In this document: in pieces, positions 1-64,000 of the stretch | Layout of the letters: every line of letters begins with the position of its first letter | Numbering within the stretch: the first letter of the stretch is position 1 | From: Planctomycetota bacterium | GTDB lineage: Bacteria; Planctomycetota; Planctomycetia; Planctomycetales; Planctomycetaceae | DNA length: 64,000 bases | Reading direction: 5' to 3' | Assembly: GCA_003388505.1 (NCBI GenBank) | Contig: QQVO01000010.1 | Location: 1-64,000 of the forward strand | Notes under the pieces: model-generated | Told to the model about the DNA's origin: nothing | The model's input: only the letters and a program-made list of their open reading frames with translations | Databases searched by the model: none | Program-made: the position numbers and the translations under genes

Positions 1-165
1 CCATCCCCCCTAACCCTCAGCAACCCGCCCCGCCTCCCGCCCCGCGCTCGCTCTACGCAAAGAGCCAGCGGGGGAAAGGGGGAAACGCATCCCAGACACA
101 GACCCGAAAAAGTAAATCAACAAGCCGTTCCGTTTGGGTACACCGAATGCGAGTTCCAATGGGTG

Positions 166-196
166 GCTGGGGTCGGAGCGCAGCGAAGCCCCCAGC
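166..196 (+). repeat. Hairpin element with GCTGGGG/CCCCAGC arms
   Basis: A 7-base stem, GCTGGGG at 166-172 and CCCCAGC at 190-196, encloses a GC-rich loop. It resembles the short intergenic repeats common in planctomycete genomes. That family assignment is from memory, and no second full copy was seen in this window. Confidence 0.4.
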
Positions 197-255
197 ACCG
201 CGCAGCGGTTGCAGCATAAGCGGAAAACTAAGCTATCTCTCACACGAGCGAGAGC

Positions 256-291
256 AGCGGCGAAGCCGCGTCAGGGCGCGGCTTCGCCGCT
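256..291. repeat. Perfect 15-bp inverted repeat upstream of the DUF1614 gene
   Basis: AGCGGCGAAGCCGCG at 256-270 pairs perfectly with CGCGGCTTCGCCGCT at 277-291 around a six-base loop. It lies about 65 bases upstream of the DUF1614 start and has no T-run. It could be a dispersed repeat, a terminator from an upstream gene outside the window, or a 5'-UTR structure. Confidence 0.6.
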
Positions 292-357
292 CCATTTCCA
301 TGTTTCCTGCTTTGATATTCGAGGAGCACGTCATTCGCGTGCCCAACGGAGGGATGT

Positions 358-1089
358 ATGAGCCATTTTGAGCCTCGCCCGCCGCGATTGCTGCCGCCCT
401 TGGGCTGCCTGGCAGTGGCGTTGTCGCTCGGCCTGTTGTGCATGATGCCCTTCATCTTCGTGCAGGTGTTGCAGACTGCGCTGGAGAGACTGCATCTTTC
501 GGCGCCGGTGGCAGCCCTGGTCGTCGTCGGGATTCTTGTCGGCTCGATGATCAACATTCCCGTACATCGCTTGACCCGCGACGAACCGCAGCCGGAGATT
601 GTGATGGGGGTCATGTACTACGGGATGCTGGCGCCGCAGTTCCGCAGGCTGCGGCGGGAAACGATCATCGCCGTGAATGTGGGGGGCTGCGTGATTCCCG
701 TGGTGCTTGCGTTGTGGCAGATTCTGAATGTGGCCAGACTGGGATCCGGCCCGCTCATCGGGCTCGGGGCCGTCTGCGGCGTCAATATCCTGGTCTGCTA
801 CCTCGCCGCGCGTCCCGTCTCAGGGATTGGCATCATGATGCCGGCCTTCATTTCGCCGCTGGTGGCAGTCGGCGTGACCTGGCTGGTGTGCGCCGTGCTG
901 CCCCAGGTGGGCGGCAAGAGTCTGGCGCCGATCGCCTTCACCGCCGGCGTCGCCGGGCCCGTCATCGGCGCGGATTTATTTCATCTCAAGGATCTGCTGC
1001 GGGTGCCGGCCGGGATGATGTCGATCGGCGGCGCGGGGACGTTCGACGGAATCGTGCTTTCCGGCGTGCTGGCGGCGCTGTTGGCGTAG
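358..1089 (+). CDS. DUF1614 family integral membrane protein
   Basis: A 243-residue polytopic membrane protein of unknown function. Hydrophobic segments start at about residues 15, 50, 105, 130, 150, 165 and 220. The C-terminal glycine-rich motif IGGAGTFDGIVLSG is the signature I associate with DUF1614. The ATG at 358 is preceded by GGAGGGATGT, a strong Shine-Dalgarno; an out-of-frame ATG at 354 is ignored. It stands alone, with a dispersed repeat directly downstream. The family has no assigned biochemical role, so I claim only that it is a membrane protein. Confidence 0.85.
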   Translation: MSHFEPRPPRLLPPLGCLAVALSLGLLCMMPFIFVQVLQTALERLHLSAPVAALVVVGILVGSMINIPVHRLTRDEPQPEIVMGVMYYGMLAPQFRRLRRETIIAVNVGGCVIPVVLALWQILNVARLGSGPLIGLGAVCGVNILVCYLAARPVSGIGIMMPAFISPLVAVGVTWLVCAVLPQVGGKSLAPIAFTAGVAGPVIGADLFHLKDLLRVPAGMMSIGGAGTFDGIVLSGVLAALLA

Positions 1090-1457
1090 CTGCCTGCCGG
1101 AGCTTGGCTATCGGATTGGCCGGACCATTCACCCGTACGAAACCCTGCGGGATTCGTGCTTCCGAGCGAACCGCTCAACCCGAGAACTCACGATTGACGG
1201 ACCACGAGTGGCATACGGGGCGACTGTGGGAGTTGGGAACGGACCCCGGTTTGTCGTTTCGAACCAGAGAGTCTTCGCGGTGTTGAGTCGACGCGCCAAA
1301 TCCCATGCCCTGTTCGGGATATACGCAAAACGCCGGACACTCTCGCGCCCGGTGTTCTCTGTAAACCAGCGGGGAGCGTGTTTCCGCTACCGTCAGAAAG
1401 GCTCTCATTCGGGCTGACTCAATTGCAACCCACTGGTTGACATGAGACGCTGGCGGG
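1090..1457. other. Intergenic region holding dispersed repeat copy A
   Basis: Apart from the 90-bp repeat at 1116-1205 I see no gene, RNA or clear promoter here. The stretch just before 1458 shows no strong ribosome binding site for the recombinase remnant, in keeping with that gene being decayed. Confidence 0.5.
1116..1205 (+). repeat. 90-bp dispersed repeat, copy A
   Basis: This stretch matches the reverse complement of 6904-6993 at equal length. Shared blocks include TTGGCCGGACC at the left end, CGTACGAAACC followed by TGCGGGATTCG in the centre, AACCGCTC, and GATTGACGGACCAC or its near match at the right end. Both copies are intergenic. No transposase is nearby and no coding function is apparent. 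Confidence 0.75.
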
Positions 1458-2297
1458 ATGCCCAGCAGGCCGCGAAAAGCCGCCGGTTTCACCCCGCGCC
1501 CCGATTCGGCGGAGCCGTTCCGCTGCGCGATCTACACACGCCAATGCCGGCACAATCGCAGCCCCTTATCATCCTGCGATGTGCAACGCGACATGTGCGC
1601 GGACATTGTCAGGATGCGCGGTTGGCTGTTGCTTGAGGATCGGTTCGATGACCCGGGCCAGTCGAGTGAGAGGCTCGACCGACCGGCGATGCAACGGCTG
1701 ATGCACGAAATTGAGGCGGGCCGGATCGATCGGGTGATCGTCACGCACATCGATCGCCTGACGCAGAAACTGTTCGACCTCGCCAGGCTGCTCCGCTTCT
1801 TCGAGAAGCACGGCGTCGAACTGAACGTGGTCACCGATCCACAGTACGGTCAGACCTCCGGCAATCGGCTGATGACCAATACCGTGGCGGCCGCCAGCGA
1901 GTTTCAGAAGGAATTGACGCGTGAGCGGATGGCGGAATCGCGAGCCGCACTGAAGAGAAAGGGACGCAGGGTGTCGGGCAGAGTGCCTTATGGAAATGTA
2001 GCTGACAAGCAGACCCGGCCACTGGTGGTCCAGCGCGTCGAGGCGGGTCACGTCGGCCGGATGTTCGAGTTGGCGGCGGCAGGGAAACGTCCGACCGGTG
2101 GGCACACTGAGCCATATGAAGCGGAAGGCGATCGGAGGCTCAGGCAGAGTCGCAAATATGCAAAGGGGTGGGGGAGGATGCTGGAGCGGGATTGGTTGAC
2201 GATTCGTAGTGGAGCGGCAAGTGGCGGTGCAGTTGCTGTGGTGTCGATGTATCATGGACGGGAGAGATCAGGTGTGGCTCCAGGCGTACGATGCTGA
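1458..2297 (+). pseudogene. Serine recombinase (resolvase/invertase) remnant with Ser-to-Cys active site
   Basis: Residues 21 to about 180 align well to the serine-recombinase catalytic domain: AIYTR near residue 24, the DRLTQ-type helix, the EFQKELTRERMAESRAALK helix and the GRRVSGRVPYG linker. The nucleophilic serine of the family motif Y-x-R-x-S is replaced by cysteine (YTRQC, Cys30). After about residue 217 similarity is lost: the Recombinase and zinc-ribbon domains of large serine integrases are missing, and the remaining 60 residues look like frame-shifted filler. The gene ends 8 bases before the DUF1501 start. I infer a dead or domesticated mobile-element relic. A functional Cys-nucleophile variant is possible but unlikely given the lost DNA-binding half. 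Confidence 0.7.
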
Positions 2298-2305
2298 GGT
2301 AAGCT

Positions 2306-3745
<1,440 letters not shown>

Positions 3746-3864
3746 GTGCCCTGTCAGAGCTCGATTTGTCGGTACGTCGGTGGCAGAATCCGTGCTCTAC
3801 GCTTCGGCATTCGCACTTCGATCGACGTCGCCGTCCACAGCCTCAGAATTGACGGACCAGTCGG

Positions 3865-4269
3865 TCACGGTGGCGGAAAAACGCCTTCTTCGATCAGTGC
3901 CTGCCGCGCCAGCAGGCGTTCGGACAGGTTGATCTCCAAGACGGCGACTGTGGCGCGACCGATCGGCGTTCGGCCGATCAATTCCGATCCTTGCCAGCGG
4001 AAGTGCCGCGTCTACTTGTGACGTCTCGGATTGAACAAGGGCGTCAGGTTGCCACTGACCGGGTCGAGCCCGGCAATATTCGGTCCCTTGTGGTTGTTGC
4101 AGGGAAAGCAGGCGAGCACCAAGTTCGCTGCGACCGTCCGACCACCGTGCTTCTTTGAGATCGCGTGGTCGATTTCGTGCGTGAAGCTGTCGAACTCTTG
4201 CGGCATCCGGCAGTATTCACATCGGGAACGGGCGCGACTCCAAACCAGTTCGTGGAGTTGGCGTCGCAC
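3865..4269 (-). pseudogene. HNH endonuclease interrupted by one in-frame amber codon
   Basis: The frame opens at a GTG (4269) and encodes a compact HNH domain: CEYC near residue 18, HEIDHAISKKHGG (catalytic His region) and NLVLACFPCNNHKG. A TAG at 4012-4014 stops it at codon 86, after NPRRHK. The same frame then runs on for 48 sense codons to a TGA at 3865. That continuation (RHFRWQGSELIGRTP, then IGRATVAVLEIN, ending LIEEGVFPPP) has the expected C-terminal features of this HNH family. One TGG-to-TAG change at what is normally a tryptophan position therefore splits an otherwise intact gene of 134 codons. The zinc/HNH core is upstream of the stop, so the 85-residue product may still fold. The start codon lies just behind the stop of the upstream small gene, whose TGA overlaps the GAGG binding site, which indicates translational coupling. 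Confidence 0.85.
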
Positions 4270-4276
4270 GCAGACC

Positions 4277-4576
4277 TCAGTCTTTCGAGCCGTTGGAGGA
4301 GCGCGCCGCCTTCAGTCGTTGCCGGGCTTTCGACTTAATCAGCGTCAACAGATTGCCGACATGTTCGTAATTGCGGGTCTCCTCCCGTTCCTTGGGGGTG
4401 AGCGTTCCTTTCCGGGCTTTGGCCGCCAATTCGTGCATTCGTTCCTTGTCCTCCTCTGCAAACTCGAGGCGGAGGAAGTACCGCGCCGCAGTCAGTGAGA
4501 GCGACTTATCTTGGGGTCGGAGGAGGCGCTTCCAGATCTCCCCTTCAGTGGCCAGAGGCGTGTGTGTCGTGGACAT
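4277..4576 (-). CDS. Small conserved partner of the HNH gene
   Basis: A 99-residue, charged, probably all-helical protein without signal or membrane segment. It carries the pattern IWKRLLRP near the N-terminus, then AARYFLRLEF, a Leu/Glu-rich TLTPKEREE segment and VGNLLTLIKSKARQRLK at the end. From memory, small proteins with this pattern precede HNH genes in planctomycetes and cyanobacteria, so the two form a conserved pair. Only 7 bases separate the two genes. A toxin-antitoxin or nuclease-regulator relationship is plausible but unproven. This partner is intact although the HNH gene is broken. Confidence 0.75.
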   Translation of the reverse strand: MSTTHTPLATEGEIWKRLLRPQDKSLSLTAARYFLRLEFAEEDKERMHELAAKARKGTLTPKEREETRNYEHVGNLLTLIKSKARQRLKAARSSNGSKD

Positions 4577-4654
4577 TTGTAGGACTATGCTTCTCTTGGT
4601 TGAGTTCGCCGATTGTATCAGTGCGGCGTGTCATCGACGACAGATTCTCTCAAC

Positions 4655-5200
4655 TCAGACCACAGCCGGAATCTCGCGCAAGACGTCGATCATGCCGCGG
4701 CAGAAGTCGGGCAGGTCGGACGGCCGCCGGCTGCTGACGAAGTGCCGGTCGACGACGAGCGGGGCGTCTTCCCAGACCGCGCCGGCGTTGACGAGGTCGT
4801 CCTTGATGCCGGGCGAACCGGTGACGCGGACCCCCTTGTAGACGCCGGCCGAGATCGGGATCCAGCCGCCGTGGCAGATCGCGGCAACCAGCTTCTGCTG
4901 CGAATGGAAGCCCCGCACGAGATCGAGCACCTTGGGGATCCGCCTGAGTTTATCGGGCATCCAGCCACCCGGGCAGATGACGCCGTGGAAGTCTTCCACC
5001 TCCATGTCGGCGATCGCGGCGTCGGAGACAGAGGGGTAGCCGTGCTTGCCGTGGTAGTTCGCTCCCTCGTCCTCGCCGGCGACCGTGACGTGTGCGCCGG
5101 CCTCTTCAAGACGGAGCTTGGGATACCACAGTTCCAGGTCTTCGTAGTCGTTGCCGACGAAGCAAAGTACGCGTTTTCCATCCAGTGGCGTCTGGCTCAT
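4655..5200 (-). CDS. DJ-1/PfpI family protein (class I glutamine amidotransferase-like fold)
   Basis: A 181-residue cytoplasmic protein. The nucleophile elbow AICHGGW places Cys109 next to His110, and acidic residues near Glu20 in GNDYEDLEL match the family's Glu. VICPGGWMPDKLRR is the conserved PGG loop. Members act as general stress proteins, deglycase/glyoxalase-like enzymes or intracellular peptidases, and sequence alone does not decide which. It stands alone on the minus strand between the HNH pair and the HEAT-repeat lipoprotein gene. Confidence 0.9.
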   Translation of the reverse strand: MSQTPLDGKRVLCFVGNDYEDLELWYPKLRLEEAGAHVTVAGEDEGANYHGKHGYPSVSDAAIADMEVEDFHGVICPGGWMPDKLRRIPKVLDLVRGFHSQQKLVAAICHGGWIPISAGVYKGVRVTGSPGIKDDLVNAGAVWEDAPLVVDRHFVSSRRPSDLPDFCRGMIDVLREIPAVV

Positions 5201-5326
5201 GGCGATTGAGAGTTCTGCGTCAAATGGCGAGCCGCCAGGCGTGAGCCGGCGGATATAACGGCACGACCCACACAGACTACCACAATGAGCGCATCAAGCC
5301 GAACTCTCGCGACTCCGCAATGGAGA

Positions 5327-5355
5327 AAGCCCCCGGGGTTGGGACCCGGGGGCTT
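5327..5355 (-). terminator. Hairpin terminator after the HEAT-repeat lipoprotein gene
   Basis: AAGCCCCCGGG at 5327-5337 pairs perfectly with CCCGGGGGCTT at 5345-5355 around a 7-base loop. On the minus strand it begins 27 bases past the lipoprotein stop and is followed by a short TTTCTCC tract. Confidence 0.75.
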
Positions 5356-5381
5356 CGAGAAGACGCATCGATGGGTGCGAG

Positions 5382-6746
5382 TCAGCGGCGGATGCATTCC
5401 AGCGCGGTGATTGCCGCTTCCCGGACCTCGGGTGATGAATCGTGCGCTGCTTCGCGGAGTTGCGGCACAGCGGGTTCGGCGGCCGGTCCCACGCCTCCCA
5501 GCGCGAGCGCCGCGACCGAACGCACGTCCGGATCGCTGTCGCTGAGAGCCAGAGTCAGGGCGTTGACCGCCAGCGACTGATGCCGGGGGCCGACGTTCGA
5601 GAGGGCCAGGGCGCAGAGCCAGCGCGATTCGGGCTCCCCTTTCAGCAGGCCGTCGACCAGAATCGCCACCGACTCGATGTCGTTGCCGGATATCCGTGAC
5701 AGCGCTTCAGCGGCGTGCAACCGGGCGCTGCCTGCGGCGCTGTCGCGCAGTTTCGTCAGATCGCCCGCAGCGGCTTGCGCCTCGGAACCCATGCGGCCCA
5801 GCAGAAACGTCGACAGTTCCACCACGTCAGGCTCCGGTTCCGTGAGGAGTCCGGTGAGCACGACGACTGCGTGATCCGCGTCACCGGTCGATTCGTACCC
5901 GGCCCAGGCGGCTTCGGCTCTTGCAACCGGACTCGCCTCCGGGGGACTCGCCTCGGCGGGACTCGCCTCAGGGGGACTCGTCGCCGCCAGGTTCTCGCCC
6001 GGCTGCGGCTGAGTCTCTGGATCGGTCCGGGCCCAGGGGTGTTCCGCTTCAAGCGGTTCTTCAAACGGATTGGACGTCGTCGCCACCTCAGCGATCGCAT
6101 CGGAGGCGCACTGTTCCGCGACCTCGACCGGACATGCCTCGTCAATGAACGGGGCGGCGGGTTCGGCGGCGACGATTTCAGAATTCGGGGACGGCTCGCC
6201 GGCCCATTCCGGAATCTCGTCGATATCGGCGGTTGGCGGCGAGGCATCCGCGATTTCGCTCATGGGGATCGCAACCGACTCGAAGAGAGCCCTGTCGGCG
6301 ACCGGCGGTTGCGGCCACGATTCGAAGCCGGCAGCGTCATCCACCGGTTTATTCGACTTCGATTCCGTGACGACCGGCTGTTTGACAACGGATGGGGTCA
6401 TGGACGACGCGCTTGCGATCGGCGCCAACGGTTTCGGTTTCTCCGTTGCGGGGGTCGCAACATCCGGCGCGCCTTCGTCTTCCAATGCCGCGATTCGATC
6501 ATCCACCTGCGGTGTGGGCGAATCGTCCTGCTGCAGAATGCGGTAGATTCGTAAAGCGCCCTCGCTGTTCCCCTGCTGCTCGTATCTCTGCGCCAGTTGC
6601 ATGAGCCGGAGATTCTGCGGAGAAACAGTCTGCCGGGGCGCATCTCCGCCGGCCAGCGACATCCGCTTGGAAAACGATGAGCAACCAGTCGTTGCAACGA
6701 TCAGCGGACAAACGAGCACCGCGAAGCATGTGAGGCGTATCGCCAT
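5382..6746 (-). CDS. HEAT-repeat lipoprotein
   Basis: A 454-residue predicted lipoprotein. The N-terminal hydrophobic stretch ends in a lipobox-like ATTGC (Cys22). A TPR-like segment follows at about 45-70 (LAQRYEQQGNSEGALRIYRIL). Residues 90-290 are an acidic, Pro/Ala-rich disordered linker. The C-terminal 150 residues form HEAT/Armadillo-like repeats (DPDVRSVAALALGGVG, then SPEVREAAITALECI). HEAT arrays are protein-binding scaffolds, so an adaptor role in the envelope is likely, partner unknown. Part of the linker is encoded by a 15-bp tandem repeat. A strong hairpin lies just downstream. Confidence 0.8.
   Translation of the reverse strand: MAIRLTCFAVLVCPLIVATTGCSSFSKRMSLAGGDAPRQTVSPQNLRLMQLAQRYEQQGNSEGALRIYRILQQDDSPTPQVDDRIAALEDEGAPDVATPATEKPKPLAPIASASSMTPSVVKQPVVTESKSNKPVDDAAGFESWPQPPVADRALFESVAIPMSEIADASPPTADIDEIPEWAGEPSPNSEIVAAEPAAPFIDEACPVEVAEQCASDAIAEVATTSNPFEEPLEAEHPWARTDPETQPQPGENLAATSPPEASPAEASPPEASPVARAEAAWAGYESTGDADHAVVVLTGLLTEPEPDVVELSTFLLGRMGSEAQAAAGDLTKLRDSAAGSARLHAAEALSRISGNDIESVAILVDGLLKGEPESRWLCALALSNVGPRHQSLAVNALTLALSDSDPDVRSVAALALGGVGPAAEPAVPQLREAAHDSSPEVREAAITALECIRR
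5929..5973. repeat. 15-bp tandem repeat inside the HEAT lipoprotein gene
   Basis: Three consecutive 15-base units beginning GGACTCGCCTC encode an E-A-S-P-x pentapeptide repeat in the disordered linker; a degenerate fourth unit follows. The unit length preserves the frame, so copy number can vary without breaking the gene. Confidence 0.8.
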
Positions 6747-7269
6747 CTGAGTCCCCCCTCTTCAACAGGCGCTGCCGTGGGACGATACGGGCCGTCTCCT
6801 GCAGCGCGTCCCTGGTCCTCAGCAACGTCCCTGAGGCCGGGCGCGTGCGGTTGATCGCAGCGCCCTTCTTCCTGTGCGGCCGGAATCCATTTCCGCGCCC
6901 CTGGTGGTCCGTCAATTCAAACTTGTCAGATGGAGCGGTTCTCGAATCAGCGCGAATCCCGCAAGGTTTCGTACGAAATTGCGGTCCGGCCAACCCGAAT
7001 ACAAGGCCCTGAGAGGACGCTGTTGCCAGATGAACGATCCGAGACACGGCCGCCCCGCCGTGCCCGGAGTTATGATTCCCCCTTGCCGAAGACGAATCTC
7101 CGGCGGCGTCTCGCTCCGCGCAAAACTTCCAGCGCGAAGGGCCCTGCTCGTCTTATCGGATATGCGGGCGCAGCGCTTCACGGAAAGATGCGGAGAGATT
7201 CGCATTTTCCCGGATCGCACGGTGCTGCCGAATATGGCAGTCGCAGCGCGTGGTCCGTGTCGCCGCCAG
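6747..7269. other. Intergenic region with dispersed repeat copy B
   Basis: About 520 bases without a credible gene between two minus-strand genes. It contains the 90-bp repeat copy at 6904-6993. The short frames here are low in complexity and lack ribosome binding sites. The promoter of the lipoprotein gene should lie in its lower part, but no strong match to the consensus was seen. Confidence 0.5.
6904..6993 (-). repeat. 90-bp dispersed repeat, copy B
   Basis: This is the minus-strand counterpart of 1116-1205, with equal length and shared blocks at both ends and in the centre (GTACGAAACC and GGGATTCG on the minus strand). Conserved ends and a variable middle suggest a short mobile or formerly mobile unit rather than a gene. 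Confidence 0.75.
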
Positions 7270-8205
7270 CTATTTCTTCAATTCCCCGGACTGTTTGCCT
7301 TCAATTTTGAGGTCGATCGTGCCGGGGAGTGGCGTCTTCTGGCCGTTGACTTCGAATGAAAAGTTCAATTCCCCTTTAATGCGCATCGACTCCTCGATGT
7401 CCGTAATGCGGCCCTGCTCGCGGTCGTAGATCATCATGCCCTCGGAGTCGCTGACTTCGAGATCGCTCTTTTCCAGTTTGAGCGGCAGGGGGCTCTCGGG
7501 ACCGATGTTGTAGACCACGCTCAGCGCCTCAACGCTGATTTTGTCAACAGTCGCTCCATCCACTTCCTCCGTCCCGACGTAGGTGAACTTTTTTTCGATT
7601 TTGAAGGTCTGTCCGCCGCCGAGTTCCGACGTTTCGGTGCGGGTCCAACTGTCTCCCACCGAGACCGGCTCGTCGGGATAGCGAGCAAAGAGCTGCTCGT
7701 AATCCTGTCGAAACTTCTCAGGCTTCGCCTCCCGCGCGAGATCCTCCTCCAGATCGGCGAAGGGCTCGCCTTCAAACTCGATCGATTCGACTTCCGGCCC
7801 GTCAGCGATGACCGTTGTCCACTTCGCCTTGGAAAGAGCGGTGAAGAGGTCGGTCAGTCGTTCGAGTTCTCCCGCCCCCGTGGCCGACTCCGGACTGCCG
7901 GAGTCGAACGAATAATCCCCGGCCGGAGTCGTGAGGTTGACGATGTAGTATTCGAACTCGGTCAGGAACGGCGTATTTCCCTCCGCCGTCGGCTCGCCGA
8001 CCGTCTCCAGCGTTGCGGAGAAATTCTCAACCGACGTGTCGACGTTCATTCCGCCGAGGACGAGATTCTGCTCCATCTTCAGTTCCGTCACGCTGCGAAT
8101 GACGTCGCCCGGTTCCAGGTTGGGCTGGTAAGACAGGTCGACCTGAGCGTACGCCGCGGTGGACGCGGCGAGACAGAGGGCGGAGGCGAGGAAGGCGGAC
8201 TTCAT
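7270..8205 (-). CDS. Secreted DUF6263-like protein
   Basis: A 311-residue exported protein of unknown function. The ATG at 8205 is preceded by CTCCAGGAGA, a strong binding site, and opens a classical signal peptide (about residues 1-20, cleavage near AYA-Q). The mature part is a beta-rich all-extracytoplasmic domain with the pattern YPDEPVSVGDSW, where the VGDSW motif is typical of DUF6263-type proteins. The DUF assignment is tentative. An upstream extension of 40 codons is rejected because it lacks a binding site and would bury the signal peptide. Confidence 0.75.
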   Translation of the reverse strand: MKSAFLASALCLAASTAAYAQVDLSYQPNLEPGDVIRSVTELKMEQNLVLGGMNVDTSVENFSATLETVGEPTAEGNTPFLTEFEYYIVNLTTPAGDYSFDSGSPESATGAGELERLTDLFTALSKAKWTTVIADGPEVESIEFEGEPFADLEEDLAREAKPEKFRQDYEQLFARYPDEPVSVGDSWTRTETSELGGGQTFKIEKKFTYVGTEEVDGATVDKISVEALSVVYNIGPESPLPLKLEKSDLEVSDSEGMMIYDREQGRITDIEESMRIKGELNFSFEVNGQKTPLPGTIDLKIEGKQSGELKK

Positions 8206-8421
8206 GGTGTTCTCCTGGAGTGGTTGCCCGTTATCCGGGCTGGGTTTGAATGGGCGTCGGCTGTGCGCCGGGTGCGTCTGTGCAGTGCTCCTGCGGCGGC
8301 CCCGAGCCGGAAGAAAACCGCGCACGCTCCGTCCGAGAGTACGCAGGCCATGGCTCAGCGGTTTAGATTTTTTTGCAGATCGCCTCTTTTCGGGGTCGAT
8401 GACGCAGTGGGGCGAGTCGTT

Positions 8422-8934
8422 TCAAGCTGACGTTCGTGCGATTTCGAGGGAGATCGGCGTTCTGAGTGACTGCGCAACGACGCAGTATCGCTCCGTGAGT
8501 TCGGCAAGTTTTTTCAGTTGTGCATCATCCGCCGTCGTGTTGAGGCGGAAGAGAAGCCTGATCCGGGAAAAGCCGACATCCGCGTCGCGGCTCACGCCCA
8601 GCGTCCCCCGCAAGTCGAGATCCCCCTCGGCGATCACTTCTCCTCCCGTCACGGAAGCTCCCGTCGCGGTTGCGACCGCACACAACGTGACTCCGGCGCA
8701 GGCCGCCAGCGATTCCAGCAGCAAGTCGCCGGAGCAGGCCCACGATCCGTCTCCTCCCGCAAGCGGATGCAGTCCCGCCTCGATCGTCTCCCCTCGACCT
8801 GCCGGTATTCGACAGGCGAGTTGTTCGAGATCGAGCGTCCCCCGTGCAGTCAGCGTCGTCTGCGCTTCCGAGGGAGCCTCTTTGTATCGGTCCTTCAGCG
8901 GCGCCTGCAGGGCGCGCAGGTCGTCTTTGTTCAT
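8422..8934 (-). CDS. OsmC/Ohr family peroxiredoxin-like protein
   Basis: A 170-residue OsmC-family protein. The two family cysteines are visible as Cys79 (LESLAACAG) and Cys151 (ERYCVVAQSL), the redox pair used for organic hydroperoxide reduction in characterised members; Cys85 is extra. The start at 8934 is the ATG that gives the normal family length; longer upstream reading has no family similarity. It is a single gene, with a secreted-protein gene downstream on the same strand. Confidence 0.85.
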   Translation of the reverse strand: MNKDDLRALQAPLKDRYKEAPSEAQTTLTARGTLDLEQLACRIPAGRGETIEAGLHPLAGGDGSWACSGDLLLESLAACAGVTLCAVATATGASVTGGEVIAEGDLDLRGTLGVSRDADVGFSRIRLLFRLNTTADDAQLKKLAELTERYCVVAQSLRTPISLEIARTSA

Positions 8935-9263
8935 CGAAGTCTTGTTCGTGAGGGGAGGAACAGGCGATCTCAATGCCACAATAATCGCACACTCCCTCGT
9001 GCGACAGTGTGGAAGCATTTTGCACGTACACGGCTTTTGCGAGTGGAGTGTTGGATCGGGGGGAACAGTGAAATGGAGTGGGGTGCGCATAGGGTTGTCT
9101 GGCCGGGGATTGGATGTGCTCTGAAGCAGGTTCGACCGACGGAATGAGGCTCCGTATTGACGCGGCGGTTGCGCCGCCGGCTTGCCCTGCTTTGTTGCCC
9201 GGACCCCGATCTGATTGAATGGCGGCCGAGTATCGGCTGTTCGACCCTGGAAGATGCTGCGCA
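8935..9263. other. Divergent intergenic region between the OsmC and FAH genes
   Basis: About 330 bases between divergent starts, so promoters for both genes should lie here. A GCGGCG/CGCCGC stem (9162-9177) and an imperfect CACACT/AGTGTG inverted repeat near 8993-9013 are visible. No consensus promoter is convincing and no gene is seen. Confidence 0.45.
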
Positions 9264-10277
9264 ATGAAACTGGTGACCTACATCCGGCCGGCAGGCGGCC
9301 CCCCGCGAGTGGGCGCGATCGATTCCAGGCTGGAGGCTGTGATCGATCTTGCAGCAGCGGCGGAACGGTTCGAACAGCCGACGGGCGCATTCACCGACAT
9401 GCTGACTCTGCTCGAACAGGGCCCCGCCGCGCTTGAAGAGGCCCGAAACATTCTTGAAAGAGCGGAACGCGATGCGCCCGCCGGATTGATGGACGAACTG
9501 TCCACTGTGACCCTGCTGGCGCCCGTTCCGCGGCCGCGCTCGATCCGCGACTGCTTGGCGTTCGAGGGACACCTGATCCAGGCGATGCGAACAGTGGCCG
9601 GGTGGAAGTTTCCCCCGCTGGCCTGGATCGACCGCGGGCTGGCGCGCGTTCTCGGTCGCGGCTGCTTGCGGCCGCCTCGCGTCTGGTACGAACGCCCGAT
9701 CTACTACAAAGGCAATCCGGCAAGCGTGGTCGGCGCCGATGCGGACATCGAGTGGCCGTCGTTCACCGATCGGCTCGACTTCGAGCTGGAGTTCGGCGTG
9801 TTCATCGGCAGGCGCGGCAAGAATATTCCAGTCAGTGACGCCGCTTCGTACATCGCCGGCTTCACCATCTTCAATGACTTCAGCGCGCGAGATCTGCAAC
9901 TGCGGGAAATGCAGGGGAGGCTCGGACCGGCGAAGAGCAAAGACTTCGACACAGGCAACGCGATCGGCCCCTGGCTCGTCACCCGCGATGAGGTCCACCG
10001 ACCGTACGGCCTGGAGATGATTGCCCGGGTCAACGGGGAAGAATGGTCCCGCGGCAACAGCGGCCGCATGCACTTTTCCTTCGAGGAGATCATCGCCGCC
10101 GTTTCGGAAGCGGAGACGCTCCACCCCGGCGACTTCATCGGCTCGGGAACAGTCCCCGGCGGCTGCGGACTCGAACTCGATCGCTGGATCAGTCCGGGGG
10201 ATGTGATTGAACTCGAAGTCAGCGGTCTGGGGATTCTCAGGAATCGCATCGTGCGGGCCAAGCAACCTGCCGGCTGA
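9264..10277 (+). CDS. Fumarylacetoacetate hydrolase (FAH) family protein
   Basis: A 337-residue cytoplasmic FAH-superfamily enzyme. The C-terminal catalytic domain shows LDFELEFGVFIGRRGKNIP (metal-binding Glu pair), FTIFNDFSARDLQ and the GTVPGGCGLEL loop that close the active site. Family members cleave C-C bonds or isomerise and hydrate 2-oxo acid intermediates in aromatic and sugar-acid catabolism; the substrate is not readable here. The start is set at the ATG giving MKLVTYIRP, the normal N-terminus. It is not in an operon with obvious pathway partners. Confidence 0.85.
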   Translation: MKLVTYIRPAGGPPRVGAIDSRLEAVIDLAAAAERFEQPTGAFTDMLTLLEQGPAALEEARNILERAERDAPAGLMDELSTVTLLAPVPRPRSIRDCLAFEGHLIQAMRTVAGWKFPPLAWIDRGLARVLGRGCLRPPRVWYERPIYYKGNPASVVGADADIEWPSFTDRLDFELEFGVFIGRRGKNIPVSDAASYIAGFTIFNDFSARDLQLREMQGRLGPAKSKDFDTGNAIGPWLVTRDEVHRPYGLEMIARVNGEEWSRGNSGRMHFSFEEIIAAVSEAETLHPGDFIGSGTVPGGCGLELDRWISPGDVIELEVSGLGILRNRIVRAKQPAG

Positions 10278-10543
10278 AGAAAAAAGAAGTGACCGGCCGT
10301 TGCAGCGTGCATTTGTGGTCCCGCCTCGAGTGTGTCTCCAACCCTGTCCGTTCCACACAACTCGGCTGGGGCCCAGCGCCGAGGAACCGGGCCCAGAGGA
10401 TTCTCGAACAGGACGCGTATTTGACGGATCAGCACGGATCTTGCGGGGTATTCCTCATGAGGCGGCAGCGCCGAGACCTCATCGATTCAGGCGCGCATGG
10501 CGTCGACACACAAGAAAGCAATCAGCGAAAATCGGTCCAATCC

Positions 10544-10566
10544 GTGTTACTCACGGTGAGAATCTT
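10544..10566 (+). repeat. Direct repeat b, copy 1
   Basis: The segment begins GTGTTACTCACGG and ends AGAATCTT. It matches 10753-10775 (GTGCTACTCACG to AGAATCTT) with few differences. Confidence 0.6.
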
Positions 10567-10715
10567 CGCGTGGTGCGGACATTCTGCGAGCCCGTTTAGC
10601 GTTCGAGTGCTCAATTGGACGACCACAAAGGCACAAAGAACACCAAGTTTTCCATGAGCTTGCGCTCACGGCTACATGCTTGGGCGGCTTCGCCGCTCGC
10701 TGTCGATTCGTCTCC

Positions 10716-10745
10716 GGTTGGGTTTCGGCCGGAGGCCCGCGCTGG
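10716..10745 (+). repeat. Direct repeat a, copy 1
   Basis: The unit starts GGTTGGGTTTCGG and ends CGCGCTGG. It recurs at 10860-10888 with one deletion and one mismatch. Confidence 0.7.
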
Positions 10746-10752
10746 GGACTCT

Positions 10753-10775
10753 GTGCTACTCACGTGCAGAATCTT
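10753..10775 (+). repeat. Direct repeat b, copy 2
   Basis: Second copy of the unit at 10544-10566, about 210 bases downstream and in the same orientation. Confidence 0.6.
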
Positions 10776-10859
10776 GTTGACCTGCGCAAATTCTTGCGCT
10801 GGCCCGTAGTCAACCACCTCTGCGATCAACGGGACGCACGCAAGGCGCGTGCGCTACGT

Positions 10860-10888
10860 GGTTGGGTTTCGGGCGGAGGCCGCGCTGG
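10860..10888 (+). repeat. Direct repeat a, copy 2
   Basis: Second copy of the unit at 10716-10745, in the same orientation, 144 bases downstream. Confidence 0.7.
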
Positions 10889-10920
10889 ATCCTCGGTGTC
10901 TTTGTGGTGAAATCCTTGAT

Positions 10921-10936
10921 GAATAATCCGGGATAA
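10921..10936 (+). repeat. GAATAATCCGGG motif, copy 1
   Basis: GAATAATCCGGGATAA is the exact reverse complement of 24851-24866. Its first 12 bases recur at 25003. It is nearly palindromic. Confidence 0.7.
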
Positions 10937-11097
10937 TGGCTTTGCCTCGATTGTCTCTGTAACGTGCTTCGGCGATTCGCCGTGCGACGCTTCGACGCAA
11001 CTCTGAGTTGTTCACTTCGCGACCCCGAAGACAAGCCGCTCATCTCGCAGTAGACTGCAGAAACAGGCCGTCCCGACGTTTCGCGGCGATTTTTCCC

Positions 11098-11123
11098 GAT
11101 GGATTTTCCCGATGGATTTTCCG
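11098..11123 (+). repeat. 13-bp tandem duplication at the cysteine desulfurase start
   Basis: GATGGATTTTCCC (11098-11110) is followed by GATGGATTTTCCG (11111-11123). Each unit carries an ATG. The second opens a five-codon frame (M-D-F-P-R) whose TGA overlaps the ATG at 11126, forming an ATGA stop/start junction with the desulfurase gene. Confidence 0.7.
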
Positions 11124-11125
11124 CG

Positions 11126-12298
11126 ATGAAGCCGCACTCCATCTATATGGACAATCATGCGACGACCCGCGTCGATCCGCGGGTCTTTGGCGCGATGCGG
11201 CCCTGGTGGAGTGAATCGTACGGGAACGCGGCGAGCGTGAGCCATTCGTTCGGACGGGAAGCGGCCGACGCGGTCAATGAAGCGCGAGAGCGGATTGCCA
11301 CCGCGCTCAACTGCTCACCAGTTGAGATCGTCTTCACCAGCGGCGCAACAGAATCGGACAACCTCGCCCTCAAGGGAGTGCTGCAAGCTCACGCACAGAA
11401 CGGGGGCCTCGTCGTCAACGCGGCGGAGCACCGCGCGGTGCTCGATCCGGCGCGGCGACTGCGCCGTGACGGAACGCTGTTAACCATCGTGCCGGTCGAC
11501 GACCTCGGCCGGGTCGCTCCCGAGGCGGTGTTTGACGCGCTCGCGGAGCGCACGCGGCTGGTGTCCGTCATGCTGGCGAATAACGAAGTCGGTGCCGTCA
11601 ATCGGGTGCGGGAGATTGCGGAAGGTTGCCGGGAGCGGGGCGTCCTCGTCCATTGCGATGCGTCCCAGGCGATCGGTCGGATGCCGGTCGACCTGGCCGA
11701 ACTGCCGGTCGATCTGCTCAGCTTCACAGCGCACAAACTGTACGGCCCGAAGGGAGTCGGCGCATTGTTCGTGCGCAAGCGCGACCCGGCGATTCCCATT
11801 CGCCCGCTGCTCGACGGGGGAGGCCACGAACACGGCCTCCGCAGCGGCACGGTCCCAACGCCGCTTGTGGTCGGTTTCGCGGAAGCAATTTCGATTGCCG
11901 CAGCAGAATGTCAATCAGAGATGGAGCGGCTCCGCGGATTACGCGACCGCCTGCTGGCGGGAATTACGCACGAACTTGACGGCGTCGTGCTGCATGGCGA
12001 TCAGACCGATCGGTTAGCCGGCAACCTGAACCTCGGGTTTCAGGGAGTCAACGGCGACGCATTGATGACCGAAGTCGCTGCAAGGGGCCTGGCGGTTAGT
12101 TCCGGCTCCGCCTGTACGAGTGCGAATCCGGAACCGAGCCACGTCCTGCGGGCGATGGGAGTCCCGGAGCGCCTGGCCCGCGCCAGCCTGCGTTTCGGCC
12201 TGGGACGATTCAATACCGAACAGGAGGTCGCCGACGCGACGGCGATCGTCGTTGAGGTCGTGCGGACGCTGCGATCGAGGTCAGTGCGCCCCGCTTGA
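11126..12298 (+). CDS. Cysteine desulfurase (NifS/IscS class V aminotransferase)
   Basis: A 390-residue PLP enzyme that removes sulfur from L-cysteine for Fe-S clusters or thiolation. All key residues are present and spaced as in IscS: His102 in EHRAVLDP, Asn153 in ANNEVG, Asp178 and Gln181 in CDASQAIG, the PLP lysine Lys204 in SFTAHKLYGPKG and the persulfide cysteine Cys330 in SSGSACTS. The ATG at 11126 gives the usual N-terminus (YMDNHATT); an in-frame ATG at 11099 would add nine residues. No iscU or iscA scaffold gene is nearby, so its sulfur acceptor is not evident. Confidence 0.92.
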   Translation: MKPHSIYMDNHATTRVDPRVFGAMRPWWSESYGNAASVSHSFGREAADAVNEARERIATALNCSPVEIVFTSGATESDNLALKGVLQAHAQNGGLVVNAAEHRAVLDPARRLRRDGTLLTIVPVDDLGRVAPEAVFDALAERTRLVSVMLANNEVGAVNRVREIAEGCRERGVLVHCDASQAIGRMPVDLAELPVDLLSFTAHKLYGPKGVGALFVRKRDPAIPIRPLLDGGGHEHGLRSGTVPTPLVVGFAEAISIAAAECQSEMERLRGLRDRLLAGITHELDGVVLHGDQTDRLAGNLNLGFQGVNGDALMTEVAARGLAVSSGSACTSANPEPSHVLRAMGVPERLARASLRFGLGRFNTEQEVADATAIVVEVVRTLRSRSVRPA

Positions 12299-12350
12299 GG
12301 CGCCGCTCGTGGGCTGCAATCGCCGCCATCGCGACGGCAAAACGCAGTGA

Positions 12351-12379
12351 TTGACAGTCCGCTGGGGCCGGAATAGCAT
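12351..12379 (+). promoter_or_regulatory. Sigma70-type promoter for the ExbB/ExbD envelope operon
   Basis: A perfect -35 box TTGACA (12351-12356) is separated by 17 bases from TAGCAT (12374-12379), which matches four of six -10 positions. It lies about 150 bases before the first operon gene and just after the desulfurase gene, with no competing gene between. Confidence 0.65.
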
Positions 12380-12529
12380 GGGAACTCCGCGGGTCAGTCA
12401 TGTTGAGTTGCAGTCCCTCGACCGCCGGGGCGGCTCGAGAGCCGGACTGCATCGACGCCGGCACTCGCATTCTCCCGACCGGTGAGATCGGCTGGCGCTC
12501 GCGGGGCGTTACATTTCTGAAGGTCAACC

Positions 12530-13465
12530 ATGGCGACAGCCACGCAACCTCCACCGCAGCAGAAGCCGTCCGAGCCCGTGCGGCCGGCGGAACATCCTGA
12601 ACCGGTGATGCGCGTCACCCGCTACGACAAGGTCAGCAGCGGGATGATGGCGGTTGTCATCGCGCTGATTCTGGTGGTGCTCGGCATCGTCGCCTGGTGG
12701 TACGCGACCCGGCCGGCGCCGGAACCGGTGCTGGTGCCGCTCGTCAGCATCGACGATCCCGGCGGCTTCGAGGACGGCGCCATCGACGAAACGCTGAACG
12801 TCGAGTCCCCGGAAGAAGAGATCCCGAACGCTTCGCCGGTCGACGAGGCGATCGACGACCAGCAGATCGAGGAAGCGCTTGACAGCGTCGTGGAACTCTC
12901 CGATCGGGCCACGCAACAGGTGCAGCAGGTGCTCTCCACCGATCCCCAGACCGGCGGCACGCCCGGCAGTCACGAAGGCACAGGCTCGCGGCCTTTGGGG
13001 AGCGGTGACGGCACCGGCGGCCTGCCGCGAGAGCAGCGATGGTTCATCAGCTTTTCAGAGTCGGGTTCGATCGACGTTTATGCGCGACAACTTGATTACT
13101 TCGGCATCGAACTGGGGGCCGTGTTTCCTGCGAAACAGGAACTGGTGTACCTTTCCAACCTGACCCGCAATCCGCCGTCCAAGCGAGTCGTGACGAGCAC
13201 CGACGCCGAGGCGCGGCTGTACATGTCCTGGCAGGGAGGGCAGCGGAAGGCGGCCGACGCCAAGCTGTTCGAAAGGGCGGGCGTCGACACGCAGGGGGGC
13301 TTCATCTTGCATTTCTATCCGCAGAAGACCGAGCAGCAATTGGCGCGGTTGGAGCGGAGTTACGCCAATCGTTCGGTGAAAGAAATCCGGCGCACGTACT
13401 TCACGGTCGTGCCGCAGGGCAACGGGTACTCGTTCGCCGTGACCCGGCAGTTGTATTTCCGCTGA
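12530..13465 (+). CDS. Single-pass membrane protein, first gene of the ExbB/ExbD operon
   Basis: A 311-residue protein with a Pro-rich cytoplasmic N-terminus (1-37), one transmembrane helix (about 38-59) and an acidic linker (70-165). A folded C-terminal domain of about 145 residues, probably periplasmic, begins near QRWFISFSESGSIDVYARQLDYFG. It matches no characterised family that I recognise. Its topology and position before ExbB and ExbD genes recall TonB or TolA, the proteins that carry force from the channel across the periplasm, but no TonB C-terminal motif is visible. A planctomycete-specific analogue is my inference. Confidence 0.75.
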   Translation: MATATQPPPQQKPSEPVRPAEHPEPVMRVTRYDKVSSGMMAVVIALILVVLGIVAWWYATRPAPEPVLVPLVSIDDPGGFEDGAIDETLNVESPEEEIPNASPVDEAIDDQQIEEALDSVVELSDRATQQVQQVLSTDPQTGGTPGSHEGTGSRPLGSGDGTGGLPREQRWFISFSESGSIDVYARQLDYFGIELGAVFPAKQELVYLSNLTRNPPSKRVVTSTDAEARLYMSWQGGQRKAADAKLFERAGVDTQGGFILHFYPQKTEQQLARLERSYANRSVKEIRRTYFTVVPQGNGYSFAVTRQLYFR

Positions 13466-13663
13466 GGTGGACGTTTCGGCCGGCGACTGGGTCTCGATTC
13501 GAGACGACGCAGCGATTGTCGTGTACGATCCGAGAACGAGAGGCGATTGGCCGGGCGCAATGCCGTGCCGGCGAACGGGAGTTTCCGGCGGCGCAGCAGG
13601 ACGGCCGGCGGCGCGTAATGCACATCCACGAATTCTCAGTTCATTGAAGGTGAGCGAGCGACT

Positions 13664-14311
13664 ATGGGTTTTCTCCTGAGTTGGGCCGGGCCGGTCATCT
13701 ACGTCGCGCTGGCGCTGGTGGCGCTGTACGGAGTGTTCTGCGTCATCCTGCTGGTCCGCAAGATCGCCCAGAAGCGATTCTCGAGCGCCTCAGCGGCGGA
13801 ACAGTTTCTCGACGACGTGCGCGCCTCATTGGAAAAGCGGGACTTTGAAGCGGTGGCGGAACTGTGCGACTCTCCCCGGTACTGGAGCAAAGCGACGCCG
13901 CAACTGATTCTCGTGGCCCTCGCCAACAAAGAGCGCGGCCCGCACAAACTGCGGCAACTGCTCGCGGAGAAGTTCGAACGGGACGTGCTGGCGGACCTCG
14001 AATACCGCTTCTCCTGGGTCGGTACGATCGTCAAGACGGCGCCGATGCTGGGCCTGCTCGGCACGGTGAGCGGCATGGTGCTCGCCTTCGACAAGATTGC
14101 CGAAGCCGCGCGGCAGGGAACGCTCGATCCGTCGCAGCTATCGAAACAGATCAGCCTCGCGCTGATTACCACCATGTGCGGACTACTGGTGGCCATTCCG
14201 CTGACGATGCTGGGCTCGATGGTGCAGGTGCGAATGGGCAAGCTGACCGACTCTGTCCAGGAACACGTCAGTGAGTTTCTCAACGACCTGGAATCCGCAA
14301 TGAAGAGCTGA
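13664..14311 (+). CDS. MotA/TolQ/ExbB proton channel family protein
   Basis: A 215-residue protein with the three helices of this family (about 7-30, 119-142 and 164-186) and a cytoplasmic domain between the first two. The signature TAPMLGLLGTVSGMVLAF marks the second helix, and the third has SLALITTMCGLLVAIP with the conserved threonines. Such pentamers pair with ExbD/TolR dimers to couple proton flow to work in the envelope. It follows the anchor gene after about 200 bases and precedes an exbD gene by 55 bases. Which client it powers here is unknown. Confidence 0.92.
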   Translation: MGFLLSWAGPVIYVALALVALYGVFCVILLVRKIAQKRFSSASAAEQFLDDVRASLEKRDFEAVAELCDSPRYWSKATPQLILVALANKERGPHKLRQLLAEKFERDVLADLEYRFSWVGTIVKTAPMLGLLGTVSGMVLAFDKIAEAARQGTLDPSQLSKQISLALITTMCGLLVAIPLTMLGSMVQVRMGKLTDSVQEHVSEFLNDLESAMKS

Positions 14312-14366
14312 CCGAACCGGCCGGAGGAACCGAAGGGCGAACGGCAGGAGAATCGAGGATATTGCA

Positions 14367-14816
14367 GTGGCACGAGCGTCCCTCTACAGCGGTACGACGG
14401 GCTTCAAGAAGAAGACCGAAGTCGAGGAAGACATCGACATCACGCCGATGATCGACTGTGTCTTTCTGCTGCTGATCTTCTTTATGGTCACGTCCACGAT
14501 GCAGGGTGCGAAGGCGCTCACGCTGCCGTCGGCGAAACACGGGCTGGGGGTCAATTCCAAGGAGGCGGCGACGGTGACCGTGTTCGCCGATGAAGGGGGC
14601 CCCGCCGTCTATCTCAGCGACGGCGATCGGAAGAACGGCCCCGTGGAGATGGACGAAGTCGCGGCGTACGTAAAAGACTCCGGCAAGAAAGTGATGATCA
14701 TCAAGGCCGATCAGGGCGTCCCTTCGGGATACATTGAGGAGGTCGCCCGCGCGGCGGCGGACGTCGTGGAAGACCTCGAGTTCTTTGTGGGAATCACGGA
14801 TAAACACAGACGGTGA
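14367..14816 (+). CDS. ExbD/TolR biopolymer transport protein
   Basis: A 149-residue protein with a GTG start. The single N-terminal helix (about 25-45) contains the proton-carrying aspartate Asp30 in ITPMIDCVFLLLIFFMV, followed by a periplasmic ExbD domain of about 100 residues (KKVMIIKADQGVPSGY). It is the stator partner of the channel encoded just upstream. A second, larger ExbD-type protein follows immediately, so the complex may hold a mixed ExbD pair. Confidence 0.92.
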   Translation: MARASLYSGTTGFKKKTEVEEDIDITPMIDCVFLLLIFFMVTSTMQGAKALTLPSAKHGLGVNSKEAATVTVFADEGGPAVYLSDGDRKNGPVEMDEVAAYVKDSGKKVMIIKADQGVPSGYIEEVARAAADVVEDLEFFVGITDKHRR

Positions 14817-14861
14817 CGATCCGGCGAAATCGTTCGCCGGACGTTGGTGCGGTAACACCCT

Positions 14862-15719
14862 ATGCCGATTCAGTTTCGTTGCAGTCATTGTCGACAGCGC
14901 CTGAGCGTCACACGACGGAAGGCGGGGCAGCAGGTCTCGTGCCCGACCTGCGAGGAGACGGTGCGCGTCCCGACGCTGGAAGAGGCCCAGGCGGTGCTGG
15001 CCGCCAAAGAGAGCGCCACGGAGAAGCCGCCGGCTGCCGTAGAACCTGAGGCAGCGGAAGACGAATCCCCGGCGGCCGAATCGCCGCCGCCAACGGAGGC
15101 TGCGCCGCCCGAAATCGGTCCTGCTCCCACGCGATCGCAAGCTGTCTCCGCGCCGCAGATTCCCGACATCTCCGGCGCGGGTGCAGCCGCGTCTGACGAC
15201 GTGGCGGAATTGTGGCGGTCGGAACTGCGCGAAATCGACCCGTGGCAGGCCGACGAGGACGAACTGGAGGGGGAGGACTTCCAGATCGGGAAACGCGGCC
15301 TGGCGGCCGCCGAGATGGACATGACGCCGATGGTGGACGTCACGTTCCTGTTGCTGATCTTCTTCATGATCACAGCCGCATTCGACCTGCAGAAGTCGTT
15401 GCAGACAACGCCGCCCGAACCGGAGGAGGAGGGCGCCGCACAAACGGTGACGCTGCAGGAGATTCAGGACAATTCCATCGAAGTCGTGATCACCGCCGAT
15501 GACGCAATCCTGGTCGACGACAATCCCGTGCCCGGTCCCGGCGTGCTGGTCGACGTGTTGACGAAGGCCGCGACGCTGGAGTCTCCGCCGCGGACCGACA
15601 TGCTGATCCGGGCCGATTACCGGGCGACGCACGGGATGGTCGTCGCGGTAACGGACGCCGGAATGGAGGCAAACATGCAGCACATTCGACGTGTAACGGA
15701 GCGAAGCGAGGAGGAGTGA
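14862..15719 (+). CDS. Zinc-ribbon / ExbD fusion protein
   Basis: A 285-residue protein that joins an N-terminal zinc ribbon (Cys7-x2-Cys10 and Cys27-x2-Cys30) through an acidic, Pro/Ala-rich linker (about 40-145) to a complete ExbD/TolR unit. In the latter, MDMTPMVDVTFLLLIFFMI carries Asp159 in the membrane helix and a periplasmic domain follows. The zinc ribbon must face the cytoplasm because the helix enters from that side. ExbD proteins usually have only a short cytoplasmic tail, so a cytoplasmic metal-bound docking module is unusual. Its ligand is unknown. Confidence 0.88.
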   Translation: MPIQFRCSHCRQRLSVTRRKAGQQVSCPTCEETVRVPTLEEAQAVLAAKESATEKPPAAVEPEAAEDESPAAESPPPTEAAPPEIGPAPTRSQAVSAPQIPDISGAGAAASDDVAELWRSELREIDPWQADEDELEGEDFQIGKRGLAAAEMDMTPMVDVTFLLLIFFMITAAFDLQKSLQTTPPEPEEEGAAQTVTLQEIQDNSIEVVITADDAILVDDNPVPGPGVLVDVLTKAATLESPPRTDMLIRADYRATHGMVVAVTDAGMEANMQHIRRVTERSEEE

Positions 15720-15859
15720 GAATTCGGACGCAGCGCGGGAAATCCGAATCACGGCCGGACACGAGACTCTGAAACAGTCGGACAACGAAACAGACGAACA
15801 ACACACGGCCCCCGAGTCGGGCCGGGCAGCCCCTACAACCAGCAAGACGGCAATGAGGC

Positions 15860-18800
15860 ATGGCGTATCTGGAAGCCGCTTATCTGACGGGCGACGTGCA
15901 GCGCTACGAGCTGTCCAAGCAGCAACCCGTTTCGATTGGCAACCATAAAACGAACGACATCAGCATCGACGAAGCAGACGTCGAGTTGATGCACTGCCGC
16001 GTCAGTTGGAACAAGACCGGGTACGAGGCAGTGGCCGCGGGCGTCGAACCGATCGACGTGAATGGCAATCTCGTGCAGCGCGCTTTGCTGAAGTCCGGCG
16101 ACGTTGTGCGGATCGGCACGGTCGACATCTCATTTCAGGACGGGAATTCCGCATCCTCCCCCGGCGCCGCGAAACCAGAGGCGGACGAGTCACAGGAGAA
16201 GAACGACTTCGGGCTGAAACCGATCACCGGAGAATTGCCCAGCTTTCTGGACGAGCCGGACGAAACCGTCTCGGACGATGCTCGAAAGAAGCCACCGGCC
16301 GCCCCGAAGTCGAAGTCTCCGCCCCCCGAGGAACCTGATGACGTCGACGAGGGCGACCTTCTCGATGACGAGCCGGACGAGGAAACGGACAACGCGGATT
16401 GGCTTGACGACGACGAAGACGATTCCGGAGGAGGCCTCAGCGGGCTGGATGCGCTGGCGGCCGAGAGCCGCGTCGACACGCCGTCGCGCCGCGAGATGCC
16501 GGATCGCGAGGGGCGCCGGGCGCCGGCTGACGACGAGAGTCCCGACGCGCTGAGCGGCGACGAGGAACCGGAGGAAGAGCAGGGTTCCGGAGAATCTCTT
16601 TCGGACCGCCTGCGCGAGGCAGTGAGACGGCAGCAGCATCGCCCCGGCGAGGAAGACTCGCTGCGTTCTCCGGTGGTGCTGGGCCTCGTCGGGGGGGCGG
16701 CCGTGCTCGTCCTGCTGGGCGTGACCTTTTTCTTCATTGCCAACCGGCAAACGACTCAGCAGGCCTATGATGTGGCGGCGGACCTGCTTGCGGAACAGAA
16801 GTACGCGGCGGCCATCACGGCGTTCGACGAATTCATTCTCGTCTACCGGGATCATCCCCTGGCGGATGAGGCGCGGATTCAGCGCGATCTGGCGAAGGTC
16901 GATCAGCAGATTCGCGGCGCCGTCCCGGACTGGACGAAGGGATTGGAAGCGCTCCGCAATTACATCAATGAGCATCGCGATTCGGAACGTTTCGCCGAAC
17001 TGGAATCTGAAGTCCGCGATCGCGCGGCGGAAATCGCCCAAGGCGCGGCGGCGGCCGCCGGACGTTCCTTCAATCGCGACCTGCTGGAGGTTTCCGAGCA
17101 GGCGTTGACCGTTTTTTCGACCTATCAGGACGACGCCAAGACGACTCAGCTTTTTCAGGACATCACGACGACGGCGCGGCAGTCAACCGCCGCGATCCTG
17201 CGAAACGAAACGTACAACGCGGAGCTGGCCAAGCTCGATCAGGCGATCCAGGACGGGCAACCGATGCTGGCCCTCGCCACGCGCCGCGACCTTCTGACCC
17301 GCTACCCGGATTATCGCGGGGATGCGAAACTCGCAGCGAAACTGCAGGAGACGCTGGAAACAGAGCGGTCCCTCGTTCGCAGCGAGTCACTTGACCGGAC
17401 CGCTCTCACCGACGAACCCGAAAGCGAGACGCCTCCGCCGCTGACCCTGGCGTTCCACGCCCGGTCGGAGACCGATGCCGTCTCCGTCAACGAAGCGGTC
17501 TGCGTCGTCGCCAAGGACTGCTGCTACGGAGTCGACACGATTACGGGACGGCCGATCTGGAGACGCGTCGTGGGGTTGGACGCTCCTTTCTTTCCTGTGC
17601 GGGAGTCGTCCCTGCCGAGCGTGGTGCTGTACGACACGAAGCGGCGGGAACTCGTGCGCCTGAACCAGAACACCGGAGAACTCGTCTGGCGGCAGCCGAT
17701 CGGAGAAGACGTTTCGGGAGCGCCGCTGCTGCATGAGGGGCAGATCTACCTCACCACGCGCGGCGGCCATCTGTACAAGATCGATCTTCAGTCCGGAACC
17801 GCGTCGACAAGACTGACGTTTTCGCAGGAAGTCACCGGTCCCGTCGCGCTGACCGACGGCGCCCACCTTGTCGTCGCCGGGGACCGTGAGGTCGTTTACA
17901 CGCTGTCGAGACAGCCGCTCGAATGCATCGCCGTCTCGTTCCTGTCGCAGAAACAGGACTCCATCGAGACGCCGTTGCTCACCATGGGGCCCTACGTCCT
18001 GATGGTGGAGAACGGGAGCGGGCAGACGGCGCAACTGCGGCTGCTGAACGCCTCGAATCCGTCGCAGATTACAGAGACGGCGTCGGCCGACGTCAGCGGC
18101 CGCGTTCTCGACGACGTGGTGATTCGTGGTCGGGATCTTTTTGTCCCCTCGACGAATGAGCGGGTGACCGCGTTTACCGTCTCCGACGATGAAGGGCAGC
18201 CGCCGCTGGTGCTCGGTCCTGGCTACGAAGTGAAGGGAGCGCAGCGGAGCCCGATCTTTCTCACGACCGGACCGGATCGCCAGCTCTGGATGGCCAGCAG
18301 CGCGCTCCGCAAACTTCAATTGACGGCCGACGCCCTCGAAGCGGACCAGGCCGAGCAAGCGGTCGGAATTTCCTCGCAACCGCTGCAGTACACCGGCGGC
18401 ATGCTGTTCAACGCGCGGCGACGGCCTTTCACCGACGCCGTCACGTTTACCCAACGGGACCGCACCGACCTCAGCGACAGCGACTGGCAGGTCGTGCTGG
18501 GCGCGGAGATCATCGCCTGGAGCGCAACGGAGGATGGCGAACCATCCCTGACGTGCATCACCGAAGCGGGACACACGTTCCGGGTGCGAGAGAAGGACTG
18601 GACCGCCGGCGGTTTTTTGGACGAGGCCGCCGACCGCGTGCCGATCGACGATGAAGTGACTGATCCCATCATCGCCGTCGGACTGGACGGCGGAAAAGCG
18701 GCGATCGCGATCGGTGGGGAAGAACCGATGGTGCGGAGCGTGACCCAGTTGGCCAAACTCGAGGGGCGGTTCCCGCTCGAAGCGCCGCTGCAGGCCGAAC

Positions 18801-19525
18801 CGGCCGTGATGGGGGACCGACTCATACTCCCGGTCGCCGGAAAGCTTCAGGCGTCGTACGGTCCGGGGTTGCCGCGCATCCAGGACTTTGCGTTGCCCAG
18901 CGATCAGGCGGAAACGTCCGGCTGGCGTCAGGTTCTGCCGGTCGATGATGAGACAGTGGTCGCCGTCACGGAGTCCGGCCAGTTGATCCAGATCCGTCGA
19001 CAGACGAATCCCCGCTCTCACCTGGGCGAAGTCAGCCGCAGCGAACTGGGAGCGGCGGTCGACGTCACCGGGGACTCCGGGGAGGGAACTCTGGTCATTG
19101 CCAGTGCGGACCAACGCCTGCGTCTGTTTGACTCGGCGAATCTGGACGTCAAGGCGGAACGCTCGATGGAACAACCGGTGTCCGGCCCGGTCTGGCTCGT
19201 TGGTACGAACGTCTTCGTGGAAACGGCGGACGCGATGTGCCACTGCCTGGACGCGGAAAACGGCCTCCAACCGAAATGGGCGTCGCCGCTCGATTTGTCC
19301 GGGTCATTCGTCGCAGACCGGCCCGCCCTCGTCGGCGATCGCATCCTGCTCGCACGCGGCGACGGCACAATCGTCGCGGTCAATGCCGGCTCCGGCGAAC
19401 CGATCGCACAGTTGAACGTCGAATCCGCCGTGACGAAGGGTCCGATCGCCGTGGGCGGAGCATGGTTTGTCGCAACGCTCGACGGCAGCCTGGTGAATGT
19501 CACGCAGATTTCCAAACCTGAGTAA
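15860..19525 (+). CDS. FHA-like / transmembrane / PQQ beta-propeller protein
   Basis: A 1221-residue protein. Residues about 20-92 form an FHA-like beta sandwich (VSIGNHKTNDISI to GDVVRIGTVDISF), but the Arg of the usual GR and the Ser before the His are replaced, so phosphothreonine binding is doubtful. Residues 95-268 are an acidic disordered linker, 270-294 a membrane helix and 300-500 TPR-like helices. The rest is a propeller of PQQ-type blades, for example LVRLNQNTGELVWRQPIGE and GQIYLTTRGGHLYKIDLQSG. A cytoplasmic sensor linked to a periplasmic propeller recalls BamB or TolB in Tol-like systems. It sits between the ExbD genes and a secreted binding protein in the operon. Confidence 0.85.
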   Translation: MAYLEAAYLTGDVQRYELSKQQPVSIGNHKTNDISIDEADVELMHCRVSWNKTGYEAVAAGVEPIDVNGNLVQRALLKSGDVVRIGTVDISFQDGNSASSPGAAKPEADESQEKNDFGLKPITGELPSFLDEPDETVSDDARKKPPAAPKSKSPPPEEPDDVDEGDLLDDEPDEETDNADWLDDDEDDSGGGLSGLDALAAESRVDTPSRREMPDREGRRAPADDESPDALSGDEEPEEEQGSGESLSDRLREAVRRQQHRPGEEDSLRSPVVLGLVGGAAVLVLLGVTFFFIANRQTTQQAYDVAADLLAEQKYAAAITAFDEFILVYRDHPLADEARIQRDLAKVDQQIRGAVPDWTKGLEALRNYINEHRDSERFAELESEVRDRAAEIAQGAAAAAGRSFNRDLLEVSEQALTVFSTYQDDAKTTQLFQDITTTARQSTAAILRNETYNAELAKLDQAIQDGQPMLALATRRDLLTRYPDYRGDAKLAAKLQETLETERSLVRSESLDRTALTDEPESETPPPLTLAFHARSETDAVSVNEAVCVVAKDCCYGVDTITGRPIWRRVVGLDAPFFPVRESSLPSVVLYDTKRRELVRLNQNTGELVWRQPIGEDVSGAPLLHEGQIYLTTRGGHLYKIDLQSGTASTRLTFSQEVTGPVALTDGAHLVVAGDREVVYTLSRQPLECIAVSFLSQKQDSIETPLLTMGPYVLMVENGSGQTAQLRLLNASNPSQITETASADVSGRVLDDVVIRGRDLFVPSTNERVTAFTVSDDEGQPPLVLGPGYEVKGAQRSPIFLTTGPDRQLWMASSALRKLQLTADALEADQAEQAVGISSQPLQYTGGMLFNARRRPFTDAVTFTQRDRTDLSDSDWQVVLGAEIIAWSATEDGEPSLTCITEAGHTFRVREKDWTAGGFLDEAADRVPIDDEVTDPIIAVGLDGGKAAIAIGGEEPMVRSVTQLAKLEGRFPLEAPLQAEPAVMGDRLILPVAGKLQASYGPGLPRIQDFALPSDQAETSGWRQVLPVDDETVVAVTESGQLIQIRRQTNPRSHLGEVSRSELGAAVDVTGDSGEGTLVIASADQRLRLFDSANLDVKAERSMEQPVSGPVWLVGTNVFVETADAMCHCLDAENGLQPKWASPLDLSGSFVADRPALVGDRILLARGDGTIVAVNAGSGEPIAQLNVESAVTKGPIAVGGAWFVATLDGSLVNVTQISKPE

Positions 19526-19548
19526 CGACTGATCGATCTGGTGGACTC

Positions 19549-22143
19549 ATGCTTTTCTCGCTTGCAAATCGGCTGCGTTGCTGCGTGATCCATCCGCAGA
19601 GCGCGACGGCAGCGGCATGCAATTCTGCATCGCAACTTCGCTCTCTCGCGGCATCCGGTATCGCGATGTGTCTCGCCGTCTTCCTCATCGCCGGTGGACA
19701 ACCGGCGGTCGGTCAGGACGAGAACGAGACCGAGGAAAGTGAAACTGACGACGCGGAGCCGGCCGAGTCCGAAGAGGCCTCGCTTCCGAAGCTGGCGGAG
19801 ATGGAAATCCCCACCGCAGAGGAACTGCTGACCGGACCGCCGCGCGACTGGGTGATTCTCAAGAATTCCGAAGTCATCGTCTGCGAGCCGATTGTCCCGC
19901 GGCCCGAGACCCTCGAGTTGCGAGCGCAGGCGATCGATCAGAAGAAGCTCGAGATGCGCGGGAAGAAGGGGGAGGAGCTGACGCGGCTCCGTGACGAGTT
20001 GAACGACCTGAATTACCTGGAGATCACCCTCCCGGAGGATCTCGAAAACCCTGAATACCGGATCGAGATCGTCAAGATCGACCGCTTCCTGCATCACGAA
20101 GATCTGATGCTCCGGCGAATCGACGCGCTGGTGTCGGAGGGCCGGCTCGACACGGCGTTCGAACTGCTGGTGCGCCTGAAACGGACGTGGGACGACTGGC
20201 GCGGCATGGCGGAGCGGTACGACGACCTGTTGTTCGCCGACGCGAAACAGAGACTGGAGGCGGGAGGCCCGGAACGCGCGCTGGTCACACTGGGCGAATT
20301 GAATGAGCGCAACCCCGGATATCCCGGCCTGGCGGACCTGGCGGGGAACGTGATCGACGGACTCGTCTCCAATGCGCTGGCGGAAGGCAATGTCAGGATG
20401 GCGCGGCACTTCTTGTTCCGCCTCGACGACATGTATCCGCAACATGCCGTCTTTGCGCGGCATTCGGAGTCGTTGACCCAGAAGACGAACGACCTGCTGA
20501 CGGCGGCGGAAGAGGCGCAGGCCGCGGGGCGGCTTCCGGAAGCGGCCGATCTCGCCTGGGAGGCCGCCCAACTCTGGCCGAGAACGCCGGGGCTGATGGC
20601 GCGGTATCGACCGATCGTTGAGCGATACCAGCAGTTGCGCGTCGGCGTCGTACACCTTGCCGACGAGGTCGACTCCTCGCCGTATGAAACACCGGCCGAG
20701 GCGCGGGCCCGGCAATTGACGGAAATCCCGCTCTTCGAGAAGGACCGATTCCGCAACGGAACGGTCTACTACCGCACACGATACTTCGACGAATGGGAGC
20801 CGTTCGATCTCGGACGCCGATTGCAGATTACGCTGCGCCAGTCGCGGCAACCGTGGGAAGCCCAACCGCTGATCGACGCTCCCCGGCTGGCATCGCTGCT
20901 GGAAACGCGACTCGACCCGGGCAGCGATCTCTATGACGAACGACTGGCGTGGTTCATCGATTCGATTCGGGTTCAGACGCCGGTGGAACTGACGATCCGG
21001 TTCCGCCGCGTGCCGCCGCGCGTGGAACCGCTGCTGGACGAGATCGTCCCCATGGAGGCGAGAACGTCTGCATCGGAACTTACAGACGGCGAAGTGTCGC
21101 TCCAGGACGAGCCGGCCGAGGAGGGAGAAAGGACTCCGGCGGGAGGATTTGCGCCGGTCGCCAGCGGATCGGACCCCGACGTGATGACTTTCCGCCGCGC
21201 GATTCCCGAACCCGACGGGCTGCCGCAATACCACGTCGGCGAAGTGATCGAGCACCGGTACATCTCGCACGAGAAGGCCCTGCAGGCGCTCAAGCAGGGC
21301 GAAGTGTCGATGCTGCCCGATCTCCCCGACTGGATCCTCCGCCGCCTCCAGCAGGATGAAAACAGCGCGACCTCGTACTTCATCCAGCCCTACGCCATTC
21401 CGACGACGCACATCCTTCAGCTAAACCCGCACAGCCGTCCGCTGCGGGTGCGGGAGTTGCGGAGATCGCTGGCCTACGCGGTCGACCGGGATTCGATTCT
21501 GAGAGACACCGTTCTCCGGGACTACGATGCCGCGCACGGCCGCGTGGTGACCAGCCCGTTTCCCTCGCGCAGTCCTGCCAACAGCCTCGATGTGGAACCG
21601 CGAAGCTTCGATATTTCCGCCGCGGTCGCACTGATGCTGGCGGCCGCCGGACAACTGGATGGAGCGATCCCCGTTCTGAAGATGCATGTTCCGCCCGGTC
21701 CGGTGGAACGGGCCGCGGCGGAGGAACTGATCAAATCGTGGAAGCGGATCGGGATCGAGGTTGAAATCATCCCGGCCGACGCTGACCCCCAAACGCCGTG
21801 GGATCTGCACTACCGGACGCTGCAGCTTGTCGAACCGACGCTCGACGTCTGGCCGTTCCTGACCGGCGAACCGACGGCCGAAATGGCCGACCTGGCGGTC
21901 TTCCCGGACTGGCTTCAGCAACAATTGATTGCCCTGGATCGGACTTCGGATCTCGGACGCTCGCTGGCAGCCACGCGCAGGCTCCACGAGGCGTTGTGGT
22001 CGGAAGTCCGATTCCTGCCGTTGTGGGAGGTCGACCAGTTCATGGTCATCCGGAAGAACATCCTTGGTTTCCGGGCCGAGCCCATACACTGCTACCAGGA
22101 TGTCGACCACTGGACAATTTCCGCCTGGTTCCCCACGGAGTGA
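19549..22143 (+). CDS. Secreted TPR-like / solute-binding protein family 5 fusion
   Basis: An 864-residue exported protein: a signal-like hydrophobic segment at 33-50 (cut near AVGQ), an acidic stretch, helical TPR-like repeats at about 190-370 and a C-terminal half like bacterial extracellular solute-binding protein family 5 (peptide/nickel binding). Visible family landmarks are ALKQGEVSMLPDLPDWILRRL, LRVRELRRSLAYAVDRDSIL and a closing LPLWEVDQFMVIRKNILGF. No ABC permease or ATPase gene is present, so it is unlikely to serve import. It may act as a ligand-sensing or docking part of the ExbB/ExbD-energised complex. Confidence 0.8.
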   Translation: MLFSLANRLRCCVIHPQSATAAACNSASQLRSLAASGIAMCLAVFLIAGGQPAVGQDENETEESETDDAEPAESEEASLPKLAEMEIPTAEELLTGPPRDWVILKNSEVIVCEPIVPRPETLELRAQAIDQKKLEMRGKKGEELTRLRDELNDLNYLEITLPEDLENPEYRIEIVKIDRFLHHEDLMLRRIDALVSEGRLDTAFELLVRLKRTWDDWRGMAERYDDLLFADAKQRLEAGGPERALVTLGELNERNPGYPGLADLAGNVIDGLVSNALAEGNVRMARHFLFRLDDMYPQHAVFARHSESLTQKTNDLLTAAEEAQAAGRLPEAADLAWEAAQLWPRTPGLMARYRPIVERYQQLRVGVVHLADEVDSSPYETPAEARARQLTEIPLFEKDRFRNGTVYYRTRYFDEWEPFDLGRRLQITLRQSRQPWEAQPLIDAPRLASLLETRLDPGSDLYDERLAWFIDSIRVQTPVELTIRFRRVPPRVEPLLDEIVPMEARTSASELTDGEVSLQDEPAEEGERTPAGGFAPVASGSDPDVMTFRRAIPEPDGLPQYHVGEVIEHRYISHEKALQALKQGEVSMLPDLPDWILRRLQQDENSATSYFIQPYAIPTTHILQLNPHSRPLRVRELRRSLAYAVDRDSILRDTVLRDYDAAHGRVVTSPFPSRSPANSLDVEPRSFDISAAVALMLAAAGQLDGAIPVLKMHVPPGPVERAAAEELIKSWKRIGIEVEIIPADADPQTPWDLHYRTLQLVEPTLDVWPFLTGEPTAEMADLAVFPDWLQQQLIALDRTSDLGRSLAATRRLHEALWSEVRFLPLWEVDQFMVIRKNILGFRAEPIHCYQDVDHWTISAWFPTE

Positions 22144-22149
22144 TCCGAT

Positions 22150-23712
22150 TTGATTGCCATCCGAGACATTGCCCGAATTCGCAAAGCGAGACGTGCCCCG
22201 CCGGCCCGTATGCCGTCCGTTGGCGCGTTCGTCTGGTTGATCCTGGCAGCGGCAATGTGGTCTCGCGGCGACGACGAGCGGCCCGCGCCTGCCGATCCGG
22301 CCAGCGCCCAGTCTGCGGAAGCAGGCGACCCGGACGCAGAGCCGGCGGCCGCCGAACTGCCGTTCGAGCAGCGTCCCTACCGGGTGCTCGTGTCGTTCGC
22401 CGTGGAGAATCGTCCGGAATTCGGTAACGCATTCGCCGCAAGTCTGCAGGAGACGGTGGAAGCTCGGCTGCAGGTCCGCTTCGGGCAGATGTGGGACGTT
22501 TCCATCGAACAGACGCGGGGCTGGGCGCCGGTGGCGAGCGACGTGCTGTCGCGGCGGACCGACGACGAACTCAACGCCGCCTATCTGCCGACCGATGCGG
22601 ATAAAGTTTTCCTGACGGGGATCGCGCGCCGGGACGGCGCCTACCTGGCGTTCGCCCGCGAGTGGGATCGCAACAGCCGGTCCGCAGGCCCCACGCTGTC
22701 GCGAACGACCTACGATCGCCGTCTCGTCGGAGATCTCGCCGCTGATTTGATCCACGACCTGTTTCGCCCCATCGCTCTGGCAACGAGCGTCGACGACGCG
22801 GGCGTCGATCTGCTGATCCGGGCGGGGGAATACCTGACGCCGGACCCGGATTCACAGCCGTTTCGCGAGGGGGATTACCTGACGACCTATTTCCGCTATC
22901 TCAACCGGCAACGTGAGCTGAGACAATTGCAGCATGTCCCGTGGACGTTTCTGCGCGTGGAAGCGGTCGATCGCGCCCGCCTGCGGTGCAGCGTAGTTTC
23001 GACGTTCCGGCGATCGCCGCTGGGAGGCGCGCGGCGGAGAGTCGAGTTGATCGGAATGCGAGCCCGCCCGCTGTTCGACCACACGGCGCTCCACATGGCG
23101 CCCCGCGGGGCGACGAACATTCCGATGGCCGGTTACCGGGTCGACGTCATGGACCGGATGCCGACCGCAGAAGACGCTGTGGAGGACCGCTTGTCGCTGA
23201 CATCGGACCGGCGGGGGGTTGTGCGGATTCCGTCTTTTCCGGACCAGCCGCTGCGCCACCTGCTGGTCCACAGCGGAAAATCGGTGCTGGCCCGCGTGCC
23301 GATGATTCCCGGCCTCGAACCGGAAATGACGCTCAACCCGCCCAGCGACCGGGCGCGGCTGCGCGTCGAAGGCGCGCTCGCGATGCTCGAAGGCGACCTG
23401 ATCGACACGGTGGCGCGGAGAGCCGTGCTGATGGCGCGGGCCCGGCGTTCGGCCGACGCCGGGAACTGGGATGAAGTGAACACCTTTATCGCGCAGATCA
23501 AGGCGCTGCCCGATTTCAACAGGTTCGAAGACCTGATCACGGCCATTCGCACTCCCGCCGTGGAGACATCGCGGCGCCTGGGCGACCGCGTCGCAGCGAT
23601 GCGCATCAACCGGATGTGCGACGATCTGCAGCAGGTCGCGGAGGAGCATCTCGACTCGCAGAAGATCCGTGACTTCGAACAGGAAATCGCCGCGCTGCGC
23701 TCTGCGCAGTGA
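22150..23712 (+). CDS. Exported protein of unknown function, operon member
   Basis: A 520-residue protein. The start is taken as TTG at 22150 because GGAG sits nine bases upstream inside the end of the previous gene; the ATG at 22210 has no binding site. An N-terminal basic stretch and hydrophobic segment (about 22-38) suggest export or membrane anchoring. After an acidic linker, the sequence has an N-terminal alpha/beta-looking domain (YRVLVSFAVENRPEFG), a middle part with many Arg residues and a helical C-terminus. I do not recognise a family. Its 6-base distance from the binding-protein gene makes it part of the same transcript. Confidence 0.75.
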   Translation: MIAIRDIARIRKARRAPPARMPSVGAFVWLILAAAMWSRGDDERPAPADPASAQSAEAGDPDAEPAAAELPFEQRPYRVLVSFAVENRPEFGNAFAASLQETVEARLQVRFGQMWDVSIEQTRGWAPVASDVLSRRTDDELNAAYLPTDADKVFLTGIARRDGAYLAFAREWDRNSRSAGPTLSRTTYDRRLVGDLAADLIHDLFRPIALATSVDDAGVDLLIRAGEYLTPDPDSQPFREGDYLTTYFRYLNRQRELRQLQHVPWTFLRVEAVDRARLRCSVVSTFRRSPLGGARRRVELIGMRARPLFDHTALHMAPRGATNIPMAGYRVDVMDRMPTAEDAVEDRLSLTSDRRGVVRIPSFPDQPLRHLLVHSGKSVLARVPMIPGLEPEMTLNPPSDRARLRVEGALAMLEGDLIDTVARRAVLMARARRSADAGNWDEVNTFIAQIKALPDFNRFEDLITAIRTPAVETSRRLGDRVAAMRINRMCDDLQQVAEEHLDSQKIRDFEQEIAALRSAQ

Positions 23713-23728
23713 CCCCCGGAGCAATGAT

Positions 23729-24238
23729 TTGGCACTCCGCTGCAATCATTACGATCTGGCGTTCGAAGCGTACCTGCGGTCCACGCGGCGGCCGTATGTG
23801 GCGGTCGACGAAGCCAAGCGCGCCGTGCTCAGCGATCGAACGCTCAAGTCTCTCGATTTCATCGTCTATTCCGACCGCGGCCGCAATCTTCTGGTCGACG
23901 TGAAGGGGCGCAAGTTTCCGTCGGGTGCGAACGGCGCGGGAGTTCGCTGGGAAAACTGGGCGACCTCGGACGACCTCAGCAGTCTCCGCAAGTGGGAGGA
24001 AGTCTTCGGACCGGATTTCCGCGCGGCTCTGGTCTTCGCCTACGAAATCACCAGCCCCAGGTATGAGTCGCAGCACGGTGACTTATGGGCGTTTCGCCGA
24101 AAGGCGTACGCGTTCTACGCCGTGTGGGCCGACGACTACTGCGAACTGATGCGCTCGCGCTCGCCCAGTTGGGAAACCGTGTCGCTTCCCTTGCAGGAAT
24201 TCGCCCGTGTGCGGCAACCGATCAGCGACGTCCTGTGA
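23729..24238 (+). CDS. HYExAFE family protein, putative PD-(D/E)XK nuclease fold
   Basis: A 169-residue cytoplasmic protein. The N-terminal NHYDLAFEAYL is a variant of the H-Y-x-x-A-F-E signature seen in planctomycete proteins. SLDFIVYSDRGRNLLVDVKGRKFP gives Asp43 and Asp57-x-Lys59, the D and DxK of a PD-(D/E)XK nuclease core, with Glu13 as a likely fourth acidic residue. The start is set at TTG 23729 because GGAG lies 7 bases upstream; an earlier GTG at 23669 would overlap the previous gene by 44 bases. It lies 16 bases after the ExbB/ExbD operon. Nuclease activity is inferred, not known. Confidence 0.8.
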   Translation: MALRCNHYDLAFEAYLRSTRRPYVAVDEAKRAVLSDRTLKSLDFIVYSDRGRNLLVDVKGRKFPSGANGAGVRWENWATSDDLSSLRKWEEVFGPDFRAALVFAYEITSPRYESQHGDLWAFRRKAYAFYAVWADDYCELMRSRSPSWETVSLPLQEFARVRQPISDVL

Positions 24239-24377
24239 CGCGTGCTCCATCCAACGGAAGCGGTCCTGGCGGCGAAAGACGCCGCACACGATCGCAAGCG
24301 CCCGAGCCAACGCCGCCGCGATGATGTGCCACCGGCACGATCAGTCATTCTCACGAACGCACGAAGGAAACAGTCCA

Positions 24378-24662
24378 TTGATTCGACGATTATGCAGCGC
24401 GGCGATTCTCAAACTCGGCGGGCGGGGCACTGCGGGTGATCTGCTACGTCACCTCCGGCCGTCCCCACGTCTCGCGGGATGCGCGGCCCTCTTGATGACG
24501 GCGCTCGAGTCTGCGATTGCGCACGCGCAAACGTCAGAGTCGGCCGAGCAGGGGTCGCGAGTCGTCGTGTCGAGCCGACCTCTGACGATACCGATCGTCA
24601 CATGCCTGTTGATGTTCGGCCTGGCTCTGTTCGCCGTCTGCCGCTCCAGCCGCCGAAACTAA
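24378..24662 (+). CDS. Small exported protein with C-terminal membrane helix
   Basis: A predicted 94-residue protein starting at TTG 24378, with GAAGGAAA 7-9 bases upstream. Residues about 30-50 form a signal-like hydrophobic stretch ending AIAHAQ, a short polar segment follows, and residues about 69-88 form a second hydrophobic helix (LTIPIVTCLLMFGLALFAVC) ending in an SSRR cytoplasmic tag. No family was recognised. Small proteins of this architecture recur in planctomycetes. The later ATG at about codon 40 is a possible alternative start. Confidence 0.5.
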   Translation: MIRRLCSAAILKLGGRGTAGDLLRHLRPSPRLAGCAALLMTALESAIAHAQTSESAEQGSRVVVSSRPLTIPIVTCLLMFGLALFAVCRSSRRN

Positions 24663-24740
24663 TGGTGGTTTGATCCTGAATCGACGGGTTGGGCGCCACT
24701 GGCTTTGCGCGTACATCGCAAAGCGTGTCGAACGCCTTCA

Positions 24741-24848
24741 GTCGAACGCCTTCAGCGTTCTTGCACGCGCACAAGCAGACCGGGGGTGCGCTCCTGTCGT
24801 CGCGACCCCCGGCTTTGCTTTGCGACGCCTTCAGCGTCGCTCGCAGTC
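24741..24848 (+). repeat. Three-hairpin dispersed repeat, copy 1
   Basis: Three successive stems are visible. GAACGC/GCGTTC (24744-24760) has a CTTCA loop. CCGGGGGT/ACCCCCGG (24780-24812) follows. GCGACGC/GCGTCGC (24822-24840) again has a CTTCA loop. The same array recurs at 43878-43986 with few changes. In this copy the first 14 bases, GTCGAACGCCTTCA, are also duplicated immediately upstream (24727-24740). Confidence 0.85.
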
Positions 24849-24850
24849 GG

Positions 24851-24866
24851 TTATCCCGGATTATTC
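24851..24866 (-). repeat. GAATAATCCGGG motif, copy 2
   Basis: TTATCCCGGATTATTC is the exact reverse complement of 10921-10936. It directly abuts three-hairpin repeat copy 1. Confidence 0.7.
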
Positions 24867-25002
24867 ACGTCGAGGGCGCGGTTCACCATAAGTAGTTGCC
24901 AAGCAGCAGGTTGTCGAGAAGTTTCCCAAAGCGCCGCGCTTTTCGAACGGATTGGACACCGATGTCACGTCAACGGTGACGCACGCTGGCAGCGTGCGCT
25001 AC

Positions 25003-25020
25003 GAATAATCCGGGCTATTC
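25003..25020 (+). repeat. GAATAATCCGGG motif, copy 3
   Basis: It shares GAATAATCCGGG with copy 1, then diverges to CTATTC so that the element can fold on itself (GAATA with TATTC). It follows a GCACGCT/AGCGTGC hairpin and GCTACG, as copy 1 follows a similar hairpin at distance. It overlaps the last codons of the HD-GYP gene. Confidence 0.6.
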
Positions 25021-26565
25021 ACGGTCCGGCGAGTCGCGCCAGAGTGTGGCGATTTCATGCCGCGCCGCCATGAAGGCCGCAATGACGTCGGGATCCCATT
25101 GAGTGCCTGCGCCATCGGCCAAAATGCTCTCCACCTGCTGGAGCGGCATTCCGTCGCGGTAGGGGCGGTCGCTGCCCATCGCGTCGTACCCGTCGGCGAC
25201 GGCGATGATCCGCGCCATCAGCGGGATGTCCTCGCCGCTGAGCCCGTCCGGGTAGCCTGTGCCGTCAAAGTTTTCATGGTGGTGCCGGACGCCGGGGATA
25301 ATGTGTTCCAGGTTGCTGAGTCCGCTGAGGATGTCGTATCCGATCACCGGATGAAGCTGCAACTTGCGGAATTCGGCCGGCGTCAGCTTGTGGGGTTTGC
25401 CGAGGATGGCGTCTTCGACGCCGATTTTTCCGATGTCGTGCAACAGACTGGAGAGATGGATCGCCTCCTGCTCGCGGAGCGAGAGCCCCATCTGTCGCGC
25501 CAGTCGCCGCGCCACCCGCGCCACGCGCTCGCTGTGCCCGCGCGTGTACGAGTCTTTGGCATCCAGCGTCGAAACAAGCGAGCGCACGAACGCCAGCAGG
25601 AGATCCTCCTGCTCGGAGAACAGCTTGAGATTGCTGAGGTGCGTGCAGAGAATCAACGCGATCGAGTTGATCAGGCTGGCTTCCACCGTGCCGAATTCGT
25701 CGCGATCGCTGCTGTTCACGGCGAAGATCCAGCCGGCCGGTTCCCTGTCTTCCACGATCGCAGCAACGACGAGGTTCCGGACGTGCGGGCAACCGGCGCT
25801 CACTCCCGTTTCCTCCAGGTGATTCCTGACCATCGGCTGTCTCCAGTTGTGTTCCGCGGCGTTCATCCGACGGAGCATGCGGCGGAACTGCGGCTCGTCG
25901 AGATTCACCTCGCCCGCCAGCGCCAGCCCGGACGCGTGACGCGACGAGTCGATCAGGACGGCGCACCCTTCCGCGCGAATCACGCGGTGCAGTCGATTCA
26001 CGCACAGATGGACCAGTTCCACCGGGTCCAGTGCCACGTGCAGATCCCGCAGGATTCCCTGGATCAGGCTGATTTCCTCATAAGCGGTGTTGAGTTGTTC
26101 CGCGAGGTCATCGAGTTCCTGCGAGGGATCGTTGCGAACGCGCTCGACCTCGGCCTCTGCCAGCGCGAGCAGTCTCCGCAGCAGATCGTACTGGTTCGCG
26201 TCGGACGACGGCGGGCCGGGCTGGTCCAGCGCGATCGAACCGGCCGCGCACCGCGCCCCGTCGCGGCACCCGGAGAGCCGGGCGGAGTAAAACAGCCGGC
26301 CCGACTCGAGATGCGGGACGACGAGTGGACTTTCGCCGGCGCTCATCATTTCCAGAACATCCGACGGCACCAGCGCGCACTCGCTGCCGGTGAACTCGCC
26401 GGTCAGCAGCCCGCTTTCAAGGCAGAGCGTTCCAAACGGCAGTCCGGTCAGTTCCATGTAGCGTCGGATATTCTCGCCGTCCGGATCGTGAATCCTGACG
26501 ACGTGATCCAGAGCAGACCTTGAGTTCTGCGGTCCGGCTGCGGGATCCATGCAGATCGATGACAT
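25015..26565 (-). CDS. HD-GYP domain phosphohydrolase with GAF-like domain
   Basis: A 516-residue signalling protein without membrane segments. Residues 20-115 form an uncharacterised sensor-like domain with several cysteines, about 175-315 look GAF-like, and 325-515 form an HD-GYP domain with His376-Asp377 (LLHDIGKIG), the HHENFDGTGYPDGL motif (GTGYP at 435-439) and RIIAVADGYDAM. HD-GYP enzymes hydrolyse cyclic di-GMP or related nucleotides. The ATG at 26565 has GGAG eight bases upstream; the longer frame has no binding site. No cyclase gene is near. Confidence 0.9.
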   Translation of the reverse strand: MSSICMDPAAGPQNSRSALDHVVRIHDPDGENIRRYMELTGLPFGTLCLESGLLTGEFTGSECALVPSDVLEMMSAGESPLVVPHLESGRLFYSARLSGCRDGARCAAGSIALDQPGPPSSDANQYDLLRRLLALAEAEVERVRNDPSQELDDLAEQLNTAYEEISLIQGILRDLHVALDPVELVHLCVNRLHRVIRAEGCAVLIDSSRHASGLALAGEVNLDEPQFRRMLRRMNAAEHNWRQPMVRNHLEETGVSAGCPHVRNLVVAAIVEDREPAGWIFAVNSSDRDEFGTVEASLINSIALILCTHLSNLKLFSEQEDLLLAFVRSLVSTLDAKDSYTRGHSERVARVARRLARQMGLSLREQEAIHLSSLLHDIGKIGVEDAILGKPHKLTPAEFRKLQLHPVIGYDILSGLSNLEHIIPGVRHHHENFDGTGYPDGLSGEDIPLMARIIAVADGYDAMGSDRPYRDGMPLQQVESILADGAGTQWDPDVIAAFMAARHEIATLWRDSPDRE

Positions 26566-26982
26566 CGGGAATCTCCAAACCACGATCCTGAAAGGTCTGT
26601 CGGCCCACCGGCGCGAGCGACGTGAACGGGCTTGCGCCTGGTCGCGGCGCACCGTCAACGCCGGCAGGTCGCGCTGCTGTGAGCGCGCACTCACGGCCGG
26701 CGCACAGAGGCGCGCTGAACGCTACGCCGCGCAACACCAGTGGGCAAATCGCATCACGGTCGTTCGCCGGCGTCCCGTCGCAAAATCGCGCCCCCGACCT
26801 GAGAAAGTCAAAGGGCGCGATCAGAGCGGCTGCAACGATGGAAGCGGTTCTGCCGGGTCGAGAGCGCGTCTCATTGACCCGCGGCGGTTCCGGCGCCGCA
26901 CAGGTCCGCAAGCAGGCAGAGAACGGCGCCCAGCCGCCGTCGGCGCAGCGATCCGTATGCGTTGCCAACCGGCCCGTTGGAA
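26566..26982. other. Intergenic region between the SDR and HD-GYP genes
   Basis: About 415 bases without a credible gene. It holds a terminator-like hairpin for the minus-strand SDR transcript (26785-26821) and presumably the HD-GYP promoter, for which I see no strong consensus. Confidence 0.5.
26785..26821 (-). terminator. Hairpin with T-run after the SDR gene
   Basis: ATCGCGCCC (26785-26793) pairs with GGGCGCGAT (26813-26821). On the minus strand the 3' arm is followed by TTTTG, which fits an intrinsic terminator for the cytochrome/SDR transcript about 160 bases past the SDR stop. Confidence 0.55.
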
Positions 26983-27675
26983 TCATCCCACATCGAGCGA
27001 CGCTCCGTTGTCCTCGGCAGTCAGGCTGAGCAGGAATGGAGCGGCCCGGCGGCTCCACTCTGCGGCGCGCGGATACGAGGCGGCTCCCGCGCCGAAGCAA
27101 CTGCGGAGCATGTCCGTGTCGATGACTCCCGGATTGACCGCAACCGATCCCAGTCCCGCGGGCAATTCCTGGGCCAGCGACCTGGAAAGCCCCTCGATCG
27201 CCCACTTGCTGGCGCAGTAGGGGGCGACCTGCGGCGACGTCGACCGGCCCCAGCCGGAACTGAAGTTGACGATGACCCCCGAACCGCGCTCGATCATCGC
27301 CGGCGCGAACGACCGGATGACGCGGAAGACCCCTTTCACATTCACGTCCACCACCCGGTCGAAGTCGGCGACGTCGACCTCCCACAAGGCGGCGTCGGGA
27401 TTGATCACGCCGGCGTTGTTGATCAGCAGGTCCGGGACGCACCCGGACCCGATCAATTCATTCGCCCACGACGAGACGTCGCCCGCGCGCGACACGTCCA
27501 CGGCGTCGAATCGATGCGGTTCGCCGTAGGTCTCTCCGAGATGCGCGATCGCATCGGCTGAGCGACCACAACCGCACACGATGCAGTCGCTCTCGACGAA
27601 CCGGTCGACGAGAGCGCGACCGAGACCGCGCGTCACGCCGGTGACGACGACCACCCGTCCTGTCCCCGTTCCCAC
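26983..27675 (-). CDS. Short-chain dehydrogenase/reductase (SDR)
   Basis: A 230-residue classical SDR. The Rossmann motif TGVTRGLG opens the protein, NNAG follows in the middle, and the catalytic pair appears as YCASK (Tyr and Lys) with a Ser in NFSSGWG. The cofactor is NAD(P)H; the substrate cannot be read from the sequence. The start is GTG at 27675, only three bases past the upstream cytochrome gene's stop, so the two genes are co-transcribed and probably translationally coupled. A terminator-like hairpin lies downstream. Confidence 0.88.
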   Translation of the reverse strand: MGTGTGRVVVVTGVTRGLGRALVDRFVESDCIVCGCGRSADAIAHLGETYGEPHRFDAVDVSRAGDVSSWANELIGSGCVPDLLINNAGVINPDAALWEVDVADFDRVVDVNVKGVFRVIRSFAPAMIERGSGVIVNFSSGWGRSTSPQVAPYCASKWAIEGLSRSLAQELPAGLGSVAVNPGVIDTDMLRSCFGAGAASYPRAAEWSRRAAPFLLSLTAEDNGASLDVG

Positions 27676-27678
27676 CGG

Positions 27679-29298
27679 TCAGTCCTTTCCACGATGTTCG
27701 ACCTTGGGCCACCAGTAGGTGTCAAACGGCTTCTCCGCCGTGTCGAATGTCGGGCTGTTGTCGAGATCGTGGCATTTGATGCACAGATTCTTGCGGGCTT
27801 CGTCTTTCTTGAGCTGCAACTCGCGACGGACGGCAAGCAACTCGTCGGTTTCGCTGCCGCCCGCCCGGAAGGCTTCTTCGAGTTCCACGTGCCGGGCCCC
27901 CGGCCCGTGGCAGTTCTCGCATTGCTGTCCCGCCAGATGCGGCGTCGTCTCTTCGTCGACGAACCCGCTCGTATACCGCAGCGCCTGCTGGGGATCCCAG
28001 CCTGTGGAATGGCAGGCGAGACACTCGGCGTCGAACGTACGGACGATGTAGTTTTCGTCGTCCGGCCGCCCCTTGGAAAGAGACTCAAAGGCGTGGGAGT
28101 GTTTGCTCTTTTTCCAGGCGCCATACGCCTTCTTGTGGCATTCGCCGCACCTGGCGGCGCCGACGAATTCGGTTCCCCGGGGATGCTCGATGGGAAGTTC
28201 GCTCAGGTCGGGCCGCTCCGTCTCCAGCCGCGCCACGTACTCCTCCAGCAAGGCGTGGATCGCGGGCGAGTGGTCGAACCGCTCGCCGTCCAGCGTGACG
28301 AGTTCGAACCGCAGGTCATGCTCATCGCCGTCGGGATAGACGCCAACCACTCCGGCCGCCTTACCCTTGCGGCCCGGATGCAGCAACAACGTCTCGCCGA
28401 TCGTCTCGGGCTCGATCGCGCCGTCTTCGGGTCCGCCTGCGGAGACGACCAGGTCGAAATCGCCGAACTCCTCCGCCAGCTCGCGCGATTCCTCGGCCGT
28501 CGCATGGGAGAGCAGGACCAGCACATCAGGGTCTTCGGCTTTCAGATCGGGCAGAACACGGTCGAGCGCAGCGGCCGGCGTCTCGTAACCGAAGAGCGTC
28601 TGTTCCGACGTCAGACCCTCGGCGAACAGCGTGCTCCAGATGGAAGTTCCCAGAACGGCCGTGACCGCGACCTTCACTCCTCCCACCTCAATCACGCGCG
28701 ACTCAACCGGCGTCGGGAGTTCGCCCGTCGTCTCCCGGTCCCCGAACAGATAAACATTTGCGCTGAGGAATTCGGGAGAGGGGTTTCCCTCCGCCTCCTC
28801 GGCCATGTGCAATTCGTACAGCGTTCCCGCCGTCAGCCGAATCTCCTCCGGTCCGTAGGCCATGGCGTCGTAATCCATCAACCGCAGCGCCGCCCGCGTG
28901 GTTTCGAACTTCATCAACTCCTGCTTCCGGCCGACGCGGTCCTCCCGCAGCGCGCCTCCGAGATCGAAACTCGCTGTCGGCCATTGCTTCTCTTCCTGGA
29001 GCAGACGCATCAGATCGGCCCGACGTGCCAGTCCGCCGATCTGGCCGGCCGTACACCCGCAGGGCTCGAGGTAGCCGTGCTGTTCGCCGGTGAAGACCAA
29101 CACGGCCTGCGGCGCCAGCCAGCCCTCGAACAGAGGTTTCGGAGGGGGTTCGGTGACTGCCGGGACGGTCGTCCCGTCGGTCGAGGAGGAACTGCCGCTC
29201 GGCGTCATCACATACACCACCGCACCGGCCGAACACAGCACAAGCACTGCGATCACCAGCGCGACGCGGCCGGAACGTGACGTTTTTTTTCGCGGCAT
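27679..29298 (-). CDS. Metallophosphatase-like / tetraheme cytochrome c fusion
   Basis: A 539-residue membrane-anchored exported protein. A helix at about 11-30 anchors it. The segment from 65 on resembles UshA/SoxB-like metallophosphatases (FTGEQHGYLEPCGCTAGQIGGLARR). Four CxxCH heme c motifs follow at about residues 384, 426, 460 and 506 (CGECH, CLACH, CENCH, CIKCH), a cytochrome c554-like arrangement. The ATG at 29298 has GGAG nine bases upstream. It heads a pair with the SDR gene and lies next to a DUF1573 gene on the same strand. Electron transfer outside the cytoplasm is likely; the hydrolase half may or may not be catalytic. Confidence 0.88.
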   Translation of the reverse strand: MPRKKTSRSGRVALVIAVLVLCSAGAVVYVMTPSGSSSSTDGTTVPAVTEPPPKPLFEGWLAPQAVLVFTGEQHGYLEPCGCTAGQIGGLARRADLMRLLQEEKQWPTASFDLGGALREDRVGRKQELMKFETTRAALRLMDYDAMAYGPEEIRLTAGTLYELHMAEEAEGNPSPEFLSANVYLFGDRETTGELPTPVESRVIEVGGVKVAVTAVLGTSIWSTLFAEGLTSEQTLFGYETPAAALDRVLPDLKAEDPDVLVLLSHATAEESRELAEEFGDFDLVVSAGGPEDGAIEPETIGETLLLHPGRKGKAAGVVGVYPDGDEHDLRFELVTLDGERFDHSPAIHALLEEYVARLETERPDLSELPIEHPRGTEFVGAARCGECHKKAYGAWKKSKHSHAFESLSKGRPDDENYIVRTFDAECLACHSTGWDPQQALRYTSGFVDEETTPHLAGQQCENCHGPGARHVELEEAFRAGGSETDELLAVRRELQLKKDEARKNLCIKCHDLDNSPTFDTAEKPFDTYWWPKVEHRGKD

Positions 29299-29514
29299 GC
29301 CTTTGACTCCATTCACGGAATTTTCTGCCAGCCGCAAACGCAACACAGCGGCGGAAAGATGATTGACAGGAAAAAAGTGACGAACCACAGGTGATCGTAC
29401 ACCAGCGCGATCACCCGCCTCCGACGCGAACCTCACCTTGCGGGCAATCGCCGTCGGATCGCGACCGAGGCGCGTCGACAAGACCGACATCAGTTACGTG
29501 CAGGGCTCTCCGAC

Positions 29515-30699
29515 TCAGTCGGCCTGCATGTCGATATTGAAGCTCAAGGTGGAGAACTCGGAGTGGTTTGTCTGAAGTTCGACGGAAATGACGGAGTCCC
29601 CGGACCAGCGTCCCGGAACGATTCCCGGCGGGGCTTCGATCAACAGTTGATAACGGCTTCGTCCCGACGATTTGGCGGCGAATTCCTCATCGACGGAAGT
29701 CGACACTTCGAGCACGGGCGGCTCGACGGTAACGCCTTCGATGGTGAAGTCGTCAGCCAGGCCGCGCGTGAACAGGGAGAGCTGAACCGTTTTCCCCTCC
29801 GCCGCAGAAAAACGCCCCATCCGAAGCGTCCGGTCCGCCTGCGTCCAGCCGGGACCGACGAGATTAAAGGGGCCGACCCGCTGGCCGCTGACAACGAATT
29901 GAAACTCGGCGTTGTCTTCCAGCGTCGTCGCCACGGTGATCATCTCTTGAAAACTTCCGACCGGCATCTTGGGCTGCAGTTCACAATCGAGTCGATAACC
30001 GCTGACGGCCCCGGCCTCGCTCAATTCTTCCTCGGACATCGGAACGGCGTTCGCGGAGAGAATCTCGGGCCGGCTGGTTTCGATCGACGTGATCTCGAAG
30101 GAATCCTCGATCATAGAGGCGATGATGCCGGAAAACTCCGTCGGCTCGTTGTCCGGGATCGACCCCAGGCTCCAGATCCCCTGCGGCATTGTGAGGACGC
30201 TGTTCACCACTTCGCCGCTGACGCTCAGAACGACTTCCGGACGCGCGGGATCGTTGGTCCAGATTCTCGCCTGCTGTGTAAACATCGGTTCGGCCCCCTT
30301 GGGCGTCCACTCCAGAGTGACCTCTGTGGATTCGCCGGGCGGAAGCTCATCGTCGGCGAGGTTGCCGATGGTGCACGTGCAACTGCTGGGCCCCATCGCG
30401 ATCTTCAGCGGCGCTTCTCCGGTGTTCTCGATCTCGAACGCATGCGTCCCGGTCTCGCCGGCCGCCATCCGCTCGAACGTGTGTTCTGTCGTCTCGATCG
30501 CGGCGACCGGACGGGGGCCCTCGGTTTCGCTGAAATCGAACGGATTGACGGCGTACACGCCGCTCTCATCCGGAGTGATCTCGCCGGCGTTCGGGCTCTC
30601 GACGGCGCCGCCGGAAGGCTTCGGCGCAGCAAACCAGCTTAACACGGCGAGCGCCAGCAGCAGCGCCAAGACCCCGGCGAGGGCGGATGCGAATCTCAT
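29515..30699 (-). CDS. DUF1573 domain protein
   Basis: A 394-residue exported or membrane-anchored protein (hydrophobic segment at about 7-22). Residues 70-175 form a DUF1573 domain, an immunoglobulin-like fold marked by HTFERMAAGETGTHAFEIEN, GPSSCTCTIG (paired cysteines) and VTLEWTPKG. The remainder is beta-rich. DUF1573 is common in Bacteroidetes and planctomycete exported proteins, and no enzyme activity is known. The ATG at 30699 has GGGGAG upstream. It shares strand and proximity with the cytochrome gene, with a 216-base gap. Confidence 0.85.
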   Translation of the reverse strand: MRFASALAGVLALLLALAVLSWFAAPKPSGGAVESPNAGEITPDESGVYAVNPFDFSETEGPRPVAAIETTEHTFERMAAGETGTHAFEIENTGEAPLKIAMGPSSCTCTIGNLADDELPPGESTEVTLEWTPKGAEPMFTQQARIWTNDPARPEVVLSVSGEVVNSVLTMPQGIWSLGSIPDNEPTEFSGIIASMIEDSFEITSIETSRPEILSANAVPMSEEELSEAGAVSGYRLDCELQPKMPVGSFQEMITVATTLEDNAEFQFVVSGQRVGPFNLVGPGWTQADRTLRMGRFSAAEGKTVQLSLFTRGLADDFTIEGVTVEPPVLEVSTSVDEEFAAKSSGRSRYQLLIEAPPGIVPGRWSGDSVISVELQTNHSEFSTLSFNIDMQAD

Positions 30700-30816
30700 A
30701 ACATGATCTCCCCGACGATAACAGAAACCTGGAAAACAATACTTAAGTTTCGCGATGCCGGCGGTTCGGGTCAATCGCAGCCTCGGACAGAATGCGTTAT
30801 TCGGCGGCGACGCGTC

Positions 30817-32094
30817 TCAGCCGATCAGATCACCGATCTCGATCAGGTGCAGTTGCCGTCCTTCATCCTGGTACGGTGAGTCGATGCAGACGTATCGGGC
30901 GTCCGGGCTGAACCGGGGATGGGTGTCAACCCGCCATTCCCCGGTGTATTCGGGCGGACTGGGAAACCGCCCCAGGTCGATGCGGCGGCCGGACTCGACA
31001 TGGTAGAGATGGGGAGTCTGCACGCGCTCCGGCCCCTGGGGATACGTGTCGTTCAGAATCCACTCGTTGCCCGGCAGATAGCTGAGATGCCCGGAGCCGT
31101 TCAGGACGCCGTGCCCGACTTCCTCGATGATTCCGGCCTCGGAATCTGAAAACAGGAAGTTCCCCCACTCCGGGTTGCCGAGCCAGTCCTTCGACTGCGA
31201 CAGGATGTGCCGGGGGTCGCGCCAGATGAAGTGCGAGGCGTAGCCGTTGGGGATGACGACGCGGATGTCGCTCCCGTCGGGGTTCGCGGTGATCAGCCGG
31301 GTCAGCCGCCGGCCGTTCGGGTATCGCCAGCGGTGCAGCATGATGAACCGCGATCCATCCGGGCTGAACAGGAGGTGGTTGAAGTAGTGCTTGACGTCCG
31401 GCTGGTTGTTGGGAATCTCGCCGGTTTCGGCGATCTGCGCGAGTGAGATGATCAACTCCGCGCGGCCGCTCTCGAGATCGACGCGCCACACGCCCGACTC
31501 GTCCGGCGCGAGATCGTCGGCGTAGGGGTCGGTCAGGCCGGCGTACCCGTAACCGGGACGGACGGCGGCGATGCGGCTGAAATCGGGCGTTACAGCCGTT
31601 TTGCCGTCCGGGCTGACGGAATAGATCGGATGAGGAACGGTCCGCCCGTCGCCGGTCTCCACGTTCAATATCCGGCAGACATAGCGATCGCCTTCACGGT
31701 CGTTCCAGAGAATCGTATTCGCAGAGCCGGGCAGCCACTGCAGCATGCAGCCCTGCTGCCAGTTCCAGGAGGAACTCTCTCCCAGTTCGATCCAGCGGTC
31801 GTCGTCCTCCAGGTCGACCATGCCGATCCGGATGACGTCGTCCGCCGTGGGAGACCGGTGTTCGAACGGCACTTCCATTCCGAGCACGAATCGCGACGTG
31901 GGATCGAACTGGAGCTTATCGTAGTACCCGAACCAGTGATGCCTCGGTCCGCGAGTGATGACGCGCGTAGGAGGGTAGTGGTCGTCCTGGAACGCATGAG
32001 ACGCACCACCAAGGGCGAGCGCCGCTGCGCCTGCGAATCCCGCTTGCAGAAATTCCCTTCGGGATGAGACGTTGCTTGGGGAGTTGTTCGTCAT
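30817..32094 (-). CDS. Tat-exported PD40/WD40-like beta-propeller protein
   Basis: A 425-residue protein with a twin-arginine signal (SSRREFLQAGFAG). It is built from PD40-type propeller blades, for example IYSVSPDGKTAVTPDFSRI, LLFSPDGSRFIMLHRW and HPRFSPDARYVCID. Similar folds occur in TolB and oligogalacturonate lyase; residues such as HHWFGYYDKLQFDPTSR suggest a conserved ligand site. I do not assign an activity. The start is set at the ATG giving the Tat signal near the N-terminus. It is divergent from the Gfo/Idh/MocA gene at 32253. Confidence 0.75.
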   Translation of the reverse strand: MTNNSPSNVSSRREFLQAGFAGAAALALGGASHAFQDDHYPPTRVITRGPRHHWFGYYDKLQFDPTSRFVLGMEVPFEHRSPTADDVIRIGMVDLEDDDRWIELGESSSWNWQQGCMLQWLPGSANTILWNDREGDRYVCRILNVETGDGRTVPHPIYSVSPDGKTAVTPDFSRIAAVRPGYGYAGLTDPYADDLAPDESGVWRVDLESGRAELIISLAQIAETGEIPNNQPDVKHYFNHLLFSPDGSRFIMLHRWRYPNGRRLTRLITANPDGSDIRVVIPNGYASHFIWRDPRHILSQSKDWLGNPEWGNFLFSDSEAGIIEEVGHGVLNGSGHLSYLPGNEWILNDTYPQGPERVQTPHLYHVESGRRIDLGRFPSPPEYTGEWRVDTHPRFSPDARYVCIDSPYQDEGRQLHLIEIGDLIG

Positions 32095-32252
32095 CGCGTC
32101 GTCGCCTCGCATGTCGCGCATGGAAAGAAAGAGCGTCGCTCCTGTTTGACTCACCTTAACGAATCGACGTTCGGCGCGTCACTGGAACTCGCATGCGGAA
32201 ACGGCGACGATGACGGCGCTCGCACAAGAGTCTCGACAGAGTGAGGTCCACG

Positions 32253-33311
32253 ATGGTTGAACAACTGATTCGCATCGGAATCGTGGGAGCCGGGGCCAAC
32301 ACGCGGCTGCGGCATATTCCGGGGTTTCGCAAGATCGCAGGGGTCGGGATCGCCGGGGTCGTCAACAGCAGCGACGAGTCGACGCAACGAGCGGCCCGCG
32401 AGTTGGACATCCCGCGCACGTTCTCTGACTGGAAGTCGCTCGTGGAAGATGACGAGATCGACGCCGTGATGATCGGGACGTGGCCCAACCTGCATTGCGA
32501 AGTGACGTGCGCGGCGCTCGCCGCCGGGAAGCACGTGCTGACCGAAGCCCGGATGGCGCGGAATCTCGACGAGGCGCGGCGGATGCGCGATGCGGCGGCG
32601 GCGCATCCGGACCTGACGACGCAGATTGTTCCGAGTCCGCTGGGTCTGGAATGCGGCGCGGCCGTGAAAGAGCTGATTGACGACGAGGATTTCGGCGAAC
32701 TGCGTGAACTGGTTGTGATCGGTGCGACCGACAGTTTCTGGGACGACTCGCAGCCGGTGCATTGGCGGCAGCAGTCTTCGCTCAGCGGGAAGAATGTGCT
32801 GGCGCTGGGCATCATGCATGAAACGGTTCAGCGGTGGTGCCCCCCGCCACTGCGGGTGTTCGCGCAAGGGGCGATATTTTCGCGGCGCACTTCGGCGAAA
32901 AATGGTACGTCTGTGAAACCTGACATTCCCGACAGTCTGCAGGTGCTGACCGAACTCGACGCGGGCGACGCGGGCGGGCGGGGGATGTATCACCTGAGCG
33001 GGATCGCGCTGCATGGTCCTCCCCTGCAGATTCACCTGTACGGCAGCGGGGGGACGATCAAGGTCGAGTTCGGGTCGAAGGAGCGGGTGCTGTTCGGCCG
33101 CGCGGGTGAAGACGAGCTGCGGGAAGTCGAGATTCCCGCAGCGGCGCGCGGCGGGTGGCGCGTGGAGGAAGAGTTCATTTCGGCGATCCGTGGACAGGAA
33201 GAAGTAAGGCTGACCGACTTTGCGACCGGAGTGCAATATATGGAGTTCACCGAGGCAGTGAGCCGGAGCCTGGACAGCGGCGAGACGGTGACATTGCCGC
33301 TGGAGGAATAA
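32253..33311 (+). CDS. Gfo/Idh/MocA-like protein lacking the EKP lysine
   Basis: A 352-residue NAD(P)-binding protein of the Gfo/Idh/MocA family: RIGIVGAGANTRLRHIPGF is the Rossmann loop, and a C-terminal alpha/beta domain follows. The usual catalytic E-K-P motif is replaced by E-A-R (VLTEARMARN), so the lysine is missing and normal dehydrogenase chemistry is doubtful. The start is the ATG at 32253 with GTGAGG upstream. It stands alone and divergent from a propeller protein. Confidence 0.85.
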   Translation: MVEQLIRIGIVGAGANTRLRHIPGFRKIAGVGIAGVVNSSDESTQRAARELDIPRTFSDWKSLVEDDEIDAVMIGTWPNLHCEVTCAALAAGKHVLTEARMARNLDEARRMRDAAAAHPDLTTQIVPSPLGLECGAAVKELIDDEDFGELRELVVIGATDSFWDDSQPVHWRQQSSLSGKNVLALGIMHETVQRWCPPPLRVFAQGAIFSRRTSAKNGTSVKPDIPDSLQVLTELDAGDAGGRGMYHLSGIALHGPPLQIHLYGSGGTIKVEFGSKERVLFGRAGEDELREVEIPAAARGGWRVEEEFISAIRGQEEVRLTDFATGVQYMEFTEAVSRSLDSGETVTLPLEE

Positions 33312-33379
33312 CGCCCTGCCCGGCGCAATGCATCGATTGTGGGACCGGCCACGCCCATCACTTCATTTCATTTCGTTCT

Positions 33380-33394
33380 GGGGCGTGCCGCCCC
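33380..33394 (-). terminator. Hairpin downstream of the ferredoxin gene
   Basis: GGGGCG (33380-33385) pairs with CGCCCC (33389-33394) around a three-base loop, directly past the minus-strand ferredoxin stop. No U-run follows, so the role is uncertain. Confidence 0.4.
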
Positions 33395-33401
33395 GGGAGG
33401 A

Positions 33402-33683
33402 TCACTGACTGACTGTGAGCGGCGGTTGCTTTTCGGTGATTCGGGGACATTGTGGGGCCATCTGTCGATTCAGTTCGATGAAGCCGGTCCATTCCTCGGG
33501 AACGTCGGCTTCGTAATAGATGGCTTCGACGGGGCATTCGGGGACGCAGGCTCCGCAATCGATGCATTCGTCGGGATCGATGAAGAGCATCGATTCGCCT
33601 TCGTGGAAGCATTCCGCCGGGCAAACGACGACGCAGTCGGTATACTTGCAGCCGAAGCAGGGTTGGGTCACGACCATCGCCAT
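33402..33683 (-). CDS. Dicluster (7Fe/8Fe) ferredoxin
   Basis: A 93-residue electron carrier. Two cluster motifs are visible: Cys9-x2-Cys12-x4-Cys17-x3-Cys21 and the regular Cys40-x2-Cys43-x2-Cys46-x3-Cys50. The spaced first motif is typical of [3Fe-4S]/[4Fe-4S] ferredoxins. The ATG at 33683 has GGAGG eight bases upstream. It is divergent from the sigma/kinase gene. No redox partner gene is adjacent. Confidence 0.92.
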   Translation of the reverse strand: MAMVVTQPCFGCKYTDCVVVCPAECFHEGESMLFIDPDECIDCGACVPECPVEAIYYEADVPEEWTGFIELNRQMAPQCPRITEKQPPLTVSQ

Positions 33684-33799
33684 TGCGGGAACCTCCATTC
33701 GTGGGGTGGTATCTGTTCAGTGTGTGAATGCGGGTTGGACAAGGTGACCGGACATCCATTTCGGTCACTTTTTCGAGAATCTGGCAGATTGGGGTCGCC

Positions 33800-35290
33800 G
33801 TGGACGCGTCTCAACCGGATCGCGACCTGGCGGCGGCCTGGAGGGAGGGAGACTCCCGTGCAGCGGCGGTGCTGTTTGACCGTTACGTTGTACGGCTGAC
33901 TTCGCTGGCGCGGGCGCGGCTGTCTCGGCGACTGGCGCGGCGGATCGATCCGGAAGACATCGTCCTGTCCGCTTATCGCAGCTTCTTTGTGGCGGCGGCG
34001 GACGGCCGCGTGTCGTGCGATGAAGAAGCCGACTTATGGCCGCTGCTGGCCCTGATCACGCTGAGAAAGGTTGCGAGGCAGGGGAGTCGCCATCAGGCGG
34101 GGCGGCGATCGGTGGATCGGGAGGTTCCGCTCGATTCCGTGCTGATTGAGGCCGCCGCGGTGGATGCGACCGCCGAGCAGGCGGTCGCGCTCGAGGAGGA
34201 ACTGACCGGTCTGATGCAGGCGCTCCCGGAGAGGGAGCGGGAAATCCTGGCTCGAACGTTGCAAGGGGAAGACCAGGCGGCGATCGCCGTGGCGCTCGGT
34301 TGCTCGGAGCGGACGGTTCGCAGGGCGATCGCGGGCATCAGAGAGGCGGTCGTGGAACGTGGCGAACTCGGCGGGTTGAATGCATTCCGACCGATCACGC
34401 GGCAAGCGGATACAGGGGCCGATCTGCATCATTCCGGTCACGAGACAGAATCGGCGGCAGAACCTCAGCCGACGATCGAACTGGACGACTTCGACCTGAA
34501 AGAGATGGTCGGAGCGGGCGGCTTCGCCAAGCTGTATCGCTGCGTGCGGCGATCGGACGGGCATGAGACGGCTGTCAAGTTCCTGCGGAAGAAGTTCTGG
34601 CACGACGAAAACGCGGTGCGGCTGATGCTGAATGAGATGCATTTTCTGCAGCGGGTGCACCATCCCAACATTGTGCCGCTGCTTGGTTGGGGACGTTCGC
34701 GCGATGCCGCGCCTTTCCTGGTGCTGGAGTGGATCGAGGGACAGAACCTCTCAAAGTGGCGCGATGATGAGGCGAGGACGATCGACGAGGTGATCGGAGT
34801 GGTGCGGCCGGTTCTGGAAGGGGTTTCGGCCGCGCATGACGCCGGAGTCCTGCACTGCGACCTGAAGCCGGAGAATGTGCTGATCCGTGATGACGGTTGC
34901 GTGTTTCTTTCGGACTTTGGCTTTGCGCGGACGATTCGCCCGGAGTCGCCGCATATTCCGCGCGGGGGGACGGCCGGTTATCTCGCGCCTGAGCAGGTTT
35001 CGAGCACGTTCGGCGAACCCGATGTCCGGACCGACGTCTACGGGATCGGCGGGTTGATTTACGCGCTGCTGACGGGCAGGCCGCCGTTCGTGGGAGAGTC
35101 GGTGCCCGAGATTCTCGCTGAGGTTGTCTCCGGTCGACTTCCGGCACCGATGACGCGGGCTCGATGCGACGTCCCGGCGTGGCTCGCAGCGATCGTGAGC
35201 CGATGCCTGGCGAAGGAGCCAGCGGACCGGTTGCCGTCTGTGGCGTCGGTCTTGCGGGAGATTGATCTGCACTTCGGGCGGGGGGACTGA
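33800..35290 (+). CDS. ECF-like sigma factor / Ser-Thr kinase fusion
   Basis: One polypeptide of about 496 residues. The N-terminal 190 residues are an ECF-type sigma factor: region 2 at about 15-85 (DLAAAWREGDSRAAAVLFDRY, RIDPEDIVLSAYRSFF) and region 4 at 132-185 (LPEREREIL, then a GCSERTVRRAI helix-turn-helix). Residues 228 to the end are a kinase domain: VGAGGFAKLYR loop, Lys260 in AVKFL, LHCDLKPENV, SDFGFA and APE. The HRD motif reads HCD, so the arginine that responds to activation-loop phosphorylation is missing. The kinase has no membrane segment. The start is uncertain: GTG 33800 is chosen, ATG 33728 is possible. It converges on the WD40 kinase gene. Confidence 0.85.
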   Translation: MDASQPDRDLAAAWREGDSRAAAVLFDRYVVRLTSLARARLSRRLARRIDPEDIVLSAYRSFFVAAADGRVSCDEEADLWPLLALITLRKVARQGSRHQAGRRSVDREVPLDSVLIEAAAVDATAEQAVALEEELTGLMQALPEREREILARTLQGEDQAAIAVALGCSERTVRRAIAGIREAVVERGELGGLNAFRPITRQADTGADLHHSGHETESAAEPQPTIELDDFDLKEMVGAGGFAKLYRCVRRSDGHETAVKFLRKKFWHDENAVRLMLNEMHFLQRVHHPNIVPLLGWGRSRDAAPFLVLEWIEGQNLSKWRDDEARTIDEVIGVVRPVLEGVSAAHDAGVLHCDLKPENVLIRDDGCVFLSDFGFARTIRPESPHIPRGGTAGYLAPEQVSSTFGEPDVRTDVYGIGGLIYALLTGRPPFVGESVPEILAEVVSGRLPAPMTRARCDVPAWLAAIVSRCLAKEPADRLPSVASVLREIDLHFGRGD

Positions 35291-35301
35291 GTGAAGTCGG
35301 G

Positions 35302-38300
35302 TTAGTGCGGCTGCGAGGCGGTCATCGCTGCGGGGCGAGTCTTCAACTGCGAAACTGCGGGTCGTCCCCCCGACTCTTTGAGCGTCTTGAGCCGTTCGGT
35401 CCACTCCTGGCCGCCGAGCAGTCGCGCCACGCCGTGCGTGTCGAGTTCCATGCCGGTCATGACCTGAGTCCAGGCGAGCAATTGTTCGCGCGTCCCGGCG
35501 ACATCTTGCGGCAGCTCATCGATGTAGATGCCGCCGTCGGAACTCCCGACTGCAAACGCCGCTCGACCGGGCAGGAAGACGGCCTGGTGGAGAGCGCCGT
35601 CGTGCTCGAACCGGACGCCGACCCTGCGGCGGGTCTCGGCGTCCCAGATCTGGGCGGCCCCTCCCATCGTTCCCGTCAGGACGATCGGCAACTCGGGGTG
35701 AAATTCCACCGTCCAGGCCAGTCCATCGGGGCGCAGCGGTGAACCTTCCAGCTCGCCGTCGCGATTGAGAAAGCTGACGAGGCCTCCCTGCGTCGAGACG
35801 GCGAGCGTGCCGTCGGTCGCATGAAAGCTGGCGCACGTGACCGGGGAGTCGAACTGGACCTCGTAGACAATGTCCGCCGCGCCGGCTTCGTAAACCCGCA
35901 CCAGGCCTTCCCAGGCCGCCGTGGCGAAACGCCCTGTTCCGGGCTCGGCCGCGACGCACTGGACGCGACCGGCCTGCGGAATCGGTTCGCCGATCATTGT
36001 TCCATCGGGCAGTCGCCACAGGCGCAATTGTTCATCGTAACAGCCGGTCAGCAGCGTCTTCCCATCCCCCGAGAAGGCAATGCTGTACACCTCACTGCCG
36101 TGGACGAGCGGGCCGGCGAGCAGACGTCCGTCCGACGCCAAATAGACAAACACGTCTCCCGCCCGGGTCGCTGCCGCCATGTAGGCGCCGTCCGGTGAGA
36201 CGGCGCCTGCGAAGAGAGGTGAATCGTGACTCACGTCAAGCAGCAGATCGAAGTCGGGCAGGCTCCATTTGCGCAGAAGGCCGTCTTCGCCGCCCGAGAC
36301 GAGGAACTCGCCGGATGCAGCCGCAGCGAGTGCGCGAACATTCGCGGAGTGGGCCGCATGCCGCTTTCGGCCGAGTTCTTCCGGAAGCGCCCACAATCGC
36401 GCCACGTTGTCCCAGCAGCCGGTGATTGCAAAGGAACGGTCGGGACTGACCGCCACAGCGTACACCTGGCTGCGATGCTGGAGCGGGGGACCGAGTTGGG
36501 CCAGCGTGTCGGTGCTCCAGAATCGCGCGGTTGAATCCCAGCTTCCGGTCAGAAACGCCTTGCCGTCGGGACCGAACTGGACTGAACCGACCGGACCTCC
36601 ATGCTTGACGGTGCGCGGCTGTGGGTCATCGTCTTCCAGATTCCAGAGCGAGACGATGCCTGCGAATGTGCCCCCCAGAACTCGCGAGCCGTCCGCTGAG
36701 ATGGCCGCGGTCAACACGGCGTCCCCGTGGTCGAGCGCGGCCGTCGCCGCTTCCCCGCCCTCGACGTTCCACACCCGGACCAATCCGTCATGTCCGGCCG
36801 TGATGGCGCGCTGCCCGTCGCCGCTGAAGCCGACGGCGTTAATCCGCGCCCCATGTTGGAACGCTCGCTCGTTCAACGTTCCGTCGGAAGTGCTCCACAA
36901 ACGGCCCACGCCGTCGTTGCCGCCCGTCAGCAGCCACTCGCCGTCCGGACTGAGCGCGAGATCGCGAAGTTTGCCGGGATGCTCGATGTCGGCTGCGGCC
37001 GGGCGTCCGTTCGAGAGGTCCCAGGTCTGAATCAGCCCCTGTTCGGCCGCGGCATAAAGCCGGCCGGCGTCCGGGCTGAAGGCGATGTTTCGGACCGGGG
37101 AGCCGTGTTGCATCACCGGCGCCGCAAGTTCACCGCCGTCCATCGTCCAGACGCGAACGCTCCCGTCTTCACTCCCGGTGGCCAACAGCCGGCCGTCCGG
37201 GCTGACGGCCAGACAACGCACCCAGCCCTCGTGTTCAAGACAGGCCGCGAGGTGAGGCAACTGGCCGCTCCAACTGGCGAGGTTGGTCCGGATGACGTCG
37301 TTGAGAGCCGACTCCTCCGGCGCGAGTTGCAGCGCATGGGACAGCCAGAGCATCCCCAGGCCGGCATCGCCCGACTCACACAACTGGATCCCCCGCTGCA
37401 ACGCCAGATCGGCGGAGACGACTTCGGCGTCGAATTGCGCCATCTCCGCCTGTCGCCGAAGGTTGTTGATCTTCCACACGCCCCCGATCGCGCCGGCTAC
37501 CAGAAGACACACCGCGGCCGCAATCAACGTGATCCGCCGACGGTGCCGGCGGACGTACTTGCGGGCGAAGTACCTCATCGTCAACGGCTGGGCGTGCACG
37601 ACCTCGTGCCGCTCCCAGCGGGCGAGATCCCGCGCCAGTTCCTGCGCGTCCGCGTAGCGGCGATCCGGGTCTTTTTCCAGACAACGCATGACGATCGCTT
37701 CCAGATCGGAGGGGATCGTTCGCGAATACTTGCGGGGGCGAGTCGGCTCCTTGAACTGGATGCTCTGCATCAGCGAGACGGTGGAGAACTCGGCGCCGGC
37801 GCCAAACAGCGGACGGAGGGTCAGCAGTTCCCACAGCGTGGCCCCCAGGCTGTAGACGTCGGAACGCACTGTGACCTGATCGGCCGCCAGCACCTGCTCC
37901 GGACTCGCGTAGCGCAGCGTCCCGACGAACTGCCGCGTCCTCGTCAGGCGACCCTCCGCATCGTCCATCATCTGGGCCAACCCGAGGTCCATCAGCACGG
38001 CGTCGTCGGCGTCTCCGGTGACCATGATGTTGGCCGGCTTGATGTCGCGATGGATGACGCCCGACCGGTGCAGCGCGTGGACCGCCTCCGCCACCTGCCG
38101 CGCAATTCGCACGACGTGGCGGATGTAGTCGTCGCCGCACTGCGGAACGTCTCCCTGCGTTTCAAACGGCTGGATTTCGGACGGTTTGAGATCCGACTCG
38201 TGCGCCACCTCGTCGACGGAGAGCGTTGTTCCGGCCGACGACTGAGTGAGCGGCCGCTCGCGGGCGCGAGTGTCGTCGTTGGCGCGCGAGACCGCCTCCC

Positions 38301-39657
38301 GCCAGTCCTTCTCGGTGACGGTGTCGCCCGTTCCGGCGGCGATCCGGTCGCAGATGCTCGCGACATTCGCGCCTCGAATGAGTTCCATCGCGTAGAACCA
38401 GCGGTTCTCGCTCACGCCGGACGAGTAGATCTTGACCAGATGGGGATGATCCACACGGCCGAGCGCCTTGATCTCCCGCGTAAAACGGGCTTCGGCGCGC
38501 GGATCGCCGGACGCCACCAGGCATTTGAGCGCGACGTCGCGGTTGAGGACCGGTTGATAGGCCCGGTAGACGACTCCCATTCCGCCGCTGTCGAGCCGGC
38601 TGATCAACTGGTAATCGCCGATCCACTGATCCTCTTCTTCGTCCGGTTCGGATTCCGCGGCCGGAGACGATTCCGAGACATCGTCAACGGAGCCCTCGTC
38701 GGTCTCAGAGACGTCAAAGACGTTCCGCATCAGCGGACACAACGCCTCGGCCACCATTTCGGTGCGCGTGACGACGCCGGTGGTGTATCCCAGAAATTCC
38801 AGATGGCGGCCCCGCGCGCCGTTGTAGAACGCGACTTCCTGCGTTTCGTCGTCGTAGGTCAAAAACGGATAAAGCGGCAGCAACGGGGCATCCTGATTCC
38901 CGTTGTGAGAAAGGTAGACGCAGCGGGGCAGCGGCGGCCCAGCGCCATTCGCCTTGAGCGGCTCGAACGGCTCCTTGCGATGCGGAGACTCGCCTGTCAG
39001 GTCGAACTGGTCGGCCTGCCACCTTCGATCGGCCAGCAATCGAACGTCGGCCACGAATCTCAGATTGCAATCGCGTCCGAGGCCGGCGGCCGTGGCGAAT
39101 TCGAGTCCTGCTGCGGCGAAGGCGGCCGCGCCCCGTTCGTAGTGCGCCGCGGATTTCTGGCCCAGCGCACCGTGACCGATCTCCCGGTTTCGGTACTGAA
39201 TGACGGAATCAATCAACGTGTTCAGGTTGACGACGGGCGCCGTTGACGATCGTCCCTGCAACGCCTCCTGCAGAAACTGGTTCAATCCGGCCAGTCGCGG
39301 AAGGTCGGTCCGCCGCTTCGACGAGAAGGCCACTTTCAAATCGGCCAGCAACGGAATCCCGGTGGACTCAGATTCCGAGGCGATCACCGTCCGCAGCAAC
39401 TCCCACCAGTGGCCGAGCGCCGGCCGTCTCAAGACCTGAAGCCGTTCCTCCAGGCCGTTCTGACCATTCGCGGTCTGCCCCAGCGACGAGACGGCCACGG
39501 CCGCCATCAGTTTCAGCGACGCTTCCCAGAAATAGAACGCCGCCTGATGCCGCTCGTGAGGCGTCTTTGCGTTCTGCACGCGACGCAGGAGTTGCGCAAG
39601 CGGCAGAGGGAGCGTGGACAAGTCGGCCCGATCAAGATGCGAACTCAAACTCGCCAT
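35302..39657 (-). CDS. Ser/Thr kinase receptor with WD40 propeller
   Basis: A 1451-residue membrane kinase. Residues 1-330 are an uncharacterised, partly helical domain. The kinase spans about 348-685 (SGGMGVVYRAY loop, Lys378, HRDIKPANI at 536, DLG at 557-559 in place of DFG, SPEQ). An insertion of about 80 residues near 440-510 separates its lobes. A helix at about 709-728 crosses the membrane. Residues from about 785 to 1390 form two WD40-type propellers, for example VRCLAVSPDGRLLATGSEDGSVRVWT. Such kinases are abundant in planctomycetes. The WD40 part is probably an extracytoplasmic or scaffold sensor. It converges on the sigma/kinase gene with 11 bases between the stops. Confidence 0.9.
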   Translation of the reverse strand: MASLSSHLDRADLSTLPLPLAQLLRRVQNAKTPHERHQAAFYFWEASLKLMAAVAVSSLGQTANGQNGLEERLQVLRRPALGHWWELLRTVIASESESTGIPLLADLKVAFSSKRRTDLPRLAGLNQFLQEALQGRSSTAPVVNLNTLIDSVIQYRNREIGHGALGQKSAAHYERGAAAFAAAGLEFATAAGLGRDCNLRFVADVRLLADRRWQADQFDLTGESPHRKEPFEPLKANGAGPPLPRCVYLSHNGNQDAPLLPLYPFLTYDDETQEVAFYNGARGRHLEFLGYTTGVVTRTEMVAEALCPLMRNVFDVSETDEGSVDDVSESSPAAESEPDEEEDQWIGDYQLISRLDSGGMGVVYRAYQPVLNRDVALKCLVASGDPRAEARFTREIKALGRVDHPHLVKIYSSGVSENRWFYAMELIRGANVASICDRIAAGTGDTVTEKDWREAVSRANDDTRARERPLTQSSAGTTLSVDEVAHESDLKPSEIQPFETQGDVPQCGDDYIRHVVRIARQVAEAVHALHRSGVIHRDIKPANIMVTGDADDAVLMDLGLAQMMDDAEGRLTRTRQFVGTLRYASPEQVLAADQVTVRSDVYSLGATLWELLTLRPLFGAGAEFSTVSLMQSIQFKEPTRPRKYSRTIPSDLEAIVMRCLEKDPDRRYADAQELARDLARWERHEVVHAQPLTMRYFARKYVRRHRRRITLIAAAVCLLVAGAIGGVWKINNLRRQAEMAQFDAEVVSADLALQRGIQLCESGDAGLGMLWLSHALQLAPEESALNDVIRTNLASWSGQLPHLAACLEHEGWVRCLAVSPDGRLLATGSEDGSVRVWTMDGGELAAPVMQHGSPVRNIAFSPDAGRLYAAAEQGLIQTWDLSNGRPAAADIEHPGKLRDLALSPDGEWLLTGGNDGVGRLWSTSDGTLNERAFQHGARINAVGFSGDGQRAITAGHDGLVRVWNVEGGEAATAALDHGDAVLTAAISADGSRVLGGTFAGIVSLWNLEDDDPQPRTVKHGGPVGSVQFGPDGKAFLTGSWDSTARFWSTDTLAQLGPPLQHRSQVYAVAVSPDRSFAITGCWDNVARLWALPEELGRKRHAAHSANVRALAAAASGEFLVSGGEDGLLRKWSLPDFDLLLDVSHDSPLFAGAVSPDGAYMAAATRAGDVFVYLASDGRLLAGPLVHGSEVYSIAFSGDGKTLLTGCYDEQLRLWRLPDGTMIGEPIPQAGRVQCVAAEPGTGRFATAAWEGLVRVYEAGAADIVYEVQFDSPVTCASFHATDGTLAVSTQGGLVSFLNRDGELEGSPLRPDGLAWTVEFHPELPIVLTGTMGGAAQIWDAETRRRVGVRFEHDGALHQAVFLPGRAAFAVGSSDGGIYIDELPQDVAGTREQLLAWTQVMTGMELDTHGVARLLGGQEWTERLKTLKESGGRPAVSQLKTRPAAMTASQPH

Positions 39658-39910
39658 GATGACGTCACCCGCCGTCTGTCATCGCCCCGAGCCAGCGCGC
39701 CCGTTTCGCCGGGCCCTGCAGCCGCATCCCTAGACGAAATGCGCGGCTGATATCCTAACGCGCGCACTGACCGGGGTGTACCATCCCGAGTCGCGGCTCC
39801 CGGGCGGTGCATCGACGGCGCGCCGACGGTATGCTGTCCGGACGAACCCCCTCAGGCGATCTGTTTGCCAGATTGACTGCTCATCAGACCACCGGTGATC
39901 GAGAGTTTTC

Positions 39911-42280
39911 ATGCACAAGACACCGTTTTCCATGGGTCGGGAACTGTCCTTGCTTCGCGCTGTCGCGGCCGGACTTCTGTTCGCCGGCGCCGCCTCAATA
40001 CTCTTCTCCCAGGAATCGGAAACGCCTGCCTGGAGCTACCAGCCCGAATTGCTGCGGCCGTTCTGGGAAGGGGACGTCGTTGAGGGGGAGACGGTGCTGT
40101 TCATCCGAAGTGACGACTCCGAGGAAGCGAGTGCGTCGGTCTTGTTTCCCGTGCGCAAGATCATCGCCGTTCGCAACTCGGCGGGCGACGTGACGTACGA
40201 AGAGGGGAAGGACTACACCTTTACGCCCGGTTCGCGGGAAATCGTCCTGCCGGAGGGGTCGCGGATTCCGTCGCGGACTCCGGCGGAACTGCGGCGGCCG
40301 GCCGGGACGCAGAAGTACGCGCTGACGCACCGTGACGGCGACGGTGAAATATTTTTCGGATCGAATCTCGAGTACGCCGAAATGCAGACGTGCATCACGT
40401 ACGAGCATGAACCGGCCGACTGGGAGCAGCCGCTGCCGGAGTTCGACGTCAACGCGCTGCCGCGGTCGGTGCACCGGCTGGTGAATCGAGAGCCGCTTTC
40501 GATCGTTGTGCTGGGCGACAGTATTTCGGCCGGAGCGAACTCCTCGTTCCTGAGCGATGCGCCGCCGTATCAGCCGGCATATCCGGAGTTGTTGCCGCTG
40601 CATCTGCATGCCCGGTTCGCGTTGCCGGTTGAATTAACGAATCTTTCGGTGGGCGGGACGACGACCGACTGGGGCATCACTCAGGTCGAGAAGGTCGTGG
40701 AAGCGTCTCCGGACCTGGTGATTCTGGCGTTCGGCATGAACGACGCCGCAGGACGCAGCGCGAAGGAATACGGCGAGAATACGGCCGCGATGATCGAGGC
40801 GATTCGGGCGGAACTGCCGGATGTGGAGTTCATTCTCGTCGCCTCGATGCTGGGCAACCCCGACTGGACGAGACTGCAGCCCGAGTTATTCCCGCAGTTT
40901 CGGGATGCATTGGCGGAACTGTGCGAACCGGGCATCGCGCTGGCCGACCTCACGGCGGTCTGGACCGGCTTCCTCGAGCGGAAAAAGGATTGGGACCAGA
41001 CGGGGAACGGCGTGAATCATCCCAACGACTTCGGCCACCGCGTCTACGCGCAAGTCATTTCGGCGCTGCTCGATCCGCGGGGCGAGCCGACCGCCGAACC
41101 TCAACCGGTCATCACCGTTGAAGCGGGGCCGCTGAAGTTTGCGGAACAGAGGCTGCTTGGCAACTACACCTATTCGTATGCGTGCGCCGCGGCCGACCTG
41201 GATGGCGACGGTGACCTGGATCTGACGACAGCCGACGCGGAACCGAACAGCAATGTCTACCTGCTGGTCAACAACGGCGATGGGACGTTCAGCCATTCGT
41301 ACATTCAGAAGTACGCGGGTGAGGCCGACCAGCCGATCCGGCTGGAGCGGCACGACATCGGCGACGTCAACGGCGACGGCCGGCCGGACGTGGTGATCGT
41401 CGACAACATGAAGTGGGACATCCGCTGGTTCGAGAATCCCGGTAAGGAGAAGTTGACGGAACCCTGGCCGCTGCGGCGAGTCGCGCAGCCCCAGGAGGTA
41501 CCGGGATCGTACGATGTGTCGCTCTCCGACCTCGACGGCGACGGCGACCTCGACGTGGCTGCTTCGAGTTGGCGGTTCGGCAACCGGTTCGACTGGTTCG
41601 AGAATGTCGGCGAACCGGGCGACGGCAGCGAATGGCTGCGGCACGAAATTGAGAACGAAGTTTCAGAGACGCGCACGATCGTCGCCGCCGATTTCAATGA
41701 CGACGGTCATCCGGACCTGCTCGGCAGCGCCCGGACGGGCAACCAGATTGTGTGGTACGAGAACTCGGGTAATCCGAAATCCGGCGATTGGAAGAAGCAT
41801 GTCATCGACGACGAGACGGTCGCCCCCGCGCACGGGCATCCGGTCGATCTCGACGGCGACGGCGACCTCGACGTCATCATGGCGTTCGGCATCGCCGCCG
41901 GGGTGGTCAACAGTTCTCCGGAATCACATCAGGTCGCGTGGTACGAGAACATCGGCGCACCGGGGAAGGGGAGCGAGTGGAAAAAGCACACGATCGCCGC
42001 AAGCTTTCCGCAAGGATTCGAAGCGGTCGCCGGCGACCTCGATGGGGACGGCGATCTGGACATCGCCGCGACCGGCTGGAGCCCACAGGGCCGCATCGCC
42101 TGGTTTGAAAACAGCGGCGACCCGCGCGGCGAGTGGAAAATGCACATGCTCAAGGACAACTGGTCCAACGCCGTCACGGTGGTCATTGCCGACATGGACG
42201 ACGACGGCCGGCTGGACATCGTCGCGTGCGCGGAACGCGGCGCGAATGAAATTCGCTGGTGGCGGAATCTTGGGGAGTAG
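39911..42280 (+). CDS. Secreted SGNH (GDSL) hydrolase with VCBS/FG-GAP repeats
   Basis: A 789-residue exported protein. A signal-like segment (about 11-33) is followed by a beta-rich N-terminal domain. An SGNH hydrolase core carries Ser204 in VVLGDSISAG, Gly249 in SVGGTTTDWG, Asn277 in GMND and Asp373-x-x-His376 in PNDFGH, so the triad looks complete. From about 395 on there are FG-GAP/VCBS repeats with Ca-binding-like DxDGDGDxD loops (DLDGDGDLD), which usually form a propeller. A role in esterolysis of a polysaccharide or other extracellular substrate is likely. A strong hairpin follows the stop. Confidence 0.88.
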   Translation: MHKTPFSMGRELSLLRAVAAGLLFAGAASILFSQESETPAWSYQPELLRPFWEGDVVEGETVLFIRSDDSEEASASVLFPVRKIIAVRNSAGDVTYEEGKDYTFTPGSREIVLPEGSRIPSRTPAELRRPAGTQKYALTHRDGDGEIFFGSNLEYAEMQTCITYEHEPADWEQPLPEFDVNALPRSVHRLVNREPLSIVVLGDSISAGANSSFLSDAPPYQPAYPELLPLHLHARFALPVELTNLSVGGTTTDWGITQVEKVVEASPDLVILAFGMNDAAGRSAKEYGENTAAMIEAIRAELPDVEFILVASMLGNPDWTRLQPELFPQFRDALAELCEPGIALADLTAVWTGFLERKKDWDQTGNGVNHPNDFGHRVYAQVISALLDPRGEPTAEPQPVITVEAGPLKFAEQRLLGNYTYSYACAAADLDGDGDLDLTTADAEPNSNVYLLVNNGDGTFSHSYIQKYAGEADQPIRLERHDIGDVNGDGRPDVVIVDNMKWDIRWFENPGKEKLTEPWPLRRVAQPQEVPGSYDVSLSDLDGDGDLDVAASSWRFGNRFDWFENVGEPGDGSEWLRHEIENEVSETRTIVAADFNDDGHPDLLGSARTGNQIVWYENSGNPKSGDWKKHVIDDETVAPAHGHPVDLDGDGDLDVIMAFGIAAGVVNSSPESHQVAWYENIGAPGKGSEWKKHTIAASFPQGFEAVAGDLDGDGDLDIAATGWSPQGRIAWFENSGDPRGEWKMHMLKDNWSNAVTVVIADMDDDGRLDIVACAERGANEIRWWRNLGE

Positions 42281-42286
42281 GAGTAG

Positions 42287-42303
42287 GGCCGGCTTTGCCG
42301 GCC
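42287..42303 (+). terminator. GGCCGGC/GCCGGCC hairpin after the SGNH gene
   Basis: A perfect 7-base stem with a TTT loop is followed by GATTTT, just past the plus-strand stop. Together with 42331-42347 it may serve as a bidirectional terminator between convergent genes. Confidence 0.6.
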
Positions 42304-42330
42304 GATTTTCGAGCAGAAGACCGCAACTCC

Positions 42331-42347
42331 GGCCGGCATAGCCGGCC
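42331..42347 (-). terminator. Second GGCCGGC/GCCGGCC hairpin, inverted twin
   Basis: The stem is identical to that at 42287-42303, with an ATA loop, and the flanking CCT/AGG are arranged in reverse. It lies directly past the minus-strand DUF1501 stop. The pair also looks like an inverted dispersed repeat. Confidence 0.5.
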
Positions 42348-42364
42348 CTCCGGGTTGTGTGCTC

Positions 42365-43762
42365 TCAGCCGACGAGCGGACGCACGACGTCGCCCGGGCA
42401 AACGACCAGCGGCCGTCCCTGGGCATCCCGTAGCGTCAACTCCGGCGGCAAACCGAGGAGATGGTGCACCGTCGCCATGAGATCGACCGGCTTGACAGGG
42501 GCGGCGGCGGGATAGGCGGCGTGGCGATCCGAGGCGCCGTAGACCTGACCCCCCGGAACTCCGCCACCCGCGAGGACGGTGGTGAAACAATTCGGCCAGT
42601 GGTCGCGGCCGTCTGCTCCGGCCCCGGCGTCGCTGTTCCGCTGGCCGACCTTGGGAGTGCGGCCGAACTCTCCGGTCCAGATAACCAGAGTCTCATCGAG
42701 CAGGCCGCGCTCGTCGAGGTCGTCGAGCAAGGCGGTGAAGGCACGGTCGGCGACCGGCATCAGTCGGTCTTTGAGATCGACGAAATTGCGGCTGTGCGTG
42801 TCCCAGTAGACGCTGACGTTCTTGATGCCGTCGTTCGGCCAGAAGGCCGTCACCAACGGCACGCCGCGTTCGATCAATCGCCGGGCCAGCAGGACGGACT
42901 GCCCGTGCGGATTGCGGCCGTAGCGGTCCCGCATTTCGTCCGACTCGCGGGAAAGATCGAAGGCGTCCGCGGCGACCGCGTCGTTGAGCAGTTGGAACGC
43001 ACGCTGATAGTGCTCCCCCATGACGGAGGCCGCCCCGTCTCCGGTTGTGGAAACCTTGGTCTCCAGTGCACGCAGCAATGCTTCGCGCTCGTTCAATCTG
43101 CCGGTTGTGACGTCAGGCTGCAGTTCAAAATCCCCGACACTGAAATCGGGGCGGCTGGGATCGGCATCGATCGTCAGCGGGTTGTACGTTTCTCCCAGCC
43201 AGCCGGCGAACTGGCCGTGGCTCTGTTCGACGAAGCGGGGGACGTCGTTCTCCAGCTTGGGCCGCATTGAGACAAATGGCGGCAGCGGACCGGCGCCTCG
43301 TCCGAGTCTGGCGAGGACCGAACCCAGGTTTGGCCAGTCGTCGTCGAGGTTTCCGCTCGGCGGGGGCGGCTGGCCGGTCAGCAGGAAATGCGTGGAGGTG
43401 AGATGGTCCACGTTGGGGTGCGTCATCGACCGGATGATCGCCAGCCGGTCGGTTTGCTGCGCCAACAACGGGAAGTGCTCGCCGATCTGAATTCCCGAAG
43501 TGCGCGTCGCGATCGGCGAGAACTCGCCCCGGACTTCCGAGGGCGCATCCGGCTTGAGGTCCCAGGTGTCCTGATGCGCCGGGCCGCCCCACATGAAGAG
43601 AAGAATACAGGACTTCGCCCGCCCGAAGGTTGCCGTTCCGTCAACGGCGGCGGACGCGACGCTCGTTCGCGCACGCAAGAACTGTGGGAGCGTCAGCCCC
43701 ATCAGACCCACGCTTCCGGCCTGTAAGATCTTGCGCCGGTGGATGGAGTGCTTCCCGAACAT
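42365..43762 (-). CDS. DUF1501 (sulfatase-like) Tat-exported protein
   Basis: A 465-residue DUF1501 protein. A twin-arginine signal (IHRRKILQAGSVG) opens it; CILLFMWGGPAHQDTWDLKP, WTGEFGRTP and GRDHWPNCF are the family hallmarks. The start at ATG 43762 gives the signal near the N-terminus. The frame can be read further upstream but without a binding site. It converges on the SGNH gene. As with the other two DUF1501 genes here, no DUF1549/DUF1553 partner is adjacent. Confidence 0.9.
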   Translation of the reverse strand: MFGKHSIHRRKILQAGSVGLMGLTLPQFLRARTSVASAAVDGTATFGRAKSCILLFMWGGPAHQDTWDLKPDAPSEVRGEFSPIATRTSGIQIGEHFPLLAQQTDRLAIIRSMTHPNVDHLTSTHFLLTGQPPPPSGNLDDDWPNLGSVLARLGRGAGPLPPFVSMRPKLENDVPRFVEQSHGQFAGWLGETYNPLTIDADPSRPDFSVGDFELQPDVTTGRLNEREALLRALETKVSTTGDGAASVMGEHYQRAFQLLNDAVAADAFDLSRESDEMRDRYGRNPHGQSVLLARRLIERGVPLVTAFWPNDGIKNVSVYWDTHSRNFVDLKDRLMPVADRAFTALLDDLDERGLLDETLVIWTGEFGRTPKVGQRNSDAGAGADGRDHWPNCFTTVLAGGGVPGGQVYGASDRHAAYPAAAPVKPVDLMATVHHLLGLPPELTLRDAQGRPLVVCPGDVVRPLVG

Positions 43763-43877
43763 CTGTTGACTCACGCGTGTGTCGGCACAAGACTCGATTG
43801 TCGCTCGCTTCCGGAACAACGTCAATCAGTGCAGCTCACATCTGCACGGGCGGCAGTGCGAATCTCGGCAGCAGGCT

Positions 43878-43986
43878 GTCGAACGCCTTCAGCGTTCCTG
43901 CGCGCGCCACCCGCAGACCGGGGGTGCGCTCCTGTCGTCGCGACCCCCGGCTTTGCTGTGCGACGCCTTCAGCGTCGCTCGCAGTC
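43878..43986 (+). repeat. Three-hairpin dispersed repeat, copy 2
   Basis: It has the same stems as copy 1: GAACGC/GCGTTC and GCGACGC/GCGTCGC with CTTCA loops, flanking CCGGGGGT/ACCCCCGG. It has the same orientation as 24741-24848 and almost the same length. Substitutions fall mainly in the spacer after the first stem, as expected if structure is conserved. Confidence 0.85.
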
Positions 43987-44037
43987 AGCGTTTCTGGCCA
44001 ACGTCGTACGAGGGTTTCGGGAGAGTTGTGTGTCACT

Positions 44038-44056
44038 GACAGGTTGGAAACCTGTC
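44038..44056. repeat. GACAGGTT/AACCTGTC hairpin
   Basis: A perfect 8-base stem with a three-base loop. It resembles a short repeat often seen between planctomycete genes (from memory) and precedes the peroxiredoxin promoter. Confidence 0.45.
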
Positions 44057-44087
44057 CCACGACGGCGAATGCCGGCGTCGTCGACCC

Positions 44088-44115
44088 TTGAATCGGCACT
44101 TGGCAGGGATATACT
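44088..44115 (+). promoter_or_regulatory. Promoter of the peroxiredoxin gene
   Basis: TTGAAT (44088-44093) and TATACT (44110-44115) are 16 bases apart; the -10 box matches five of six consensus positions. The gene starts about 95 bases downstream. Confidence 0.6.
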
Positions 44116-44210
44116 CCGGCAACGGACATCCCCTGAAATAACCGATTCGAGTGACTGGCCGCGCGATGGGGCGCGTCTTGATCCGCTTGTGACGAAAGGA
44201 AATGCAAACG

Positions 44211-44753
44211 ATGAGTGCCACTGTTGGGCAGCCGGCTCCGGACTTCAAAGTCCAGGCTTACGATCGCACGAAGGACGGGTCGGACGATCAGTTTCAAGAC
44301 GTCTCGTTGGCCGATTACAAGGGCAAGTGGGTCTGCCTGTTTTTCTATCCGCTCGATTTCACATTCGTCTGTCCGACCGAAATCGTCGCGTTCAACAACG
44401 CGCTCGACGACTTTGAGGACCGGGACTGCGTGGTCCTCACCGCCAGCACCGACAGCGTCTACTCCCACAAGGGCTGGTGCGACAGCAATTCCGATCTGGC
44501 GAATCTGAAGTATCCGATGCTGGCCGACACGACGCACGAACTCTCCCGCGCCTTCGGCGTGCTGAAGGAGGACATGGGCGTGGCGTATCGCGGGATTTAC
44601 CTGATCGACCCCAACGGCGTAGTCCGCTGGAGCGCCGTGCACGACCTGAGCGTCGGCCGCAACGTCGACGAAGTTCTCCGCGTTCTCGACGCCCTGCAGA
44701 CCGACAAACTCTGCCCCTGCAACTGGAAGCAGGGAGAAGAGACACTCAACTGA
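44211..44753 (+). CDS. 2-Cys peroxiredoxin (AhpC/TSA family)
   Basis: A 180-residue typical 2-Cys peroxiredoxin that reduces hydrogen peroxide and organic peroxides in the cytoplasm. Peroxidatic Cys54 is in DFTFVCPTEI, and the resolving cysteine near the C-terminus is in KLCPCNWKQGE, with one extra Cys two residues away. The ATG at 44211 is preferred because GAAAGGAA is about nine bases upstream; ATG 44202 is too close. A monocistronic unit is likely: a good promoter upstream and a strong terminator downstream. No ahpF is adjacent. Confidence 0.93.
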   Translation: MSATVGQPAPDFKVQAYDRTKDGSDDQFQDVSLADYKGKWVCLFFYPLDFTFVCPTEIVAFNNALDDFEDRDCVVLTASTDSVYSHKGWCDSNSDLANLKYPMLADTTHELSRAFGVLKEDMGVAYRGIYLIDPNGVVRWSAVHDLSVGRNVDEVLRVLDALQTDKLCPCNWKQGEETLN

Positions 44754-45099
44754 ACTTCTTTGAGACGAGATCAGCCGATCGCGGCAGTTTTCCACGTGCG
44801 GGGGAACTGCCGCGATTTCGCGCGCCGGAGGCGGTTTCGGCAGGGAGGCGATTCACGCCTCGGACAAGACGCGTAAGTGACGGTCGTGCCTGTCGGCGAG
44901 GGCTGAGAAACGGCAGTGGAGGAGGCCGGCAAACGCTTTGCGCTTGCAGGGGCGCGCACGCGAACATTAGAATCGGGACGAATCAGGATTCGCTGATCTG
45001 TTGACTGCTTGACGGTTCGAGACGGAATCGGTCGAACCGTCCATCGCAGCAACAATCACGGTGCAATCGCCGCATCCCGAATGATGGAGGGCTTCGCTC
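44754..45099. other. Intergenic region after the peroxiredoxin gene
   Basis: About 345 bases with only the strong terminator at 44778-44816. I see no gene, and no convincing promoter for the DUF1501 gene that follows. Confidence 0.5.
44778..44816 (+). terminator. Strong intrinsic terminator of the peroxiredoxin gene
   Basis: ATCGCGGCAGTTTTCC (44778-44793) pairs with GGGGAACTGCCGCGAT (44801-44816) with two G-T wobbles and a 7-base loop, followed by TTT. It lies 25 bases past the stop codon. Confidence 0.85.
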
Positions 45100-46404
45100 A
45101 TGTTGACTTTCGAGATCAACCGTCGCAGCAGGAATTGTGAAGGCGCCACTCGAAGGGACTTTCTGCGAGTGGGATCTCTCGGGATGGGGACGTTGGCGTT
45201 GCCGGACCTGCTCAGATCCCGGGCTCAGGCGAAGCTGGAGGGCCGGCCCACTCAGGACAAGTCGGTGATCTGGCTGTGGCTGGGGGGCGGTCCGACTCAT
45301 GTCGAAACGTTCGACCCGAAGATGACGGCTCCTGCCGAGTACCGCAGCGTCACCGGCGAAGTGTCGACGACGATCCCCGGCGTGACTCTCGGCGGAAACT
45401 TTGAGCGGATGGGCCAGGTGGCCGACAAGATGGCCTTCGTGCGGTCCTTCGCCCACACGAACAGCGGACACGGCGGCGGCACCCACTGGGTCATGACCGG
45501 TTACGACTACCGTCTGGCGGACAACGGCGGAATCCCGCAACGGCCCGGGCTCGGCTCGATTGTGTCCCGGGTCCGCGGTCCGAATCATCCCGAGACCGGC
45601 ATCCCCACCTACGTGCGGATGGGCGGCATCTACGGCGACGGACCAGCCTTTCTGGGCACCGCCTACGGTCCGTTTGATCCGGGCGGCCAGGCGCGGCGGA
45701 ACATGTCGCTGGTGGTCGACAAGGACCGGCTCGATAACCGCCGCGAACTGCTGGAAGGCATCGACAATCTCAATCGGGAGATCGACCGTAGCGACCTGAT
45801 GGAAGGCCTCGACTCGTTTGAACAGCAGGCTTTCAATCTCGTTCTCAGTCGCTCGCAACAGGCCTTCGACCTCAAGTACGAAGATCCGCGAGTCGCGGAC
45901 CGCTATGGTCCCGGTCTGGGTCAGCAGTTGCTCACGGCCCGCCGGCTGTGCGAGGCCGGGGCGGGCTTCGTCACGCTCAATTTCGGCGGGTGGGACATGC
46001 ATGGCAACATCAAGCAGGCCATGGATGCTCGCGCACCGCAGGTCGATCAGGCGGTTGCGGCGCTTGTTGAAGACCTCGATCAGCGGGGCATGAGCGAAGA
46101 TGTGCTGCTGGTCATCAGCGGCGAATTCGGTCGCACGCCGAAGATCAACGGCAACAGCGGCCGCGACCACTGGGCTCCGCTCAGCACACTGGCGCTGGCC
46201 GGCGGCGGACTGAAGATGGGACAAGTCGTTGGGGAATCGGCCGAGAAGGTCGACGTGCCCAAGACGACGCCGATTCGTCCGCAAGACCTGATGGCGACAG
46301 TCTTCGACGTGCTCAACATCGACAAGCGGATTCAGTTCGTCAATCAGGCGGGACGTCCCGTTTACATGATCGAAACCGGCAAGCCGATCGAGGAACTCGT
46401 CTGA
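45100..46404 (+). CDS. DUF1501 (sulfatase-like) Tat-exported protein
   Basis: A 434-residue DUF1501 protein. A twin-arginine signal (TRRDFLRVGSLGMG) starts around residue 14; WLWLGGGPTHVETFDPK, ISGEFGRTPK and GRDHWAPLS are the family motifs. Of the three copies in this window it is the shortest. The ATG at 45100 fits the signal. A perfect hairpin follows the stop. No DUF1549/DUF1553 partner is adjacent. Confidence 0.9.
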   Translation: MLTFEINRRSRNCEGATRRDFLRVGSLGMGTLALPDLLRSRAQAKLEGRPTQDKSVIWLWLGGGPTHVETFDPKMTAPAEYRSVTGEVSTTIPGVTLGGNFERMGQVADKMAFVRSFAHTNSGHGGGTHWVMTGYDYRLADNGGIPQRPGLGSIVSRVRGPNHPETGIPTYVRMGGIYGDGPAFLGTAYGPFDPGGQARRNMSLVVDKDRLDNRRELLEGIDNLNREIDRSDLMEGLDSFEQQAFNLVLSRSQQAFDLKYEDPRVADRYGPGLGQQLLTARRLCEAGAGFVTLNFGGWDMHGNIKQAMDARAPQVDQAVAALVEDLDQRGMSEDVLLVISGEFGRTPKINGNSGRDHWAPLSTLALAGGGLKMGQVVGESAEKVDVPKTTPIRPQDLMATVFDVLNIDKRIQFVNQAGRPVYMIETGKPIEELV

Positions 46405-46428
46405 GTTCCCAGCAACCCGGAAATCTCG

Positions 46429-46456
46429 CAAGCCCGCGGATGACTCCGCGGGCTTG
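46429..46456 (+). terminator. Hairpin terminator after the third DUF1501 gene
   Basis: CAAGCCCGCGG (46429-46439) pairs perfectly with CCGCGGGCTTG (46446-46456) around six bases. It lies 24 bases past the stop. No T-run follows. Confidence 0.65.
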
Positions 46457-46640
46457 TGCGTTGCGCTGGGCGAATTGCTATTGCCGCGGGCTCAGGAGGG
46501 CCGGCGTTTGATGAGGGTGACTTCGTTGCCGCGTTCACACTCGCCGAATCGAACCTCCCGCCGCATTTCGGCCGCACAACGCCTGACCGCTCTGATTCAC
46601 CTTGCGAGACTGCTACGATCCCGGTTGGAAAGGACCGGAG

Positions 46641-47750
46641 ATGAAGATCGACCGCATTGATCTGTTTCACGCCGCAATGCCGCTGATTTACCCGTGGAAG
46701 ACGGCCTACGGCGAGGATGCGGCGATTCACTCGGTGTTTTGCCGGATGTCGAGCGGGTCTCTCGACGGGTGGGGGGAAAGTGCGCCGTTCGCAGCGCCCT
46801 GCTACAGTCCGGAGTGGGCGGGGGGAGCGTTTGCCGTCGCACGCGATTGGCTGGCGCCGGCGATTCTGGGTCAGAAAATCACGTCCGGCGAGGAACTCCA
46901 GCATCGCATGGCGGTGTACAAAGGAAACCCCTTTGCGAAGGCCGCCCTCGATACCGCCTGGTGGGCGCTGAAGTCAAAGCACAGCGGGTCTCCGCTGCAT
47001 GAACTGCTCGGCGCCGACCGCACCGTTGTGACGGTGGGAGCAGACTTCGGCGTCATGGATTCGGTCGACGACCTGATTGCCGCGATCGGCGACGCCGTGG
47101 AGTTCGGGTTTCCGCGAACGAAATTGAAGTTCCGGCCCGGATGGGACGCGCCGATGCTCGAGCGTGTGCGACGTGAGTTTCCGGATCAGGTGTTTCACAT
47201 CGACTGCAACAGCGGTTACCGCCTGAAAGACGCCGAGCTGTTCAAGCAGGTCGACGAGTTCGGTCTCGCGATGATCGAGCAGCCTCTGCAGCATGACGAT
47301 CTTGTCGACCATGCGGAACTCGCCCGTCAGATCCGCACGCCGGTTTGTCTCGATGAGAGCCTGACCACGGTTCGGCGAGCGGAACAGGCAATTTCCCTCG
47401 GGAGTTGTCGGTATTTCAACATCAAGCCGGGCCGGGTCGGCGGGCTGACGATCGCAAGACAAATTCACGACGTCGGCCGGGCGGCCGGAATTCCCTGCTG
47501 GGTCGGCGGGATGCTGGAGAGCGCCTGCGGCTCCGCATTCTGCACGGCGCTGGCCATGCTGGATGGCTTCACCTATCCGGCCGACATCTTTCCGAGCGAA
47601 CGGTATTACGTGGAGGATCTCGCCGACCCGCCGTTGGAACTCTCGCGCGATTCGTCCGGCCTCCCGGCTGTTGACGCTCCCGTGACGCTTCCGGAACCGA
47701 ACGAATCACGGTTGCGGGCGCAGTTGGTGCAGGAGACAACGATTCGTTGA
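46641..47750 (+). CDS. menC: Enolase-superfamily enzyme, o-succinylbenzoate synthase / N-acylamino acid racemase type
   Basis: A 369-residue enzyme with a capping domain and a TIM barrel. The barrel-end residues of the MenC/NSAR group are all present: Lys161 and Lys163 in TKLKF, metal ligands Asp188 (HIDCN), Glu213 (IEQPL) and Asp238 (CLDES), and Lys262 in NIKPGRVGG. The likely reaction is dehydration to o-succinylbenzoate in menaquinone synthesis; racemase activity occurs in the same family. The start at 46641 has AAAGGACCGGAG upstream. No other men gene is adjacent, so the pathway assignment rests on homology. Confidence 0.85.
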   Translation: MKIDRIDLFHAAMPLIYPWKTAYGEDAAIHSVFCRMSSGSLDGWGESAPFAAPCYSPEWAGGAFAVARDWLAPAILGQKITSGEELQHRMAVYKGNPFAKAALDTAWWALKSKHSGSPLHELLGADRTVVTVGADFGVMDSVDDLIAAIGDAVEFGFPRTKLKFRPGWDAPMLERVRREFPDQVFHIDCNSGYRLKDAELFKQVDEFGLAMIEQPLQHDDLVDHAELARQIRTPVCLDESLTTVRRAEQAISLGSCRYFNIKPGRVGGLTIARQIHDVGRAAGIPCWVGGMLESACGSAFCTALAMLDGFTYPADIFPSERYYVEDLADPPLELSRDSSGLPAVDAPVTLPEPNESRLRAQLVQETTIR

Positions 47751-47907
47751 TGCACTCGACGTTCGGTCCGGTGGACTTCGTGCCGGAGGCGACTCGGCGC
47801 GCGGGAAAGAGCGCAGAAATCGATAGGGAGTCGGGGGGACGATTGGATTGTCGCAGGACGTATTGATAGCCTGAGATCAGTCTCCCGCTGAATAAAGGAT
47901 GAGAATC

Positions 47908-49335
47908 ATGAAAGCGCAAACAACGCGACGCGATTTTCTGCAGCAGGCTGTTGGAGTCTCGGCGGCCGCCGCCGGTCCCTTCGTCCTTCCCGGCCTGTTG
48001 AGGAACTCAGCATTCGGCGCAGAGGCTGGGGATGGTGAGTTTCCCTGGCTGGCGGGCGTCGCCCGCAAGGTGATCACGCCGGAGACCGCCGTGTGGCTGG
48101 CCGGTTACGGCACCCGGCGTCCGCCGGACGGGAAACTCCACGACTTGTGGATGAAGGCGCTGGCTCTGGAAGACGCCGACGGGAACCGCGTGGTGCTCAT
48201 CACCAGCGACTTCCAGGGCGTGCCGAAGATGATGAGCGATCGTGTTTTCGCGAAGGTGGAGGAGAAATTCGGGCTGTCGCGCGCCGACATCATGCTCACG
48301 TTCTCGCATAACCACTGCGGCCCCCGCCTGGGCGACGACCTCGTCGATTACTATCCGGTCGACCAGCAACAGGTCGAACTGGTGATGGAATACACCGACC
48401 TGATGGTCGACGGGAGTGTGGAACTGGTGGGACAGGCGCTGGCCGATCTTGCGCCCGCCCGCCTGGAGATGGGCGAAGGCCAGGCCGCGTTCGCCGTCAA
48501 CAGGCGAAACAACCGCGAGGCCGACGTACCGGACCTGCTGGCGCGGGGCGAACCGCTCGTGGGACCGGTCGACCACAGCGTGCCGGTGCTGACCGTGACT
48601 CGTCCGCACGGGAAGCTCGAAGCGATTCTGTTCGGATACGCCTGCCATCCGACGACGCTCAGTTTTCAAACGTGGTGCGGCGACTATCCGGGATTCGCCC
48701 AGTTGGAACTGGAAGAGGCGCATCCCGGAACGACCGCGATGTTCGTCAACACCTGCGGCGGCGATCAGAACCCGCTGCCGCGGCGGACTGTGGAGTTGTG
48801 CGAGAAGTACGGTCACATGCTGGCGGCCGGAGTGGAGGAGGCGATTCAGCAACCTCTCAAGCCGGTCTCCGTCGGCGTGCGGACGGCGTTTGAACTGGTC
48901 GAGCTGGCTTACGAAAACGTCGTCACGCGCGAGGAACTCGGCGACCGGATCGACGATTCGAATGCGATTCTCGCCAGATGGGCGGCCCGCATGATCAAGA
49001 AGCTGGATGAGGGGGAGTCGTTCGAGGACGCCTACCCGTACCCGATCCACGCCTGGCAACTCGGGGATGAGATGCTCGTCATCGGCATGGGAGCAGAAAC
49101 GGTCGTCGACTACGCCCTGCGTTTCAAGCAGGAATTCGGCGAAGGGACGTGGGTCATGGGGTACGCCGACGACATGATCGCGTATATCCCCTCCCGCCGC
49201 GTGTGGGAAGAGGGGGGCTATGAAGGAGGGTACCGGCTGTATGAATACGGCCGGCCGGCCTTCCGTTGGGCCGGAGACATCGAGGACCGCATCGCCGAAT
49301 CGGTGCACCGGCTGGTGGCAAAGGTCCGGGAGTAG
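47908..49335 (+). CDS. Neutral/alkaline ceramidase-like Tat-exported protein
   Basis: A 475-residue protein with a twin-arginine signal (TTRRDFLQQAVG). It resembles the N-terminal domain of neutral ceramidases: SHNHCGPRLGDD corresponds to the zinc-binding SHTHSGP motif, GYACHPTTLSF is the second His motif, and NTCGGDQNP corresponds to the region of the ceramidase nucleophile. The C-terminal domain of true ceramidases is absent and the substrate is unknown. The ATG at 47908 is preferred over 47899 because AAAGGATGAGA precedes it. A single gene with a hairpin downstream. Confidence 0.8.
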   Translation: MKAQTTRRDFLQQAVGVSAAAAGPFVLPGLLRNSAFGAEAGDGEFPWLAGVARKVITPETAVWLAGYGTRRPPDGKLHDLWMKALALEDADGNRVVLITSDFQGVPKMMSDRVFAKVEEKFGLSRADIMLTFSHNHCGPRLGDDLVDYYPVDQQQVELVMEYTDLMVDGSVELVGQALADLAPARLEMGEGQAAFAVNRRNNREADVPDLLARGEPLVGPVDHSVPVLTVTRPHGKLEAILFGYACHPTTLSFQTWCGDYPGFAQLELEEAHPGTTAMFVNTCGGDQNPLPRRTVELCEKYGHMLAAGVEEAIQQPLKPVSVGVRTAFELVELAYENVVTREELGDRIDDSNAILARWAARMIKKLDEGESFEDAYPYPIHAWQLGDEMLVIGMGAETVVDYALRFKQEFGEGTWVMGYADDMIAYIPSRRVWEEGGYEGGYRLYEYGRPAFRWAGDIEDRIAESVHRLVAKVRE

Positions 49336-49433
49336 GCGAATTCCGGATCTCCGGCGCTATTGCGGGAATGAGAAACGCACGGGCCGACGCCGCGCGGCTC
49401 ACCGTCGCGGCGGATGTTGCGAAAACGCCACAT

Positions 49434-49460
49434 GAGCCCCGCTCCATGCCGCGCGGGCTC
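49434..49460 (+). terminator. Weak hairpin after the ceramidase-like gene
   Basis: GAGCCC (49434-49439) pairs with GGGCTC (49455-49460) with a partly paired loop, followed by CTTCATTCC. A terminator role is plausible but not strong. Confidence 0.4.
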
Positions 49461-49630
49461 CTTCATTCCGGTTTGTTGCCGAACATCAACGCACGTTGTG
49501 ACCGGCCGGAACGGAGTCTGGCAACCAGGCTTGGCGCGGCGGTGTAGAGTTTGGACAGCAGCGGTGCACCGGGGCGCTTTCTCACGGTTGTGCCGAATGC
49601 CCTGCCGACCGAACTCCGAGACCGAGCCTG

Positions 49631-51007
49631 ATGGCGTACGTGTTGTTCCTATTGGCCAACGCGGCCCTGTTCGTGCGACCCGCCGAACTGTCCGACGCAT
49701 TCCACGGCGTGCAGCTCTACCTGTACCTGATCGCCGCGGCGATTCTGTGCTCGGTGCGCGGCATCCACAATCAACTGTCGCTCAGGACGATGGTGCAGCA
49801 GCCGATCAACCTCTGCGTCGCAGGGTTGATTGTGGCGGTGGTTGCCTCGCACGTCAGCCGCGGGCAAATCGGTCTGGCGGCGAACGGCCTGGTGATGATG
49901 GTCAAGGTCGTGCTGTACTACGCGGTGCTGGTGTCTGTCATCAACACACCCGAGCGACTGCGGACGTTCCTGAAATGCACGGCGCTCTGCGCGACGGCGA
50001 TGGTTGCTTTCAGCCTGCAGGATTACTTCCGTTTCGTCAGTGAATGGTCGGGACGCGACGACATCCAGGAAATCAAGTCTCGCGAGCGCTGGCTGCCGCC
50101 GGAAGCGCCCCGGCTGCTGCGGCACGTCCCGGAGATCGACGGAGTCGATTCCGAGGGAGGCGCGGTCTGGATCTTCCGCCTGTGCGGGCTCGGCATCTTC
50201 CACGACCCCAACGACCTCTCGCTCCTGATTGCCGTCACAACGATCATCTCCGGTTACTTTCTGCTCGATCGTGGCAGCCGGATCATCCGGCTGGTCTGGT
50301 TGGCGCCGATCGCATTGATGGGCGTGGCTTACTACTTCACATTCTCGCGCGGCGGGCTCCTGGCGTTCGGCGTGGGCGGCATGGTGTGGCTGGCGGTCCG
50401 TTACGGAGGAAAGGTGGCGATTGGTCTCGGCGCGTTGGCCGGCGCGGCGCTGCCCGTCGTGCTCGGACGCCACGCCGATATCAACCTTTCTGGGGGCACG
50501 GGACAACACCGGATTCAGGTCTGGAGCGACGGGCTCGTGCAGCTCAAGTCGTTCCGCATCGCGTTCGGGATCGGCGAGGGAACATACGCCGACGTCGCGG
50601 GTCTCGTCGCGCACAACTCGTACATCCACGCGTTCGTCGAAATGGGCTTTTTCGGCGGAGCGCTCTTCTTCGGCTGCTTTTTCTTTCCGGTGTACGCAAT
50701 CTTCCGGATCAAGAAGGACGGCTTTCCGATTGAGCATCCGGAACTGAAGCGGATGCTGCCGTATGTCGCGGCGATCCTGGGGGCGTGGTGTATCGGGATG
50801 GCGTCGCTTTCGCGCTGTTACGTGCCGCCGACCTACATGATCGTGGGCGTCTGCGCCGCCTACTTGAACCTCGTCGGCTTCCACCAGCCGATTCCCGCGC
50901 CCTTGCAGACGTTTCACGTGCGGAGCGCCGCCCGCTGGATTGCCTGCAGCGGCGGCCTGCTGGTCGCCTGTTTCCTGTTCATCAAGGTATTCGCCCGCTA
51001 CGGATGA
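49631..51007 (+). CDS. O-antigen ligase / Wzy-like polymerase
   Basis: A 458-residue integral membrane protein with about ten to twelve helices. The central HNSYIHAFVEMGFFGGALF is the signature of O-antigen ligase/polymerase proteins, with a large periplasmic loop before it. The N-terminus (LFLLANAALFVRPAEL) resembles the O-glycosylation ligase group often found with exosortase loci. Such proteins join or polymerise lipid-linked glycans outside the membrane. It is the first gene of the glycan cluster; no exosortase gene is seen. Confidence 0.82.
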   Translation: MAYVLFLLANAALFVRPAELSDAFHGVQLYLYLIAAAILCSVRGIHNQLSLRTMVQQPINLCVAGLIVAVVASHVSRGQIGLAANGLVMMVKVVLYYAVLVSVINTPERLRTFLKCTALCATAMVAFSLQDYFRFVSEWSGRDDIQEIKSRERWLPPEAPRLLRHVPEIDGVDSEGGAVWIFRLCGLGIFHDPNDLSLLIAVTTIISGYFLLDRGSRIIRLVWLAPIALMGVAYYFTFSRGGLLAFGVGGMVWLAVRYGGKVAIGLGALAGAALPVVLGRHADINLSGGTGQHRIQVWSDGLVQLKSFRIAFGIGEGTYADVAGLVAHNSYIHAFVEMGFFGGALFFGCFFFPVYAIFRIKKDGFPIEHPELKRMLPYVAAILGAWCIGMASLSRCYVPPTYMIVGVCAAYLNLVGFHQPIPAPLQTFHVRSAARWIACSGGLLVACFLFIKVFARYG

Positions 51008-51064
51008 GAGGAACTGCTCTTCAGATGCGTTCCAATCGCCTGTGACCCGATTTGATCTCTAACC

Positions 51065-52030
51065 ATGTCGACCAGCCACCCACCCATCTCGGCCGTGATT
51101 CCCGCCTGCAACGCGGAATCGTGCTTGGCGCGGGCGATTGAGAGCGTCTTCTCGCAGACGCATCCCGTCTCGGAGATCATCGTCGTCGATGACGGCTCGC
51201 GCGACGCGACCAGCGACATCGTGCGGTCGTTCGGTGATCCGGTCAGGCTCGTGCGACAGTCGAACGCCGGTCCCAGCGCGGCACGAAATCATGGAATACG
51301 GCTCGCCCGCAGCGAGTGGATCGCACTTCTCGATGCAGACGACGCCTGGCTGCCTGAGAAACTGGAGCGGCAGTTGCCGTATCTCGCAGAGACGGGCGTC
51401 GGCGCCGTGCACTGTCCGACCGACACCTGCCTCGCCGAGTGCGAATACGAAGGCGAACTGACGTTCGAGATGCTCTGGACGCACAACATGATTGGAACGT
51501 CCACCGTCCTTCTGCGAAAGTCGGCCTGGGAGGACGTGGGAGGCTTCGATGAGGATCGCGAACTCACGTGTGTCGAAGATTACAACCTCTGGCTGCGCTT
51601 GCTGCTGGCCGGCTGGCGGATTCGCCGCTGTCCGGAGCGGCTGGCCGTCTACTCTCCGGAAGCCGGCAATCTCTCGTCGCAGACGCATCGCGTCATCCGG
51701 GCTGAACTCTTGAACGCCCGCCGGGTTGCGGAAGTCGCCGGACTGGCCGGCGCAGCGCTGCGCAGCAAAGAGAGCCGGATTCACGGGGAATACGGTCAGT
51801 CGCTGGTGCACTCGCGAGACATGCGCTCCGCCCGGCGACACCTGACGCAGGCGATGATGCGTCGGCCCACCAGGTTACACGCCAAGTACTGGCTGGCGAC
51901 GCTTGTCCCTCCGTCGCTCCTGAACTGGCGGCGCGAACGTCGGCGCCAGCCGCAGGAAAGTCCCGCAGTCGTTGAGGCAGTGCAATCCAGCGGCGCGTCC
52001 CCCGCGGCGTCGGAACGGAATTCACCATGA
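51065..52030 (+). CDS. Family 2 glycosyltransferase
   Basis: A 321-residue GT-A enzyme. ISAVIPACNAESCLARAIESV opens the fold, DDGSRDAT and LDADDAWLPEKLE (the DxD-like metal site) follow, and EDYNLWLRLLLAGW is the acceptor region with the catalytic base. It transfers a sugar from a nucleotide donor on the cytoplasmic side. It overlaps the flippase gene by four bases (ATGA). Confidence 0.92.
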   Translation: MSTSHPPISAVIPACNAESCLARAIESVFSQTHPVSEIIVVDDGSRDATSDIVRSFGDPVRLVRQSNAGPSAARNHGIRLARSEWIALLDADDAWLPEKLERQLPYLAETGVGAVHCPTDTCLAECEYEGELTFEMLWTHNMIGTSTVLLRKSAWEDVGGFDEDRELTCVEDYNLWLRLLLAGWRIRRCPERLAVYSPEAGNLSSQTHRVIRAELLNARRVAEVAGLAGAALRSKESRIHGEYGQSLVHSRDMRSARRHLTQAMMRRPTRLHAKYWLATLVPPSLLNWRRERRRQPQESPAVVEAVQSSGASPAASERNSP

Positions 52031-53541
52031 CGATCAAGAAGAACATTGCAGCAAGCTGGGCGGCTCACGTCGTGACACTGCTCGTCGGTTTCTTCCTCGT
52101 TCCGTATGTGCTTGGGCGCATAGGCGAGGAAGGCTACGGCGTGTGGGTGTTCCTGAATTCCGTCGCCGGTTACTCCGGTCTGCTCTATCTCGGCTTCGGG
52201 CCGACGGTCTGCCGTTTCGTGACGCAGCATCGCGCCAAGGGCGAATGGGCCGCGATCAATCACGTTGTCAATTCCGTGTCCGCCGTCTATGCCGCCGCGG
52301 GGACGGTTGTGCTGCTGCTCGCAGGCGGATTCGCGGCCGTCAGTCCGCTGCTCGACAAGTGGGGAGAGACGCCCATTTTCGAAGTGCAGGCGGCGGTGCT
52401 GGTGCTGGGGCTGAATCTGGCCGTCGGGATGGTCTTCAGCGTTTACGGAGGCGTTTTGCTGGCGGCGAAGCGGTTTGATCTCTACAGCTTCGTGCAGGGA
52501 GTCACCGCCCTGGTTCGGCTCGGGCTGACCATTGTCTTCCTGCAGCAGCAGTATGGTCTCGTCATTCTCGCGGGGATTTTTCTGGCGGTGACCGTGCTGG
52601 AGAACCTGCTGACTGCCTGGCTGGCGTTCCGCGAGTTTCCCACTCTCTCAATCGGTCCGAGATGGATTCGTCGCGACGTCCTGAAGGAATGCTTCGGCTT
52701 CAGCGCCTACAACGCGCTGCGCGGCCTGTCGGACCAGATGATCCATTTCACCGACACGATCGTGATCGGCCTCGTGCTCGGAGCGAAAGCGATCGTGCCC
52801 TACTACATCGGCGCCCGGCTGGTGCAGATGGTGCATACGCCGCTGGAAAAGATCGGCGACGTCGTGCTGCCCGCCGCAGGCGAATGTCATGCACGCAACG
52901 AGCAGCGCCGGCTGGTGGAACTGCTGATGAAAGGCATGTCGCTGGTGATGCTGCTGGCGGCCGGATTCTGGATCGGGGCGGCCTTCTTCGGCGACCAGGT
53001 AGTCTTGGCCTGGATGGGAGAAACGTACGCCGAAAGCCACCTGGTGATGCTGATTCTCCTGGCGGGGCAGATCGCGTCGCAGCCCATGACCGTCGTCCGT
53101 CAGGTGCTGATGGCGACCGGCAACGTGCGCGGTCCCGCGCTGTTCGGCATGATCGAGGCCGCTGGCAACCTGTTGCTCTCGCTCGTGTTGATCCACGTCA
53201 TGGGGATCGTCGGTGTCGCCTGGGGGACGCTCATTCCCATGTTGCTTGTCGAGTTCGGGCTGCTGCTTCCCTTCGCGATGAAGCACCTCGACCTGCGACT
53301 GCCTCAATTGATCCACTCCGTGCTCGCGCCGCTCTGTCTGCCGCTTGCGATGTTGTGGGTGTATTGCGAAGTCGTTTCCCGCTACGCCTCACCAGCCGGA
53401 TGGGGAGCGATCGTCCCGGTCACGATCGGCGGCGGCGCAGTCGTCGGAACCGTCTGGTACGCCGTCGAAATCTTGAAACGCTTTGAGCTGCAGAGAGGAC
53501 GAATCGACACAACCTACCCGAACACGGAGGCAACCGCATGA
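52027..53541 (+). CDS. Polysaccharide flippase (Wzx/MATE-like)
   Basis: A 504-residue membrane protein with about 12-14 helices. The start motif IAASWAAHVVTLLVGFFLVPYVLGRIGEEGYGVWVFL is typical of Wzx-like polysaccharide exporters, which move lipid-linked repeat units across the inner membrane. ATGA overlaps join it to the genes on both sides. It pairs functionally with the polymerase/ligase at 49631. Confidence 0.92.
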   Translation: MTIKKNIAASWAAHVVTLLVGFFLVPYVLGRIGEEGYGVWVFLNSVAGYSGLLYLGFGPTVCRFVTQHRAKGEWAAINHVVNSVSAVYAAAGTVVLLLAGGFAAVSPLLDKWGETPIFEVQAAVLVLGLNLAVGMVFSVYGGVLLAAKRFDLYSFVQGVTALVRLGLTIVFLQQQYGLVILAGIFLAVTVLENLLTAWLAFREFPTLSIGPRWIRRDVLKECFGFSAYNALRGLSDQMIHFTDTIVIGLVLGAKAIVPYYIGARLVQMVHTPLEKIGDVVLPAAGECHARNEQRRLVELLMKGMSLVMLLAAGFWIGAAFFGDQVVLAWMGETYAESHLVMLILLAGQIASQPMTVVRQVLMATGNVRGPALFGMIEAAGNLLLSLVLIHVMGIVGVAWGTLIPMLLVEFGLLLPFAMKHLDLRLPQLIHSVLAPLCLPLAMLWVYCEVVSRYASPAGWGAIVPVTIGGGAVVGTVWYAVEILKRFELQRGRIDTTYPNTEATA

Positions 53542-54737
53542 TGTCCCCTCTGAGTGAACTGAAACAAGAACTCATCTCCACCCCCGCCGTCGCGACGGTC
53601 TCGGCGCAAGCGGCGGGACGTCGACGTGCGCCGCTGACCGTCCGCATCGAAGCGATCACTGAGGAGCATCTTGCCGGATGGCGGCAGCTCGAACGCAGAA
53701 TCGGCGAGGTTCCACTGGCGGTCTCCAGCGATTGGACGGAAACCTGGTTGAACCACTACGGCGGCGTTGTCCCGGCGCGAGTCGCCCTCGGTGAAACGGA
53801 CGGCATGCTCCGCGGCATCTGCCTCGTGACAGAGGGTGTCGGCCGGCATGCGGGACCGTTTCCGCTGCGGACCCGACACATCGGCACGGCAGGCGAAAGG
53901 CACGGTGAGAGCGTGTGCGTCGAATACAACTCGCTCCTGGTCGAAGACCGGTTTCGTGATTCGTTCGCGTCGGGTGTGATCCAAGTCGTGTTGCAGGAAT
54001 CGTCATTCGACGCGCTTCATCTCGACGGTTTTAGGGAGTCGGAACTGCCGATCGGCCGTCGCAATGACGCCGGTTTCGAGTTGACCCGACGCAGTAGCCG
54101 GTACTTTGACTTGCGTGCGACGCGCGACGCGGGAGCGGACGTGCTGGAGCGGCTGGGACGCAGCACGCGTTCCAAACTCCGGCGAACGCTGAAGAAGTAC
54201 GGCGAACTCGACATCCAGTGGGCCGAGTCAATCGATGAAGCAGATGAGATTCTGACGGAACTGACGGAACTCCATCAGGCGCGGTGGCAATCGGCGGGAG
54301 AGCACGGCGCGTTCGCTGCCGAGCGATTCCGGGAGTTTCAGCGGGAACTGGCGGTCCGGCTGGTCCCTCAGCGACGCGCCGTCCTCTTTCGCGTGCGGCA
54401 TCAGGGGGCCACGGTCGGATGCCTGATGCTGCTCGTCGACCGGGGACGAATGCTCGACTACCTGTCCGGGTTCGCGCCGTTCGATGAGAAACCGAGTCCC
54501 GGCATCGTGACGCACTATCTGTGCATGCAGGAAGCGCTGCTGCGGGGTTTCGACGCTTATGACTTTCTCGTCGGCGACAAACGTCACAAAGAGAACCTGT
54601 CGACCGACTCGAACGAACTGGTATGGGCGGTTCATCAGAGACCGACCGGGCGGAATCGTCTGGTGGGTTGTCTGAGGAAGGCCCGCCGCTTCGTGCGCGG
54701 AACCCGACGATCCGCGACGGAGGAGGAAGCAGAATGA
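53538..54737 (+). CDS. BioF2/FemAB-like GNAT acyltransferase
   Basis: A 399-residue protein of the GNAT-like Acetyltransf_6 group (FemAB/BioF2 type). The C-terminal domain shows [28 protein letters not shown], a fatty-acyl or amino-acyl acceptor-like pocket and [17 protein letters not shown]. Such proteins occur in many exopolysaccharide clusters and are thought to acylate or aminoacylate glycans. ATGA overlaps connect it to both neighbours. Confidence 0.8.
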
Positions 54738-55894
54738 AGAGCGCATCGACCGTATCTCCGGCCAGGCCGAATTACCCGCGCTGGATGTCCAGGTCCACGC
54801 CGCAGCGGGTGAACGTCTGTCATGTCAGCATGCACCTCAAGACCGGCGGTCTGGAGCGGCTGCTGGTCGAGTTCGCACGTCGGCACGATCCCGATCGTTA
54901 TCGCCTGACGTTCATCGCACTGCAGGATCCGGGCGGACCGGCTGAAGAGATTCGCGAACTCGGTTGTCGCGTGCATGCAGTCGATCTGGCGAAGACAGGC
55001 AAGACCGGCGCGATCCGAATGCTGAAAAAGCTGCTTGCGGAAGAGAGAGTTGCAGTTGTCCACACGCACAACACCTATGCCCAGTTTTACGGCGCCCTGA
55101 GCGCGAAACTGGCCGGTTGTCCGGTCGTCGTCAACACGCAGCACGGACGCGGCTGCGGAAACAGCCTGAAGGCGCGATTGCAGTTCTTCCTGGCGAACCG
55201 GCTGACCGACAGGACGGCCGGAGTCTCCGAAGATGCAGCCGCATTGTGCAGACGGCAGGATCCGTTCTCTGCTCGAAAGACGATCGCGCTATGGAACGGC
55301 ATCGACCTGAGCCGGTTCAGTTTTCACGGCCCGTCGCCGTCGCCAACCCTCATTTCGGTCGCGCGGCTCTCGCCGGAGAAGGACTTTCCCACACTGCTTC
55401 GCGCTGCCGCCCTAGCCCGACCCCGGGTCGACGGGCTCAAGCTGCTGATCGTCGGTGACGGGGCCGAAAGGCCGATGCTGGAGAGGCTGGCCGCCGACCT
55501 CCAGCTTCGGGAGACGGTCGAGTTCCTCGGGGAGCGGTCGGACGTTCCCGAACTGCTGCAGCGAGCCGGCCTGTACGTGTCGTCGTCTCGAACGGAAGGG
55601 ATCTCGCTGACGCTGCTTGAAGCAATGGCGGTTGGATTGCCCGTGCTGACGACGCGCGTGGGGGGCAATCCTGAAATCGTCGAGCACGGCGTCACCGGGC
55701 GGCTGGTCCCGCCACAATCTCCGCAGGCACTCGCCGCAGAGATCGTGGGCATGTGCCGGGAGCGGGATCTCTGGCCCGGCATGGGTCACCTCGGGCGGCA
55801 ACGCGTGGAAACGCACTTCGACATCAACCGGATGGTGAGCGATTACGAGCGCTTGTATCAGGAGTTGCTGGACGGAAAACAGCCGGCTGAGTGA
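54734..55894 (+). CDS. GT4 family glycosyltransferase
   Basis: A 386-residue GT-B enzyme. [22 protein letters not shown] starts the N-terminal Rossmann domain; [18 protein letters not shown] and [23 protein letters not shown] are the C-terminal donor-binding motifs (E-x7-E). The start is the ATG at 54734 overlapping the previous stop; the longer frame beginning at 54623 would overlap the acyltransferase gene by over 100 bases. Confidence 0.92.
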
Positions 55895-55961
55895 CAACGG
55901 CGGAATGCCACGCCTCGTTTGGAATCGAAGCATTCATCGTGAGAGACGGACGGACTTCAAG

Positions 55962-57086
55962 ATGAGCGACAGACAAAGACTTCGCGTCGGAATCGTCGGA
56001 TGCGGGCAGATTGCGGACGCGCATCTGCAGGAGATCGCCAAACTGGACATCGCCCACGTTGCAGCCGTTTGCGACGTGCATCGCGATCTGGCCGTTCAGG
56101 CGGCGGCGCGGTTTCACGTTCCCGGCGTCTTCGACAATGTCGACGAAATGCTCGACGCAAGCCGCCTCGACGTCGTGCATGTGGCGACGCCCGCGCAGAC
56201 GCACCACGATCTGGCGGTCCACCTGCTGGAGCGGGGCTGCCACGTGTACATCGAGAAGCCGGTCGCGATCGACGCCCCAGAAGTCGAATCGATCCTGTCA
56301 ACGGCCCACCGCACCAACCGACTCGTTTGTGTGGGACACGATCAGTTATTCGATCCCGTGTGGCTGGACTGCCGGGACCGCGTCGCCGCAGGAGAGATCG
56401 GCGAAGTTCGCCACGTGGAATCGGTGCTCGGGTATCCTCTCAGCGGACAGTTCGGAGCGCTCGTCGTCTCAGATCCGAATCACTGGGTGCGCAGGCTCCC
56501 GGGCGGGTTGTTCCACAACGTGATCTCCCATCCCCTGTATCGCATCACCGATCTGATGCCGGGCGCTGAGCCGGCCGTCGACGCGCACTGGTTCTCCCGC
56601 GGAGAAGCGACGTTTCCAACGGAACTGCGGGCCCACCTGAGGGGAGACGCCGTCACCGGCGCACTCACATTCGACACGGGAATCGAACCGCAACGCATCA
56701 CCCGCGTTTACGGGACGGCCGGCTGCCTGGAGGTTGATTTCGACGGACAGACGATTCAGAGACGCCGCCAGGCCCGGCTGCCGGGCGCCTTCGCCAAACT
56801 GGAGACGCCGTGGCGGCAATGGCGGGAGGCGGGAGCCAATTTGCGCCGCAATCTGGCTCGATTTCTGAAGAGTGACATTCACTACTTCGCCGGCATGGGA
56901 CGGCTGTTCGACGAGTTTTACCGGGCCGTCCTGCATGGGGAACCGGCTCCCATCCCCGGCGAGGAGATAGTGCGCGTCACCCGGGTCATGGATGCGATTT
57001 TCGACCAGTGCCGAGGATCCGCAGAGCGCCTCCCGCGCCCATCGATCCGTCCGGAGTCGCGTCCCTCTCTGGCCCATTCCGTCTGA
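55962..57086 (+). CDS. Gfo/Idh/MocA family oxidoreductase
   Basis: A 374-residue NAD(P)-dependent enzyme. RVGIVGCGQIADAHLQEI is the Rossmann loop, and the catalytic lysine is kept in HVYIEKPVAI. Its position between glycosyltransferase genes suggests oxidation or reduction of a nucleotide sugar or related sugar. The ATG at 55962 is chosen; 19 residues upstream add nothing. It differs from the solitary family member at 32253, which lacks that lysine. Confidence 0.9.
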   Translation: MSDRQRLRVGIVGCGQIADAHLQEIAKLDIAHVAAVCDVHRDLAVQAAARFHVPGVFDNVDEMLDASRLDVVHVATPAQTHHDLAVHLLERGCHVYIEKPVAIDAPEVESILSTAHRTNRLVCVGHDQLFDPVWLDCRDRVAAGEIGEVRHVESVLGYPLSGQFGALVVSDPNHWVRRLPGGLFHNVISHPLYRITDLMPGAEPAVDAHWFSRGEATFPTELRAHLRGDAVTGALTFDTGIEPQRITRVYGTAGCLEVDFDGQTIQRRRQARLPGAFAKLETPWRQWREAGANLRRNLARFLKSDIHYFAGMGRLFDEFYRAVLHGEPAPIPGEEIVRVTRVMDAIFDQCRGSAERLPRPSIRPESRPSLAHSV

Positions 57087-57110
57087 TTGATTGCTCAGGA
57101 AAGGTATGTC

Positions 57111-58115
57111 ATGCAGGCCGTAGTCACCGGGGCGACCGGGTTTCTTGGAAAGCGTCTGGTTCAGTCGTTGTGCCGGGAGGGGGTCAGCGTCCGCTGTGTC
57201 GTTCGCCGTTCCAGCAATGTCGGAGGTCTGCGCGACTTCCTGGGCGACGACTGGCGCAAGGTGGACGTGGCACGGACCGAATTGACCGACTTCTCCGCTT
57301 GTGTGGACGCACTGTCGGGAGCGGATGTGGTCTATCACGCCGCGGCGGGATTGACCGGCAGCACGTCGACATTGTTTCTCAACACCGTGATTCCGACTCG
57401 CGTGCTGATGGATGCGGCGCTCGAGGTTGAAGTGCGCCGGTTTGTGCTGATCAGCTCGCTGGGAGTGTACGGCACGGCGTCGCTGCCGTCCGGTTCCGTC
57501 CTTGATGAGTCCTCGCCCGTCGAGCCGGAGCCGCATCTCCGCGATCCCTACACGTACAGCAAGGTTGTGCAGGAGCAGGCGGCCTGGGAGGCCTGGCGTG
57601 AGCGGCGACTGCCGCTGGTCGTCGTGCGACCGGGCGTGATTTTCGGGCTGGAGCGGGGCGTCCTGAGCGGCCGCGTCGGCGTGCAGGTGGGAGGGCGGCT
57701 CATCGCGATGGGCGGCGGACAGACGCTGCCGTACACCTTTGTCGAGAACTGCGCCGATGCCATCGCACTGGCCGGCATGGAGCCGGGACTGGAAGGGGAA
57801 GTCTTCAACGTGATTGACGACGACCCGCCGACGGCAGCCCGGCTGCTGAAAATGTTGCGTCGCGCCGGACGCCGGCCGAGAACTGTTCGCGTCCCCGGCG
57901 CCCTGATCGGCGGATTCTCCGGCCTGTACGAATGGTATCACCGTTATTCGCGCGGCCAATTACCCGGAGTGATCACCCGTTATCGCAGCGCATCGATGTG
58001 GAAAAAGCTACGTTTCACCAACGAGAAGGCCCGGCGACAACTGCGCTGGCGGCCGGAAGTCGCATTTGACGAGGCGTTTCGGAGATCCCTTCAGGGCCCG
58101 GACGGACGACAATGA
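57111..58115 (+). CDS. NAD-dependent epimerase/dehydratase (extended SDR)
   Basis: A 334-residue enzyme with the TGATGFLG nucleotide-binding loop and a YxxxK active-site pair in PYTYSKVVQEQ. It likely modifies a nucleotide sugar or performs a 3-beta-hydroxysteroid-dehydrogenase-like reaction; the substrate is not clear. ATG 57111 follows AGGAAAGG. It overlaps the next gene by four bases. Confidence 0.88.
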   Translation: MQAVVTGATGFLGKRLVQSLCREGVSVRCVVRRSSNVGGLRDFLGDDWRKVDVARTELTDFSACVDALSGADVVYHAAAGLTGSTSTLFLNTVIPTRVLMDAALEVEVRRFVLISSLGVYGTASLPSGSVLDESSPVEPEPHLRDPYTYSKVVQEQAAWEAWRERRLPLVVVRPGVIFGLERGVLSGRVGVQVGGRLIAMGGGQTLPYTFVENCADAIALAGMEPGLEGEVFNVIDDDPPTAARLLKMLRRAGRRPRTVRVPGALIGGFSGLYEWYHRYSRGQLPGVITRYRSASMWKKLRFTNEKARRQLRWRPEVAFDEAFRRSLQGPDGRQ

Positions 58116-59326
58116 AAATCCTGTTCGTGAGCACGATGTTTCCCGACGAGGCGGATCCCTCGCGCGGCGTCTACAACTACGAGTTGTGCCGCGCGTTGGC
58201 TCGGCAGCACGACGTGCGCGTGGTTTCGCCCCGGCTCTGGACGCAGGCCGCGCGCAGGCGGCTGTGCGGACAACGGATCGAGAGGAACGAAACCGAGTTC
58301 GGCGGGCTGATCTGCTCCCGACCCTGCTACTGGTACACGCCAAAGATGCTTCGGTCCCGATACGGGGCGTTTTACTGGCATGCTATCCGCGGTGACATTC
58401 GGCGGCTGGAACGCGACTTCCAGCCTGACGCTGTCTTGAGCTACTGGGCCCACCCGGACGGCGAGGCCGCACTCAAAGCCGCCCGGCGGATGAATGTGCC
58501 GCACGCCGTCATCGTCGGGGGATCGGACGTGCTCATTCTTCCGAAGGAACCGGCACGCGGCGAAAAAGTGAAACGCGTGCTGGTCAATAGCGACGCCGTA
58601 ATGACCGTCAGCGACGGCTTGCAGCGGAACGTCATCGAACTCGGCGCCGCACCGGAGTCGGTACATACGATCCGCCAGGGAATCGACCCGGAGCGATTTC
58701 ATCCCAATCGATCGCGCGGACTGCGAGAGCGCTTAAACCTGCCGGACGATCGGCCGGTGCTGCTGTGGGTCGGCCGGATGGTCGACGTCAAGCGGCTCGA
58801 TCTGTTGGTCGATGCGTGCGACCGCCTGCGCTCCGGCGGACGGACGTTTCTGCTGTGTCTGGCCGGCGCCGGACCGGAACAAGCTGCGGTCCGGCAACTG
58901 GTTGATGAAAGACAGCTCGGCGACTGTGTGCGATTCGTGGGTGTGGTGGGACACGACGATCTTCCGGACTGGTACCGGGCGGCCGATGCGACCCTCCTCT
59001 CCAGTTGGTCCGAGGGACTGCCCAACGTGTTGCGGGAGTCGCTCGCCTGCGGGACGCCGTTCGTTTCGACGGATGTGGGAAGCATTCGCGAGATTGCCGA
59101 CCCACGAGTTTCGGTGTTGGTTCAGTCCGGCGATGCGGCGGGTCTCGCTGAGGGAATCATCCGACTGCTCGACGGCGGATATCGAACAGCCGCTGCGGAT
59201 TACGTCGCCCGAACCTGGTCGGAGTGCGCGGCGGACGTCGCCCGGCTGTTTCAGCGCCTTCGCGGCGCTCCGGACGAGTTGCACCAATCGCATAGGAAAT
59301 CAAGGCCGGTGCCCGTTCCGGCGTGA
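58112..59326 (+). CDS. GT4 family glycosyltransferase
   Basis: A 404-residue GT-B enzyme. MKILFVSTMFPDEADPSRG starts the acceptor domain, LLWVGRMVDVKRLDLLVDA opens the donor domain, and LLSSWSEGLPNVLRESLACGTPFV holds the two glutamates that bind the nucleotide sugar. Joined to the epimerase gene by an ATGA overlap. Confidence 0.92.
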   Translation: MKILFVSTMFPDEADPSRGVYNYELCRALARQHDVRVVSPRLWTQAARRRLCGQRIERNETEFGGLICSRPCYWYTPKMLRSRYGAFYWHAIRGDIRRLERDFQPDAVLSYWAHPDGEAALKAARRMNVPHAVIVGGSDVLILPKEPARGEKVKRVLVNSDAVMTVSDGLQRNVIELGAAPESVHTIRQGIDPERFHPNRSRGLRERLNLPDDRPVLLWVGRMVDVKRLDLLVDACDRLRSGGRTFLLCLAGAGPEQAAVRQLVDERQLGDCVRFVGVVGHDDLPDWYRAADATLLSSWSEGLPNVLRESLACGTPFVSTDVGSIREIADPRVSVLVQSGDAAGLAEGIIRLLDGGYRTAAADYVARTWSECAADVARLFQRLRGAPDELHQSHRKSRPVPVPA

Positions 59327-59370
59327 GTGACGTTGAGAAGCCCGATTCCCGGTAATCTTCCCGGAATGGA

Positions 59371-60774
59371 ATGACACAGACGACTGAAAAACGAGTGCTC
59401 TTCGTCTCCTACCTCTTCCCACCCGTGGGCGGAGTGGGAGTCCAGCGCGCCGTGAAGTTCGTCAAGTACCTGCCGGAACATGGCTGGCGCACTTCGGTGC
59501 TGACGGTCGAGAATCCTTCCGCGCCGCTCAGCGATGAGAGTCTCTGCCGCGATATCCCCGATTCCACCATAGTTCGCCGCGCCAGGACGTACGAACCGGG
59601 TTACGCCGTGAAGGCGGCCGTCTCGAACGGGGTCTCGCAGCACAAGGGGTTCGCCCGGACGCTCAGAAGCGCTGCCAGCCGCGCGGCCCGCGCCGCCGCC
59701 AACGCGGTCCTGCAACCGGATGCACAGATCCTCTGGCGGCCCGAGGCCCTGCGGAAGGGAATGCGGTTGCTGCGCGAGACGCCGCATCAGGCGATCATTG
59801 CCACCGGACCGCCGTTTTCGTCGCTCCTCGTGGGAGCGACTCTCAGCAAACGGACGGGACTCCCGCTGATCCTCGACTATCGCGATGAATGGGGGATCAG
59901 CAACGCCTACTGGGAAAACAAGCAGCAAGGCGTGCTGTCAAACCGCGTGCAGCACTGGATGCAGAACACCGCCCTGCAGGCCGCCGACGTCCTGCTGGCG
60001 ACGACGCCTTCCAGCGCCGAACATCTTGCCGAACGCGCTCGCTGGGCGGGGAGTCCGGCCTACTCCACGTGGATCTACAATGGATTCGATTCGGCGGATT
60101 TTCCGCAGCACGCCGACTCTGAGATGCTACCCGGCCGGCGATTTCGCCTTACGTTTGTCGGCACGCTATGGAACCTCAATCCGGTCGGACCGGTGGTGGA
60201 TGCCGTGCTGAGGCTCGCGGATGCCTCGCCCGCGCTCGCTGAGAATCTGGAACTCGTCTTCGCCGGGCGGCGCACCGAGCAACAGGAGTCGGAACTCGAT
60301 CGACTGAATACCGCGCCCTGCACCGTGACGCGGATGCCGTTCGTCAGCCACGATGAGGCGGTCTCGCTTATGCGGCGCTCCAACGCGTTGCTGCTGCTGA
60401 ACGCCGATCGTCCGCATACGCAGCGGATCGTCAACGCCAAGACATTCGAGTACATGGCGGCCCGCCGGCCGATTTTCGTCGTTGCGCCTGAGGGCGACCT
60501 GTGGGATGTCGTCCGCGATCTGTCGGAGACACGTCTCTGCCGTCCCAACGATCCGGCCGGCATCGCGTCCGCATTGGCGGACCTGCTCGAACGACATCGT
60601 TGCGGCATCCGGCCCGATTGTGCGGATTGGGACTTGTCCAAATTCGAACGGCGTCACCTGGCCGGCGAACTGGCGGCGTTGCTGGACAACCTGATGGCCG
60701 GCGCTGACGCCGAGACTCCACCTCTGCTGACGAGCGGCGCTGCGATGCCCGTGCTGGGAGGCAGTCGTGAGTGA
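59371..60774 (+). CDS. GT4-like glycosyltransferase
   Basis: A 467-residue GT-B protein. VLFVSYLFPPVGGVGVQRAV is the N-terminal motif seen in many planctomycete sugar transferases, and the donor domain shows RLTFVGTLWNLNPVGPVVDA and FEYMAARRPIFVVAPEGDL. The 44-base gap to the previous gene and the 8-base overlap with the next keep it in the operon. Confidence 0.88.
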   Translation: MTQTTEKRVLFVSYLFPPVGGVGVQRAVKFVKYLPEHGWRTSVLTVENPSAPLSDESLCRDIPDSTIVRRARTYEPGYAVKAAVSNGVSQHKGFARTLRSAASRAARAAANAVLQPDAQILWRPEALRKGMRLLRETPHQAIIATGPPFSSLLVGATLSKRTGLPLILDYRDEWGISNAYWENKQQGVLSNRVQHWMQNTALQAADVLLATTPSSAEHLAERARWAGSPAYSTWIYNGFDSADFPQHADSEMLPGRRFRLTFVGTLWNLNPVGPVVDAVLRLADASPALAENLELVFAGRRTEQQESELDRLNTAPCTVTRMPFVSHDEAVSLMRRSNALLLLNADRPHTQRIVNAKTFEYMAARRPIFVVAPEGDLWDVVRDLSETRLCRPNDPAGIASALADLLERHRCGIRPDCADWDLSKFERRHLAGELAALLDNLMAGADAETPPLLTSGAAMPVLGGSRE

Positions 60775-61705
60775 GTCGTTCGTCAGTCTGATGTATCACA
60801 ACCTTTACCGGCGCGGTTCGGAGGACGGTCGCTGCGAGTCCGCGCATCTCAGCCCGTCGATCACCCGCTACTTCGTCGAAGAATCGGCGTTTCGCGAACA
60901 ACTCCGGATGCTTTGCCAACGGTTCGATGTGATGAACTTCGACGATCTCGTCGCGTTCTACGGGAGCAGCGCACCGCCGTCGCCCGATTTCGCAGGCGTT
61001 CATCCTCCCGGCGGCCGGCAGCACTCCAGACCGCCGGTCCAGATTACGTTCGATGACGGATGGCGGGGCTGCGTTGCGTTGGGGGGGCCGATTCTGGAAC
61101 AGAGCGGCGCCCAAGCGATGCTGTTTGTGACGACCGACCTGATCGGGAAACCGCACTTTCTGAGCAGAACTGAGCTACACAACCTGCCGCGCGCGCAATT
61201 CCAGATCGGTTCGCATGCAAAAACGCACGGATTCCTTTGTGAACTTTCCGAGGACTCCATTCGTGAGGAATTGCGTGCCTCGAAAGAGGTGCTGGAGCAG
61301 ATCACCGGCGGACCGATCGATGCCGTCTCGATTCCCAACGGCGCCGTCGACGCGCGTGTCCGGCGGATCGCTCGGGAGGTGGGCTATCGATTCGTTTTCA
61401 CGTCCCACGTGCAGAGAAACACGCGAATCCGGGGCCCGTTGCAGATCGCCCGGGTGGCAGTCCGCGATGGAATGACGGCAGAGAACCTCGTGCGATTCGC
61501 AGCGGGGGGCTTTGCACGACAGCGGCTGCGACAGCACGTGTTGTCACTTCCCAAGTGGCTGTTGGGGCCGGCGCGATACCGCCGTCTGCGGGCCGCCCTG
61601 CTCGCGGAACACGATTCCGACCGGGACATGGCGGATCTGATCGGTGAGACGTTCAGTCATGAGTCCCAAGAAACCGCAGGCCGCAGGCAGACGGTGCGCT
61701 GCTGA
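60767..61705 (+). CDS. Polysaccharide deacetylase (NodB-like)
   Basis: A 312-residue carbohydrate esterase family 4 type protein. QITFDDGWRGC is the first NodB motif (catalytic Asp and metal Asp), IGSHAKTHGFLCEL holds the metal His pair, and SIPNGAVDARVRRIAREVGY is the third motif. It removes N-acetyl groups from hexosamine polymers. No signal peptide is evident, so it may act on intermediates in the cytoplasm. The start is GTG at 60767, overlapping the previous gene by eight bases. Confidence 0.9.
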   Translation: MSESFVSLMYHNLYRRGSEDGRCESAHLSPSITRYFVEESAFREQLRMLCQRFDVMNFDDLVAFYGSSAPPSPDFAGVHPPGGRQHSRPPVQITFDDGWRGCVALGGPILEQSGAQAMLFVTTDLIGKPHFLSRTELHNLPRAQFQIGSHAKTHGFLCELSEDSIREELRASKEVLEQITGGPIDAVSIPNGAVDARVRRIAREVGYRFVFTSHVQRNTRIRGPLQIARVAVRDGMTAENLVRFAAGGFARQRLRQHVLSLPKWLLGPARYRRLRAALLAEHDSDRDMADLIGETFSHESQETAGRRQTVRC

Positions 61706-61729
61706 ACTGCCGAACGAGAGGAAAAGCGA

Positions 61730-62704
61730 ATGCGTTGGTGGATGGTCGCGGGAATACTGTCGACGCTGGCCCGCTTGCCCGGCGGGAAGCGGGCCTATGC
61801 GCTGCTTCAGCAAAGATACGGCGAACTGGCGAGGCTGGAAGCGAGCAGCCGCTTTGACAATGCCGAATGGATCGTGTCCCAGGCGCGGCAATGGTGCGGC
61901 GAACTGGGCGACTTGAGATGCGTTGAACTCGGGACCGGTTGGGTGCCTGCGGTCCCTCTGGCGCTCCTGTCCGCCGGGGCTCGCGTCGACACCTATGACG
62001 TGAGCCTGCTGTGCAAGCCGTGGCTGTTCCAACGGACACACGAAGAACTGACGCGGCGGACCGACGCCATTGCCGTTGCAGCGGGCGTCGATCGGTCGTC
62101 GATTGCTGAGCGTCTGGCAAGGATCAGGAACTCGCCCGATCTGGCGGCCGCCTGCCATCGGCTCGGGGGCCGTTACCGGGCGCCTTTCGATACAAGCCGG
62201 CTTCCCTACAAGGACGGAGAGGCCGACCTCCTGGTCAGCAACCTTGTCCTGCAATGTGTCCCCCCGGAAATCCTGCCCCCCCTCCTGAGCGAGACGTACC
62301 GCGTGCTCAGGCCGGGCGGATTCGCGATTCATCGTATGCGGCTCTCCGATGAGTTTGCCGTGCGTGATCCGCAGCGCAACCACCTGGAATTCCTGCGTTA
62401 TTCCCGCACCCGATGGAATCTTTGGTTCAACAGCTCCCTCAAGCATCAGAACCGACTCCGCGCCTCCCAGTTCGAATTGTTGTTCACAGAAGCCGGTTTC
62501 CGGGTTCGAAACTGCGACCGGACTGTCGATGAAGAGAGTCTGCCGGTCGTTGAGAATCTGGCTCTCGCGGAGGAATTTCGAGACCTGGATCCGCGCGATC
62601 TCGCGACGATCAACCTCGACGTTGTCTTGCAGAAACCGTCGCGACAACCCGCAAGCAGCGGCGCATACCGAATGCCCGCCCAGGATGCGGCGCATGACGT
62701 TTGA
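61730..62704 (+). CDS. SAM-dependent methyltransferase
   Basis: A 324-residue class I methyltransferase. CVELGTGWVPAVPLALLSAGA is the SAM-binding motif I, ADLLVSNLVLQCVPPEI motif IV and VLRPGGFAIHRM the post-motif. It may methylate a sugar of the glycan. It lies 24 bases after the deacetylase gene. Confidence 0.88.
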   Translation: MRWWMVAGILSTLARLPGGKRAYALLQQRYGELARLEASSRFDNAEWIVSQARQWCGELGDLRCVELGTGWVPAVPLALLSAGARVDTYDVSLLCKPWLFQRTHEELTRRTDAIAVAAGVDRSSIAERLARIRNSPDLAAACHRLGGRYRAPFDTSRLPYKDGEADLLVSNLVLQCVPPEILPPLLSETYRVLRPGGFAIHRMRLSDEFAVRDPQRNHLEFLRYSRTRWNLWFNSSLKHQNRLRASQFELLFTEAGFRVRNCDRTVDEESLPVVENLALAEEFRDLDPRDLATINLDVVLQKPSRQPASSGAYRMPAQDAAHDV

Positions 62705-62770
62705 CAGGAATCCCTCAAGACGAACGCCGCACCGACGGTGCTTGTGTCATTGCCCCAATCCTCCAACACC

Positions 62771-63964
62771 ATGACTTTATTCGACGCCTTGCTCTGGATC
62801 GTCACCGCACTCGTCGCGTGCTGCGCCGCGGGGGTGATCGGCGTCTGGTTTCTGCTGCGAACGCGAAACATGCAGAACTGGATCGTCCCGTACGTTCGCA
62901 GCAGAAAACAGCGAGTCGATTGGCGCGAGTGTGACGGCCCGCGCGACGTCTTCATCGCAGTCTGCGACCACTATGAGCCGGAGTGTTACGGCGCGTCGCG
63001 CCGGATCGCCGCAGAGCGAGTCGACCGGTGGGTTCGTGAGTACCCCGAGTTGTTCGAGCGGTATCGGGACTCCAGCGGCCGCTGCCCGCAGCACACGTTC
63101 TTCTTCCCGGAAGATGAGTATCGGCCGGAATATCTCGATGCACTTGCGGAACTCTGCGCGCAGGGTTTCGGAGATGTCGACGTGCACCTGCATCACGACC
63201 ACGACACGGCCGAAGCACTCGCCGAAAAGCTGCACCGCTTTCGCGACGCCCTCCACAATCGGCACGGACTGCTGCGCACCGACCCGGTGACGGGACAGGT
63301 CGTCTATGGATTCATTCACGGCAACTGGGCGCTGTGCAATTCCCGTCCGGACGGCCGCTTGTGCGGCGTTGACCAGGAGTTGTCGGTGCTGCTCGAAACC
63401 GGCTGTTACGCCGATTTCACGTTGCCGTCCGCGCCCAGTCCCGCTCAAACGCGGACGATCAACTCCATCTATTACGCGCAGGACATTCCCGGCCGCCGCT
63501 GTTCGCACGATCACGGATATCGCGCCGTCGCCAATCGAACGGCTCTCGCGGACCACCTGCTGATGATTCAGGGCCCGCTGTTGCTGGACTGGGAGCAGCG
63601 GAAGTTCGGCGTCGTGCCGCGCATCGAGAACGGCGACATCCATGAAGGGCGGCCGGCCACTTGGCGGCGACTGGAGCAGTGGATGCGGGCGAACGTACAC
63701 GTCGGCGGACGGCCCGAATGGTTGTTCGTCAAGCTGCATACACACGGCTGCAAGGATGGCAACATCGACACCTGGCTCGGCCCGGAAACGCAGAGGTTTC
63801 ACGAAGAACTCGCGCGTTGCGCGGCCCGAATTCCGGGTTTTCGCTATCACTACGTAACCGCCTGGGAAATGGCCCGGCTCGTGCATGCGGCGGAAGCAGA
63901 CGGCCCGCTGCCTGATCCTTCAGACGTGTTCTCCAGCAGCACCCTGGAGTACGCGGCGGTGTGA
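62771..63964 (+). CDS. Conserved glycan-cluster protein of unknown function
   Basis: A 397-residue protein anchored by an N-terminal helix (about 6-29). The rest is rich in His, Asp and Trp: [11 protein letters not shown] near residue 62, then [44 protein letters not shown] and [17 protein letters not shown]. Several His/Asp clusters suggest a metal-dependent carbohydrate-active enzyme, possibly a distant polysaccharide deacetylase. I recall similar proteins in exopolysaccharide loci but no assigned activity. It ends 36 bases before the window edge; the operon may continue. Confidence 0.7.
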
Positions 63965-64000
63965 GCCCCCTCGATCTCTCTCGCTCGCTTCAGCGGCATG

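Follow-up and report, generated by a model that had tools for sequence, protein, structure and literature searches.

Planctomycetes have large periplasms and no recognisable Tol or Ton partners, and they pose the question of how energy reaches their outer membrane. A locus that bears on it lies in a Planctomycetota genome of 6.78 Mb (78 contigs), within the stretch of 64,000 nucleotides that was analysed, hereafter the window. A preliminary description had proposed that the locus is an undescribed eight-gene envelope operon powered by ExbB and ExbD. ORF and domain searches recovered all eight reading frames, with the domains ascribed to them, on the + strand at the coordinates given below, and domains together with synteny backed the claim in part. 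The first gene, g1 (12530-13465), encodes a transmembrane (TM) segment near residues 33 to 60, an acidic and Gly-rich linker and, from about residue 165, a conserved C-terminal domain of ~145 residues. It is followed by an ExbB/TolQ-type proton channel subunit, g2 (13664-14311; MotA_ExbB, 2.5e-23), an ExbD/TolR-type subunit, g3 (14367-14816), and a second ExbD with a cytoplasmic N-terminal zinc ribbon, g4 (14862-15719). The ExbD domains of g3 and g4 scored 7e-18 and 2e-21 and, like the g2 domain, exceeded the curated Pfam cut-off. The g5 product (15860-19525) combines a cytoplasmic FHA domain (3.7e-6), a TM segment at about residues 274 to 296, a TPR-like stretch and a PQQ/BamB-type beta-propeller (PQQ_2, 1.3e-20). 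Two exported proteins come next: g6 (19549-22143), with a TPR-like N-terminal half and an SBP_bac_5 (dipeptide/oligopeptide-binding) C-terminal half (1e-17), and g7 (22150-23712), in which an N-terminal domain with a modelled TolB/FlgT/LpoB/CsgG-like fold precedes beta domains and a C-terminal helical bundle. The last frame, g8 (23669-24238), encodes a HYExAFE protein (NF038001, 1e-66). Gaps between consecutive genes from g1 to g8 are 198, 55, 45, 140, 23, 6 and -44 bases, the last being an overlap of 44 bases between g7 and g8.

The limits of the operon had to be revised. The HYExAFE gene, previously counted as a member, adjoins the operon in none of the other loci searched, which rules out its membership, and the 3' limit is drawn back from 24238 to the end of g7 at 23712. 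The conserved unit is therefore the seven genes g1 to g7, 12530-23712. In the g8 protein itself, a pattern around DFIVY...LLVDVKGRK resembles by eye a PD-(D/E)xK nuclease core. The promoter that had been offered as evidence is present as a string at 12351-12379 (10/12 matches). Since shuffled sequence yields 1.3 such sites in the region, and 63 regions upstream of g1 orthologues held no signal better than that of shuffled DNA, the string carries no weight.

The order g1 to g7 was found in 21 loci besides the window, spread over seven families of one Planctomycetota class. All seven relatives first examined by tblastn, six from the same family and one from another family of the class, had the genes in this order on one strand. 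With profile searches, all seven genes in order were also located in families f81, f83, f85, f88 and f93 and in further genomes of f1 and f2. A g1 match was obtained in 246 of 298 class genomes, a count that takes in distant f78 homologues without the operon; among ~350 genomes sampled outside the class there was no convincing match. At the level of the phylum, 43 of 392 genomes had a g1 match, including three outside the class, which were discounted as weak and limited to the TM segment and linker. Matches to g7 occurred in 21 of 294 phylum genomes, every one inside the class. No paper on HYExAFE or on this gene set was found among open-licence PMC papers.

Residues on which a proton-driven motor would depend are strictly conserved. 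Asp30 of g3 was invariant in 54/54 sequences and Asp159 of g4 in 34/34. The TPMID of ExbD aligned to the known ExbD motif, and we take its Asp to be the proton-carrying residue. Thr134 and Thr170 of g2, presumably the pore threonines of ExbB, were invariant in all 57 sequences compared, and the g2 profile matched solved TolQ and ExbB structures. Judged from these alignments, the motor residues appear intact in both ExbDs and in ExbB. In domains and in these residues, g2 to g4 agree with the 5:2 proton motors of the ExbB/TolQ-ExbD/TolR type. High salinity induces the Rhodopirellula baltica genes RB12053 (exbB) and RB12055 (exbD) (PMC2754498).

If the three proteins form a motor, g1 is the candidate for passing its movement on, as its topology of TM segment, linker and C-terminal domain, beside motor genes, is that of TonB and TolA. 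Known TonB, TolA and vWA transducers bind the motor through a TM histidine (PMC12204202). None of the 54 operon-type TM segments of g1 contained a His, and the SHLS motif with its motor-binding His is thus lacking in them; for this reason the assignment of g1 as transducer may be wrong. Three distant f78 homologues do have a TM His, in the contexts LLHVI (L090), FFHVL (L091) and SAAAHIL (L093), the last of these genes pointing away from an ExbB-ExbD-ExbD set that belongs to another clade. An AF2 model of g1 reached a mean pLDDT of 60, with the C-terminal domain mostly at about 80 to 90 (eight sequences). With this shallow alignment the domain had no PDB fold match, nor did it match any Pfam family, and hhalign detected no kinship of g1 to TolA. 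Descent from TolA/TonB or from vWA proteins consequently found no support in Pfam, PDB fold or hhalign comparisons.

The exported protein g7 belongs to no Pfam family. Its model, built from 34 sequences (pLDDT 90, pTM 0.80), gave best PDB matches to the flagellar LPHT ring (2e-8), TolB (2e-6) and GNA1162, and weaker ones to CsgG and LpoB. Whole-chain TM-scores were low (about 0.2), so that the likeness is that of a domain. The order of secondary-structure elements suggests that this is the N-terminal domain, and the matched ring subunit is probably FlgT. The TolB/LpoB/CsgG fold is widespread, and a viral fold library returned one weak match and no clear lead. The earlier statement that no TolB domain was recognised stands for sequence, hhalign having detected no kinship between g7 and E. 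coli TolB; by fold, TolB is among the best matches of the g7 model.

An SBP_bac_5 domain in g6 would fit a Ton-like importer, in which peptides, whether from murein or not, are bound by g6 and then driven by the motor through an outer-membrane protein encoded elsewhere. Profile searches of the genome that detected their controls found no TonB_C domain, TonB-receptor barrel or TolB_N, although a diverged TonB or TolA may escape them, and another energised route would be useful to such a cell. However, the operon has no permease or ATPase gene to serve g6 and no outer-membrane barrel, and the SBP half of g6 is strongly diverged, with a weak likeness to DppA (0.004) and a putative ligand site. 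We therefore regard energised uptake as unlikely. The same absences from the genome exclude membership in a Ton or canonical Tol system. None of the operon genes gave a canonical TonB, TolA or TolB match, in keeping with the preliminary description, in which no such domain was recognised. A single OmpA domain is encoded in the genome, on another contig.

Cytoplasmic domains of g4 and g5 differ between lineages. The zinc ribbon of g4 in the window scored below the Pfam cut-off; its CxxC...CxxC motif was found in 22 of ~34 orthologues, and in other lineages a Ser/Thr kinase or other domain takes its place. Similarly, g5 begins elsewhere with an FHA domain, a Ser/Thr kinase or another short domain. 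Kinase-ExbD fusions occupy the g4 position in two f1 genomes (L098:5369-6943 and L099:5290-6921), and fusions of a kinase to the TM-PQQ propeller occupy the g5 position at two f88 loci (L081:3979-8457 and L082:5973-10403). The g4 N-terminal domain of f77 and f79 may resemble GYF_2, for which one protein had a Pfam match below the cut-off (0.004). Zinc-ribbon and GYF domains are also borne by GltJ of Myxococcus. The TPR stretch of g5 weakly matched Tol-Pal YbgF (6e-4).

Such fusions, together with the FHA domain of g5, would also be expected if the motor proteins sensed the load on the envelope or the proton motive force and relayed it to the cytoplasm through kinase, FHA or zinc-ribbon domains, the periplasmic proteins then being sensors and not cargo handlers. 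A propeller fused to a kinase is a known sensor layout, and g5 matched AfsK. Yet a kinase is absent from most members, the FHA domain of the window lacks, by alignment, the Arg and Ser usual for phosphothreonine binding, and both ExbDs keep a proton-carrying Asp that has no obvious use in a pure sensor. We consider this reading distinctly improbable.

Comparison across families resolved two modules, a motor (exbB-exbD-exbD') and an envelope set (g1-g5-g6-g7). In f77, f87 and one f88 genome the envelope genes stand together with no motor gene among them. Tested genomes of f77 and f87 carry the orthologous triad elsewhere (E values of 1e-55 to 1e-70, the next-best ExbB scoring about 1e-16 to 1e-22), which shows that motor and envelope genes need not be co-transcribed. 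The f88 genome G357 keeps g1-g5-g6-g7, but a search there found no close ExbB, and in G182 and G198 g1 is separated from the rest. In an ExbB tree built with three paralogues from the genome of the window and with E. coli TolQ, ExbBs from operons and detached loci formed one clade (98/98) apart from these comparison sequences, and an f78 ExbB adjoining one distant g1 homologue fell outside it. The label "trans" required two changes on this tree, so at least two events have parted the triad from the envelope set. Both kinds of separation would be natural if the motor and g5-g6-g7 (with g1) were two machines that are neighbours through regulation only. Set against this are the seven-gene order kept across seven families and the retention of detached motors of the same ExbB clade, and we hold such an arrangement to be as improbable as a pure sensor.

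The reading we favour, at about even chances, is a trans-envelope motor of the Tol/Ton/Agl kind that is driven by protons and regulated. In it, g2 ExbB and an ExbD heterodimer of g3 and g4 would pass protons through the inner membrane and generate movement. Anchored beside the motor, g1 would convey this movement through its periplasmic C-terminal domain to an assembly of the g5 propeller, g6 with its TPR and peptide-binding-protein domains, and g7 with its TolB/FlgT-like fold. We infer that g1 to g7 assemble into one complex whose force output runs through g1. Cytoplasmic zinc-ribbon, FHA or kinase domains of g4 and g5 would determine when or where the motor works. In an organism without recognisable Ton or TolB, Tol-Pal-like work, in which the outer membrane or peptidoglycan would be tethered or pulled, is tentatively suggested as the likeliest of several roles. 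More doubtful is the fuller proposal of a class-wide motor that replaces Tol-Pal, with a transducer free of the SHLS histidine and cytoplasmic gating by swappable domains. Counting against the motor reading, besides the g1 TM segment without His, are the detached motors of f77 and f87, G357 with no close ExbB found, the operon's want of an outer-membrane barrel, Pal or OmpA gene, and the failure to relate g7 to TolB or g1 to TolA. Syntenic across the class, with its proton residues intact and with kinases fused to some members, the operon provides a defined gene set for deletion tests and, in g1 and g7, two unnamed protein families to solve. It also adds to the variety of periplasmic force systems reported in 2025 (PMC12204202).

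Of the systems described so far, Tol-Pal, Agl-Glt and the PVC vWA clusters come nearest, and none agrees with the operon in all defining features. Tol-Pal (TolQ-TolR-TolA-TolB-Pal-CpoB) shares an ExbB/TolQ-type channel with ExbD/TolR and a single-TM protein with linker and C-terminal domain, and a beta-propeller, TPRs and a TolB-like fold recur in the operon set. The operon differs in having two ExbDs, a membrane-anchored propeller with cytoplasmic FHA or kinase, an added SBP5 protein and, by sequence, no Pal, TolB_N or TolA/TonB C-terminal domain. TonB-ExbB-ExbD shares the motor subunits, but this genome has neither TonB_C nor a TonB-dependent receptor. That the gene set fits no Agl-like cluster was too strong a statement, though a full match is indeed wanting: in Myxococcus xanthus, Agl-Glt (AglRQS and GltG) likewise combines one ExbB and two ExbDs with an FHA-TM-periplasmic protein and exported TPR proteins (PMC3169522). 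GltG ends in a TonB-like domain, whereas g5 ends in a PQQ propeller. None of g1 to g8 resembles the Glt envelope proteins with a TonB-like domain or the outer-membrane barrels (GltA/GltH), and neither an SBP5 nor a g7-like protein is listed for Agl-Glt. The third system, also from PVC bacteria, has a tolQ-like gene, two different tolR-like genes and a TM-linker-C-domain protein, in the arrangement TPR-tolQ-tolR-tolR beside the vWA force transducer (PMC12204202). Its transducer has a vWA C-terminal domain and an SHLS-bearing TM segment, in contrast to g1, which has neither. Our positive control from the genome of the window, L022:4155-5210 on contig 21, has a vWA domain and the TM segment SAAAHVAVLF and lies near another ExbB/ExbD locus; from its domains the cluster looks like this published type. 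On contig 42 of the same genome, a 740-residue membrane protein that follows a lone ExbD (L021:7495-9717) has a TM segment with SVVLH and weak terpenoid-cyclase/TED-like matches.
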